Positions 1 to 64,000 of a stretch of DNA of 64,000 bases are shown here, piece after piece. The stretch is taken from NCBI RefSeq assembly GCF_048771995.1, contig NC_133063.1, positions 26,306,810-26,370,809 on the forward strand, read 5' to 3'. A model generated the notes under the pieces. The model did no database searches, had not been told where the DNA came from, and was given only the letters and a program-made list of their open reading frames with translations. How positions within the stretch are numbered: the first letter of the stretch is position 1; each line of letters opens with the position of its first letter. The stretch is from Taeniopygia guttata (lineage: Eukaryota > Chordata > Aves > Passeriformes > Estrildidae). The translations under genes were made by a program, and so were the position numbers.

Positions 1-14
1 ATTTTCAATACAAT

Positions 15-35
15 AAAAAAAAAAAAAAAAAAAAA
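15..35. repeat. Poly(A) run
   Basis: About 20 consecutive A bases lie near the left edge. No retrogene body can be assigned because the sequence before it is outside the window. Confidence 0.9.
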
Positions 36-214
36 GCTTGGCAAAAAGTTTGCTGTGAAGCAGGTAAATTAATGTATCATGTTCTCTTAAGCAGTTTATT
101 TGTATTGATTTGCTGACATAGTGGGTCTAGGATCTTCATAAAAACTGCTGTTGAGAAATGGTTCCAATTATGCTACAAAAGGGAAAATATTTGTGTATTT
201 AAATACAGTTTCAA

Positions 215-590
215 CATACAAGGAAAGGCTAGGATAATTGGGATTGTTCAGCCTGGAACAGAGGCTTTGGAGTGACCTAACTATGGCCTTGCAGTACCTG
301 AGGGAAGCTCACAAGAAAGATAAAGAGGAACTATTTACAAGGACAAGGGGAAATTGCTTCAGACTGAAGGAGAGTAGGTTTAAATAAGATATGAGGAAAA
401 AATTCTTTACTGTGAGGTTGGTGAGGCCCTGGCCCAGGCTGCTCAGAGAAGCTGTGGATGTCCCATCCCTGGAAGTGTTAAAGGCCAGGCTGGATGGGGC
501 TTAGAGCAGCAACCTGGGATAGTGGAAGGTGTCCTCACCCACAGCAGATATCTTTAAGGTTCCTTCCAACCCAAACCATTCTGTGGCTCC
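215..590 (+). repeat. CR1 LINE 3' end fragment
   Basis: This has the wording of the bird CR1 3' region in sense orientation: a 'GGATTGTTCAGCCTGGA' block, then the 'GTGAGGCCCTGGCCCAGGCTGC' type block, 'CCATCCCTGGAAGTGTT', and the 'AAGGTTCCTTCCAACCCA' end. It is truncated at its 5' side, as most CR1 copies are. No intact reverse transcriptase is present. I recognised the family from memory of CR1 consensus wording and did not run a search. Confidence 0.88.
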
Positions 591-2820
591 ACAATTTTTC
601 CCAATGGAAATAAAGAACAAGACATTTTAGGTTGTGAAGGAAACATGCTGGTGACATGCAGCAACTTAAAAACTTTTGAATTTCCAAACAAAAATCAGTA
701 TATGCTTGCTTATTAATTAGTTGTAGGAAAAGTTTAGTGTGCAATACAAGAAGTTGGGACCCTATGTAAGTACTAACTGGGAAGCTCTGTAACTGAAACT
801 ACTTGGCACACTAAGGCTTCTGCTTGCACGGTAGGACATCCATCAGCACATACCAGCATGTATTACCAGCATGTATCAGCACATGCATCAGATATGCAGT
901 CTTCTCATCTCCGGAAAAAAAAAGGGAATTCAAAGCATGATGGTTGGGTGTACACCTTCTTCTGTCTTTGTAGCTGCAAGTTTTTAGTCATCTGTCCGTT
1001 GTTTTTTTCCCCTCAAAAAAAAAAAAAAAAATCAATAGATACTTCTCACATCTTCAAACCTTGCCAATTGTGCAGAGTTACCACATCAGGATAATTCTAG
1101 GTGTAACAATCATAATGAAAATGACTAGGAGTGGGGGCTGGATTTCCTGGAGTTCTTGCAGAGCTGTGTGATGTGGACGATGAGGTGGGGTGTGCTAACA
1201 GTAATCTCAAAGGGAAGCAGAGCTGCTTTTTCTCCTTTGTCCCTCTTGCACACTGTCCATAGCAAGGTATTTTGGGTCTGTGTTCTCCATATGATGTGGA
1301 GAGCAAATGACAGAGTCATCAGTGATTGATACCTGTTCTTTTGCACAGGAGTCATCTGTTTCCTTTCTCTGTGCAAGTGTCCAGGATGGCTTGTTCACCA
1401 TTCCCCATGGCTTTGTGTGAACCATGGATTGGATTAAAGGATTTGTCAATAGCTTCAATGTTTAGGGGGAAAAAATGATTCTTGCATTTTGATCCTTGAA
1501 ATTAAAATTCCAGGAAAACATCTGTGTAGTAAGCATCTGTATAGTAATATTTATTAAACTAATGACTTCTGTTAGAGGGAGTATTTGTGCTTGACAGGAG
1601 ACACTTTCCACATACTAGAGTTTGTCCTCTCTTTTCTAAGATTCCTCTTTCTGCCTGACTTTATACACCATTTCAGTGCCTCTTTGTGTACTAGTTGTCT
1701 GCCCTTGCTTTAGTTGCTCCATCTTTCTCTAACTTTTCTCTCTTTCTCTTTGGTTTTCTTATGTGCCTTTGCTGTCTTTGTTCTGTATGTCTCTCCAGTG
1801 AAATATCCAGCCCCTTTTCTCTTCCATGTTTCCTTAAATGAAGGGCACTTTGAATACTCATCACCATGTGTGTGATGCTGTCCACAGCTGGTCGTGAAGA
1901 ACTTGCCAAAAATTGTCACCAGGGCATACAAATTGAGCATTACATAGAGACTGTGAATTATACTCTGCACTGATGAATTTACAGGCTGATGAATCTTCCC
2001 TTAACACTTCAGATTGATGAGATTAAAAGTCATGGAGCTGAGTTAATCTCAAATACTGTTCTGTTGGCAGCTCCAGCTGTATTTTAACATACGTATATAC
2101 ATTGCACATATATATGCAAATGGCTGCATTAGAGCTGTAACAGAAAGTATGTAGCTATGCAGCAACTGGGTAGGGATAGGTTTGCAGATATTAAAATGTA
2201 AGAAGTTTGTTTCATACTCTTTGTAATTGTTGGGGCAATTTTCTAAAAGGTTTCTAGCTTTCTGCATTTACAGTGTTTGTCTGCAATTATTTTACTTTAA
2301 TAGCTGAAGCAAAAGGAAGGGGAATAACAATCCCAGTACTGATGTGTAACAATCACATGAACAAATTCTTCCATGAGATTATAAAAATCTGGCTGGGGTG
2401 CAGAAATATTTGGTGAGCTCTCAGTGAGGAAAATAAAAGTTCTCATTAGCCAGAAGCCATTGCACTTACATTTTACTCCAAAGAACAACAAAACTATGTG
2501 CAGTTACTTTCTGTATGACTGCACCTGTAAAAAAAAGGCAAGCAGTTGAGAAGTGCTAGAACAATAACCATTTCTTTGGTCTCCAGTTATTTTTTGAGAT
2601 CCGTGTGCCTTTCTTAGAGAGTCATCTTTGTTAATGACTGTATTCAGTACAGTGTCTTTTGATTTAATGCTGCTCGTGCTGTGGTCACAGGTGTCTTGTG
2701 CTCTTTAGTTTGCTTCCCTCAGTGTCTATTTCTTTTTCCATGGGAGTTCAGTCTTAGCACCTTGCAGCTGGCTACTCTTCAAGTAGCAGAAGCAATATTT
2801 TACTGTTAATGAAGTACTTT
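591..2820. other. Intergenic, nothing recognised
   Basis: AT-rich sequence with short A and T runs (for example the A run ending near 1031). ORFs here are under 90 codons, overlap each other on several frames, and show no domain, signal peptide or splice context that I can support. Confidence 0.6.
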
Positions 2821-3395
2821 GATAATTTAATCCCAGCCAGCAACTAAGCCCCGCACAGCTGTTCACTCACTCCCCTGTTGTCAGATGGGTGAGGGAATTG
2901 GAAAAGAAAAAAATTGCAGAACTCATGGGTTGATATAAGAACTGTTTAATAGGAAAAACAGAAGGCACACACATGGAGAGCAAAACAAGGACTTCATTCA
3001 CTGCTTCCCATGGCTGGGCAGGTGATCAGCCATCCCTGGGTGACCAGGACCCCATCACAGTGGTGGTGACTCAGAAAGACAAACACCGTCATTGCTCTCA
3101 AAGTCCTTCCATTCCTTCTCCTCAGCTTCATATACTGATGTTATATACTCTGGGATATCCCTTTGGTCAGCTGGGGTCAGCTGTCCTGGCTATGTCCCCT
3201 CCCAGCTCCTTGGGCACCCCCAGCCTGCTCACTGGTGGGGTGAGGAGCAGAAAAGGGCTTGGCTCAGTGCAAGCCCTGCCCAGCAATAACAAAAATATCT
3301 CTGTTATCAACACTTTCCAGCACAAATCCAGAACACAGCCCCATGCTAGCTTGCCATGAATAAAATTAACTCTACTCCAGCCAAAACCAGAAGAA
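2821..3395 (-). mobile_element. Solo LTR, bird ERV family, reverse orientation
   Basis: The reverse complement matches the LTR at 28,734-29,301 along its length. Both share the U3 wording around the purine stretch before 'GACCAAAGGGATATCCCAGA', a block where a duplicated T-rich and TTTTAC context precedes the end, and an end in the 'GGGGTTAAACC...ACA' style (here reading TTTAATCCCAGCC on the + strand). No gag, pol or env-like ORF lies next to it, so it is a solo LTR or a truncated copy. ERV class was not determined; ends are placed by comparison with the second copy and may be off by about 10 bp. Confidence 0.75.
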
Positions 3396-6300
3396 GCAAT
3401 TTGTACATGCTAAATCAATCCTGGAGAATTACTCAGAACTATAATAATGTCATCAAGCTGGTTAATCAGGCCGAACAGAGCAACATCATAATGATGCTAA
3501 ACTGGTAGTTTTGGGACAACTCTGTTTCTGGTTAATTATGAAAGAACTGATAATAATTTGATTTTAAAGTAGTGTGGCTTAGCGATTGATTACATAAAAA
3601 TATATAAATGATGGAATTACGTAAACCAGAATGCATTTCAACTGGGGGAAAAGATGTTGTATTTATGTAGCAACTATATAACAGAGTGATTTTGCCTTGT
3701 AGGGAAAAGAACATTGTGTTGTTCTATCTTGTGTCATTAATGTGAAGTTTTTCTTTACATCCGGTGCTTGCATGGTACTACTTGCCCACTTCTCCAGACA
3801 CATATACATCTCCTTATATCCCTTTGTCTTCCACTCTCTCATTTAATCTTTTCACAGGGATTATATGGATTAGAAGCTTTGGAACAAGTGAGACAGTCAT
3901 TTGAAAGAAATAGAGCTGTAATTTCCTTCAAAAACCAAATGAGGTTGTTCAAAACATTACTGACTTTTGAAGATGCTTCTAAAACCCACTAATTCTTCAG
4001 CTCATGAAAAGAACAGTAAAATGAGTGTTCTTCCTTATTAAGTTTTTCAACAACCTTGTCATCATGAGCAACTGCATCAGGAGGCATCAAGTACCCACCC
4101 ATCACATGACCATGATGCCCAGATAACAATGTATTCTTGTCTCTATTTAAAATATACATATTTTCCATTTAAAACCAATTTCTGGCCTATCAACACACCT
4201 TCAAACACATATTCAGTGGGGCTTTGCCTTTTGGTGAAAAGGCCATAACATAACTAGCCATAACAATAAACAAATACCAGGGTCCTTAGATGCCTAATCA
4301 TAATTTATGTAATGAGTGGGGCAGGGTGGAAGCTTCTTTTTTATTTTCCCCCATTTTTGTGTCTAGTACCTCAACCAAATCTGTGGGTGGCACACCACAG
4401 ATTTGTGACACAAGTAGGTAAAAACTCGGTAGTATGTACAAAAATTGGTACTAAATCAGGGATGGGCAGTTAAATATTTATAACCACTGCCTGCTGGAGA
4501 ATGAATGACAATTGCTGCAAGAACTACAGCCCTGGGGAAGGACTATTTTGTTGCTCTGGAAACATCGTCAGAGTCAATAACTAGCTGGAGAGCAGAGCTG
4601 CCAGCACTCGGGTGGGTGGGAGGCACTAACACAAGAAACAGGAAAGAAAGATTTGTGTAGGTCATTCTTTATCACAGTGAGGAGCAGCAGCTGATCAAAG
4701 GTCTGCAATTCACAAAGTTTTTTCCATAATGGTTGACTGTCTGATACCAAGAATACCCAGCACTTGGTAGGTAATGTGTTCGCATTCTTAATTTACTGTT
4801 TCAGTAGAGGAGATACTTACTCTGAAATGTTTTTTAATTTCTTTTTTTTTTTTTTTTTTTTGGTGGAGGGACAGAGGCAGGTTATGGAATGTCTTGTACA
4901 AAATATGAGTATGATAATCTGGGCAGAAGTGAGGGAAGTGCAGTTTCAGATGCAAAAAAATAGGAGAGGCATTTGCTTTTATCTGAGAGCAGAGGCACAG
5001 TCACCCAGAGTTGACTTTGCGTCCTGCTTCTGCTTTTGCATTGAGTTTCTTCTCTGTCATCAAGACAAATTCATTCATGATCTACTCCACAAAGTGCCCA
5101 GATCCGGTTAATGGTTCAAATTCTAATCTTTCTCCTCTTGTTGGTATACTGTTCTTTATGTCTGGACAAGCCATTGTGAAACAAGCCAAACTGGTACCTC
5201 CTGCACTCTTCTGACCTTGCCTCCTTCCAGTCCAGTGCGTGCATTTCCTTGCATGTCATTTCCCAAATACGTGAGGAAGAGCATCATTCTGTACCTGCAT
5301 TCAGATGAGTTCTTCTTAACTTTCCTGGAAAACAGCTATAACACTGTGTTTACCACAATTCTGTGCTTCTGTCATCTTGGCACAGGAAAAGGCAGTGTGT
5401 CTGTCTGCTATATTGGTACTGTGCAGCCACTGTCTTCTCCCTCTGTGAGGGCATCAAATCATCACTGCAATGGGAACTTGCCTTTTACTTTTCTGCATGG
5501 TGACATTACAATCCATCAAATGCAATCTCTGAGAAGCCTATGCTGACCTGAAAGTTTCCTCCAGAGATTGTGATGGAGTAGTCTTCCAAAGGGATTCAAG
5601 CAATTTGCAAAAGCCAAGACCATTAATTCTGTTCTTTACTATGATTTTTTAAGTTATTTTGTTCAGAATAGAAGTTGTCTTTGTTATCTGTAGGTTCCTG
5701 AGTATCCCCATATAGAGCCTTGAAAAAAGTGTAAATGTCATCTTTACTACTTTTTAATCTTCAGGTACCAAAGGATTTTTTAAGTTGTGATGTACTGAAG
5801 CCACTTAATTCAACTATTTCATTGTCTGTCCTTCTTTAATTGCTTGGGAATAAGTGTGGCAATTGTTGCTATTTATTTTATTTTATTTTTCTGTAAGGTC
5901 TTTTGTTGCTGCCTAGGTTTGAGTTACCACTTCTGATATACACCCACAGAGAAGAGGTTCTGAAAATGCTGGAAGCCCTTCCACTGTGAGGACATGCACA
6001 GACAACTTACATGTCTTCTGATAAGGCCATGTTTTTTGCTGTCCCTTTTACACCCTGCTGATCTGTTGGTGCTCTATGTTCTCTGACAGATTTCCTATTG
6101 GAGGGATACTGAGGTGATGGCTGATTATTCTTTTCTTATGTCCCTTTTGAGATATTTCTCTATCTCGCTAGACCCTTGTGCTATGTTTTTCACATTTCTT
6201 CTATATCTGATTATGATGCCATCTATTTTAATTTGTAATGGAACTAGAATTTTTCAAAAGGTATTTTTTAACAATTTACTTTACTTTTACTGTGCCATTT

Positions 6301-7149
6301 GTTCACATTGTCTACTTTTTTCTTCCCACTGAGTTTCTCTTGCTTTGTAGGATGTATCTTCATTGCTTTCTTCCTGGGGAATGAAGTCACTGGTTATATT
6401 AAACACTGATATCTTGATCAATGCTGATACTGGCACGTAAATTAGGAGGGCTGCATTACTCTGTTCCTTTTCCTGTCTCTAGTCTCCAGTCTGGTAATTA
6501 AACTGATGTCCTCATTACAGGTTAGTAATTTCATGTCCTTCGTCTCATATGTCCCAGAGTTCTGGTATTTGTGTGAAATGCAATTTACTCTGATCCTTCA
6601 TTTTCTTACCTATGGATCACTTAGGTGACTTTTACCCAGAAAGTAGAATTTTCATGGCAACAGCTATATGAATACCAAAACAAATTCCTTTCCGCATCTT
6701 GCCCTCTCTTCATTTCAGGAACTCAATTCTAACTATAATTTGCTTCCAAATGGAAATTTCATTATGTGTCCACAAATAGGATTTTTATTGGAAAACCACT
6801 AACAGTGGGGGATCAAGGTCTTAACTGAGCAGGAAAGTTTCTGTGGAGCAAGCAAAGGCCTGGGTCTTTCTTTCCTGAAGATCAAATGGATTAAAAGCCC
6901 GGAGACATGAAAAAGTGAGACTCCCTCCTCTAGGTCCCACTGTGTACTGGGGAGATGCAGATTAAAGAACAGCTGATGGAGAGCAGCAACCAAATTCTAC
7001 CCCAGTTAAATCTACATTATCCTCAACTAAGTTTGCCTGTTCTGTGCTATGTGTGTCCAATGGCATATCCTTATTATAACTGTGCCACTTACGTGTCAGT
7101 TTTGTAATTACTTTGTAGTCCTGAGGCAACTTGTGAACAGAGAGGAAGT
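3396..7149. other. Intergenic, nothing recognised
   Basis: AT-rich single-copy-looking sequence. It includes a poly(T) run at about 4840-4861 and a short TTTTA repeat near 5875. No ORF longer than about 115 codons, and none with recognisable protein features. Confidence 0.6.
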
Positions 7150-7315
7150 GATGACCAGAGCCACAACAAGGGGGAATGGCATGAATCTGAGTCAGGGAAG
7201 GTTTAATTTGGATATTAGGAAAAAGTTCTTCACCCAGAGGATGTTTGGGCACTGGAACAGGCTCCCCAGGGCAGTGATCCCAGCATCAGCCTGACAGAAT
7301 TCCAAAAGAATGCTC
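7150..7315 (+). repeat. CR1 LINE fragment
   Basis: Sense CR1 3' wording: 'GATATTAGGAAAAAGTTCTTC', followed by 'GGGCACTGGAACAGGCTCCCC'. Both are standard CR1 3' UTR blocks. Short and truncated at both ends. Confidence 0.85.
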
Positions 7316-8695
7316 TCACATCTCTGAATTTGACACAGGATTTCTGACCCATACACTGGCAGAGCATACTGTTTGCAAGAGCTGCTCAGTCCAAACACAT
7401 AGAAATTACTTGCAAGCAGAGTTTTTGAAAGAAGACACACCAATAACTACTACAATCCATTAATTTGATTAATTTTTAATTATTAATAATTTTAAGCTGG
7501 GCATTAAGCAAAATACCCTTTCTAATTTATCAAAAAAACTTTCACAAGATATTTTTTTTATACTTTGGGAAAGCAAATAACTCTGTAGTGTGTTAAATTG
7601 TAGTAAAATTAGTCTACCCTTCCAGAATAAGCAGATGAAAAAATTAATATGGTGAACAGTTAATAGTGTTTTGATTAATGTTAAGGCAACATGATATTGT
7701 GAGTTTTGTACTTAGCGAGCTGTGTATGACTTCTAAGGTAAAAATTTAAATGTAGATGTTACAGAAATCATCACTGTGATATTTAATTTCTAAGACAGTT
7801 GGCTTATTCACCACTATTCTCCTCCCTCACTAACCTAAAAAACTTATGAGTTAACAACATATTGACTGATGCAGATGATATTAAATAAATTAGAAGCTGG
7901 CATCACTTAAGAATAACCATAAAAATGTAAAAAAAAAAAAAAAAAAGTGAGAGAAAAGTAAAAATGTAAAAAAAAAAGAAAGGAAGAAAAATAATTCCAA
8001 TTAGCCAAAGCTATTTTGTAGTTTTATCGAAAACCTGGGCAAATGTGTTAAATCATACCAGAAACATTTTTAGGATGATAAAGGACTGTCAAAGAAAGTT
8101 GCATACGATTATTTTGTGCAGGAGAGTGGTCTCATGGCAAAAATTTTCACTTAATTCTGCTCATAAAAAAAGCAATTCATCCAAAAGCAACTACCCATCC
8201 CTTTTCAAGACAGGAACAGTGCCATGTCAATTAAACCCTGAATGTAATAATAGTAACTAAGAGAACGTAAACCCAGCCGTGGCACCAGGGCAAATACAAG
8301 GAACCCATCAGTGTGTTAGCAAAAACAAAGCACCAGGAGGTTGAATGCATCTCACACATCATTGCTTCATATTTAACAGTGTCAGTGTGATTGTGAGACC
8401 TATGGGCGTACTGAAGGGGCCTGATAAAAGGCCCCTTATGTGACAGACACCACCCAGAAATCTCAAAAATGAAACAAGAAGGATAGACATTTATAATAGA
8501 TGATAGCTCTTAAACCAGCCAGAAATCACATGATCCAGGATGTATACGTTGCAGCTGGACAAATTCCCTTCCAAGAGTCAGGGTAATTAATTACTGCCCT
8601 GTGATACAGATGTGAACTTAAGACTACCTATACTCTTCAAGAGCAAAAGCACTTTTGATATATCATGCCTTTGGACCTTAAATTAAGTTCCAGAT
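7316..8695. other. Intergenic, nothing recognised
   Basis: AT-rich, with A runs at about 7930-7946 and 7968-7976. No gene-like signal. Confidence 0.6.
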
Positions 8696-9360
8696 TCAAG
8701 CTGTTTTTCTGTAAATTATTAAGAACATTGTCCAAATGCCTATTAAACAGTGACAAGCTTGGGGCATTGATCGCTTCTCTGGGAAGCCTGTTGGACAAAC
8801 AAATTCTGAACATCCCCTAGCACGGCTGTGAGCCCTTCCCATGTGTCCTGTCCCTGTATCCCAGGGAGAAGAGATCAGCACCTCCCTCTGCACTTCCCCA
8901 GGAAGCTGCAGAGAGCAGTGAGGTCACTCCTCAGCCTCCTGTTCTCCAAAATGGACAAACCCCAACTCCTCAGCAGCCCCTCACAGCACAGTCCTTCCAG
9001 CCCTTCCACCAGTTCCACTGCCCTCCTCTGGGAGCATCCCAGAGCCTTCACATCCTTCCTGAAGTGTGAGGCCCAGAACTGCTCTCCCTAAATACAGCAG
9101 CACAATCACCTCTGTTGACTGTTTGGCTGTGCTGTATTTGATGCACTCCAGGATGAAGTTTGTCCTCCTTCTTATCTGGCAACAGCTCATTACTTTTCAT
9201 GCTGATGAAAATTGTCCAATTCTTCCTCCAATCTATGTTCCTCTGCAAGGCGCCTTGTCCCTGGAGACAGTGAACATCACCTCCTAGTTTGGTAACACCA
9301 GAAAACTTGGTAATGGTGCTTCCAACTTCAGCATCCAGATCATTAATAAGTATATGGTGG
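8696..9360 (-). repeat. CR1 LINE fragment, antisense
   Basis: The antisense CR1 3' region carries wording such as 'GGAAGCCTGTTGGAC', 'CAGCCTCCTGTTCTCCA', 'TCCAGCCCTTCCACCAG' and 'TTCCTGAAGTGTGAGGCCCA'. It continues into a block with 'AGTTTGGTAACACCAGAAAAC', so the copy reaches further 5' than most others here. Decayed, with no open reading frame kept. Confidence 0.85.
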
Positions 9361-10800
9361 GTTCTTCTGATGGCTTTTCACACAGCCTGTATTAATCACC
9401 TTCCCAGGTACTATTTTCATGTGCGAGCCATCTGAAGTGCGAGCGAAAACTTAAACAAATTGTAATTTTTTTCCTTATTCATATGAATATGAATTTTTGC
9501 ATCAGGATGTTAGCTTTAGAAAATATAAATATATTTAATTATTTCTCTAAATCTTCTGCAGCCTTTGCCCAAAGGTTTATGTGAGCCATTGTACAACTAA
9601 TCTTCTCCATCTCTCTTCTCCTCCTTTCCTTTTTCCATATTGTATTTACGTGAAACAATTGTAGCAGCTCCAAAGCATGTCTGCCTTCAGGTTTGATAAA
9701 ACCTTTCTCTCCAACACTCTAGTGAACAACGCTTAAATTCCTTAGAGCAATTCCTTAAAGCAGAATTTCATGTTAAACTTACTAATTATTCAAGAAACAC
9801 ATAATAAAGCTTGTTTATGGTATGAAAGGATTTGTGAGTCAGATACCAATAACAAACCATACAAATTAATATCAAAAAATGAAAGCTCTGTACTCCTACT
9901 GTTATGAACAATGGTAAAAATGATCCATCTCCCATGTTAGAACAGTAAAATAAAATAGTTCAAAAGGTGGAAGGTTATTCAATGTTTCTGTTAATGTTCT
10001 ATTTAAGTAACTTGCACAACATTGTTTCAGGGAGTTATTTTTAAAATAACCAGTTAATTAGTCTTACTATGTAAGATTTATCTAAAATTGCTGCATCTAT
10101 TGGACCAGCAATCTGTCATAAAAACCTTCTAAATAAACCTTACACCTTTCTGTGAAGTGCAGGAGAGTTACAATCTGGGGAGTTTCTCAGGGATATTTTG
10201 CTATCTTCTCCTTAATTAAAGCTTGATGAGGTCATTATGTGGCCTTAAGAGGTGCCTTTTCATCAGCTTTATGTTTGAGCTCATGGTGTCAAATTAAGCC
10301 TGGTGTTTCCTGTTTAAATGGTAAAATGAATGTAAAAGCATAAAAGGGATGCAACCTATCGGTGAAATTCTTCTATTCCTCAATCAGTTTCTTCTCTTTT
10401 CATCACAGATCAGTACTACTTGTGTTTCATTTCTCAGAATTGACTTGGGGTATTTTTTTTTTTTAATATGCTAGACCTCCAAAAGACACTGTGAGTCTCA
10501 CACAGATAAAAAAATGGTAAAACAGAAGGAAATTACTGTAATGCAAACTACATATACAGTGGAAGAGAGAGATGCACAAATAGGTCACTAAATTGTGTCT
10601 AAACCTTGCTATTCTTGCTTCTTGAGCAGAAAGAAACTTCTTGAGTGTTACATGACCAAGTACAGCCTGTAGGCAGCAGGTAAGATGAAGGAGCTGCTTG
10701 CAAGAGGGCGTAAGGCATAAGCTGGGAGTGCAAAATATCAATGGTAATGTATGACTTAGAAGCAGGAAAAGTGGCTTCAAGGCTGGGGGCCAAGCATACA
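9361..10800. other. Intergenic, nothing recognised
   Basis: AT-rich, with a T run near 10,451-10,463. No supported gene. Confidence 0.55.
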
Positions 10801-11178
10801 TTTAAATGTGGATTTCAACGAGCTGCAAACATCAAGGGCGTGTTTGGGCCTGGGAAGGAAATCACAGATCCTTGTCTGCAAGGTCTGTAATTTGGGGAGG
10901 CGAGTTTCATTCAAAGGTTGTGCGGTTAAAGCAGCGAGGCTGCCACGCTCAGTTAGGGGATGTGTTTGTGTTGCTGTGGCAGTGCTCGCACCGTCTGAGC
11001 CTCAGCCTGCGACGAGCACACCTTGCTGAAGTGGCTGCAGCTTTTCTGAGGGTGGCACCTGCACAGCTGCAGAACTCCCCCAGCTGCCAGCAGCAGGCAG
11101 GGAACCCCCCCAGGAGCCCCCCCAGTCCATCCCAGTTCATCCCAGTGCCCCACTAATGACCCCAAAGCCCTCCCAGTC
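10801..11178. repeat. GC-rich segment ending in a C-rich minisatellite-like block
   Basis: Composition rises suddenly. The right part (about 11,100-11,178) is built from degenerate units such as 'CATCCCAGTGCCCCA' and 'TAATGACCCCAAA'. The same units reappear at 11,847-11,935 on the other side of the LTR at 11,179-11,846, so the two blocks were once continuous. I cannot name the family of the left part. Confidence 0.6.
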
Positions 11179-11846
11179 TGTTGGAGTTTATTTTAGGTTG
11201 AGGGTGGTATTGTGTGGTGGAAAAATTTTTCTTTTAATTTGTGTTTTTAAAGAAAGGCTTAGTAGTTTTTTGTTGTTTGGTTTTAAGGTTGTTTATTTTA
11301 TGTTATTTAAAAGATTTTTTTCTTTTTGAGCTGTTGTGGTTTGTTTAGTAGTTTAGGTAAAGGTATATATACACTTGGATTTTTTTTTTTTTTTAGGACT
11401 TGTTATTTTTTATATGGTATATTATGTGTTAAATGTTTATAGTTTTTTTAATGCTTATTACTTATATTAAATGGTGCTTTTTTATTTTAAACTAATTTGT
11501 GAGTGTTAACATTATTAAGAATATGGAGGTAAGGAAGAAGAAAGAGGGATGATAGGATAGGCTTAAATCTTTTTATTTCAAAACTTTTGATTTTTATGTA
11601 TAAAATTATTTTTTTATAGGATTTAAAACTTTTGTATAGCATTTAATTTTTTTTTAATTTTATGATTACTTTTATTATAATATCTATATTTTTGTGACTT
11701 CTTGTTTTTCTTGCAAGGTTGGTAAATTTTTTTATGGCTCGAATTTAAAATCACAGCTGTTTTTAGCTGCTTGCCAGGGTCTCAAATGCTTCTGACTTGG
11801 ACCTGGAATTTCCAAAAATGTTTGAGGGACATTCTGAGTTCTCACA
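11179..11846 (+). mobile_element. Solo LTR (ERVK-like) inserted in a C-rich repeat
   Basis: The 668-bp block starts TGTTGGAG and ends TCTCACA. It is flanked by CCAGTC (11,173-11,178) and CCAGTT (11,847-11,852), a 6-bp target duplication with one mismatch. Length and TG...CA ends agree with the two solo LTRs at 27,102 and 32,240. The + strand is almost free of C over about 11,181-11,740: roughly 20-30 C in about 560 bases, while G and T are common. No internal retroviral genes are present. The LTR reading is an inference from structure. Confidence 0.6.
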
Positions 11847-12320
11847 CCAGTTCATCCCAGTGCCCCAGTAATGACCTGAAATCCCCCCCTAATGACCCCC
11901 AAACCCCTCTGAGTCCCTCCCAGTGCTCACATAGGCGGTGGGGGGGCAGTGATTTCATCCTTGCAATGATTTCAAGACAAGTTTTACACTGTGATTCTTC
12001 TCTCAGACTACTGCCAAACATCAGTGTGGAGCTGAATCACAGAAGCAAGATCCCCAGGTTGTTCCCTTGGCCCCAGGACAGGATCCCAGAGACCTGTCCC
12101 TCAAGGTGGTGAAGGCGTTCCAGGCAGCCTTCTCTAACATCCTGATCCTGGTGGCTCCTGCAAGGGATTCCTGGAGTCCAGCCCTGAGCTCCCTCTTGGG
12201 CCTCCCTGCTGCCTCCAGACAAGGAGCAGGCAGAGTTCAAAGTGTTTCAGCTGCCTTTCACAGAAGGCAGTTCTCATGTCTCGCCTTCCTCTCTGAAAAG
12301 TGGGACAGCCTTTCCTTGTG
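11847..12320. repeat. C-rich minisatellite-like block and unclassified GC-richer segment
   Basis: The first 90 bases continue the repeat units seen before the LTR. The remainder is GC-richer than its surroundings and open in one + frame (to about 12,321), but shows no domain, splice signals or start context that I trust. It is probably part of a decayed repeat. Confidence 0.45.
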
Positions 12321-13494
12321 AGGGCTTTTTTTTATTCCTTTGATCAGTCTGCATAAGGTTGTTTTTTTTTTTCCTAGACATCTGATTGCTCCCCACTGGT
12401 TGACTCTAGACTTTTTTGTCAAGAACTTGGGAAAAATGTTAAGTTTAATTCCAAGAAAAAAAAGCTTAATAGGAGTATAATCAAGATAAATAAGGGATAT
12501 TTGGTAAGAAATACACTTAAAATTCTACTCTTTTGGCAGAGAATCTTGCCATTTGCTAATAATAATCATCAGTATTTACCCATAAAATACTTTCAGATTT
12601 TTTGGTGAGGAACTGACCACAAGCACACTTCCCAATCTCATGGTGTGTCACACTGACAATATGAATGTTGTTCTGGCATTCATAACATAAATGTTTGGTT
12701 ATTCTGGGAAAGTGTTCAGAATTGTTTTGAATCGCCACATCATGGATATTGAGCCAGAGCTTCAGCAGCTCTTTTTCGTTTCACTTTAACATTTCAACCA
12801 TTGCTAATTTTCCCTATTTGTTCACATTACTTTCTGTGATTTGGAAGAACTGAAGGGAAGGCACAAACCCCCCCCCACAAAACTATGTAATTATGAGAAA
12901 TTATTGACTATGTAAAATATATTCCTGTATGCTTTTTCAAGTGCATAGATAGTCTAGTCCTTATAGAAAAATTCTCAACATAAAAGGATTTAAGACCTAA
13001 GAAATATTTGCATCTTAATTATTCCCTTAAGACTTGCCTCTTATTTAGAACAATTTCATGTCTTTAAAGAGTTAATTTATAATTTATGACACACTAGGGA
13101 TAAAATTTTAATAAAGTTGCCCAAAAAAAAAAAAAGATAAACACTTGAGATTGTAACATCTATGGAGAATTTTATATTCTAGTTTATATTTTTAGTAATA
13201 CTAAAACAGGAAAAGAGTTATCTTTGTTCACATAAAGTTTCTGTCAATATGAAATCTGACAAAAGGAGTAATTTTAATAAATACTGCAAAGAACTCTTTT
13301 CATGGGCAAAAATACTGGAAGCAAACCAACAAAGTGTATGCTGGAGTTCTCCAAAGGCAAGTTTGAAATCAGGAATTTTCCAAATGAAGTAAAAGTATAA
13401 CCTGTCCTGAAATAGAACAATATAAACACAGTCATGCACTTGTCCAACTTGTGATGTCTTTGAGAAAATACTTTTTTGCAGGCAATTCATGTAA

Positions 13495-13538
<44 letters not shown>

Positions 13539-14057
13539 ATTCTACTGTATTCTTGGTGGTTATTCAGATTTTTAATTATGAAAAATTGCTGGTGCTGATT
13601 CAATATTACATTAATGAATTACTCAACATTACCTTTAAAAGACTCTTCTGTGAAAACCTGAAGTTGTGTATCATCTGGGTCTCATTAAAGATCTCATCCC
13701 AGAGTGAAATTCTCTATGTAAGTTTAGATCTCTATGTTCTCACCAGATGGAAAGACAAGTTCAAACCAGAAAGTCGTTTTCTTGTATACACTGAATATGT
13801 GTTGCTGAGGAATTAGCAGACCTTCTTCTGAAATCCTTTTAAATAATTGCTAAAAAAAGCAAACAAAAATTGTACTTTGGGTGTATTTCCTTATGTTAGA
13901 ATGTATCTTTTTCACTAATTTTTGAATTTTTCCTGATTTTGTTAGAGCATCAGCTTTAAAGTTTTTATAATGAAGAACTGAGTTAAACTTCATTAAACAT
14001 TTTGTGGCAAAGTACTTCCCACAAAAGTATGTATTGAATAAATAAATAAAGACACTG
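12321..14057. other. Intergenic with long poly(A)
   Basis: AT-rich. An uninterrupted run of 34 A bases lies at 13,500-13,533. The sequence just before it shows no conserved gene on the + strand, so a processed pseudogene is not supported. Confidence 0.6.
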
Positions 14058-14470
14058 TGGTTAGTTGACCCTGCCAGATGCCCACCCAACCACTCTATTT
14101 CCCTGTTCCTCAACAGGATAGATGGTAGAAAATGTAATGAAAGGCTCATGGGGCAAGATAAGGACAGGGAGAGAGACCACCCAGCAGTTGCTGTCATGGG
14201 CAAAACACACTCGAGATGGGGAAATGAATTGATTTTTTTACCTATGAAATCAACGCAGAATAATGAGAAATAAAAGCTGCATCCTTAAAATACCCCTCCT
14301 TCACCTCTCTGTCTTTCCTGGGCTTAGCTTTGCTGCTGAATTCTCCACCTCCTCCCCAGAGTGGCACAAGGGGATGGGGAATGGGGGTCATGATCACCTC
14401 CATCACATGTGGTCTGCAGGACCTTCCTCCTCATAGGGAAAACTCCTTGCAGTCCTACACACAAGCCTAA
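14058..14470 (-). mobile_element. Partial bird LTR, reverse orientation
   Basis: It shares blocks with the longer copy at 15,393-16,350. The landmarks are 'GTTGACCCTG' at the left, 'AGATAAGGACAGGGAGAGA', a 'GGGCAAAACA' block, 'TAATGAGAAATAAAA' and a 'CACCTCCTCCCCAGAGTGGC' type block. It lacks the tandem cysteine-rich-looking GC blocks of the longer copy, so it is a truncated member. The ERV class is unverified. Confidence 0.7.
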
Positions 14471-15392
14471 TACAATATCTATAAAAATACAGAATATAAA
14501 CCCCACTAAATTAATTAATAACTAATAAAATAACTGTATAAATAAATATTTAGAGACTTACAGACTTTATTTTCTGGCAAGTTTATAGGCTGACATATTT
14601 CAAGGAAAATAATAAGTGAAAAAACTTCAATTTTGGGCTTTTGATAGCCAGGAATTCTATCACAGGGAAACTAATTTCTTTGTTTAAATGTTAACATTTT
14701 GTCATCTAACCTTGCCCACAAGTCTAAACATTTTGAAATCTGTAAGAGGCTTTCCCTGCCCATACCATGCCAAACAGGAAGACGAAAAGCCACAGGAATG
14801 TACCTGTTGACATCACTCCTGAGGGCCGTCTGTAAACAGACATATGTTACAAACATACAGATAAAAATATGCTACAAGGAGTACAGCTTTGCACCCAGCA
14901 GTCAACCTGTGATCTTCTGACACCGTTGCAAAAGCACAGACACAAAAGGGGGGGCTGAGAATATAGGTACATGACTGGCACCAAGCATTTTATGGCTGCT
15001 GCACAGGAACTGAGCTATCTTCTGTGCTCAGGACCCGTTCTAGCAGATGATGTGGAAGTCAGACCTCGCTGCAGCTGGAGGAAGTCTCAGACCTTCCATA
15101 ACCAACCACAAAATAAAGCCAGAGGTGCTGAAGGGCAGTTGAGTGGGTCTTCAATGCATGGCCAAGCTTTGGAGGTGTTGGCAGACAACCATTCCAAGTA
15201 GACACATTAGGGTGAGGCTTAGCAAATGGGAATAAAACAAGGATTAGATTAAGTGGAGTTGTATGTTGAATGTCTATACCAGGGAATAAAAAAAAAAACA
15301 AAAACTGCAAAGTGACAAATACCTATCCCCTTCCCCCCAGCTTCATCTTACTCAATGATCATCTGGTAAAGTTATGAATATAGCATTCTGAG
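14471..15392. other. Intergenic, nothing recognised
   Basis: AT-rich between two LTRs of the same family. No supported gene. Confidence 0.55.
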
Positions 15393-16350
15393 GGTTGACC
15401 CTGACTGGCCACCAGGTGGTCACCAAATTGCTCTCTCACTCCTACTTCTCTACGGGATTGTGAGGAGGGGGAGAAGTGGCAGAAACAGCACAAGTCAAGA
15501 TAAGGACTAGGACACCGCTTCCTAATTACTTGTCAAGGCTAAACAGACTTAAATAAATTAATGTCTCACTAATTAAGAGACTGTGATGAGAAATAAGAAC
15601 AAGTATCAAAAAACTTCTTTGCCCCACCCCTCTGTTCTTTCTGAGCTGAACTTTATTCCCAAATTATTTAGCTCCTCCTGTGAGTGGCAAAGAAGTTTGG
15701 GAAATTGAGGGTTGCTATTAGTTCTTACATGTCTGAGCTGCTGCTTCTTCCTCATGCTCTTCCCTTGCCCCAGCATGGGTTCCCAACCACATGAAATAAT
15801 CCTCCTCCAGTGCAGGTCCTCTCCATAATGGGTGCAATTCCTCAGGAGCCAACTGCTCCAGCTTGAGTCCCCCACGGGCTCTGAGGCACTGCCAGTAATA
15901 ATAAATGACAAAACCTGACCCTGTGTGGGCTCCTCTCCAAGGGCTGCCAGGAGCCAGCTCCATCGAGCCCCTTCTCCTTGGGGTCACCACAGCTTGCTCC
16001 AAGGCTGTGGGGGATCCCTGCTGCCCATGGAGCCCACGGGCTGCAGGGGCACAGCTCTGGCACTGGAGCACCTCCTCCCCTCCTGCACTGCCCATGGGGT
16101 CTGCAGGGCTGCTGCTTCCCCCTGCTCTTACTCGGCTGCCACAGCTGCTGCTCTACGGCTGTAATTCCATCTTTCTTTGATGCAGCACCCCAAAGGGGCT
16201 GCCGCTGCTGCTGGCGGGCTCAGCCCTGGTCAGCAGCCAGTCCACCACGGAGCTGCTGGCACTGGCTGTGGTGGCCTGAGGGCAGCTCCTCACAGAAACC
16301 ACCCCAGTGCCCTCCCCACCCAAGGTTACCAAAACTTTGCCACACAAGTC
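15393..16350 (-). mobile_element. Long bird LTR, reverse orientation
   Basis: It begins with the same 'GTTGACCCTG' block as the copy at 14,058. It continues with repeated GC-rich units of the type 'CTGCTCCAGC...CCACGGGCT' (about 15,850-16,100) and ends near 'ACCAAAACTTTGCCACACAA'. Internal tandem units of this kind are known from a widespread long bird ERV LTR. ORFs of about 80-128 codons on both strands are by-products of the GC-rich repeats. No internal viral genes are adjacent. Confidence 0.72.
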
Positions 16351-19300
16351 GAGCGGAAGCTTGAGGAAATGCATTCCTTTTCCAAATGTATCTTGCCAGT
16401 TTCCCCTGAGTATCAGGACTGAGAGATCAGAGATGTCATGCTCTGGTGACGAGAAATAGCTTCTCCAAGGCAAGTGGCAATTTCCTCTCTCTCCTTCATT
16501 CATGATATGAAGTAATTTGAATGTAATTGCCTGATTGTTTGTTCACTTAACTTTTTTTTTTTTTATTTCCACTTACAGTTTCTACAGTAGATTATTGTGA
16601 ACAGAGGCGTGTGAACAAAGACATTTTCCTAAGCTTATTCATCTCCAATATCCAAGATCTCCTTAACTTCATCCATGTCCCTTTCTTATCTGCTGAAAAC
16701 TGTTTTGTGTTAATTGGTGTCCTACAGTGTTAAATAGTTCTCAGCTGGACAGCTGCTATTCCAGCAAGCTGTCTGCCTGGACCTCTCCCACAAAGGTCAT
16801 CATCCAGCCTTGTTGTCATAGCACCAGCATGTTGACCTTTTTTTTTCTTATTCATGTGTATACTCGGGATGTCCTATCTAGTTCTGTGGACAAAGATTTT
16901 TGCCTACAACATGATTCACTGAAGATAAATATGAATGTGTCATAGGTCTGTTCTGAGGAAATCACCTCCTTATGAGTTCTCTTAACAAGATCATAAAAGC
17001 CATTTTCCTGTTCAATGCTTCATTGCCCTTTTTGTAATTATTAGGACAAAAATATAAATTGTGTAGTGTAAACGAAGTCTGGCAAAAAAGGGAGAATCCA
17101 TGTTTAAAATTAGGGCCACAGACAATATTCTGTATGTATGTATAAATATTTGCCTAAACACTTTCACTTCTGAGATCTCATCTGTGATAAGAAGCTGAGA
17201 GAAGCAGCCATGCAACTGTAATGTCATGTTTCATTGCAAATTGAAAAAATAAACAAGTCTGGACTTAGTCAGAGTTACTGCTAGCACCAGCTGCTGTGAC
17301 CTCCTACTAAAACAGGAGTGACACACTAGTTTTTCAGATTCTGATGTTTACAATTGAGTCAATACATAGTTGGTTTCACACTAGTATTGAATTACCAAAT
17401 AATTAAATTTCAAAGAGAAAGTATGCAAGCAAAAACCAGTCAATGCCAACAGTTTTCAGCAACTGTTTAATTTCAAACATCCTTTAAAGGTCAGATTAAG
17501 AGAAAGTCAGATGAGCTGACAGAATACTTTAGAGTTGCTTCAGATCTGGAAGCAACATTAAGACACTTATTAAGCTTCTGTATTTTGGGTTTTCTCCATG
17601 CAGATCTTTTTTTCCAGCTGTAAGTTTTCCCATATGGAAAAGGAGGCTGTCGAAGTCTGCTTAGGGGATGCACATGCAGAAGTTTATTATCTCTTTCATG
17701 TGCCTGTTGTATCGCATAAATATAAGCATATCTGCATCTCATTTTTCAGATAATGAAAAGGAATGCTCAGATAGGTCCCAAAAAAGAGGGCTTCAGGCAA
17801 CAGGTGATGCAATTTCTTAGTGCTGGAAGGTTCCCCCTTGATGTAGGTGGAGAAAGAACAACATAGACAAGGAACCAACATAAATAAAAAAGTTAAAGCT
17901 CATTCCACTAAGGAATTATAATAATTGTCCCTTTGCTCCCAGTGCTTTTTAAATCTTCTCCTACAAAAACTTGCAATGAGTATCTGGAACAGGTAATTTT
18001 TAACAAAAGAGCATCAGACAGGTTAAACATATTAAAGTAGCAGCAGTTAAGAGGAGGTGAACTTTATTTACAGAACTGGGCAAGGTCTGGAGAGAAAAAG
18101 ATAAATTAGACATATCAATGCATAAGAAATGTTGGTTATTTTCTAGGCTGCTACAAGACCCTTGTTTAAAAGCAGGCTTCCAAAGTGATTTTGGCTTGGA
18201 AAAAGTATGTAAGAAATTGTGCTAAAGGACTTATTTTCCTGTGGGTTTTTTTGTTGGTTTTTTTTGTTTTGTTTTTTGGGGATTTTTGTCTTGTTTTTTT
18301 TTTGTTATTGTTGTAGTAGTGCATCTCTCGGCTACACTGAAGAAGAAATACTTGTGTTTTATGAAGTTCTGTGCAATTTCTGCAGCTATATTTTCAAAGG
18401 ATTTCATTAAGAAAATGAAAAAAAGCTTTTCCGCATAAATAAATAAATTTAATGAAGTATACAGCTGATAGTCCTGTTACAAAAGAAAAATATCACATTA
18501 TTTATCCCACTGGTAGAGAGAATAACATTTGGTTTACATTAGAAAAACAGAAAGTTTAGAAAACATTTCTTCACACATCTGATAATAATTACTAATGTTG
18601 CTGTGATGATAAATCTTTGGCTGGAGTTTCAAAGTAGATTTACCAACATTTATTTCTTAAAGGGAGCAGCAAGTGCTCTAGTGCTTCCAAGCTTCATTTT
18701 GCTCAGAATCAAACTAGTGGCCCACCAAAACCTGTCTCTTCAAAACCGTCTCTGGAGAATCACAGCAGATTCCATATTCATGTGTTTGGACATTTTACAA
18801 AGTCATTGTGCAAGTTTTGGAATTGTTTTTGTTGTCAGGGAAAGCTGGACCATTTTCCCTCAAGTCTGTGTTTCTGGAGAGTGACCTTCTGATGGGACAG
18901 AAGTTGTGTGATTTCAAGGTTAGTCAAATGCCTGACTTGTCCCAGGAAAGGAGAATAAAAATGCTTCAGAAGAACCAGGTGCTCGGGAGCTGCCCTTTTC
19001 TGTCAAGACATTCCCCTTCTGCAGGTGATTTATTGTATGTTCTGCTTTTTTTTCTTTTTTACTTCCATAGCTGAGAAATATTTATTTTAGATGTTGTTCA
19101 GATTTTCATTCCCTCTGCTTATGGGATTTTGCAAGGCTAAAGCAGATTTCACACTTCCAGAACCTCTCAAAGCCTTGGACTTTGTCCTTTTGGGCTAAGA
19201 GGAATGATTGTGGCAGGACTGTCAGTGTACAGCCCACCCAGGTTTGCTGATCTGCTGGCTGCAGTACTGGCTACAGTAATAAGGAAGGTAGTTTAAACTG

Positions 19301-20336
19301 CAGCTGAGAAGAACTGAATAGTTGTTTCCCTGTAATTTCTCCTCTGTTTTACATAACATGCTTGATTTCTGCACCTTGCATGGAGTTGGATTTAGTGTTT
19401 GCTGAGGTGGAAACTGTAGGAGCAAGTTCTGCATGGAAACTTCTGCAGGATTACATTTTTCATGAATGTGAATGAGGGTACTTTTCTCCTGTCTGAGGCC
19501 AAGATGTTCCTGATCCAACATTTAAATCAGATTTTAGATGCCTTTATAGCAAAATTTGGAGTGCCTGTGAAGCTTGTGTACTTTCAAGTTAATTGGCAGA
19601 TAAATGTAAGTTTTCTGAACAGCAACACTACTTAGGTATCTGAAGTCCAACTTGGACTGAAGATAAGATGTTTAAACTAAATATTTGCATTAAATCAAGT
19701 GGGAGAAAAGGTTTCCCTTTAAAAACATACCCAATGTTGATATTGACCTGCCTAGTCTTCTTAGCATTTGAATACTATTTCTTTCTCAGACAGCTTGAGC
19801 ATATTTGAAAATCACCATTCCTTTAAAAATAGTGGTTTTGGTTGGTTAACTTGCAAAAGTTAACCAACCAAAAGTTCATACCGACTATGTGCAGAGGAGT
19901 ACAGCTGGGGACAGACAGGATCATGAGAAAAAATTGACTTTGCAGGATAAGAACCAATTCAGGAGACCAGCACAGAACTGTCTGTGTCGTTCCCTCTGTT
20001 CCTGGCTCCTGCGTGCAAACTAAAGTGCTGCTAGGTGGGAGGGTAGGCATGTATCTTACAGGCTATACATTTTGGAACAGATTATTATGCTTCGTTGATT
20101 TAGTCTTTGCACGTTTTTCATTAAATCGATTATAAATAGTTAAACAAGATTGGTTTAATTTAATTAAAAGGATTGAGGGCTGAATGCTTTCCAAAGGCCA
20201 GATGTCCAAACCATCTGATGGGCCTGACTTGTCTAACCCAGAGACACACATTATTACAGTGAATTTTTACTGAGCATAGCAAAACTGTGCAACGGCTTTT
20301 GCTGGTTCTGCTGACTCTTAGTAAAACTATCAACTG
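16351..20336. other. Intergenic, nothing recognised
   Basis: AT-rich sequence with a T/G-rich low-complexity patch at about 18,235-18,315. No gene or named repeat that I can support. Confidence 0.55.
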
Positions 20337-21853
20337 GGGAAAAAAAAAAAAGGGAAGAAAGAAGGCAGGAAGCCAGGCAGGAAGAAACAGAAAGAAAGAG
20401 AGAGAGAAAGATGAAAAAAAGAGAGAGAGAGGAAGTAAAGAAAATAAGAAAAAAAAAAAATGAAAATGAAAATGAAAATGAAAATGAAAATGAAAAGGGA
20501 AAGGAAAATGAAAAGGAAAATGAAAAGGAAAAGGGAAAGGAAAAGGAAAAGGAAAAGGGAAAGGAAAAGGGAAAGGGAAAGGGAAAGGGAAAGGGAAAGG
20601 GAAAGGGAAAGGGAAAGGGAAAGGAAAAGGAAAAGGAAAAGGAAAAGGAAAAGGAAAAGGAAAAGGAAAAGGAAAAGGAAAAGGAAAAGGAAAAGGAAAA
20701 GGAAAAGGAAAAGGAAAAGGAAAAGGAAAAGGAAAAGGAAAAGGAAAAGGAAAAGGAAAAGGAAAAGGAAAAGGAAAAGGAAAAGGAAAAGGAGGGAAGG
20801 GAAGGGAAGGGAAGGGAAGGGAAGGGAAGGGAAGGGAAGGGAAGGGAAGGGAAGGGAAGGGAAGGGAAGGGAAGGGAAGGGAAGGGAAGGGAAGGGAAGG
20901 GAAGGGAAGGGAAGGGAAGGGAAGGGAAGGGAAGGGAAGGGAAGGGAAGGGAAGGGAAGGGAAGGGAAGGGAAGGGAAGGGAAGGGAAGGGAAGGGAAGG
21001 GAAGGGAAGGGAAGGGAAGGGAAGGGAAGGGAAGGGAAGGGAAGGGAAGGGAAGGGAAGGGAAGGGAAGGGAAGGGAAGGGAAGGGAAGGGAAGGGAAGG
21101 GAAGGGAAGGGAAGGGAAGGGAAGGGAAGGGAAGGGAAGGGAAGGGAAGGGAAGGGAAGGGAAGGGAAGGGAAGGGGAGGGAGAGGGGGAGGGGAGGGGA
21201 AGGGGAAGGGGAAGGGAAGGGGAAGGGGAAGGGGAAGGGGAAGGGGAAGGGAAGGGGAAGGGGAAGGGGAAGGGGAAGGGGAAGGGGAAGGGGAAGGGAG
21301 GGGAAGGGGAAGGGGAAGGGGAAGGGGAAGGGGAAGGGAGGGGAAGGGGAAGGGGAAGGGGAAGGGGAAGGGGAAGGGGAAGGGGAAGGGAGGGGAAGGG
21401 GAAGGGGAAGGGGAAGGGAAAGGGAAAGGGAAAGGGAAAGGGAAAGGGAAAGGGAGGGAATAAGAAAAGAAAAAAGAAAGAAAAGAAAAGAAAAGAAAAG
21501 AAAAGAAAAGAAAAGAAAAGAAAAGAAAAGAAAAGAAAAGAAAAGAAAAGAAAAGAAAAGAAAAGAAAAGAAAAGAAAAGAAAAGAAAAGAAAAGAAAAG
21601 AAAAGAAAAGAAAAGAAAAGAAAAGAAAAGAAAAGAAAAGAAAAGAAAAGAAAAGAAAAGAAAAGAAAAGAAAAGAAAAGAAAAGAAAAGAAAAGAAAAG
21701 AAAAGAAAAGAAAAGAAAAGAAAAGAAAAGAAAAGAAAAGAAAAGAAAAGAAAAGAAAAGAAAAGAAAAGAAAAGAAAAGAAAAGAAAAGAAAAGAAAAG
21801 AAAAGAAAAGAAAAGAAAAGAAAAGAAAAGAAAAGAAAAGAAAAGAAAAGAAA
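20337..21853. repeat. 1.5-kb polypurine satellite (compound microsatellite)
   Basis: The + strand is almost pure purine for about 1.5 kb. Its parts in order are: mixed GAAA/GGAA (20,337-20,460); (AAAATG)n (20,456-20,500); mixed GGAAAA/GGGAAA (20,500-20,621); (GGAAAA)n, about 28 copies (20,622-20,793); (GGGAA)n, about 76 copies (20,794-21,174); (GGGGAA)n with shorter-unit interruptions (21,175-21,415); (GGGAAA)n (21,416-21,460); (GAAAA)n, about 75 copies (21,480-21,853). The 350-, 472- and 581-codon open frames here are stop-free only because the repeat contains no stop codon. Array length in an assembly may be compressed or wrong. Confidence 0.97.
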
Positions 21854-23634
21854 TTATATAAGCCCTGGGGTCAGATAATGTGGAGAGAATTAGAATTCCA
21901 ATCACCTGGGAGGGAAAGGGAGAGGAGAAATATTATTGCAAATATAGCATGTACTAGCACAACTTTCACAGAAAGCATAAGGAATTGCTCACCTATTCTT
22001 TTCTCCTTAACAAATCAAGCTGCAAATGGTATTTCAGACTCACTTCAACATACTTCATTAATCATTCTCCTTGTTGCACTGCAGTCTTTAAGGGTATGAC
22101 TGTTTATCCAATTACTCATAATCTTTTCTCAACCTGTAAATCAGGACAGAAACATAGATGTTTTCTTTGCCCATGAAGCAATGACACGGCTCCAGCATTT
22201 AATAAAGGCTCTTGTGGCAAGAGGAAGAAAGTAATTTACATGACAAATTACTTTTAAGAATCCAGTATCCTGAAATGATAAGTGTAGCTCTTTATACATT
22301 GAAACGAGGATCAAAACCTTCTTTCAACAGAGATAATTCTCTAACTCAAATTTATATAAGCTTGGAATGTTTGGGGCTTGGGTTTTATTTGGCTTTTTTT
22401 TTTATGTTGACTTTTTATTGGTTTTGAGTTGATTAGGTTGTTTTTGATGGGACTTTAGATGTTTTGTTTGGTTGATTTCTTCATTTAGTTCATAATTTTT
22501 AGTTCATGTGTAAATAAAATCAAAATTTCTCTGACTGAAATTGGAAATTTCTTCTGGTAGTGTATTTCAATAGCATATTCCGACATCTTCCTCTTAATTG
22601 GTGATACTCTTTTAATTCTGGCTTCTATCACAGGTATGAAAAAAGCTGAGGAATTGTAAGGAGCAATATACTCTGTGAAACATGAGGTAATTGTGAAAAA
22701 CAAAATGTGTTTGACCTTAGGGTAACATTTTTTAATTATACTGAAAGATCACCCAGAAACCTATAGCACTGTTAATTTTTTTATGCAAAGCTGACTTGTT
22801 AAAACTAAGAAACATTGGCTATTATAGTGTTTCTATTTTTGTGTCATGTAACTGGAAGAAAAGTATAGCTTTATTCAGAAGAGGTAGAGAGAGACCAGTT
22901 CTGCTTGCATAAATACATTCATCAGGAGTATTTGATTCCCAAACTTTAGTTTACAAGAATTGACATTTTACAATCCAGATTATTTTTTAGAAGTTATTTA
23001 TAAGGTAACTTGGACCTGGTCACCTGTTTTCTCAATTTTTATCTGTGTAGACTTTAGATTCACAAGAAGTTTAAGGAGGCTTTGCTTTGTTTTACTGCAG
23101 ATGTCATGAAAAATGCAAATTTAAAAAAAAAAATTATGCCAAAAGTTTAAGTTCTTTGCCGAAACTTGAGGTCTTAGATAAAATTAGTTAGTCAAGACTA
23201 AAACTAGCCATGATACCATCACGTTTTCTACAAAAACATGTAACACCACAGAGTATGAAGTATACCACATAAAAGTAACATATGTGAGAGCTATAATGTA
23301 AAATCTTTTACATTTTTATACATCTGGATTTAAAAGCAAATATATCAAAACACTCTAGTCCTGCCTCCTTACTCAGAAACTAAACATTGAGACTGCTGTA
23401 TAATCATCAGTAAAAAGAAATTGCACCTCAGGAACAAGGAGAGGAAGAAAAAGGATCAGGTGAAGGAATCAAAAGTTCATGCTACGTTCCAAAAGTACAG
23501 GTATCTTTTTAAATGAAGAGATACTTAATAAGTGATTTGAGCATTTCAGAGTAGCACATGTAAGAGGGTTTTTTCCTCCCATGTTCAAGATAAAACAATC
23601 AATATGAGAATAGACTGTTTCATGATCAAATACT
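21854..23634. other. Intergenic, nothing recognised
   Basis: AT-rich, no supported gene or repeat. Confidence 0.55.
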
Positions 23635-23770
23635 GGTTATCTAGAGAGATTCTGGCACCTTCATTCCTGGAGGTATTAGAAACCCAAGTGAAGAGAGCCC
23701 TGCGTGCTGTACCTGCACCCACCTTAAGTGAGAGTTCAGACTAAATGTCTCCAAAGCTCCCTGATTGATA
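23635..23770 (+). repeat. Old CR1 3' fragment (tentative)
   Basis: Resembles the CR1 3' UTR order: a 'CATTCCTGGAGGTATTAGAAACCCAA' type block, then an 'AGAGCCCTG...CTGTACCTGC' block, and finally 'CTAAATGTCTCCAAAGCTCCCT'. Strongly diverged. Confidence 0.5.
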
Positions 23771-25309
23771 GATTGAGTCTTTCACAAGTTAACATGTAAA
23801 CAATATACTAAACTGTTCAATTTTGGCATATGGGGTTTTTTTACCACCTACAATTAACTAAAGCCAAGTGAAGACATAGTTCATCTACTACAGATGTGTT
23901 TGCTATCATTTCTTCTTCTGTAAAAGCTGCAAATATCTGTTCCAAGCTTGTGTATCTTGCTATTACAGCAATCAGGTCATATTTTGCATTATAACTGCAG
24001 ATGAAGAATCAATATAGCTAATATCAGATTCATCGCTTTTCCAAGTTAATTAGCCATGGAGTCAGAAGGTGTCAAAGAGTAGTTTATTGTCTTAATGTTA
24101 TTGGATAAAACACATGCAGAATTGTAGTTTCTATTTGCAAGTAACAAACATTATAGATAATACCTGCCAATTTTTATTATTATTATTTTATTTCCACTAT
24201 ATTTTCTGGGGTGTTTTTAATTTAATAGGCAGATCCTGGAATTTTAATACTTGAATTCCCCTATTAGATGCTCATGATACAGAGAACAGCTTGAAAGCAC
24301 AGACTCAGAGAAAGATTAAAGTAAAAGACGCCACTGGTTGCCATGTAGTCCAGCTAACTTGCAAATTACACCAGGCTGCTCAGGTTTTAAAAATCCACAG
24401 GGACAGCAGTTTTACAGTGTCTGGGCCTCATGTCCCAGTGTTCAGGTATCCCCATGCTGAGAAACTGTATTATACTCATGAGGTAGCACAAAAAAATGTG
24501 TCTTAGGGTAAGTGGAACAGTAAATACAATTAATGCAAAAATATGCTATCCATTTGCCATTATTAATAAAAATAAACAAATAGAAACTCAATCCACACAA
24601 TCCCCTCTGCCCTCCCCCACCAAAATACCATCCCCAAAGCACAAGTCTATAAGTGTCATATCCCGAGTAAGACATAGGAATGGCAAGAGCTAGACTTTCA
24701 AAAACTGATTGAGAAAAGGTAAATTTAAGGGGAGGAAGAAACCCTAAAATATACACTCCCTGTGAACTCTTGTTCACCAATAAGATACCCAGCAGTGACT
24801 CAGCTCCTGCAGGGTGGTAAATTCTAAAAAGTTGTAAAGGAGAAAATAAGAACAGGGGAGGGGACATATCCATTTTCACATTCCTAAGCAGCAACAGGAT
24901 ATGCCTTTCTCTGAAGAAACCGGGCACAAAAACTCTCAGAGTTGATAAATAAATAACAATTTAAACTTATGAGACGTTAACTAAAGTAAGGGGTAAGGAA
25001 GTGGGTATGCCCAAAGCTCCAAAAGCAAAACCTCTGTTAGACAACCTGAACAAAGATGGCCATACATCTAATGATGACCAGGTAGCTTAGATACCAGTGG
25101 GACTTGAGCTATCAGTTATCTCTTCCAGATCTCCCAGCTATGGAGTAAAAAACTAAAAGGAAACTACTCAAAGATATGGGTAAAAGCCACAGACACAGCT
25201 TTCCCAACATTTGTCTCTATAAGCTGTTCTCTCTTGTGAGATACTAAGGGTGTGATGATATGTATTATCAGTATATTATAGCATGGTTGCAGGGTTTCAA
25301 ATGAAATCT
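23771..25309. other. Intergenic, nothing recognised
   Basis: AT-rich, no supported gene or repeat. Confidence 0.55.
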
Positions 25310-25490
25310 CATGGATTCACAAAATTGTTTTGGCTGAAAGTTACTTCTTGATATTTTATAGTCCAATCCCCCAGTCAAGCAGGGCCACGTAGAGCAAGTT
25401 GCCAGTGATCATGTCCTGTGGGATTTTGAATACCTCTGTGAATGCAGATGCCACAATCTTTCTGGGCAACCCTGACAGAAAAGAAGTGGG
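25310..25490 (-). repeat. CR1 LINE fragment, antisense
   Basis: Antisense CR1 wording: 'ATAGTCCAATCCCCCAGTCAAG', then 'TCCTGTGGGATTTTGAATACCTC', and 'CACAATCTTTCTGGGCAACCCTG'. Block order is as in the CR1 3' UTR read backwards. Confidence 0.78.
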
Positions 25491-26355
25491 ATCTGTGTGT
25501 TCAGATGACATACCATGTTTTAATTTTTGTCCAGTGTATCCTGTCCTGCCAATGGGCACTATTAAGAAGATTTTGACCCTGTGAAAATGTGAAATGCACA
25601 TGTAAAGTGTGTGAAAAATAGTTAAACTGGGGAGAATTCAAAGGCAGGCTGTCCAAGAAAGAAAATTACCTGCATCATTCTGAAAGGTAGAACTACCAGT
25701 AAAAACTGAATTGAAGATATTTAATTGGCAAGAATATATCATCAAATTGGAATAACTAAATTATTGACTATTTACATAAGGGTCACTGTCAAGAAAAAGA
25801 GAAGTTTCCTGAATATTAGAGACACCATGTACTGACCAAATATGAGTCAAGACATTCAAAATCTACTACACAGAAATGACATTTACAGGAGATTGCAAGA
25901 ACCCTTCTTGCTATAAAGGATGCAAATATATTTTCAAGTTAACTTCAATTTTCATTTCCAGGCAGCATGTCCACACAAAAATCAGTGACACACAAAGATA
26001 CCTTAGTAAGTGCTGTATATTACCAAACAAAGAGTATGAACTTATCCATGATGGCATGTAATTTTTCTTGGATGACAAAATCCTTCTTTCCCTGGAGAAG
26101 TTCATCTGATGTTCTCTTTTCATTTTGAACTGTGTCTCACCTGTAAGCACAAACTCATCTCCTGTCTGTGCACTGACAGCTGCTTTCTTCTCACTGTGCG
26201 TTTTAGTCCCAGCCAGACCCTCATTTATTTCTGATGGCTTTCTGTGGATAACCAGCCATGGCCTTATGCTAACATGGTTTAAAATCCCACTCACACACTC
26301 TAATTACAGCCTCCTTAGCACTTTCTGTCCCACAGCTAGAGACATCAGCAATATA
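25491..26355. other. Intergenic, nothing recognised
   Basis: AT-rich, no supported gene or repeat. Confidence 0.55.
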
Positions 26356-26460
26356 TTATAAAATCATAGGAGCAAGAATGGTTTGGATTTGAGGGGACCT
26401 TAAAGCTCATCTCATTCCAAACCCCTGCCAAGTCTTAGCACTCACCTCATGACTATCAAA
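26356..26460 (-). repeat. CR1 LINE 3' terminus, antisense
   Basis: 'AAATCATAGGAGCAAGAATGG' followed by 'GGGGACCTTAAAGCTCATCTC' is the reverse complement of the CR1 3' end. Confidence 0.8.
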
Positions 26461-27095
26461 TTTATACCAATTATTTTCCCTCATAGAAATATGCTCACAG
26501 TCTAATTGTTTCTTTACCAATTTAATTAGACAAAGATTTTTTCCCCTGTCCCAGATTTCTACAGCTTCCCCTAGCATGAATAATGAATTTTTTACAGATT
26601 TCTATAAAGAAGTCTGTAATAGACTTCTCCAATAGACTTACAGGAGTACTGCTAGACAGGATTTGTAATAGAAGCTCATTTAAGAGGAAAAAGAAACCAT
26701 CAAATCTTCTTTGTATATAAATTTTCTAAGAAAGAACAATCAAGAAAGAAGGCTTGTTCACAGTGTAAAAAATAACTTGGTCATGTAACAAAGAAAGCTT
26801 AAGTGCTCTGGGCCACCAAGTCACAAAGAACATAAATTACCAAAAATTGTCACTGTGGGTACAGGTTTGACATTGTCACAGGACCATACTGTTCATAAAA
26901 TCATGGAGAGATTACCTTCAAAGCATTGAGGAATGAATGCCCAAACCATGTTTCTTCTCACTGTCTTCCTAAAGAGTAGCTCTAATCAAACATGTGTCCT
27001 AATAATAATTATTATAGAAGATCAAAAGGAGAGACCAATAGTGTTGCAAAAAGAGTTTGTCCCATTTTGAAATTACTCAACAGCTGTAGACATTT
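26461..27095. other. Intergenic, nothing recognised
   Basis: AT-rich, no supported gene or repeat. Confidence 0.55.
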
Positions 27096-27101
27096 GTCAA
27101 G

Positions 27102-27717
27102 TGTGGGAGTCCAGGGCATCCCTCTGGCTGCCTTGGAAGGCCTGGGACCCTGGCAGGGGGTCAGGAACCCCCCTGGACAGAGCCCCCAGAGACACTGTCT
27201 GTGATCTCTGTCCATGGAAAAGAGTTTCCAATCTTACAGGATGAATTACAAGCTCTGAGTGTTTGCTATGAATAATAATTAAGTGTGGCACGGGTGCAAA
27301 AGTAAAATTGTAGGATTCTAGATTAGGGGTTCAGAGGGGACAAGATGGAGGAAATTGGGTGTGTCTTGTCCTTTTCCTTCTTCTTCATGCCCTCCATGTT
27401 TCACTGTAGTGTTGGCATTTTTCTATTGGTTTAGGCTGGGGACACACTGTTCAACGTAGGTGATAGATATTGGCACATTATTGTAAATATAGTACACGTA
27501 GTTTCTGGTATATAATGTTTGTACCATCCCACTGAGGGCAGAGCCCCGCATGCTGCCCTGCAGGACAGACCTGCGGCAGGGCAGCAGAACATGTTAGAGA
27601 TAAACAGAATAAACAACCTTGAAACCAGCACAGACGAATTATGGCTTCTTCTTTGGCTATGGGGCAGAAAGACAGAGACTTTCTACAATCTCGGAATCAA
27701 TACCTCAGATTCCGACA
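27102..27717 (+). mobile_element. Solo LTR with perfect 6-bp target duplication (ERVK-like)
   Basis: The 616-bp element starts TGTGGGAG and ends CCGACA. It is flanked on both sides by GTCAAG (27,096-27,101 and 27,718-27,723). A 6-bp duplication with TG...CA ends fits class II (beta-retrovirus-like, ERVK) integration. A probable poly(A) signal (GAATAAACAACC) near 27,607 marks the R region, giving + orientation. No internal genes remain, so this is a solo LTR left by recombination between two LTRs. Confidence 0.9.
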
Positions 27718-27723
27718 GTCAAG

Positions 27724-28733
27724 AATTCATTGTTTAAAAATCCCTTTTATAAAAAACCCCAAACATTAAATTTAGCATATGGTAATCTGCAACACCACTG
27801 CTTGCAACCATCTCCAGGAACACTTAACATGAGGTGGAAAATGAAACTGGAGTTGTCCTCACACTAGAGTTTGGGCTCTGCTTTGAAGAGGCGTGAGGCC
27901 ACTGTCCTGCAGCACATCCTTCAGCTCTACCAGGGCTCCTCTTGACCACTGTGCCACTGCGAGGTGCAGCAGATCTGCACCATGGACATGGCAGCAGTCT
28001 CTAGACCCCCCATCTCCAGGGGTTTCCTGGTGGGAGTTTAGTGTGTATTGATGACATTTGCTGGCATTTTCAGAGAGGCACAGATGTGTTTGTTTCTTTT
28101 GCTTGTTGAATTTTTCTCTGCTGATGCGACTTTGTGGTCTATCTGTTTCCCTCACTGACTCATGATCTAGGAGAAATCAGTATGCATCACACAGCTATGT
28201 TATCAGAATTAGAGTTTACAGATTACTAGTGACTCATCAGCTGGACAAATAGCAAAAGTTTTCTCAATCTATTAATATATTTTTTCTATTCATGCATATT
28301 CTGAGTAAAATGTGTGTCTAATGTTTCTTCTGAATCAACTCAGAATGTGCTGGCACTTCTGCTGTATTTCTTTGACCTGAAATTTTACCTGCACTGGAGA
28401 TTTTAACTTTGGTTCAAGGCAAGAAATTATTTTTTCATACTTCCACTCTATTATTTATCACAGACACCTGTAAGACCTAAAAGAAAGACTGAATCACTTC
28501 TGAATCCTGGGCACATCCTGTGCACTCAAAATGTGTATGCATCACTTGGGATAGGTTGGTTGATAAGCAGCACACTTGCAAGACCAAGGTGAATGCCATC
28601 AGTCAAGAGCTTCTGCTGGAAAGCAGAGCTCTAAACAAAATGCATAAAATTAGAGGTAGTAGTCTTCTGAGGAGCTCTCTTTTTTTTTTTTTTTTACTAG
28701 CTCAAAATTCAAACGTGTTCATCTGTGTTCATC
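27724..28733. other. Intergenic, nothing recognised
   Basis: It contains a slightly GC-richer patch (27,870-28,030) of unknown origin and a poly(T) run at about 28,679-28,695. No supported gene. Confidence 0.5.
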
Positions 28734-29301
28734 TGTGCTTGTTTTGATTGGAATAGTGGCTTGTTTTTCCCATATTAGCTTGTATGGAGCTATGCTTTGG
28801 ACTTGTGCTGAAAACACAGATGTTTTCATTGCTGCTGAGCAGGACTTGAGGACAGACAAGGCCTTTTCCGTCTCTCACTCCACTCAGTCCATCAGCGAGG
28901 AGTCTGGGTGTGCACAAGGAATTGAGAGGGGACACAGCCAGGAAAGCTGACCCCAAATGACCAAAAGGATATCCCAGATTATATGGCATCATGCTCAGTA
29001 TGTAAAAGGGGAAGAAGGAGGAAGGAGGTTGATGTTTTGGAGTGATAGGCTCTGTCCTCCCAAGTCACCATTACATGTGATGGGGCCCTGCTCTCCTGGG
29101 GATGCCTGAACAACTGCCCAAACACGGGAATTAATTTCTTTTTTTGCTTTCATTGTATGTGCAGTTTTTTCTTTTACCAGCTCTCTCTATTGCAAGCCAT
29201 GGGTTTTCTCCCTTTTACTCTTGTGATTCCCTTTCCCATGCCAGGTGAGGCTTGGGGAGAGGCTGCCTAGGGCCTTTGATTGCTGGGGTAAAACCATAAC
29301 A
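28734..29301 (+). mobile_element. Solo LTR, same family as 2,821-3,395
   Basis: A 568-bp element in sense orientation. It starts TGTGCTTG and ends ACCATAACA. It shares with the reverse copy at 2,821 the block 'GACCAAAAGGATATCCCAGA', the 'CACCATTACATGTGATGGGG' region and the terminal region. Internal viral genes are absent. I could not identify a clean target duplication. Confidence 0.72.
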
Positions 29302-30424
29302 GATCCAGGCCATCAACTGGCAATTGTCTTTTTGCCGTCAGGGAGGTCAACTCTACATCACCAGTGCCTTCCCAGGCATAGACTTGATTCTGTTTTCCCC
29401 CTTATCTCTCATTCCCTCCTCAGCCTGTTTCTTTCCTGATGACCACCCCAGTTTTTATGCTTTCCCACCTTCCAAGCCTCCCTGTGTAGTCCTTGTCCCT
29501 CTAAACAGACCTGTGCCGGTGGTGGCAAAACAGCTCTGTGGGTCCTTCCTCCCTCTACGCTTTGGCAGGCTTCCTGATGAGGAAATGTAGTTGGGGAGTA
29601 AAGTGGTGCTTCAGCCTCCTCTCACAGCAAAATAGCATAAAGATGACAGATGTCTCCGGCCTCCCATGCAATTGTGGAATAAGACCTATCTCCTTCTCTC
29701 CCCATACTTTCACACCAAAAGAAGGAGAGGCAGAGGAACAGCCATCTGGAGAGTTGCTGAAAAAGAAAGGTGCTGCTTCTCTGTGTAACCTCACACCCTG
29801 CACAGCTCTCAAAAATCATTCTCCTCTGTAAGTAATTTTCTCCATTATCAACACCTGATTCATTTCTGTTAGTGCTGCAGGATAGCAGAGTCCAAATTCA
29901 TGCCATCTTTATGTCATATATTAGATGCTTCTGCAGTCATTAGACATCTCTCCCTCAGAGCCTTCCCTCACCTTGAGCATATATATGAATTCTCTACTGC
30001 ACAGTCCCTGGTGAGCTTTTTTCCCCAAGGGAGATCTTTGTGCATGTAAATGTGTGCATGGGGTGTCCTTGTCTACGCACACACACATTAATGAGGATAC
30101 ATTTGAAAGCAATCTCTGGATACAATGCTGAGGAAGAAGCACAGGGATTCACCTTACCAGGACTGCATAGCATGTGACCACTGGGCTGAAAAAGGATGCA
30201 TGAATTTTTAAAAAGACCTAACCACTGCAACAGCCTGATGAAACCCATGTGGACCTTCTGCTAAGCCTTTTGGTACATAAGATGGTAAAATTCTGATTTT
30301 GCTTACATTCACTGTGAAAAATGACTCAACAGAAACCTACAACTTTTGAACTAAGGTATGCCACACTGTTAGCTCCTTCCACTCTGAAAGAAAACTCTTT
30401 TGTAGTATTTGGTAGTAGATGGCA
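29302..30424. other. Intergenic, nothing recognised
   Basis: It contains a C/T-rich patch at about 29,370-29,560. No supported gene. Confidence 0.5.
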
Positions 30425-30570
30425 CATTCATGGAAACACTGAGATGGAGTTTGGATGGGACTGAGCAACCTGATCTACTCCATATCCCCTCTCATTGGAG
30501 AGGAGTTGGAGTAGATGAATTTTAAAGCTCCCTTTCAACCCAAAATAGTCTATGATTTTATGAAAATATG
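30425..30570 (+). repeat. CR1 LINE 3' terminus
   Basis: 'GAGCAACCTGATCTACTCC' and 'AAAGCTCCCTTTCAACCCAAA', followed by the terminal 'CTATGATTTTATG' repeat, are CR1 3' end blocks in sense orientation. Confidence 0.85.
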
Positions 30571-31759
30571 AGGGATTTGCACCTGTAAATCTTCATGCAT
30601 AACTGATTGAAAGTAGTGAATGTGTGTTCTTATTCTTTATTAAAGAATAAGGACACAGTTTCTTGTGATGAGGACCTTAAAGCAATGTTCACAATTCTTT
30701 TGTAAGACCCTTCATCTTTTTCCTTGTCAGAACAGGTTGTGCTGTAGAAAACCTCTTTTCTGTTTTAGAGAAAGTCAATGAGAAGTGTCATTTGTCAGCA
30801 AGAGATGCTACAGAAGTTTACCACTAAATTAAGGCCACTGGTATCTAGATCTGAGGGAGTGATAGAATGTCTGCTTTTATCAAGATGTATATGGACTAGT
30901 CTGCATTTTAAAAATGAGATATACTTGGGACAGAAGATTTTCAGGTACATTTACATGGTTACACTGCTCTTGCCATCTTATCTGCTCTGTGATGCTGCCA
31001 AACAAAGTATATTATTATATTAACTATAAGTTAATATAGTTATTATTTTCTTCCATATAAAACATGGAAGTATTTTTCTATTATTCATAGGAGTAATTCA
31101 TAAGTCACTTATTTAGCAGAACATATGAAAAATGTCACAAACAAACAAAGTTTATGGAAGGTTGTACAAACATGAAAAAAATTTACTAGAGTCCAAACTA
31201 TCTGAGTCTAATAGCATTTTGTTCCTCTTTGTTTCACATCATGCATTTGTTTCCCAGTGTGATAAGAAAAGCACAAAATTCTTTGATCTGTTCAGAGGGC
31301 AGGCTCTAGCATTCTCTTGGAGATGATATTAAGACAGACCACACTAAAAGAGAGGGTTGTGTTGGAGAAGATCTAGGTGTTTGGTAGAACTGTCTAGGCT
31401 CTTCACAACACTGATACGAGTTTCAGTTGTCAAACATACAGAAGTCTGAAGATGTCATGCCATTAAAAAGCATTATTCAATTCCTTGCTGCAAAGTATTG
31501 AGATTTTTACCTCCTAATGTTTACTTAGAACCTTTTGATGCTTGTTTCAGAGCATGACATTTGGCATAATGGGAATTGAGTTCAAATTAATTTTAAATAT
31601 TTTTGAAACTGCTCTGAGATTTGACTTGCTAAGAAGGTGATTAGTCTTTATCATTCTAGTCTCCAGAGCCAGTGATGGTAATGTCATGGTGACCTGCACC
31701 AGGTGCCTATAGGTGTTTCCTACAGATTTACTTGTCAGTAATTTGACAAGATGTTGCAT
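30571..31759. other. Intergenic, nothing recognised
   Basis: AT-rich, no supported gene or repeat. Confidence 0.55.
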
Positions 31760-32190
31760 TGTACTGGGTTTTGATTATGAAGACAGGCTGAGAGAGTTGG
31801 GTTACTCAATCTGAGCAATTATTCAAGATGAGAATGCTTCAGCAAGATGTTGTATCCCCTTCCAATAACTAAAGGGAACTACACAAAGGTCAGAGAGGGA
31901 CTTCTGACAAGGGTACTGATAGAACGGGGGGAATGGTTTTAAACTGTCAGAGGGCAGACTTAGATCATGTAATAGGAAGAAATTCTTTACTGTGAGGGCA
32001 ATGAGGTGCTGAAACAGGTTGCCAAGAGAAGTTGTGGATGCCCTGTCCCCATAAGTGCTTCAAGACCAGGCTGGCTGGAGCTTCCAGCAGCCTGGTCTAA
32101 TGGAACTTGTCCTTACCCATGGCAGGGAGTTGGAATGAGATGGTCTGGAAGGTCCCTTCCAACCCAGTCCATTCTCTGGTGCTATGACTC
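31760..32190 (+). repeat. CR1 LINE 3' fragment
   Basis: Sense CR1 order: 'ACAGGCTGAGAGAGTTGGG', 'AATAGGAAGAAATTCTTTAC', 'GCCAAGAGAAGTTGTGGATG', 'CAAGACCAGGCTGGCTGGAG' and 'GGAAGGTCCCTTCCAACCCA'. It ends 50 bp before the LTR at 32,240. Confidence 0.9.
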
Positions 32191-32239
32191 AAAGAATTAA
32201 GAACCTTCACATGCACAGCATGAAACTTTTAACAGACCT

Positions 32240-32904
32240 TGTGAGAACCCAGGGCAGGGGGAATATCCCTGTGTCTGCACTGGGGTACTCTGACTCCCAG
32301 AAAAACACTGACTTTGACCCTCATTCATGGAGAAGGCCTCTAAAGCCTCAAAGTAAACTAAAGACCACAAAAGTGTGAAATAGATTGTAGAAATTGTAGA
32401 GAGTAGTTTAGTATGTCACATGGGTGAGAAATTTAGATTTTATTATTTTTAGCATACTGTAGATGGGTACAAGATGGAGGGTATGGGGTGTTGTGTTAAG
32501 TTCCTTTCTTCTTTATTGCTTTTCCTTCTTCTTCTTGGGTTTGGTGGTGTCTTGTAATTGGTTAGAAAAATCCGCATTGTGGGTCTTTAGGGGTCAGCTG
32601 TTGGATTAGAAAGGGAAGTAATCTAGGTGTCACTTCTTAACTGGGTAGTTTAGTTTTTCATTAGACTTAAAAAGACCTTGTAGCATGAGGCTCTTGGCCA
32701 TTTTTGTGCTGTTTTCATGCCTGCAAGGTCTGGGTGCAGACGGTGTGCTGAAGTCATGATTAGATAACAATAAAATAAGAACCTGAAGACCGAAAAAGTC
32801 CTGTGTGTCTGCTTTTCCTGACAAAGAACTGCTTCAGGAGGGTTTCCCCCTGCCAGGGGAGCCATCAGGAGGGAGTAGCCCAACGTGGGGACCACAAACT
32901 AACA
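32240..32904 (+). mobile_element. Solo LTR with perfect 6-bp target duplication (ERVK-like)
   Basis: The 665-bp element starts TGTGAGAA and ends ACTAACA. It is flanked by AGACCT at 32,234-32,239 and 32,905-32,910. A likely poly(A) signal lies near 32,770 (ACAATAAAATAAG). The U3 part is poor in C on the + strand, as in the LTR at 11,179. No internal viral genes remain. Confidence 0.9.
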
Positions 32905-32910
32905 AGACCT

Positions 32911-34474
32911 TTTTCTTTATTTTTAGCAGGACTATCTCATAGCTCTTCTGCAATACAATGCAAGTCTATCAACACTTGCTTCTATTTTACTATTTTGTTT
33001 CCTGAATTTTTCATTGTGACACTCCACCCCAGTTGCCCATGGGTTATGTTTCATGAACATGTCTTAAGTGATCTTGAAGAACCTAATTCCCAGTTACTTG
33101 TATTCCACTAGCTGTTAATTAACATGGTGAGAGGAATTAAAGTTTAGAGAACTAACCCCAGTTTGGCATATTATTTTTCACAGGGCTTCCTCCAAATTGA
33201 TTTCTTAATCAGTTCACTATAAACATTCTTGTAATAAATGTCTTTAGATGTTTGTGTGGTTATTCTTTTTTCATTGGTTTTCTTTGGAGCTTTCTTGTTT
33301 TGTAGGTTTCTTACCAATATAATTTTGAAATCTCCTCTTAGGTGAAACTCTTAGGTAATTTGTTTGTTTCTGCCTGAAGTGAAATTTTTTCCATCTACTT
33401 CCCACATATTTCCACAGATTTTTCTATGGAAGTTCCATGAATTATTTTTTTTCCCATTCAAAATTAATCAAGCAGATATGTCCTACTAGGTGCTGAGTAA
33501 AATCAAGGCATTTATCTTAACCTATGTATTTCAATTAGTAACAACTTTCAGAAACTGTTGTGAAATCCATAATGAAAATATTAAATATTAATTTTATGTT
33601 TGGAGTCCTGACTAAATTTTTTTTAGATCATGCAAATTAAATATTGTTCAGGCTTGCACAGGGTAGGATATGTTGCTTTCTCTGCTCAGGCTAAGGAATT
33701 GTGGTCTCTGTCTGACTTTCTCTTTTCCAGACTGCATGACATACATTACAATAGCTTTCCTCTTTTTACTCTCTGTGATATGAAATTTTGATCATATACA
33801 ATTTATACCATACATGTTCCTACAGTTTATACCATAAGAACTCTTTTTCAGTTTATTTTCCACACTCACCATGTAACCCTGATGCTGATGATTGACTTGG
33901 AAAATGGGTTCTGTCACTTTCTTCTTTCTTGAAATTTGGACCCCTGTTTGTCTGCTTCTCAATCAGCTACAATAATTACGATCTGCTAACCCTGATAATT
34001 GTAGAATCAACTGTCTAGACATTATTAACATATATCATGCTAATGTGTGATATTAGATATCATAAATATACATCTTCATTTTGGGTGTTCAAGAGAAAAA
34101 TCTCACAAAGAAAATAAAGAATTTAAACTGATTGATCCTGTCATCATACAGGCTTCAAACTCCAAGAGTAGATTTATGCCCAGAACTGTTTTTGCTCCAA
34201 AGCTTTTTTTTAAAATTTGCCTCATTTTGCCTGTGTTTGAAATGTGGTTCCAGCTATAACCATTACTCCAAATTAGCCTTCAAATGCCACTAAGCCCACA
34301 GTAGAAAATAATGTAAACTTCTGGGAGCAACGATACTCTTTTGTAACCAGCAAACACACTTGCAGAATGTTACAGCAGGAAATATTAACACTGTGCTTAT
34401 TCCTTCTTTCCGTGACAATAGATTATTATCACTATTACACGGATTTTTATTGTAGTGCTATGAATGTCACTCCA
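32911..34474. other. Intergenic, nothing recognised
   Basis: AT-rich, no supported gene or repeat. Confidence 0.55.
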
Positions 34475-35085
34475 ACATTCAGATGCAGCCCAGAGAGCCA
34501 AGTGTGTCCTGGGCTGCACCCAGAGCCCCGTGGGCAGCAGGGCAGGGAGGGGATTCTGCCCCTCTGCCCTGCTCTGGTGAGACCCCACCTGCAGAGCTGC
34601 CTCCAGCTCTGGGCTCCCAGCACAGGAAGGGCACGGAGCTGCTGGAGAGAGTCCAGAGGAGGCACCAAGGTGATCAGAGGCATGGAGCACCTCTGCTGTG
34701 AGGAAAGGCTGGGAGAATTGGGATTGTTCAGCCTGGAGAAGAGAAAGCTTTGGGGTAGCCTAATTGCGGCCTTCCAGTTCCTGAAGGGAGCTCACAAGGA
34801 TGGAGAGGGCTATTCACAGTGACATGGAGTGACAGGACAAGGAGGAATGTCTTCAAATTGAAAGAGAGTAGATTGGATATTAAGAATATTTTTTGTGAGT
34901 GCAGTGGGGCCCTGGCACAGATTGCCCAGAGAAGCTGTGAATGCCCTATCCCTGGAAGTGTTCCAGGCCAGGCTGGACAGAGCTCTGAACAACCTGGTCT
35001 AGTGGAAGGTGTCTCTGCCCACAGCAGGGGATGTTGGGACCAGATAATCTCTAAGGTCCCTTCCAATCTTCTGTGATTTTAGCAA
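34475..35085 (+). repeat. CR1 LINE 3' fragment, young-looking
   Basis: Sense CR1. Its first about 270 bases (34,490-34,760) are almost identical to 48,215-48,482, differing at only a few positions. It runs through the standard 3' UTR blocks to 'AAGGTCCCTTCCAATCTTCTG'. ORFs of about 60-151 codons on both strands are by-products of the GC-rich repeat. Confidence 0.92.
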
Positions 35086-36879
35086 AAGAAGTCAAGGATT
35101 AAGAAGACCAATAATAAAGTGAATTCATAAAATGCTTAGTTTACATAAATTGAAATAAACCATCCAAGGCTTGAAGGAGACCCTCTCATGATTTCTTATT
35201 TCTGAAGTATGTCTGTGCTATGCCTACCTGGTCAAAAAAAGCACTACAATCTCTTGCATTGTGCCTGTCCTAGTAAGCATCTCAAAAAGTGACATTGCAG
35301 TGCTATTTTTAGAAGGTTGCTAGAAGTTTCATGAAGTCCCACAGGTTGCATGAGGTTGGCTTGCTGGTATTCACCTCCAATAACTTGGAGACTTGCACAC
35401 GAAATACCCATATAAGCAGCAGAGTAAACATAGCTGCTTGGCAATACACAGTCATACCCATTGCAGTGTTGTTCTCCTCATGAGGTACTCATCTCAGAAG
35501 TACCGTTTTCAAAAGTACACATTTCCTTCCTATTTGATTTAAATGGCAGCAGCTGCCAAGTGTTGAAGTGCTCAAAATTTGAAAAAAATCTAGAGTGCCA
35601 GGTACTTCTTCAGTAGTTTTGGACATCTAAGCCAAGTGTTATTTGAAGCTCAAGAATACTTTGTGTTTTAAGAATGTTTTGTCAAACCCAAACTATTTCT
35701 TTGCCTGCATTATTCTAACTTACATAGTTTTTTCATCTTTTTGCTTTTTTTTTTTCATTTTCTTCAGCAGCCTCTCTGCTCTTTCTTAACATCTTCCTCT
35801 TTCTGTAGGCATTGAGTGGGCAGTACTACAGTCCTCGTGTTAGTCCTCTCTTGTTCAGGCATAGGATTTTAGTCCACTGGGATTAGCTATTATCAATATG
35901 AAATACCTCTCTCTAGTGTGTTTCTTAATATGATGAAGAGTAACTGCTCCAAGAATTTGCACAGTCTACCAGCTCTGAGCAGACTAAGCCCTATCTTAAT
36001 GATTTCATGATGACTCCACTTCTTACTCAGATTTTCTGAGATCCTAACTTTTTCTTGTAACCTCTTCTAAAACTATGCACTGATTCACTGAAAAGATAGC
36101 TAACAGATTTGATTGTAGAAAAAACAGTAAGTCTGACAAATTATATCAGGCCACATTAAGAATTATTTACTTCTCATGGAATTTCATATTTTTGAGAAAA
36201 TACTCTAGCAATGGGATAGATACACCAGTTGTTCCCATGCCACCTGATTAACAATGAAAATATCAAATTGGATTGTGGCACGGGGACTGAAATTTTAGAC
36301 AGTGTAAGTTATTACCTCTTGAATGAACTTGTCAGAGAACAGGCAAGAAGAAAACCAGTGTTAGATTAGCTGTAGAAAATCCAAGCAACCTGGCTCAATC
36401 CATAAGCCTCAGACACTTGTAGAACTTGCCAGAAGCTGCTCAAAAGCAATATTCTTACAGAATGGGAAGAAAACTCCTGATGAATTAATATTTTATTTAA
36501 ATGGGTTGGGTGTGGGTGCACTGATCAACGTAAAAATAATGAAACTTGTTAGAGGGGGCTTGGGAAGATTAGGCCAAAATATAAATCATTTGCATCCATT
36601 GTGGATGTGTTATTTACTAAACCAAGTAAATGTTTATGGCAGATGAATGAGGACTGTAAAGGCAACATGAGCACATACACAAAAAATGTAACTGGGTTCC
36701 ACAGCAGAATTATGGTTATCCAGTTGTAAGACAAGGTAATTTTTAATACAAGAGTCAAGCACAAATGAAATATAGAGACACCAATGAATTTTTAAGAAAT
36801 TAATTATAAAACCACTATCAGGCAGAAAAACAGAAGAACTACCTAAAAACATAAAACAAAATAATGAATTTTCATTTCT
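35086..36879. other. Intergenic, nothing recognised
   Basis: AT-rich, no supported gene or repeat. Confidence 0.55.
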
Positions 36880-38640
36880 TCTGGAAGCTGATCATGCCAA
36901 GGAAGCTCTGGAGTTAACAAACAAAAAAAAAGTAAAGGAATGCTCTAGTAAAATATCTATAGATGTAAAGTATTGCATTGCTCCATTTTTGGTACATGAA
37001 AAGTCAAAGGAGTTGGCTGAGAACAAAATTTCAGTTTTTGCAGAAAACTGCTTTGAATGAGAGCTTGAATATCAAAAAACCTTCAGGTTGAGCTTGAAAA
37101 GAACAAAACTTGCTGAGATGGCAGCATCTGTGTGGAACTTCTGGTCAAAAATGCCCTGACAGAGAAGGACTGAATGGTGTCAAGCGTATGCTCAGATTCC
37201 TGGTGCATGTCCAGGAGTGGATACCACTAAGTCTGATTGCAGTGCTGGGTAAATGCACGACTACAGCAATAAAAGAGAGAATCTGCAGATAGAAGAGACA
37301 GACTCAGGTAGAATCAGCTCTGGTTTTATAGGAAACTGCATCACCAGCGTTACTGGCTTACTCTGAAGCAATTGCATGTGTAAGGTGAGTCAGTCATACA
37401 TCACAGTTGGAATTACAAAAAGCATTCTATAAGATCGCCTGTGAAAATCTCTCAAAGAAGCTAAATTTTCATGGGAGCATAAAGCTGACTAACAACCAGC
37501 TAAATGTTGAGAAATAAATGATAAGAATAAGTTGTGGTGCTTCACCATGAAAGGACATTGCCAGGAAGTTCTCTCAAGAATTAATATTGACCCTCTTGTA
37601 TGTGACCTAGAAGAGAGTTGGACAGTGAGATGATAACTTTTGCAAACCTTATATGAAATAATAGACATTTTTCAGAGCAACTTCTGGCACCTGATCTTAT
37701 TCTAAAATTTGCACTGTATGGAGTGACAGAGTGCTGAAATGGCATTCAATAGTGACAAACGAAACACAGTATGAAGAATATGTGAATGAACATAATGTGA
37801 ATTTATATTTGAAGAAATTGCCCCACTTGTGTTTTCTAAGATAGGTATAATTGTTCAGGTCACAGATGTTAGAGCCATTAATTCCATATTCAGAAGCATA
37901 CAAAAAAGGAAAATAAAATACCATAACCCACTACGAATGCAATATTTATGGATAATGTCTTTCAACAGAACATGAGGTTTTAATCTAAAGATTTTATTTG
38001 GTGTTGTGGCTGCAATATTATTCCTACAGTTACACAAATTGGAAAAGAGATGAAAACAAACAAAGATGATTCTGCAATTGTGTGGATTCACATATTTAAT
38101 TATGAAAAATAAGTCCAGTTCTGGTTCTCTCATACGACTAAAGAGACAACTCAGAAAAGGAAAAAGGGTGGAGTCTCTGTGACAGGAGACTTAGCAGCCT
38201 TTTGCCAGCAAGACATAACTGGGGATGGGGATTTGGACAGGAAAAGGAGTGACTAGGGAATGAATTGACACTGTTTCTTGGGGCAAAAGGCATATGAAAC
38301 TCTTAAACAACAGATTTAAACCTAAACCAGACAATGGAAGAATTTTCTTAGAGAACTCATCATCAAGCTGTGGCACAAATCACCGTAGGAGCCATGGAAA
38401 CAAAATATTTGAATGAGATCAGGCAGTGCTTACACCAGCCCATGCTGGGTACATTCACTGAGGGCCATTAAATGTCACTGATGGAAAGCTGCCTCCAGCT
38501 GAGGAAATCATTGAACCACTGACATCAGAAACTGTGTTAGTAAGCCCAAGCAGCATCCATATTCTACATGACCAGCTTCTAGTACTCTTTTCCAAAGTAT
38601 TAATTATTGAGATGGGATAATAGAATAATTGCAGCATTAT
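36880..38640 (+). repeat. Possible ancient CR1/L3-like LINE remnant
   Basis: Scattered weak resemblance to the ORF2 end and 3' UTR of old amniote CR1 elements: a 'GTGACCTAGAAGAGAGTTGGACAGTGAG' type block near 37,602, a 'GCACTGTATGG...GAAATGGCATTCAATAG' block, and a 'GCAGCATCTGTGTGGAACTTC' block near 37,122. Reading frames are destroyed. A profile search is needed; the call is speculative. Confidence 0.3.
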
Positions 38641-39459
38641 GGGCCTTGATCTTGATTTTCTGTTGTCCTAGGTCTGTTTCAGTCCTATGCTGGGCAAAAT
38701 CAGAGATTAAGTTTAGTCCTGTCCTCTTTGCTGCCACTCAACAAATGTGGATGCTGGTAGTGAGTCTTTGGACAAGACCATAGTTTAGCTCATGATGGAT
38801 GCAGTGGGGTAATTTCTGGGTGTCTCATTGCTGTCCTTTCACCTCCACAACTTCTCTGAAGCGCATCTGATTACTGGAATTTGCCCTTTCCAGCTTCCTC
38901 AGTTTTGCACATATGTGGTTCTGCTGAGTCAGGACCAGGCCACCCACCCTACTAAATGTCCAGGAATCCCAGGACTTTTCCACCAGGAAGCCCAGAAGCT
39001 TCCCAGAAGCAGGCCCTGTACTCAGAAGGGTGTACAACCTAAGAAGCCCCTTTCTGGAATGGAGGATTCCCCTGCTACACCAAGTGAACTCTCAAAGCAG
39101 CAACAGGTACAAACACACAAAAAGGGTCAAATGAGAAGTAAGACACTCATTGGGAGTAAGAAATTCAGACATGGCCATATAAATTCAAACCATTCCCTGA
39201 GCATGTTACATATGATAATTTGAAAGTGTATCATCATAACTTGGAAAAGGAGTGTTGGCATCATAAAACATCATCTTGACACAGAATTTCTCTTGGATCT
39301 TCTACTTCACTCATTTCTACTCTTTGGGTCTTGCTATACTAAACATCTTTCTGCTCAGATTATTTGAGGACGTTTATAAACATATCTTGTCAATTCTTCT
39401 TAAACTTCCATTTTAATGATGGAATTGTTTTCAGTTTGAAGATGAAAATACCAAATCAA
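38641..39459. other. Intergenic, nothing recognised
   Basis: A 131-codon + ORF (38,828-39,223) lies here but has no recognisable domain or composition of a coding exon. No supported gene. Confidence 0.5.
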
Positions 39460-39935
39460 ACACCTGTTTTGAAAATCAGAGAACAATTAATTTGGAAAAG
39501 ACCTCTAGGATCACTGAGTCCAGCCATTAACCTAACAGTTCCACGTCCGCTACTAAACTGTGTCCCTGAGTACCATGTCAACAAGCTTTTTGAACAATTG
39601 CATGGATGGTGATTCCAGCACTTCCTGGGGCAGCCTGTTTCAGTGCTTGACATCTCTTTCAGTCAAGAAATTTTTCCTAATATCCAATCTAAGCCTCCCC
39701 TAGTGCAACTTGAGGCCATTTCCTTTTGTCGTATTTCTTATTCCCTGGGAGATGAGGCTGATCCCCACCTGGCTATGAGTCCTCTTAGGGAGTTGTCAAG
39801 GGAAATATGGTACCCCTGAGTCTCCTTTCCTCCAGGATAAACACCTGCATGTCCCTCAGCTGTTCCTCATCAGACTTGTGCTCCAGCCCCTTCTCCAGCT
39901 GTGCTGCCCTTCTTTGGATAGGCTTCAGAGTATAA
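39460..39935 (-). repeat. CR1 LINE 3' end, antisense
   Basis: Starts with the antisense CR1 terminus ('AATTTGGAAAAGACCTCTAG' and 'GAGTCCAGCCATTAACCTAAC'). It continues through 'GGGGCAGCCTGTTTCAGTGC', 'TTTTTCCTAATATCCAATCT', 'CAACTTGAGGCCATTTCC' and 'CTCATCAGACTTGTGCTCCAG'. Well preserved at the block level. Confidence 0.93.
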
Positions 39936-41591
39936 CAAAACAAAACAGAAAATAAAACAAGATTCAGATGGGTAAGATATGGATCATTTCAAAGCAAAGA
40001 GAAAAATGTTTATGAAATTTGTGAAATCCCCAAAATTTATTTCTTTTTCTTTTTCCTGGGGAATTGAAACAGCTCTCCTCTAGCATCCTTGGCACTGGGG
40101 GGGAAAGAAAGTGATTAAATACTCCTATTTTTAAAATCCTGTAAATTAAACATCGAGCCAAAGTTTAACTTTCTGTTACTAGGATTAAAGAAAAAAATGC
40201 AATTAAAACTGAGCATGATTCACCAATTTAAGAAAAGGAAAAAGGAAAAGCAAACCTCATACTGCAATTTGTAACTTAACATGTAGTTTTCAACAAGACA
40301 TAATCTCTCAGCTGCAAAGCTGAGTATAGTTTCTCTTGAAAAAGAAATGTTGACTATGAATTATGAGAATTCTGACCTTTAAAATTAGTTTGAACCAATT
40401 TTGGTTGTTCAGTTCAAGTACAAGTACTCTGAAGAAAGATATCTCTCAAGAGTAAAGAAAACAAATACAAAAACACAGTGTTGTGTTCTCTTTCTACCAG
40501 GTAGGAAATAAATTGATCAACAGCCTTAAGCTATGGTATAGCACAGAAATGAGTAAACATTGTTTGACTAGCAGAACTTCAGAAATTTTTCTAGAACAGT
40601 CATGTTATTTTCATAGCTTGGTGTGACCAAGTATGTGCTGACAGGCCCTCTCTCAGAAATAATGTAGATATAATATGATTATGCCTTGAGGAAGGGTGTA
40701 AATCATCTCTTAACAGCTGTTCTAGCTCTATGTATTTTTAAGAACAAAAAAGTATTGCCATTGTTTATACTGCCTTTTGAAGTATCAGCTGTTTCCTTCT
40801 CTCATTCACTAAATGATAATATGTTTTTAAAATAGCTCCTGTCATAATCCCTGCCAGTTTTAATTTAATTGGAACCTTACCCACTATGTTAAAATAATCT
40901 TATTCCTTTATACTTGCCCTTCGTTATGGTAATCACTGGCTTCAGAGAGACCAGGGCAGAGTTCTCTCTGTAAGTATCACTATCAAAAGAGGTAAGACAA
41001 CCACAATACTGTCTTTACTCACCATTGGCTTTTCCAAGCCAAACAACTTATATCTCAGCTTCTACATTAAAATCTTCCTTCAGAAAATTATTTTTTCTGG
41101 GTAAATCTTTTTTTCTCTACCAGACTTCAGTAATTAAATACTTTCTAAGAATATCAGAATAGGATAGCAGTCCCCAGCAGTCTCAAGGAATTTCCCTGAA
41201 AATCACTCTTCTAATAGGATAAGTATTTACAGAGGGAGAATATCATGAGTCAGCTCTGTAATATCTTTTTGGATGATGATCACATTGGTTTAATCAGAGA
41301 CTTACAAATAGCTCATGTTGATGCTGTGTTAAATAGAGTTTTGGCTATTGCTATGTCCATGGATTTCTTATATTCCCCACAAACATGGTCACCTCCCACC
41401 AGAAAACAGGGTTCTCCATTGGTGAGCTGGTGCTGCCTTGGGGAGGTACATAAGATGATGTTTATTGGGAGATCTGTACTATTAAGTTTATGATTTTCAT
41501 TTTGTTGCTCACCTTTTCCTAACATGTCTTCAATAATGAATGCCTTTTCTTTGTGTCCTCATCCAGTACTACATCAAATATTGGGAGGAGA
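39936..41591. other. Intergenic, nothing recognised
   Basis: AT-rich, no supported gene or repeat. Confidence 0.55.
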
Positions 41592-41745
41592 AATAGAATA
41601 GAATAGAATAGAATAGAATAGAATAGAATAGAATAGAATAGAATAGAATAGAATAGAATAGAATAGAATAGAATAGAATAGAATAGAATAGAATAGAATA
41701 GAATAGAATAGAATAGAATAGAATAGAATAGAATAGAATAGAATA
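41592..41745. repeat. (AATAG)n pentanucleotide microsatellite
   Basis: About 30 perfect copies of the 5-bp unit with no visible interruption. Such purity suggests recent expansion and likely length polymorphism. Confidence 0.97.
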
Positions 41746-43919
41746 TCTGAGACTGTGCTTGCATTACATTTCTCTTTCTGGCTAAAATTAAGGTACTTTT
41801 TCTGAAGTTTGCCTTGGCAAACTATCTCTCCTGGAACAATGATCTGCAGTGTTGCTTATGTATACATTGGAAATGGCACATGCCATGTCTTCCAGAGGAT
41901 GTTATGATGGTTCAAGTCTCCCATGAGAACCAGGACCTGCAAATTTGAAGCTTCTTACAGCTGTTTATGGAAGGTTTCATTCAACACTAGTTCTAGATAG
42001 GGTAGTCAATCAAGGACATCCAACATGGTGTCCCTTCCTCTGGTTCTACCTTCCAAGCCACCCTTTAGTAAAGCTGCATCTATTTGAGCCATTACCTCTT
42101 CATGGGGTACAGAGCCATCCATACATGCTGCATATAATAATGTAGTGTTCAGATGATTAGTCAAACATGACTAAAAAATAACATATTTAGCCCAGAAATC
42201 CATTATGAGGGAACAGCTTGTATAGGCTTTTTTATGCTACTATATCTGTTGATTTTCACTTGAAATTAGCTTTATTCTGTCACTTTCTAAAATAGAATAC
42301 CTATTAATAGGATTAAGGAACAAGATATTTGCCAGCCATGTCATTCAATACTTGCTTAGGAGAGACTGTGCTAAGTATTCATAACTTTAGCCCATGTATG
42401 GGATATGCACTTTCAAAATTGGAAAGGTATGGCAAATTCACATAGAATTAAAGATAAAAATAAAAACAATGAAAAGCAGAACCTTTTCAACTAGTTGTGT
42501 ATATTCCTTATGTTGAAAGGAGCTTTCTGAAGAAATTAGTGGGTACCTTTGTCTTTAGGACAGGCAACAGGAGCTATTTTGTAACCTCAGTTATTTTAAA
42601 AGCCGGTTAGCTCCCACTTCTAAAGGAATAATGGAGTTCAAATGGATTCTTTTGTAGGGATTTTTCCAATTTCTCCACAATAAGTTTTGTAATAGCTATA
42701 ATATGAGTACCAGAACCCAGACTCATTAGGAGCTGGTTTTGTTTCTGTTCCTAACAAATATAATTTTAGGAATTATATTCTTTCCTTTGCAATGCCTTAT
42801 CTACACTGTTGTGTGGTGTTAGCAAGTGGAGTTGAACACATTTAATGAGTGATTCAGTGGCCGGGCTGTAAAATACCATGTAATTTCTTTATGTATGGCA
42901 CTGTGAATGTTTTCTTTCTCCTTCTGTGCAACCACAAAGTAAAAACATCCTGAAATTCTTATCTGGAGTTATCTGTAAAAATGTAATTAAGCTCCCTTCA
43001 CTGAAGTAGATTAACTCTCCATTAGATTTAATCCTTACAAGACAGAAAACACAAGCCTTCTTCAGAAACTGAAATAAGCTGTTAGGATAGGATGCATAGG
43101 ATTCATAGGAAGCAAAATACAACCATTAGATGCAGGAAGTTTCAACTTCTTGTCTCATTACTTTGAAAAACTGCTTGAAGCAACATTGTGTCATGGATTT
43201 CCCAAACTCATAAGTGAGCTGTCTTCTTCAAATGCAAGAGTTGTGATACGCATAATCTCATTTCCCATAAAAGCAACCATATGCGGAAAGTGGTAAAAGG
43301 CAATGTCCAGACTTTTTTTAACTTACTGTTTATTTCTAGTTTCTGGCATGATATACTTCTATGTCTGTCCCAATGTAAGAATAGGAGAATGAAAGTTTTC
43401 TCTGTGTGCTTTCTGCCCCAAATAGATGCATTCAGGCCAGTACTTTTTTCTTCAAAGTTAAAATCCATAGGAAGGTTGAAAAATTTTACTTTGTTAACTG
43501 CATTTACTTCTAAAATCTAAGTAAAGAAAAATATTCTGGAAAACAGTTATTCATCCTATCCAGTTTGTGGTCAGTTATACAGAAAAAATAACGCATTAAT
43601 CTACTTTTTCATATATGATAGTCAGTGTTTCAATGTCTAAACATAATCTACATACACTTAAAGTGGTTTTGTCAAGTTCTTTCAGATTTAACAAAGCATT
43701 TGCCAAAACCAAAAGAAATACTTGATCTGTCAGAAAGGTATAACCTCTTAGGGAGTCCTTTCAAGAGAGCAGTGAAGATTTTTAACCCTTGTAAACTGCT
43801 CCAGCCCTTAGATTATTATCCACTACTGGTTTTCTGTGCAGGCAGTGATGAAGTTGCAATAAGGAATCCAAGGGCAATCAAGAGAGATTTCAGGCTTTAG
43901 AATGACTAGTTAAGGAATC
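41746..43919. other. Intergenic, nothing recognised
   Basis: AT-rich, no supported gene or repeat. Confidence 0.55.
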
Positions 43920-44251
43920 AGGAGTGCAGGCACTATTCCCCTCCATCTTTCCAGTTAGAGGAAATGATGAGGAAAGAAACACAAAGACCCAGCAGATCAA
44001 TACCTGGATCCATGACTGGTAGGGGTTTTGACCATGGGTTGAGCTACTTGACACCAGACCTGCAGGCAGCAGATGGGGTGCATCTGTGTCAAAGCAGGAA
44101 AAGGACTGCTGCAGTTAAACAGGCTCATTGTAACTGCTTTAAATTAGATTTTAAGGGGAAAGGGAGAGAAACAGGCTCAATAGAGATAAGCCTGAGGATG
44201 ACAAACCTGTATCCAGATGGGGGGTGGACTCTTTTCCCAAGTAACAAATGA
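43920..44251 (+). pseudogene. Remnant of a retroelement ORF, esterase-like (tentative)
   Basis: The + frame from 43,964 carries a short motif, ADGVHL, preceded by a hydrophobic/aromatic segment. This resembles the C-terminal Asp-Gly-x-His block of SGNH/GDSL esterases, which are present in ORF1 of CR1-type LINEs. It sits directly before a CR1 3' end (44,255-44,515), consistent with an internally deleted CR1 copy. Only this motif supports the reading; the frame is short and the family is not verified. Confidence 0.35.
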
Positions 44252-44254
44252 CAG

Positions 44255-44515
44255 GATGAGAGGAAATGATCACAGGTTATACTAGCAGAGGTTTAAATTG
44301 GAGATGAGGGAAAACTGCTTCATGGAAAGGGTCATCAGGCATTGAAACAGGCTGTCCAGCGAGGTGGTACAATCACCATCCCTGGAAGTATTTAAAAGAT
44401 GGGTAAATGTGGCACTTAGGGACATGGTGTAGTGGTGGACTAGACATGGTTGTTGTTGGATTCAATGTTCTTAAGGGTCTTTTCAAACCAAAATGATTCT
44501 ATAATTATATGAAAT
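44255..44515 (+). repeat. CR1 LINE 3' end
   Basis: Sense CR1: 'GAGAGGAAATGATCACAGG', then 'TTGAAACAGGCTGTCCAGCGA', 'CACCATCCCTGGAAGTATTTA', 'GTGGCACTTAGGGACATGG', and the end 'AATGATTCTATAATTATATG'. Confidence 0.92.
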
Positions 44516-44942
44516 TTCAAATAATATATAATAATTTCTACCACAGATCTGGTTTTTAGTGCAGAAGAAGACCTGCTTGAGCAACTTTCTCTGAGATTCA
44601 AGAGAAAAAAAGGAAGTTCTGAAACAAATGAAAACTAGGCTTATACTCTGACTCCTATCATGAGATAAGAGCACTGGCACAAGCATTTCTTTACTTCATT
44701 CCACACCACCTTTTCATAGCCTCAGGAAAAAGATATTGCACATACATTCCTTGGAACTAACTAGAACTGCACAAAAGGAGTAATTCATTCGTGCCACCTG
44801 TGTTTCTTGTCCAAAGAGAAACAACTCTTACCATTCCGGTATTTGTTATTATACAAATGACAAGCATTGGATTTCAACATGCAAAAAATCTGCTTTAAAC
44901 ATTTCTTGACAATGAACATCTAACGAGATTTTCATCTAAAAA
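44516..44942. other. Intergenic, nothing recognised
   Basis: AT-rich gap between two CR1 ends. No supported feature. Confidence 0.5.
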
Positions 44943-45062
44943 GCAATTAGATGGAGCTCTGAGCAACATGATCTAGTGAAATGTTCCCCTGCCCACAGCT
45001 AAAGGATCTTTAAGGTTCCTTCTAACCCAGACCATTCTATGAGTCTATGATGATTCTATATA
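44943..45062 (+). repeat. CR1 LINE 3' terminus
   Basis: 'GATGGAGCTCTGAGCAACATG', 'TTTAAGGTTCCTTCTAACCCA' and the terminal 'ATTCTATGAGTCTATGATG' repeat identify a short CR1 end. Confidence 0.9.
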
Positions 45063-47859
45063 CTATCTAGCTCCATTACAATGATAAATATTTGTAAACC
45101 GACAAATTAGAAAATACTTGCAGATAATGATGATTTGTTTTTCAAATAAATTTTAATATTTTAAAAAACTTATTTATCTGAAAAAGATGTTGCATCTAAA
45201 CTATCTTTCATCTCCTAGTTTTTAGGGGTTTTTCTCAAAATTATATATATCATTTTGTACTTATGTTTATACCCTAGAGTTTCTTCTCAGCAAAATATGT
45301 TACTTCTGAACAATATTTGTTAACATTTCTAATTTCTCTTGTTTTTAAGTAATATTATTAAATTTCTGTGCTGTACTTCCATTTATGAATTTTAGTCATG
45401 TCACTCTATACAACATGATGCTAAACTTGCATTAATCTTTCCAAAGACCATTATCACAAATATTTTTGCCAGTTTGCCAGTAGCCCTCTATTTTGATCTG
45501 TATGTGTGCATATAGAATATAAGAGGATCATCATGAATTTAAGTTTCTATTATCTTTCTTTTAGAGTTTTTAAATTTATTTTTCCTTTTTTATTTTTTAT
45601 TTTTACCAGCTTTTTTTTAACAAAAAAACACAAAACAAAACAAAATGAAGGAAAATAGTATTTTGAACTGAAAAAGCAAAAGACCTTCTCTCAGTAAAGC
45701 TCTGATCAAGCTATTTTTATGTGAATGCTTGTGTGGCATATACTGAAAACTGGCACATTGTATGTGAAGAACTTGCTTAATGTGGAGTCTCAGGCAGCAG
45801 CGTCTCTGTTTTACAAATCATGGCCCTGCTGCTTTTCTGTGTTCTTGCCAGAATTAGAAAATCAGGGTATGTCTCTTCCATTAAAACAATGCTGAAAGCA
45901 ACAGCTTTTATTTCTTTCACACTGTATAACACTCAAATCAAGACCCAAAAACAGGAAATGGATTAGCATCCTCTCAATATATAAGCCACTGTAGTGTCTG
46001 GTTTTACAGGAACATCAGTGCCAGAGGGCTTTTGAATGCTTTATACAGCAGTCCTCAAATGCATGCTTAAGACATTAATTTCCAACACACAAACAGTCCT
46101 AACACCAAAAATGCCAAAGTGAGTTACCTCCAGCTGCTCAGAATTTTCATCGAGACATATTAAAGAGAGACACACTTGTGTGAGTGAGAAGGCATTTTCC
46201 AGTCACAGGCTCATTTGAACCTGGTCATCTAGGCTGTGAAATCCCAGTTTAGTTTAACCTACTAGACCCAATTTCCATTTGCAGCAGGGACTGGCTCCCA
46301 GTTTCCTCTAAGTCCCCACTGCCTTTGAGTGGATACAGAGCAGCTACAGCCAAACGAATATTTAGCTTGACCCCTGCAGGTCATGACCTTACTGTCCAAG
46401 GACAATTCCCAATAAGGCATCCCTCATCTCCCCTGCTGGGGGAAGAACATATTACAAATCCCCATGATTTTCATTTCTTCTCCTTATGACCTCCCCGTCT
46501 TTCGCTAAATTTTTGAGTGTCTTTCTGTGACATTAGAGGATGTAGGTTTACCCACTGGTATGTTTTTGTTATGTGGCCACCTGTCAGGCTGTGTGCAGCC
46601 AGTCAGCACCACGCTGGCATGTGGCTCCAGCCTGTGCTTCACATGGGTCCCCTGGGATAAGGTTTCTGCCTCTCTGTGGTGGAGAACATCCTCCCTAGCA
46701 CTGCTTAAGCACAGATCTAAATTCAAAGTCTCATTTTCCTCTCCACCCCATTTGCTCCACTTTGAAAGTCAGACAAGTCCACCTTGCAGCTATTAAGCCT
46801 AGTCCTAGACCTGAGCTCTTCATTCCCTGAGCTCAACCCTCTGCTAAAATAAACTTGCCTCGGGTTCACATGCTGTGTTGATGCCTCTTCTATGTACTAC
46901 ATTTCCTCATCATACAGAACTTGTGGAAAATGTTTCCTTCTAGTCAAGCTATGACCACAACCAACCAACACCAGCAGCAGGTCTGGACTGGTGCTTCCTG
47001 CTGGGAATGGGTGCAAAAGACACAGCATTCGCTACTTTCTGTCCTTCACCCAGACTGGCTGCTATTAGTGGATATGCTAGGCTTGAGCATGCAAGAGGAA
47101 AGTTAAAGACAGAGAACTGGGCAGAATTTGGGTTATCTGGAAGCAGACTTCTGGAAAGAGCAGGAAGGAGTGGCAGCAGAGCTGAGAGAGCAGGTATGTG
47201 CCTGCAGCTAGGCTGGGGGACAGGATATAGCTCAGTCCCTGCAGGCAGAGCCTGTACAGGGATGTGGTGTATGCCCAGGTCTTGGAAAGGTCATGAAACT
47301 CCCAACAGTCATAGTATATGTGAATAAGGTGAAATGGATATGCACATTTTACCTGAATTCCATCTTTCTTAGCCTCACTCATTCTACAGTTACTTTATCC
47401 AATGGGGTACCCAGGTGGCTTTTGGAATAGTTTTATCTTGAAGCACACATCAGATCAGCTAGTGAAAAAATTACCAGCAGGAAGGAGGGTAGCTCTGGCA
47501 GGATGGAAAAACTCCATTCCCATGCTCCAGGAGTGATGCCAAAGTAGCTTCAACTTTTGGAAGGGAGGCAGCAGCTCCTTGCATTGCTAGTCTGGGCTCT
47601 GGAATGAGTGGGACAGGCTCTCTCCTCTCCATGTGCAGGACATGTTGGGCTGGCAAGCAAGAAAGCCATAAATGCAGTACCAAAGAGTCAACACCAGTGC
47701 TTTCAGTACAGATATTCCCACAACTTTCCCAGGCTCACAACTAGGGTCGATCAAAGTAGCGATGTGTAAGGTGGTGCCATTTGCTGTAGCTTCCCTGGCC
47801 TGTAGTCTTCCCCTTCTCTTGTCTTCAGACCTTGGGTCCTTTGCAATGATCCAAATCCA
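45063..47859. other. Intergenic, nothing recognised
   Basis: AT-rich on the left, slightly GC-richer from about 46,500. No ORF with domain or splice support. Confidence 0.5.
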
Positions 47860-48835
47860 AGATCATGAGATAGCTCCTTTAGGAGTCCCTTTTGGGACTG
47901 GTGCTATTTAATATCTTCACTAATGACACAGATTAAAGGATTGAGTGCATACAGCAAATCTGCAGCCAACACCAAGGTGAGAGCACAACTGACACTTCTG
48001 AAGGACAAGATGCCATCAGAAGAAACTCAAGCAGTGGCCCTTGGGAATCCCATGAGGTTTAACAAGGCCAAGTGCTGGTGCTGCACCCGGGTCAGGGCAA
48101 TCCCTGGTGCCAGCCCAGGCTGGGGATGAGCAGACCGAGAGCAGCCCTGCCCTGAAGGACTTGGGGGTGCTGTGGGTGAGAGCTGGGCATGAGCCAGCCA
48201 TGGGCACTCCCAGCCCAGAGAGCCAAGTGTGTCCTGGGCTGCATCCAGAGCCCCGTGGGCAGCAGGGCAGGGAGGGGATTCTGCCCCTCTGCCCTGCTCT
48301 GGTGAGACCCCACCTGCAGAGCTGCCTCCAGCTCTGGGCTCCCAGCACAGGAAGGGCACGGAGCTGCTGGAGAGAGTCCAGAGGAGGCACCAAGGTGATC
48401 AGAGGGATGGAGCACCTCTGCTGTGAGGAAAGGCTGGGAGAATTGGGATTGTTCAGCCTGGAGAAGAGAAAGCTTTGAGATGACCTCCCAGTCCCTGAAG
48501 GGACTCTATAAGAACGATGAAAAGGGACATTTTACAAGAGCCTGAAGTGACAGGACAGGGGAGAATGTCTTCAAACTGAAAAAAGGTAGGTTTAGATTAG
48601 ATATTAGAAAGAAATTATTTACTGAGAAGGTGGTGAGGCCTTGGTACAGGTTGGTCAGAGAAGTTGTGGGTGCCCCATCCCTGGAAGTGTTCAAGGCCAG
48701 GTTGGATAGGGCTTGGAGCATCCTGATCTAGTGGGAGGTGTCCCTGTCCATGAAAGAGAGTTTGAAACCAGATGATATTTAAGGTCTCTTCCAAGCCATG
48801 CCATTCTTTGATACTATAATTATTTGATATGCTAT
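47860..48835 (+). repeat. CR1 LINE: end of ORF2 and 3' region
   Basis: It begins with a decayed piece of the reverse-transcriptase ORF: a frame near 47,885 reads GLVLFNIFTND, close to the LFNIFINDL-type motif of LINE reverse transcriptase. It continues into the CR1 3' region. The part 48,215-48,482 is nearly identical to 34,490-34,760. The ORF is not intact. Confidence 0.92.
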
Positions 48836-51800
48836 TAAAATAGACATCTGGGTAGAGGCCTTCCTATATGGAGTGAGTATTTCTGGGATATGCAATAGCT
48901 GAGCAACAGCATTGAGAATTGCAGTTCTGAGTGACTATACTTTAAATCATGAGTACAGTGAGAGTCGGACATCCTATTTGTTCCAGTTACCAGAAATTTC
49001 CATTTGCTTTCCCTGGGGCTGCACTACATCTATGTCTTACTCCACTTGGCAGACTTTCTTGGCAAAATATAGTTCAGCATTATTTACATACACAAGATTT
49101 CTGGCATATTGCTCTTTTTGAGAGTAGAGAGAGAGAAAACACAGCTAACTTCCCTATTCTCTTAACAAATTATAAAGCATATTGTAGTTGGATGAGGTGA
49201 AATGGATCGGTGATTTTGAAGAAGCTTAATTGTGATAGTTTTGCAGCCCTTGAAATTTTGCAGCTTAATCCCATTTTTATCTAAACCTTCTGGTATTGTC
49301 TAGCCTCACTTCAAGTTTTTACTGAAACAGCACAAAGGCACTGAGTTTGTCAACACTGTGCTTCAATTAGAAGATAAGGAACAAGATAATGGCAAGCTAA
49401 GAAACTGTCTGGTAGCAAGTTGTTTGTAATATTAAGGTTAGGTTGCTCTCCTTGGTGAATGTGATATCTTGGTATTTGTAAGATCTAATCCTTTCATTCA
49501 ACCACATGACTGTTAAATAATGTACTTATTTTGCTAATACCTGTGAGGAAAAAAAAATACAAATGTCTATTTTGCTTTTCACTGCCCTTTCATTACATTG
49601 ATAATGTCAAAGTGATTGTAGCATTAGTCTTATATTCCTGTTAAAAAGTGTGCAACTGAAATATTCAGAAGCATTTTATAAAGTCAGCATTGCTCAAAGT
49701 CAAAGTAAGCAGCAAAGTGCATAGAAAAGAAAACAGGGGAGAAGGGACAGGCTATTTGTTGATTTTTAAAAGTTATCAGTTGCTTATCAGAAAAATGAAA
49801 TGCTATTAAGCAATCAACATTTCTAGTTATATATATATATATAATTCTTCCACTTCTCCAGAAGTTATGGATCCTGTGGTTGATCAAGGTAAGGATGTCC
49901 TTTCAGTTTCACTCCTTTCAATAACATGGAGATTGACTTTCCCAGGAACTCCGAGTTTTTAATTCACCTTGTTGAGTAAGTGCCTCAGGGTATTTGCCTT
50001 GACAAAACACATCAATAGTTCAACTGGCTTTCTACTGAAATAATTCTTGGATGACAAACCTCACATATTTGGCAAAATATTTCAAATGTGGGAAACTGGT
50101 TTTTCCTCATTTTTTCTAGCCAGAAAATTCTTGACCTCCCTTACTAAATGTGGTGGCTTCAAAACAAGGATCTGAAGGAAAAATTATTGTGTTGAGCTTC
50201 CTCACCCTGCTTTAGTGGTTTAAAAGTGTTTCTTATACAGTCAGGCATATCCAGTTGCAACAACAGTCAGTGGATACTCAATTCTAATGCAAAGTTCATT
50301 ATATTTCAGCAGTGTGTTGAGAGTTGTTTAAAGTTTGAAGTGATGGTTTCCTTTCATTCAGATTTTACACAGTGGACATGACCAAAGTACTTCCATATGC
50401 GCCTTTCAATTTATCCTTAAATACTACATTTCAAAAGCATAGAACACTAAGTTTCAGTGTAAGTATATTAATTTTGAGAGAGAAGAATGCTGGTGTTATA
50501 TTGGAGTACTAATGAAAAAAAGGATAAAAATAATGGCAGCACTGTTTTAATGCATTTTCATTAACTCAGGAAATGCAAGACACAATTCAATGAAAGTTAA
50601 ATGTATTAGTAAGTTATTATCACACAAGACAAAAAAATCGGAACAGCCTTAACTCAGATGAGCCAAGAATACCCTGAACCATGACATGGTTACAGTTCTG
50701 ATACATTGGGATTTGTGAACCAGAATAGATGCAACTAATATTTTTTCAATAAATCCTCATGGGATTTTAAAAGATGAGGGTGAGAAAAAACAAGGGAAGA
50801 CTTTGAAGGCAGGTAAAGTCCTCTCTACCCAAGAAAGATAAAAATTTTAAAAATAAGTATTTAATAATGGACTTGGAAAATTATTGGGACTGGATAAGAA
50901 TAAAAGGGCAAAAGACTTAGAGGCTGACATTGACAATGTGGTAGCAAAAGATGCTTGGAGAGATAAAAAGAAGATGACAAGGGAACAGAGAGCAGCAGGG
51001 ACAAGTCTGTTTAACTCACAGACTACAATTCCTCAAGGGCCCTAATATTAACCACAAGAGTGATGAGTCTTTGAAGCTTTTTCTGACAATGAATCACTGT
51101 GACACCTCTAGGTAATATGCATTTTATACCTTCTAGCAACTGATATGCACATAGAATAACAGCTCTCCACTGTCATGATTTGTCAGCCTTGCTGGAAAGC
51201 ATCTCAGCTAAGAGCATGGCCCCCAGAAGCATGGCCAGAGCAAGGCGGCCATTGGTTTGACTCCTGGTACTGAAACTTCTCTTTTGGATGGGTGCTCAAT
51301 TTCCTAAAGAGACAGGAAATTAATGCTAGAAATAAACTGTACTGAGAAAAATGTGTTTATGAAGCCTTTACAAGAGAGTGTGAGTCAGCAGTTGATGCTG
51401 TGGGACTTAGGCAACCTGGATGTTCAAACTTCGGGGGTTTTTATGCACCCGTGCAGAAGCCACCAGTGTGGGTAGATTGTGGGAAAGGTATTTTGTGTTC
51501 ACCTCAGGACTCACATGCCCAAGTCCTGCAGATGTGCTGATGTCTAGACAGCTGCTACCCAAAAAAATACCATCATGCACCATGACCATATTAGATGAAA
51601 ATGGTTATGTTTTTATCCAGTAATGTGGACATACTCCTGTGTTTTGCCATGTTTTGTCTTTTGACCTCTGGTAGAAGCTGAGGAACACCAAAGGCAAGAG
51701 CTGCTCGACCCTCTTAGTGCTGTTTTGTTCATTGCCAGCTACCAGCTACCCTCAGGTGCTCCTGGTGGGGATATACACACCTTTTCCAAGTGGTATGTGG

Positions 51801-53934
51801 AGGTCATCACCAGCATTCACCTGCTGCTTGCTTCCAAGGAGGCAAGATCCTAAAGGGCAGCCAGCAAGTCTTGAGTGTCTGTGGCCAGGAGATGTGGACT
51901 CTAAACGTCATATAGAAATGTGGAAAAAAATTGTGGGCACCACTTATAATTTCCATTGTGTCGGAAATTATTATGTTTCAAAAGAAAAACATTTGCATCA
52001 TTTTCTGAAATTAAATTTTTTTAACAAAACCTTATGAAAAAATATGAGGCCACTGAGATTTTTCCCCCATGATCTGTGCATGAAAGTTATCTCTAACATA
52101 ATTTTCATAATTGCTGAGGTTTCCTGATGGTGGTATTCACACCTCCAAGCTGCAAAAGGCAGGGAATTCTTTGATTATCTGGTTGGGTGCTGAATTTTTA
52201 AAATTTCCAAATCCTGTATATGCAAAGTATAAATATGTTAAGCATCCTGGATATAATGGCATTTCTGTAGTGGTGAGAGGTTTTAGGAAAGAATATATTA
52301 CTCATGTTTATGAAAAAGAAAATAAGCAAAAGGTTTGCCTTCCAGCTACATGTACCAAGATGTAAGAGTCAAAATACAAGCCAAAATAATAAATTATAAT
52401 ACAATCCCATAAATATAACAATAATGGTTAGAAATGTCTACTAAAGTCAATTACTTCATGTTGTCTTTCTTTTTCTCCTCGTGAGTGCTGGAAGCAGTAC
52501 CACCCACAGATACCATCTTGACCTGCAGCAAAATAGCAACTGCTATTTCTCAATCCTATCTTCCCATTGCTCAAGTACCACCACAAATGTGAGGTCTTCA
52601 CTTCAACCAGGACACAGGGATTAAGGAGGAAAGTAGTTGTATTGTAAGTATAAAGATCCATCAGAAGAATGCCTCCTGTCACTTTTTTTTCTTAATGGAA
52701 ACCACGTCCAAATCCCTTGAATTTGGTCAATTTCTCCAGTCAAAAGCTGCTGTCACAAGTGAGGCTGCAATGCCCTTTGCTGACACAAGTAAAACTTTTG
52801 AATTGCTATAGTTATAAAAACAAACAGATTTTTATAAAGTCCACCTTTGCCCCCTGCCTCTTTGGTATAAATGTCAGTATTTGAACTTTTCTCTCTGAAG
52901 AATTTAAAATAGAAAACAAACTTGAACACATATTCATCATAATTTGACATTTCGGAGGTTAGTGCTGCATGCAAATGAAAAGATTAGCAAAGTTCTTGAG
53001 AGATACTATTTATTTGCAGAAAGTTTCCATTCAAAAAAAAGAAAAAGGTGGTAAAAGAATAAGCTAATTCCCTTTATCCTAATAGACTTTCATTTTAATT
53101 TACTTACAAGCATGTTTTCAATGCCAAATTGTCTTTTACAGTCACATGTATTTCTGCTCCCTTTAAAAATCACATTTTTAAAAATTTGCTTATCTGAGTG
53201 TATTGCCAGTGTCTTTTACATTTTGTTATGTCTTTGGAGACACAGAAATAAAAGCATGTGCATGCTACCAGTGGTGGAAAATAATTTCAACCCATTGTTA
53301 TTTGCATTAAAATATAACTGTTCACTTTGTCTATACACAAGTTTAGTATGTCCTGTTCAGTAGGGGCAAATGAATACCTTTATTTAGCTATTCACAGGGG
53401 TTTGTGTGCTGCTCAGCAAAGACAAATGAACAATGAAAAGTAAAAAATAGCATGTTCCTCGACCTTAGATCAGTATTACACTGAATTCATGGCACAAATA
53501 TGCTTTCATTGGTGAAGATGCTGGTTCTCTGGTGTACAATAAAACTCACCTAAGATGACCTTTGTGTTATGGTGCACCTCCAATTGCAAAGCTATTGAAC
53601 AGATTCATCTTTTTATCAGCTTAGTAACTTCGCATTATCAACTTCAAACATAAATCTTTGGAGAAAGACTAAAGCACATAGCTTTGCAATTAAAGTAAAC
53701 CCCTTCTAGAATATGAGAACAAGACATCCTTTAGGAAACTGGGATTTGTTTGGCAACAAATTGGCTACATTGTGAGAGCAATGCAGGTAAGCACCTTTCC
53801 AAGCGCTCTCGAGGGCTGCCCAAGCAGAGCTGTGCAGGCATATCTCCATTAGTGCAATAGCTACTAAAGCATGGATTTTGAAACGTCAGTTATGACCAGA
53901 ATTAGATGTATGCACACACGCAAAAACAGACACC
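48836..53934. other. Intergenic, nothing recognised
   Basis: About 5 kb of AT-rich sequence with a short (AT)n at 49,824-49,842. I see no supported gene or named repeat. It is the nearest upstream AT-rich flank of the TSLP/WDR36 cluster, so it is a natural place for distal regulatory elements, but nothing in the sequence proves any. Confidence 0.5.
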
Positions 53935-54740
53935 TACACGCATTTACGGAGTCACAGGACTGCGGCCACGCTTTGAAGCAGAGACCGGGGAGTTCCCAGC
54001 GGAGACCAGGGCGCTGCGGCCGCCTTCGTCTCCCACCCAGGGCTGCGAGACGCAGGGCGAGAAGAAAGAGAGGAAAGGGAGAGATCCAAGAGGAGAACAG
54101 GGCGGGAACCCACTCAAGCGGACAGACACCCACTGATGACTAAGCTGCTCTGGCTGGTTCCCCCCTCCGCCGGCCAGCGAGGCGCGTTGTCCCGCAGCAG
54201 CCTTCCAGGGCTTCCCTCATGACTCATGCCGCAGGGAGCATTCCCCGAAAACGAGCACGCCCCCGGCCGGGGCTTCCGCAGAGGCTCCCGAGGCACTTTT
54301 GAAACACTTCAGCAGGACCAGGAAACAGCTGGTGCCCAGTTTGGCCGGAGAAAGGCTCCGGGGAATGAGGGAGGGAGCGGGACCATGCCTCCTTTAGCCC
54401 GGCACCCTGGTCGCCAGTGCCCGCAGCAGACTGGCCCCCGACGTCCCTCTCACACCGCCACCCTGTGCCCAGGGCAACCTGTCTTTTCTCGTCCTGAACA
54501 TCCCGATACCCAGCGCCCGGGGCAGCCAGTCCCGCGACGTCCTCCGCGTCCCGGTCCCCACTGCCCTGTTAGCCAGGCTGTCCCCACGGCCGAGCAGCTG
54601 CTCCTCGCCTGCGCTCCCCGCAGCCTAAGCAAGCGAAGGGACTCCCCCGGGGAAAGGGGTTTGTAAAATAAATCGTTCGCCTTCGAGAGAAAAAAAAACC
54701 CGGAACTGTAGAGGGGGGATGGAGGAACGACCACTATGCT
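53935..54740. promoter_or_regulatory. CpG-island-like block without an assigned gene
   Basis: GC content and CpG density rise abruptly (for example 'CTGCGGCCGCCTTCGTC', 'GCCGGCCAGCGAGGCGCG', 'GGGACGT/CCGCGACGT' words) in an otherwise CpG-poor desert. Open frames up to 146 codons on both strands are expected in GC-rich DNA and have no recognisable domains. The block lies about 0.5-1.3 kb upstream of the TSLP start codon. It could be a TSLP promoter/5' UTR, an alternative first exon, or the promoter of a divergent noncoding transcript. Confidence 0.6.
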
Positions 54741-55238
54741 CCAGTTACTCTCGCACTAGCGTGTTAAAATGATGCACTGGAGATGTCCCTGCAGCCTCAG
54801 TGTGGAGGGTATGCATGCCTACCCCCAGGCAGACCCTCGGCAGGTGTCCCGAAGTATTTTTTCTCGCCTTCAAGACAAAGTCGGTTTCACTGCAACAGTC
54901 CCCGCTGAAGTTTCACCCCACGTGTTTATGGGGAGGGCTACTCACACTTGTTTCAAGCAAGATTGTCTGTTTCAAAGCCTTTGTGTTTTCTTTTGTTGTT
55001 GGGGTTTGGATGATGCCTTTGATTATTAATTCGTTATTCCGGTTTTATTTTCGAATCAGTGACACAACCTCAAGACTGAGTAATAATTATTTACAGTTCT
55101 GGAAAGAGGTGAAAGAGACGTCCAAATGAGCCCCGGTTATGGAATTGGAAACCTTTATTTCCGTAGGCGTACAGGTACATATATGAAGCCAGCAACGATC
55201 TGAAGCCCAGGAGGAGAAAAACAACGTGTAAAGACACC

Positions 55239-55254
55239 ATGGATAATTACAACG
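55239..55254 (+). CDS. TSLP: TSLP coding exon 1 (start of signal peptide)
   Basis: ATG in an excellent start context (ACACCATGG) encodes MDNYN plus the first base of the next codon. The donor is G|GTAAAC, phase 1. A weak TATA-like word (ACATATATGA) lies about 55-60 bp upstream, suggesting a short 5' leader, but this is not proven. Confidence 0.7.
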
Positions 55255-56903
55255 GTAAACAACCGGTTTCTCTAGTGCTTCTGAAGCACGAGCATCCCTC
55301 TCTTCAGCTGTTTTTCATGCCTTGTCACGTCACATAGTGGTGCAGGATAATTAACCTTTGGCTTTTTCTCACGCAGCCCTTTGTAGCTTGATCATCTTTC
55401 TTCAGATCGCCTTCTTACCGCGGGGGTTCACCTACAATTTCAGCCTCTGTAACCACGGCAAGATACAAGAGGATCTACTAAACGTTTTGGATGCAGACAC
55501 AACCTTTACACAAGAGGTTGGTGCTTTCTCTGGTGGCATCAGAGGGAAACTGTCGGGATGGCACTGCCTTCACGTTTTTACCCTTGACCACTGGCAGCTA
55601 CTTTCTGAAAATCTCGGTTAGCAAGCCGGGAATTAGCTAGCTTAGTAAACCGGTACCTGTGAAACAGGACCTTGAAGTTATGTCCAGCTCTCCTCCGGCG
55701 ACCTTCCTAAAATGTGCTTCGCTGAAGCTGGGACTGGCAGGGACGGAGAGCAGGAGCCCGAGCGGCCGCTGCCAGAGCTCTACCCGACCCTTCCCAGCGC
55801 CTTGCAGACCCGTAGGACTGAAAGTCCCTTGTTATAGAGTGCTTCACCGACGCTGAAGATGGTGTCACGGTTGCAAAGGTGATAAGTGGTTTAGAAGCTA
55901 CGCGGAGGGTTCACACGCGCAGCCGGCCCTGAGCTCAAAGACCAGGCAGTGTTTTTCGGGGAAAGCAGCCCTGCCGCTGGCTCGGGCATCGCAGCCTGGA
56001 GCTGCCTAGCGCAGCCCAGCAGAGGCTGCCCCGCACGGCCGCCGCCGGACTCCCGCAGCTGCCCACACCCTGCGAGGCCCCGACGGGGCGGGGTGCCGAG
56101 ACGGGAGGGATGTCGTCAGCAGGGTGCCCGATACAAGCTGGCAGACGGCGAAGGCGACCCCGTGGGACGTGGCTTTAACACGCATTCCCTTTGTTGTTTC
56201 CTTCCAGGAGCTACAACTCGATTTTCACACCTGCGAGGACGCGCCCTCCGAGCCGGCGGGCAAGCAGCTGTCCGAGGTTCGCCCCGGAGCGCACCCTTCC
56301 CGGCGGCTAGGTGGCATTCCCTTTCCAAAAAAAAAAAAAAAAAAAAAAGAAAAGGGAAGAGGGCGGCAAGAAAGGGAGGAAGGGGTATAAGGGAATGAGG
56401 GAAAGGTAAGGGGAAGAAGGAGTAGGAGGGGAGGACGGGAAAAGAGAGGGGGAGAGGAAAGTGAGGAAGAGGGAAAGAAGGGAAAGCGGACAGAATGGGG
56501 CAAGCGTGAGGAGCTTTATTATATCTTTGGAGTGGCGGATGGGCAGCCTCTTTTTAGGGATGCATGGGGAGGCGCTGAAGGGAAAAGAAGTTAAGGATCG
56601 TGATCGGCCGTCTGCTCGCAGGAATCCAGGCGGGCGGAGCGAGCGGGCCGGCTGCTGGAATGCCTCCTGGAGCGGGCGCGGGGATGCGGGGAGCGGCCCG
56701 AGCTGTGGCGCGTCACTCGGTCCGTCCTGAAGCACCATTGCCCCGGCTTCTGCGCCTCACCGGAGGGTACTGGGACAGCGCAGCGGGGCAGCCCCGGAGA
56801 CAGCGCCGGGGGCGCCGCCGGGACCTCAAGCCCGGTCCCGTGCGACAAGAGCAAATCCCGGGAGCTGGTGGCGGTGTGGAGAAGCTACAACAACTTAGGA
56901 TAG
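55239..56903 (+). CDS. TSLP: Predicted bird thymic stromal lymphopoietin (TSLP), four coding exons
   Basis: I join 55,239-55,254, 55,377-55,516, 56,208-56,276 and 56,622-56,903, giving 168 aa (human TSLP is 159). TSLP is a secreted short-chain four-helix cytokine that signals through CRLF2 and IL7R. Residues 8-24 form a hydrophobic signal peptide (LCSLIIFLQIAFLPRG core). The mature start YNFSLC resembles mammalian YDFTNC and carries a sequon at N26. Cys30 and Cys115 (in HHCPGF) match the disulfide joining helix A to the C-terminal part. Cys61 follows FHT as the mammalian Cys follows NTVS. Cys89 or Cys97 and Cys149 can form the third pair. Helix D ends VWRSYNNLG, like the human LWRRFN end. The gene lies just upstream of WDR36 on the same strand, as in mammals. 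Weak points: the donors after exons 2 and 3 are GTTGGT and GTTCGC, and exon 3 is short and GC-rich. Identity is by synteny, cysteine pattern and length; no search was run. A pseudogene is possible but there is no internal stop. Confidence 0.8.
55377..55516 (+). CDS. TSLP: TSLP coding exon 2 (signal peptide and helix A)
   Basis: The acceptor is CTTTTTCTCACGCAG. The exon encodes the rest of the signal peptide and helix A through TTFTQE. The donor would be GAG|GTTGGT at phase 0, which has T at +3 and is weak. Without splicing, the frame stays open only until a stop at 55,619-55,621. Confidence 0.72.
56208..56276 (+). CDS. TSLP: TSLP coding exon 3 (A/B loop)
   Basis: A strong acceptor (TTTGTTGTTTCCTTCCAG) opens a 23-codon exon containing FHTCEDAP. 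The proposed donor GAG|GTTCGC keeps phase 0 but is non-optimal. Reading on instead runs into a poly(A) tract (56,327-56,348) and a stop at about 56,390. The 3' boundary is the least certain point of the model. Confidence 0.55.
56622..56903 (+). CDS. TSLP: TSLP coding exon 4 (helices B-D and stop)
   Basis: The acceptor CCGTCTGCTCGCAG is followed by 93 codons and a TAG, all open in phase 0. The exon holds RLLECLLERARGC (helix B-like), LWRVTRSVLKHHCPGF (helix C-like and the CPG motif), a Gly/Ser/Ala-rich loop of about 25 residues, then PCDKSKSRELVAVWRSYNN (helix D). The frame has no ATG of its own, so ORF finders that need an ATG miss it. Possible poly(A) signals AATAAA are at 57,218-57,223 and 57,243-57,248. 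Confidence 0.8.
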   Translation, partial: ESRRAERAGRLLECLLERARGCGERPELWRVTRSVLKHHCPGFCASPEGTGTAQRGSPGDSAGGAAGTSSPVPCDKSKSRELVAVWRSYNNLG

Positions 56904-57236
56904 GTGGCCTGGGGGTGGCGCGGCTTTGCATTTTGCGTCCCCCGCCGGACTTTACTTGCATTGCCAGCCGTGCAGTCATAGCAACGGAGTCATCCTGCGG
57001 GTTGCTATGGGTTATTTTTAATATCCATAATTTATAAAAAAAAAAAAAAAACAAACACCACATACAAAACAAACACTACTACCACCACCACAAAAAGCAG
57101 ACACCTCGGGAAGTTCAGAGGCTCCTGATGCGGGTGTTTCGCGGGATGTGCCATCGGAGGTGAGCTCACCAACCGGGCCTGGTGCGTTGCGAGGGAAAAG
57201 GGGATAACGAAACGGAGAATAAAAGGGGATACAAAA

Positions 57237-57461
57237 ATGAAGAATAAAAGGAGAGGAAAAAAAAAAAAACCCCAACAACAACAGCAAAACAACACGCAGT
57301 CGCGGCTGCGGGGACTGTTCGCGGGGCGGGGCGGGGCGGGGCGGGCACGGCGGGGCGGGGCGGGGCGGGGCGGGCACGGCGGGGCGGGCACGGCGGGGCG
57401 GCGGAAGCGGGCGGGCGGGCGCTTCCTGCGGGCGGGCGCGGCCGCGGACACGTGCGGAGCG
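57237..57461 (+). promoter_or_regulatory. WDR36 core promoter / GC-box array
   Basis: Direct tandem GGGGC units at about 57,323-57,400, with CACGGCG interruptions, form repeated Sp1/KLF-type GC boxes and several possible G-quadruplexes on the + strand. There is no TATA box, as is usual for housekeeping genes. The WDR36 frame is open upstream as far as an ATG at 57,237, but this includes the A-rich and GGGGC repeats. I take it as 5' flank or 5' UTR and not as coding. Confidence 0.75.
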
Positions 57462-57608
57462 ATGGCGCGGGAGGGCGCGGGGTTGTTCGCCGCGTTCCGG
57501 GTGCTCGGCCGCTTCAGCGGGCACGTCCCGCACGTCCTGCGCTATCACGGCCGCCACCGCGAATTCTACCTGGCCGCCGCCGTCGGGCGCAGCGTCCACA
57601 CCTACAAT
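57462..57608 (+). CDS. WDR36: WDR36 exon 1
   Basis: 49 codons from an ATG with G at +4 (GAGCGATGG) to TACAAT. The donor is AAT|GTGAGT, phase 0. Very GC-rich. A possible longer N-terminus in the same frame exists (from 57,237) but is unlikely. Confidence 0.93.
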
Positions 57609-60600
57609 GTGAGTACGCGGCGGCCCGGTCCCCGCTCCTTTTTCCTGGCCTCCTTCCCGCTCGCACCGGCCGTGGGGAGGCCGGGGCCGTGCAGGGAGAT
57701 CCGCCTCTTCCTCCCTTCCTTCTCCGCCCTCGCCGTCCTGATGCGGGAGCGTATGCGGGGCTGCGGCGCCCCGGAGCCGCTCCTCTGCAGCCGGCGGTGA
57801 CCGGGAGGGAGGGAGGGAAAGAGGGATGCTGCCGGCTGAACAAGCCGGGAATGAGCTTGTTCAGCCATGTGAGCAGCGCTAGCCGATACGGCACAACCCA
57901 TCCGCCGGGAGTGCCCAGGCACTGAAGCTTTTCTTTCATTATAAGATCAGTTTAAGCTTACCTGCTCTGGTTTAGCGTTTGAGGGTTGCGTTTTAGGGGC
58001 GGAGGGCAGTCAGATCCTATTAGAACTCCTGTATGAAAATGGGTAAGCATAGTTGAGTTCAGCAAGATGAAAGCCTGTGATACGGACTCGGATTTTGCAG
58101 TGTGGAATCATAAACCCCTTAAGGTGTATGGCTTTTAAGGAGATCCCAGACCAACCTCCCCTGCCAAACCAGGGTCACCTAGGGCAGGTTACAAGAGGAA
58201 CGTGTCTAGGTGGGTTTGGAACGCCTCCAAAGAGGGAGACTCAGTGACTTCCCTGGGTTCAGTCAAAGCATTTTCACGGTACAGGAAACACTGAGCTGAG
58301 TACAGTGAGCGCCTGAGTGCAGACATCAGGGATATTCCTGTGCTTCTGTGGCAGCTTTTAGCGTTCACTCCTGGCTGTTTTCTTCACAGCCTTTGAAGCA
58401 GAGTAGTGATCATCACTGGGCAGAGATGCTTAGATGCTTGCAACTAAAGCAGAATCTCTGGGAACAGAGATAAAATTAGAATATGCGGTGGTTGTAGTGA
58501 AAATAAGGTAGGAGCAGAGATTGTGGGGAAACAAAGTTACCCAAGCTCCTCAGGGTGTCTTAACATGTCTTTGGTTTCCTGTGAATTAGGGTAAAATATG
58601 TCAGGAAGCACAACTTACTACTGGTGAGTCTTTTGGCAAATGCATTGTCCCATTCCTTTTGACCTACTGTCTGTGTGTTTTTCTGTAGACAGTGTTCTAA
58701 ACTGGGATGAATAATCTTCCTGGTTTGTGAAGTATCAAATTCATTGTTTGATCTAGGTTAATTCCTAGAGTTTTAAATTTTTTTTATACCTAATTTGTTG
58801 CAACCAATCACTAAAAATGTCTTTTTTTCCATTTTCATTGCAGCTGAAGAAACTTGGTATTGTTGCTGTGAGTAAGTACTCATAAATTGTTCATTCCTCT
58901 TATTTTGTGGGTGTTTTTATTAAACATGTCCAACATCTGCACTTCATTTTCAACTAAAAACAAGAAAATAAATTATGCTTACTAATACTTACACTTAATA
59001 TATTAAAAGGATCTCAGAAATCTAAAATACCAGTTTGAAAATAAGACTGCTGTTGAAACTGGAATTTAGTTTTATTAGAAAACTAAATTAAAACTAAATA
59101 TTTTGAACTTTCCGTCCTTACCATCTTGTTCTTCCAAAAAACACCTCTAAGCCATAAGGATTGCACAGTGAATAAAGCTCAATTGTTAATTTATTGAATT
59201 AATTTCAGATCCCTTTTTTGGTTGTTTTTGTGATTATTAGAAGACTATTTTAGGAGGAAAATAACTACATTAAGAAAATAAATGCAGATGCCTTCAGGGA
59301 GTGTTAAAAGTTGATTGTACTGGTGCATACAAAGGATATGAATTGATGGCTTGACGTTTACTTGGCCTTTGGTGGCAGAGAACTCTGGGTGTCAGCAGCA
59401 GGGCCGATGTTCTTCAGCACCATCCCCAGTAGCCTGGGTGAGGCAGTGTGCACTGCTAGGATAAGCTTGCAGAGGATGCTGTTTTTGGAGGAGTAATGGC
59501 AAAGTTTCAGTCCAGGGAGCTTGTAGCAAAACACGAAGCCTGGGTCAACAGGAGCCTTGCAAAGTCCGGCGAGGACAAGTGCAGAATCCTGCTGCACCTG
59601 GGACAGAGCAAGCTGGGAACTGACTCCTCATGGCATCCTGCTGGGGAGAAGGTGGGCTGTGCTGGTGCCAGGCTGAATGTTGACCAAAAACACGGTAACT
59701 GTGAGTAAGGCAGGCTGTGTATTGGGCCTCCCTCCAGCAGATCAGGCAAAGCTGTTCTTCCCCTGCACCTCATGCTGGTGGGGCCATGCCTGGACTGCAG
59801 AACTCTGTTATTGTGGTCCTGTCCCTTCCACAGCTCCTCTTTCTCCCTCAGGAGGCATGCTGAGGAGCAGGAGAATGCTGCGGCCTACAGCAAGCAGTAT
59901 GAAAAGAGACATTGGGGGAAATGGATCCTCTTAGTGCTAAGAAGGGCAAGATTCAGAGTGGCCCAGAGGGTGTCTGAAGGACAGCAGGATGGTGAGGCTG
60001 GTTTGTGCTGATGGTGGTAGTGGTAGACAGAGCAGCAAGGCGCAGCTCCCACAGATTGCAGCCTGAGAGGGTCACAGTGGAGAGCAGAAAAATGTCCTGA
60101 GGGGGTAACTGTGGTACAGTGTAGACCTTGAGGAGAACTTGTTCTTCAGAAGTGCTCAAGACTCAGCTGGGCACAGCTGCAGCTAACCCAGTCTAGTACT
60201 GGTGATAAACTTTGTGACAATCTGGTGGCATTTCCAAAGATCCCTTTCACTTGACACTTACATGATTCAGAGGGATGCACTCTGTCTTGAAAACTAGGGG
60301 CTTTACTTCTGTCTACTTTTGTTTTGTAAAAACAAAAATTTTAGAGAGCTGTCATATACAAAGTATTTTCTATTAATAGAACATCTGTAAATTTGAGAAT
60401 GAATGTCACAAACAGGACTAGATTTAGATTATCAGCTACGCATTTTTAAAGTGGTAAACATTAATTTTGTTTTCATCTTGCAAAATCACAAAAGCATTGC
60501 ATATTCTGTTCTACAGTAGGCTGCATCTTCTTACATTTGTAATCATCTAAGCTTTTTGAGAAATTGGGATATTTACGTACAAAACTGTGATTGAAAAGAA

Positions 60601-63395
60601 ATGAATGCTATGCTTCTATTCTTATGGTGCTGTTGATGCTTTGAACTTCTTAATTTGGGTCTGCCTAAAACTGTCTTAGCCTAAGCAGCCTTACATACAG
60701 CTCCTGTGGAGTACCAGATGTCTGTAACCTGGTTGTGAGCCTAAGTCACTTCAGAGGTGCTGTGGAAAGATATGTTCAAACAAATGAAACCTCACAGAGT
60801 GCAACCTTCTTTTATGTTCGTATTTTAGTTCTTCCTTGTGAAGCTGTGCTGCAGTACAGTAGAGAGTGCAGTTTTCTTCATGCCTGCTAACAATTCACAG
60901 TACAAAACACCTTTGTGGGAAAGGCTGCTGTGTGACCATGCTAGTTTGTATCATAGGTGTGCTCCCAGTGATTTTTGACCTGGTGTTTCTCTGCAGAAGT
61001 ATAAAGTGCTTTGGTAATTTACATTTTTATATTTCCTTGGATTGAGAGTATTATTCCCTATAGTATTTTTTTTTTTTAATTTTTCTACTATTTGGGACCA
61101 CATCAGTAATTTCTCAGTGTGGTCTGGAACTTGATTCTTTTACCTTTGGGCTAGTCAAGTAACTGTCCCGATATTAGATATTCTTTCTGACCCAATTATG
61201 AGGTAGGGAACGAGGAATGAGATGTGTTCTTAGAGCATTAAATTTTCAGTGTGATCAAGAGATAGGTGCAGGAGTGGGTCACTGACTCCCAGGCCTGCAG
61301 AATAACTTAACCTAATAAGCATTGCTAATGCTGAGACTTTGATTTATCATCTGTGTTTTCAGCCCTCACAAAGCGAGCATGTACCTTTCCTTATAGAGAT
61401 AGCTCACTAATATTAAGTGTTTCTCAAAATAACCACCTTATGTTCTACCAATCTTATGTTACTTATGGTGTTGTTACTGGTGTAATGTTTTGTAGTAATA
61501 TTTGCATTCTTCTGAAATGTGCACATTTCTCTAAAATTCAACATGATGTTTGAACAGAAGTCTTTTTTTGTGGGTCACCATGCCAAAGAAATACACTGTC
61601 AAGCTTTCTCTCTTACTAGGAACCTGAAACTCATTTAACTTTACTTTTGTTTGATCAACAGGTAACACTTTGCCACAAGACATCACATGTTTGGCAGCAG
61701 ATCGCATGCTGATATTTGCTTCATATGACAACATTCTCCATGCTCTTGCAAGGAACAAAGAGGTTTCTATTAACTTACTTATTACTCAGTAGTACAAAAC
61801 AGTTGTGTAGTGTCTGTGGTATCAAGGAAGTTAATTTTCTATGCATGCCTATTTTTGTAGCTGTGTGGTACCTTCAGTTTTAGGGAAACAAGCCATAAAA
61901 TGAGGAGTAAAAAGCTTAAACTGGAAGAATGTAAAAGCAAATTAAATCATGCTGAACTGTGTTTTGCATATTAATTAGAATAATTAAGTAGCTGTGTAAA
62001 GATTTAAAAAATCATTAATTCACGTAAGCTAAATTAATTGGAAATAAATAATTAAAAATACTTAGATAGCATACTTTTTGCAAACAGTTTTAAATATCAG
62101 ATATAATTATCTCTCTTGAATTTCAAGTTGTGTGGCCTTTCCATGAATTTTATTTGAACTTGCTGCTGACATCTGTTAGGTGTCCTCAGGTATTATGTTA
62201 ACGTGATACTCTACCTTAAAAGCTTATTAGAAGCATTTCTATTTTGAAATTATAGGTGGTTCATACCTATGAAGGCCACAAGGCAAAGATACACCTTCTA
62301 CAGCCTTTTGGTGATCATGTCATCTCTGTGGATGTTGATAATGTTCTTATTGTTTGGAATATACAGTCAGAAGGTGAGAGATTTTATTTTTGGTGCTGCT
62401 TTATAGGATAGCACTGTTAGACATTCAGTAATTTAAGAAAAGGGGTTTTTTTTAAATGCACACATTCAGAAGTTTATTCTAAAAAAAGAAAATCCTTAAA
62501 TGATTGTGCTACTTGGTGATCTGAAGTCCTAATCCTGCAGTAATGTTTCATGAATGGATACTGTACCATGTACAGAGGCCCAGTAAGATTCTATGTAGGT
62601 GTAAAAGAGAGAATGATTATATGAAAATTACATTTTAGTGTTCCATTTTTTTGTAAAGGCTGTGATAGAGCAGCTTTGGAATTATTTCTAATTTTTGTAA
62701 TTCTGTGATATCTCCCAGACTGGGTATGATTAAATTCTAATGAATAATCTTTTTATGCGTGTCAGCATCTTCTCATGCCATTGTCAAGTACTTTGTGAAA
62801 TTGTACTTCAATGACCCAAACATTTTTCATTAGAGGGCATTCATTGGTGTGACCAGTGTTATTCTCTGTGTGCTGGTTGTCAAAAGTGTCTGTAACCGGA
62901 CTTTAGAGATTTGGAGTTGCTATAGCAAACAAAAGGCATGCTGCTCAGATGGGGTGTTTTGCTCAGGCAAAGCAGGAATCCCTCAGAAGGATATAAATCA
63001 GATAAAGATATGGTGTTGCGCGTGTTGTTGTACTGGATAGACTTTCAGGGAAAAGATACACCTTCAAGCCAACAGATTTTTACGTTGTACAGAAGTTTAG
63101 CCTCTTCTGTTACACATTAGCTAATCCTTTAATGTAAGAATAAACCATAGCAGGATTTGAAGAGTTAAAGCTCTATCCTGCTTTTTACATTTGCAAAGGG
63201 ATGGCAAACCTGCAGATTTGTAGGGGTAGCTACACTAACACTTTTTCTTGCTGTTTTTGCAGAAGAATATCTTCGGATAGATTTTGATAAAGCCACATTT
63301 GCAGTTTCTGCACTTCTGCATCCCAGCACCTATCTGAATAAAATTCTCCTTGGGAGTGAACAAGGAACCTTGCAGCTTTGGAATATAAGATCCAA
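57462..63395 (+). CDS. WDR36: WD repeat-containing protein 36, 5' part (exons 1-5; runs off the window)
   Basis: I join 57,462-57,608, 58,844-58,871, 61,662-61,762, 62,256-62,373 and 63,263-63,395, all with consistent phases (0, 1, 0, 1, 2). The product is a WD40-repeat protein of the U3 snoRNP/small-subunit processome, which acts in the nucleolus in 18S rRNA maturation (yeast Utp21); human WDR36 has been linked to primary open-angle glaucoma. The predicted start reads MAREGAGLFAAFRVLGRFSG and continues with VPHVLRYHGR and SVHTYN, close to human FAGFRALGLFS...IPHVVRF...SFHTYD. Later exons contain VSNTLPQDITCLAADRML, EGHKAKIHLLQPFGDHVISV and HPSTYLNKILLGSEQG with LQLWNIRSN, which follow the human protein almost residue for residue and supply the first WD repeats. 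The remaining exons lie beyond base 64,000. Confidence 0.97.
58103..58265 (-). repeat. CR1 LINE fragment in WDR36 intron 1, antisense
   Basis: Antisense CR1 blocks: 'TGCCAAACCAGGGTCACCTAG', 'GCAGGTTACAAGAGGAACGTG' and 'GTTTGGAACGCCTCCAAAG'. Confidence 0.82.
58844..58871 (+). CDS. WDR36: WDR36 exon 2 (28-nt microexon)
   Basis: The acceptor CATTTTCATTGCAG is followed by codons LKKLGIVAV and one base. The donor A|GTAAGT is a perfect consensus, phase 1. It matches human VQKLSLVAVS. An overlapping upstream donor (GCT|GTGAGT) exists but would break the frame with exon 3. Confidence 0.93.
59480..59760 (+). repeat. CR1-like fragment in WDR36 intron 2
   Basis: A block reading 'GGACAAGTGCAGAATCCTGC' and 'TGCACCTGGGACAGAGCAAG' matches CR1 ORF2/3' wording in sense orientation. 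The left edge and the sequence up to about 60,200 are GC-richer than the intron average but unassigned. Confidence 0.6.
59761..60215. other. Unassigned GC-richer segment in WDR36 intron 2
   Basis: It probably continues the repeat to its left, because base composition changes back to AT-rich at about 60,220. I cannot name it and see no exon in it. Confidence 0.4.
61662..61762 (+). CDS. WDR36: WDR36 exon 3
   Basis: The acceptor is TGTTTGATCAACAG. The exon encodes SNTLPQDITCLAADRML and IFASYDNILHALARNKE. The donor is GAG|GTTTCT, phase 0. It aligns with human NSVPQDICCMAAD...FARNKE. Confidence 0.95.
62256..62373 (+). CDS. WDR36: WDR36 exon 4
   Basis: The acceptor is TTTGAAATTATAG. The exon encodes VVHTYEGHKAKIHLLQPF and GDHVISVDVDNVLIVWNIQSE. 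It contains the first complete WD-type ending (IVWNI). The donor is G|GTGAGA, phase 1. Confidence 0.96.
63263..63395 (+). CDS. WDR36: WDR36 exon 5
   Basis: The acceptor is GCTGTTTTTGCAG. The exon encodes EYLRIDFDKATFAVSALLHP, STYLNKILLGSEQG and TLQLWNIRS. The donor is AA|GTAAGA, phase 2. Confidence 0.96.
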
Positions 63396-64000
63396 GTAAG
63401 ATTCTTGCTACTTTGGCTATGCTTCAAGTAGTTTGATAGGCAGCAAATGATACTGTTAAGTATGGAATCTTTTACTGTGTGTTGGCATGGGTTTTCAGTT
63501 GATATATTTCCAGGAACAAGGAATGCTGCTGCTTCCTGAATGGTGATGCCTTTCAGGTTGCATGTTGCAAGAGTAATCTCCTTGCAAAATGTCAGGGGTT
63601 GTTCAGGAATTTTTTTTTTTTTTTTTTAATTTCTTGGAATCACATAGCTTTCACATGAAAGCCATTGAAATAGTAGTGAAAACATGTTCAGGCTTCCTCC
63701 CTCGCATATTCCAAGCTTGACTTTTTTGGTTGTTGTGGGTCCAAGGAATTGCTGGCAGGTAGAGTGGAGTTAATTACTAGCATTTGAGCCTTAGACTCAG
63801 GTAAGAGATGCATGGACATGCAGTTGTCTCTGAGCATGTCCCAGTAGATCGTCACGCATAACGTCAGTATTTCATTCCTACCATGAGCAGCTGAGCTTCA
63901 CTGCATGTTAATGTTCATACTGCAAATACATGTCAAGTCAGTGTGTCATTCTCCTAACTCAGCTTGCCATGATATCATAGATACTTCTTTTGTTTCATGC

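Follow-up and report, generated by a model that had tools for sequence, protein, structure and literature searches.

A Candidate TSLP Gene Between SLC25A46 and WDR36 in a Bird Genome

Gene Model and Genomic Context

The stretch of DNA analysed here, hereafter the window, measures 64,000 nt (C40:26306810-26370809) and belongs to a genome of 1.14 Gb distributed over 41 contigs, of which C40 has a length of 82.2 Mb. Both the size of the genome and the genes in it fit a bird. Along the plus strand of this contig, the following order was found: (i) SLC25A46, which lies upstream of the window; (ii) a candidate gene of four exons, which starts at C40:26362048; and (iii) WDR36 (Table 1). WDR36 and SLC25A46 were located with human query sequences. 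In human, the order is SLC25A46, TSLP and WDR36, on one strand. The initial annotation had placed the candidate beside WDR36 on the same strand, which is the place of TSLP in mammals; the WDR36 exons found downstream and the SLC25A46 gene found upstream agree with that placement.

Table 1. Features at the locus; positions refer to the window unless a contig is given.
Feature	Position	Strand	Remarks
SLC25A46	C40:26287308-26298818	+	8 matched pieces; precedes the candidate by about 63 kb
Candidate exon 1, coding part	55239-55254	+	16 nt; MDNYN+G; donor ACG/GTAAAC, percentile 92.3
Candidate exon 2	55377-55516	+	140 nt; hydrophobic core of a presumed signal peptide, followed by YNFSLC and a presumed helix A
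Candidate exon 3	56208-56276	+	69 nt; 23 aa; phase 0/0; contains Cys61 and, presumably, the last part of the AB stretch
Candidate exon 4	56622-56903	+	282 nt; presumed helices B, C and D; CPGF; Cys149; VWRSYN; stop
Two AATAAA signals	57218 and 57243 (57218-57248)	+	possible 3' end of the transcript, by position only
WDR36, first coding exon	57468-57611	+	tblastn, 50% over 48 aa, E 1e-10
WDR36, further matches	61664-61765, 62256-62378, 63262-63393	+	tblastn; 4 matched WDR36 pieces in total

Once spliced, the four exons of the candidate give 507 nt, which encode 168 aa and a stop codon, with no internal stop. All three introns are bordered by GT and AG. The proposal that four exon pieces with compatible phases join into a protein of this length was therefore confirmed as regards the joins, the intron borders and the open frame. 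Splice sites were scored with a simple frequency matrix and ranked against the 4,726 AG and 3,284 GT sites present on the plus strand of the window. In order along the gene, the acceptors reached percentiles 98.6, 99.9 and 96.7 and the donors 92.3, 91.5 and 82.1, the third donor (GAG/gttcgc) being weak. The model is least secure at exon 1: between 54.3 and 55.33 kb, seven possible first exons of phase 1 have a donor that scores above 2, among which the proposed one is alone in having a purine at -3 together with a G at +4. Skipping of exon 3 was considered as well; it keeps the frame, but lowers the score against the TSLP profile from 16.5 to 14.6 bits, and was rejected.

The strongest hydrophobic run of the protein is at its start and covers 11 residues from residue 9 (mean 2.55), while windows from residue 31 onward reach 0.75 at most. 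When the whole genome was searched with the candidate, three of its exons matched (E 1.7e-57, 1.0e-23 and 2.2e-7) and the next of the nine matches had an E value of 0.785. As far as this search shows, the candidate is single-copy in the 1.14-Gb genome.

Other features of the window can be listed as follows: (i) a CpG-rich interval at 54000-58000, which spans the candidate and the start of WDR36 and whose observed/expected ratio per kb ranges from 0.68 to 1.07, compared with 0.32 and 0.2 for the two flanking kb; (ii) about 1.4 kb of tandem repeats at 20457-21853 that contain only purines on one strand (AAAAGG, AGGGA, AAGAA) and give rise to long spurious ORFs; and (iii) a perfect AATAG tandem array of 30.8 copies at 41592-41745. 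No Rfam family matched the window at the gathering threshold, and seven of the longest non-repeat ORFs in positions 1-54000 matched no Pfam family. Finally, the size of C40 and the presence on it of WDR36 and IL7R suggest, by comparison with the chicken map, that this contig is the Z chromosome. If so, females would carry one copy of the candidate and males two.

Coding Signal and Base Composition

The GC content of the first, second and third codon positions is 0.60/0.50/0.76 for the whole coding sequence of the candidate and 0.53/0.32/0.67 for exons 1-3. When exons 2-4 were joined in frame, the dependence of the bases on codon position was matched by only 1 of 5,000 shuffles, and it was reached in 0.5% of 1,071 segments of equal length taken from positions 1-54000 of the window. 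Taken singly, exon 4 has a weaker signal (199 of 5,000 shuffles; 5.5% of 1,075 segments) and exon 2 has no significant one, 733 of 5,000 shuffles reaching its value. An open frame of the length of exon 4 is, in GC-rich DNA, no strong evidence by itself. The joined frame of the candidate does carry a coding signal.

This signal bears on a first alternative explanation, according to which the locus holds a TSLP pseudogene or decaying remnant, that is, orthologous DNA which no longer encodes a working cytokine in this bird. Such decay would fit the weakness of the third donor, the uncertainty of exon 1 and the partly low-complexity sequence of exon 4, but it is at odds with 507 nt free of stops and frameshifts, with the GT and AG borders kept at all three introns, with a codon-position signal that, over the joined frame, just 1 of 5,000 shuffles reaches, and with the retention of both receptor genes (see below); hence, we regard it as unlikely.

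Similarity to TSLP in Family and Structure Databases

A search of Pfam with the 168-aa protein returned TSLP (PF15216) as the sole family up to an E value of 10 (E 0.025). The score of 15 bits lies 12 bits below the curated cut-off of 27, which is a threshold set by the curators and not a biological feature; for comparison, human TSLP scores 232.5 and mouse TSLP 197.8 against the same family. Because the place of the gene and its specific similarity to TSLP agree, the score below the cut-off is treated here as a detection limit. When the protein was divided into pieces, none of the three single exons searched matched a Pfam family, nor did exons 1-3 joined together.

Among the 177,635 sequences of the PDB, mouse TSLP (4nn5) was the best match; its E value is 0.0058 over the whole sequence, and its best single stretch by itself has 0.26. 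Up to E 10 there was just one further match, an unrelated TRIM5 fusion (E 1.4). Neither IL-7 nor any cytokine other than TSLP was found among the Pfam and PDB matches up to E 10. A search of the whole genome with PF15216, exon by exon, gave no match at E 0.001; this result is uninformative, because all 14 control genomes were also without a match. Relatives were sought in viral contigs too, where one stretch fitted a pattern and no relative was found.

Cytokines of the IL-7/TSLP branch have a common fold but little common sequence. A second alternative explanation is that a different short-chain cytokine of this branch, be it IL-7-like or another helical one, occupies this place. A TSLP match below the Pfam cut-off, and an alignment in which just four TSLP cysteines out of six have a partner, would be compatible with it; nevertheless, the lack of an IL-7 or further cytokine match in Pfam and PDB up to E 10, and neighbours that are those of TSLP, make this reading quite improbable and favour TSLP itself.

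Only exon 4 was folded, as a single sequence. The resulting model (pLDDT 50.6, pTM 0.34) has helices at residues 77-95, 101-114 and 151-165, with a long unstructured stretch that precedes the last of them. The model agrees with cytokine helices B, C and D but proves nothing. A Foldseek search with this low-confidence model of exon 4 returned a single match, to a non-cytokine, at E 6.8.

Profile Searches and Shuffle Tests

The exons of the candidate were originally picked with TSLP in mind. Independently of that choice, a profile built solely from human and mouse TSLP was compared with all 2,754 ORFs of the window in six frames (stop to stop, 15 aa or longer). In this search, the ORF of exon 4 ranked first (E 0.21) and that of exon 2 ranked second (E 0.59), followed in third place by an ORF located elsewhere in the window (E 1.5). 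The two top-ranking ORFs are on the same strand, in the right order and about 1 kb apart. As these scores are not significant singly, we infer that it is the adjacency of the two ORFs beside WDR36 that carries the weight.

Single TSLP sequences were also compared with the window by means of tblastn. With mouse TSLP, exon 4 was the best match (E 0.003) and exon 2 appeared with an E value of 1.9. With human TSLP, the best place was not the candidate but positions 18975-19097 of the minus strand (E 0.11), which contain an internal stop; among the 30 matches listed, none of the 13 human TSLP rows falls in the candidate exons.

The mature protein scores 17.3 bits against the TSLP profile and the reversed protein -1.6. 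From the mature protein, 20,000 composition-preserving shuffles were made; the best of the 16,108 listed scored 9.8 bits.

Two profile scans that allow introns were carried out. The settings of the first one let an intron add score: in positions 54001-57500, none of 100 shuffles reached the score of the candidate, and over the whole plus strand the candidate was outscored by six other places. In the repeat scan, the intron score was lowered, a choice made after the outcome of the first scan, and two settings were used. Across the two strands, the top place was exon 2 with both settings, and in neither setting did any of 300 DNA shuffles reach its score. The margin is small (23.9 bits versus 22.3 for the best shuffle) and the flat setting has 22.4 bits at position 58084. 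The best path of the repeat scan consists of exon 2 alone, without introns, and therefore the joins were not probed by it.

The ORF ranking and the shuffles also make it very improbable that the open frames of this CpG-rich pocket arose by chance and were joined only because TSLP was being looked for: stops are indeed scarce in GC-rich DNA, the single ORF scores (E 0.21 and 0.59) are not significant and human TSLP alone misses the place, but a search free of any exon choice gives the two ORFs the top two ranks among 2,754, the best listed protein shuffle stays far below the real score, and none of the 300 DNA shuffles reaches the top place, albeit by a small margin.

Receptor Genes

TSLP is an alarm signal of allergy-type immunity, and its receptor is composed of two chains, CRLF2 and IL7R. 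For CRLF2, matches were found on contig C1 to (i) the D1 domain, at C1:81881425 (E 0.0014), one of three matches over the cut-off out of 21, the other two being on C6; and (ii) the D2 domain, in two exons at C1:81883151 (E 1.6e-12) and C1:81884012 (E 3.4e-13), which are two of the three matches over the cut-off out of six. The ORF with the D1 match on C1 hits two CRLF2 Pfam families, both above their cut-offs. When the C1 peptides were joined and compared with known structures, human CRLF2 was matched at 1.4e-27, compared with 2.6e-8 at best for the common gamma chain; CRLF2 accounts for the best four of the 17 matches. Domain matches of the CRLF2 type are also present at C6:8007847-8011677 and C6:18803037-18803836, some of them over the cut-off, and these probably correspond to other class I cytokine receptors.

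For IL7R, two exons were located, at C40:49228450 and C40:49229810, which are the only two of eight matches over the cut-off. By these matches, the genes of both receptor chains, CRLF2 and IL7R, are present in the genome of the candidate. IL7R (C40:49228450-49229989) and the candidate ligand gene share a contig, about 23 Mb apart.

Interpretation

Based on its TSLP-specific sequence similarity, its place and the presence of the receptor genes, the candidate is very probably the bird orthologue of TSLP. This reading is well supported, not by a single decisive score but by several lines that agree. It had already been put forward in the initial annotation, and the following results speak for it: (i) TSLP is the sole Pfam family; (ii) TSLP is the best match in the PDB; (iii) the top two ORFs of the profile search are those of the candidate; (iv) the neighbours are those of TSLP; and (v) CRLF2 and IL7R are both present.

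The proposed model starts with a TSLP gene that would have been retained at its ancestral amniote place, the interval between SLC25A46 and WDR36, and whose product is predicted to be secreted and to be a cytokine of the IL-7/TSLP branch with a short-chain four-helix fold. By analogy with mammals, stressed epithelium would secrete a mature protein of about 144 aa, which would bind CRLF2 together with IL7R; engagement of the receptor would then switch on the JAK-STAT pathway of dendritic cells and innate lymphoid cells. What the analysis shows is the gene model, a similarity to TSLP that is weak but specific, the neighbours, the single copy and the two receptor genes; the transcription, secretion, fold, receptor binding and TSLP-like function of the candidate are predictions. 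In general terms, birds probably keep a working TSLP-CRLF2-IL7R axis in which the ligand has been strongly altered.

Relation to the Published Record

Chicken has both IL5 and IL13. A passage of a 2021 survey of interleukin evolution dates these two genes to monotremes, has TSLP appear first in monotremes as well, and traces CRLF2 back to ray-finned fish (PMC8226699). On account of the two chicken genes, the absences from birds that this passage conveys are not firm. In fish, according to passages of the respective papers, the genes of TSLP, IL-25 and IL-33 are so far undetected (PMC7658486), no zebrafish TSLP has been identified (PMC9138301) and a zebrafish TSLP receptor has been reported (PMC1963337). 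CRLF2 would appear, then, to be without a named ligand outside mammals. TSLP is described, in a passage of a further paper, as highly divergent, and the wallaby gene was identified there with a profile (PMC3173455). No report of a bird TSLP was found among the open-licence PMC papers listed in text searches, and the phrases "chicken TSLP", "avian TSLP" and four similar ones are absent from those papers; an annotation in sequence databases may already exist.

If the candidate is indeed TSLP, several consequences would follow. The origin of TSLP would move from early mammals back to the amniote ancestor that birds and mammals share, if not further, and bird CRLF2 would gain its ligand, whose gene would share a chromosome with IL7R. 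Furthermore, it would suggest that the gap in the TSLP record is due in part to the rapid divergence of the sequence and the high GC content of the exons. A direct test would also be possible, by applying the 168-aa protein to cells with bird CRLF2 and IL7R.

Comparison With Mammalian TSLP and IL-7

IL-7 belongs to the same cytokine branch as TSLP, with which it has the receptor chain IL7R in common. The candidate differs from it in the database searches, where neither Pfam nor the PDB gave an IL-7 match at E values up to 10. The known mammalian references for TSLP are the human (8zeu/5j11) and mouse (4nn5) proteins and the Pfam family PF15216. The candidate is identical to mouse TSLP at 34 of 106 aligned residues (32%) and to human TSLP at 26 of 115 (23%), while human and mouse TSLP are identical to each other at 49 of 116; 18 columns are invariant in all three.

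Some differences from mammalian TSLP can be pointed out. Regarding the locus, the coding start of WDR36 is about 0.6 kb downstream of the candidate, whereas in human it is about 14 kb downstream of TSLP. Regarding the protein, mammalian TSLP has six cysteines which form three disulphides, and the mature candidate has seven. Four of the six TSLP cysteines have a counterpart in the same column (Cys30, Cys89, Cys97 and Cys115). Judging from the alignment, Cys61 could stand in for the second cysteine of TSLP and Cys149 for the sixth, each with an offset of three columns; Cys119 is extra. There are 27 residues between Cys61 and Cys89, but only 5 between the second and third cysteines of human TSLP. 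Likewise, the stretch before Cys149 is of low complexity and rich in Gly, Ser, Ala and Pro, while human TSLP has a basic cluster there.

On the other hand, the candidate and mammalian TSLP are both short proteins with a hydrophobic start, and they have three motifs in common: (i) at the start of the mature protein, Y[DN]F[ST]xC, which reads YDFTNC in human, YNFSNC in mouse and YNFSLC in the candidate; (ii) CPG[YF], which is CPGY in human and mouse and CPGF in the candidate; and (iii) near the C-terminus, after a cysteine, W[RY][RS][FY], found within LWRRF in human, LWYSF in mouse and VWRSY in the candidate.
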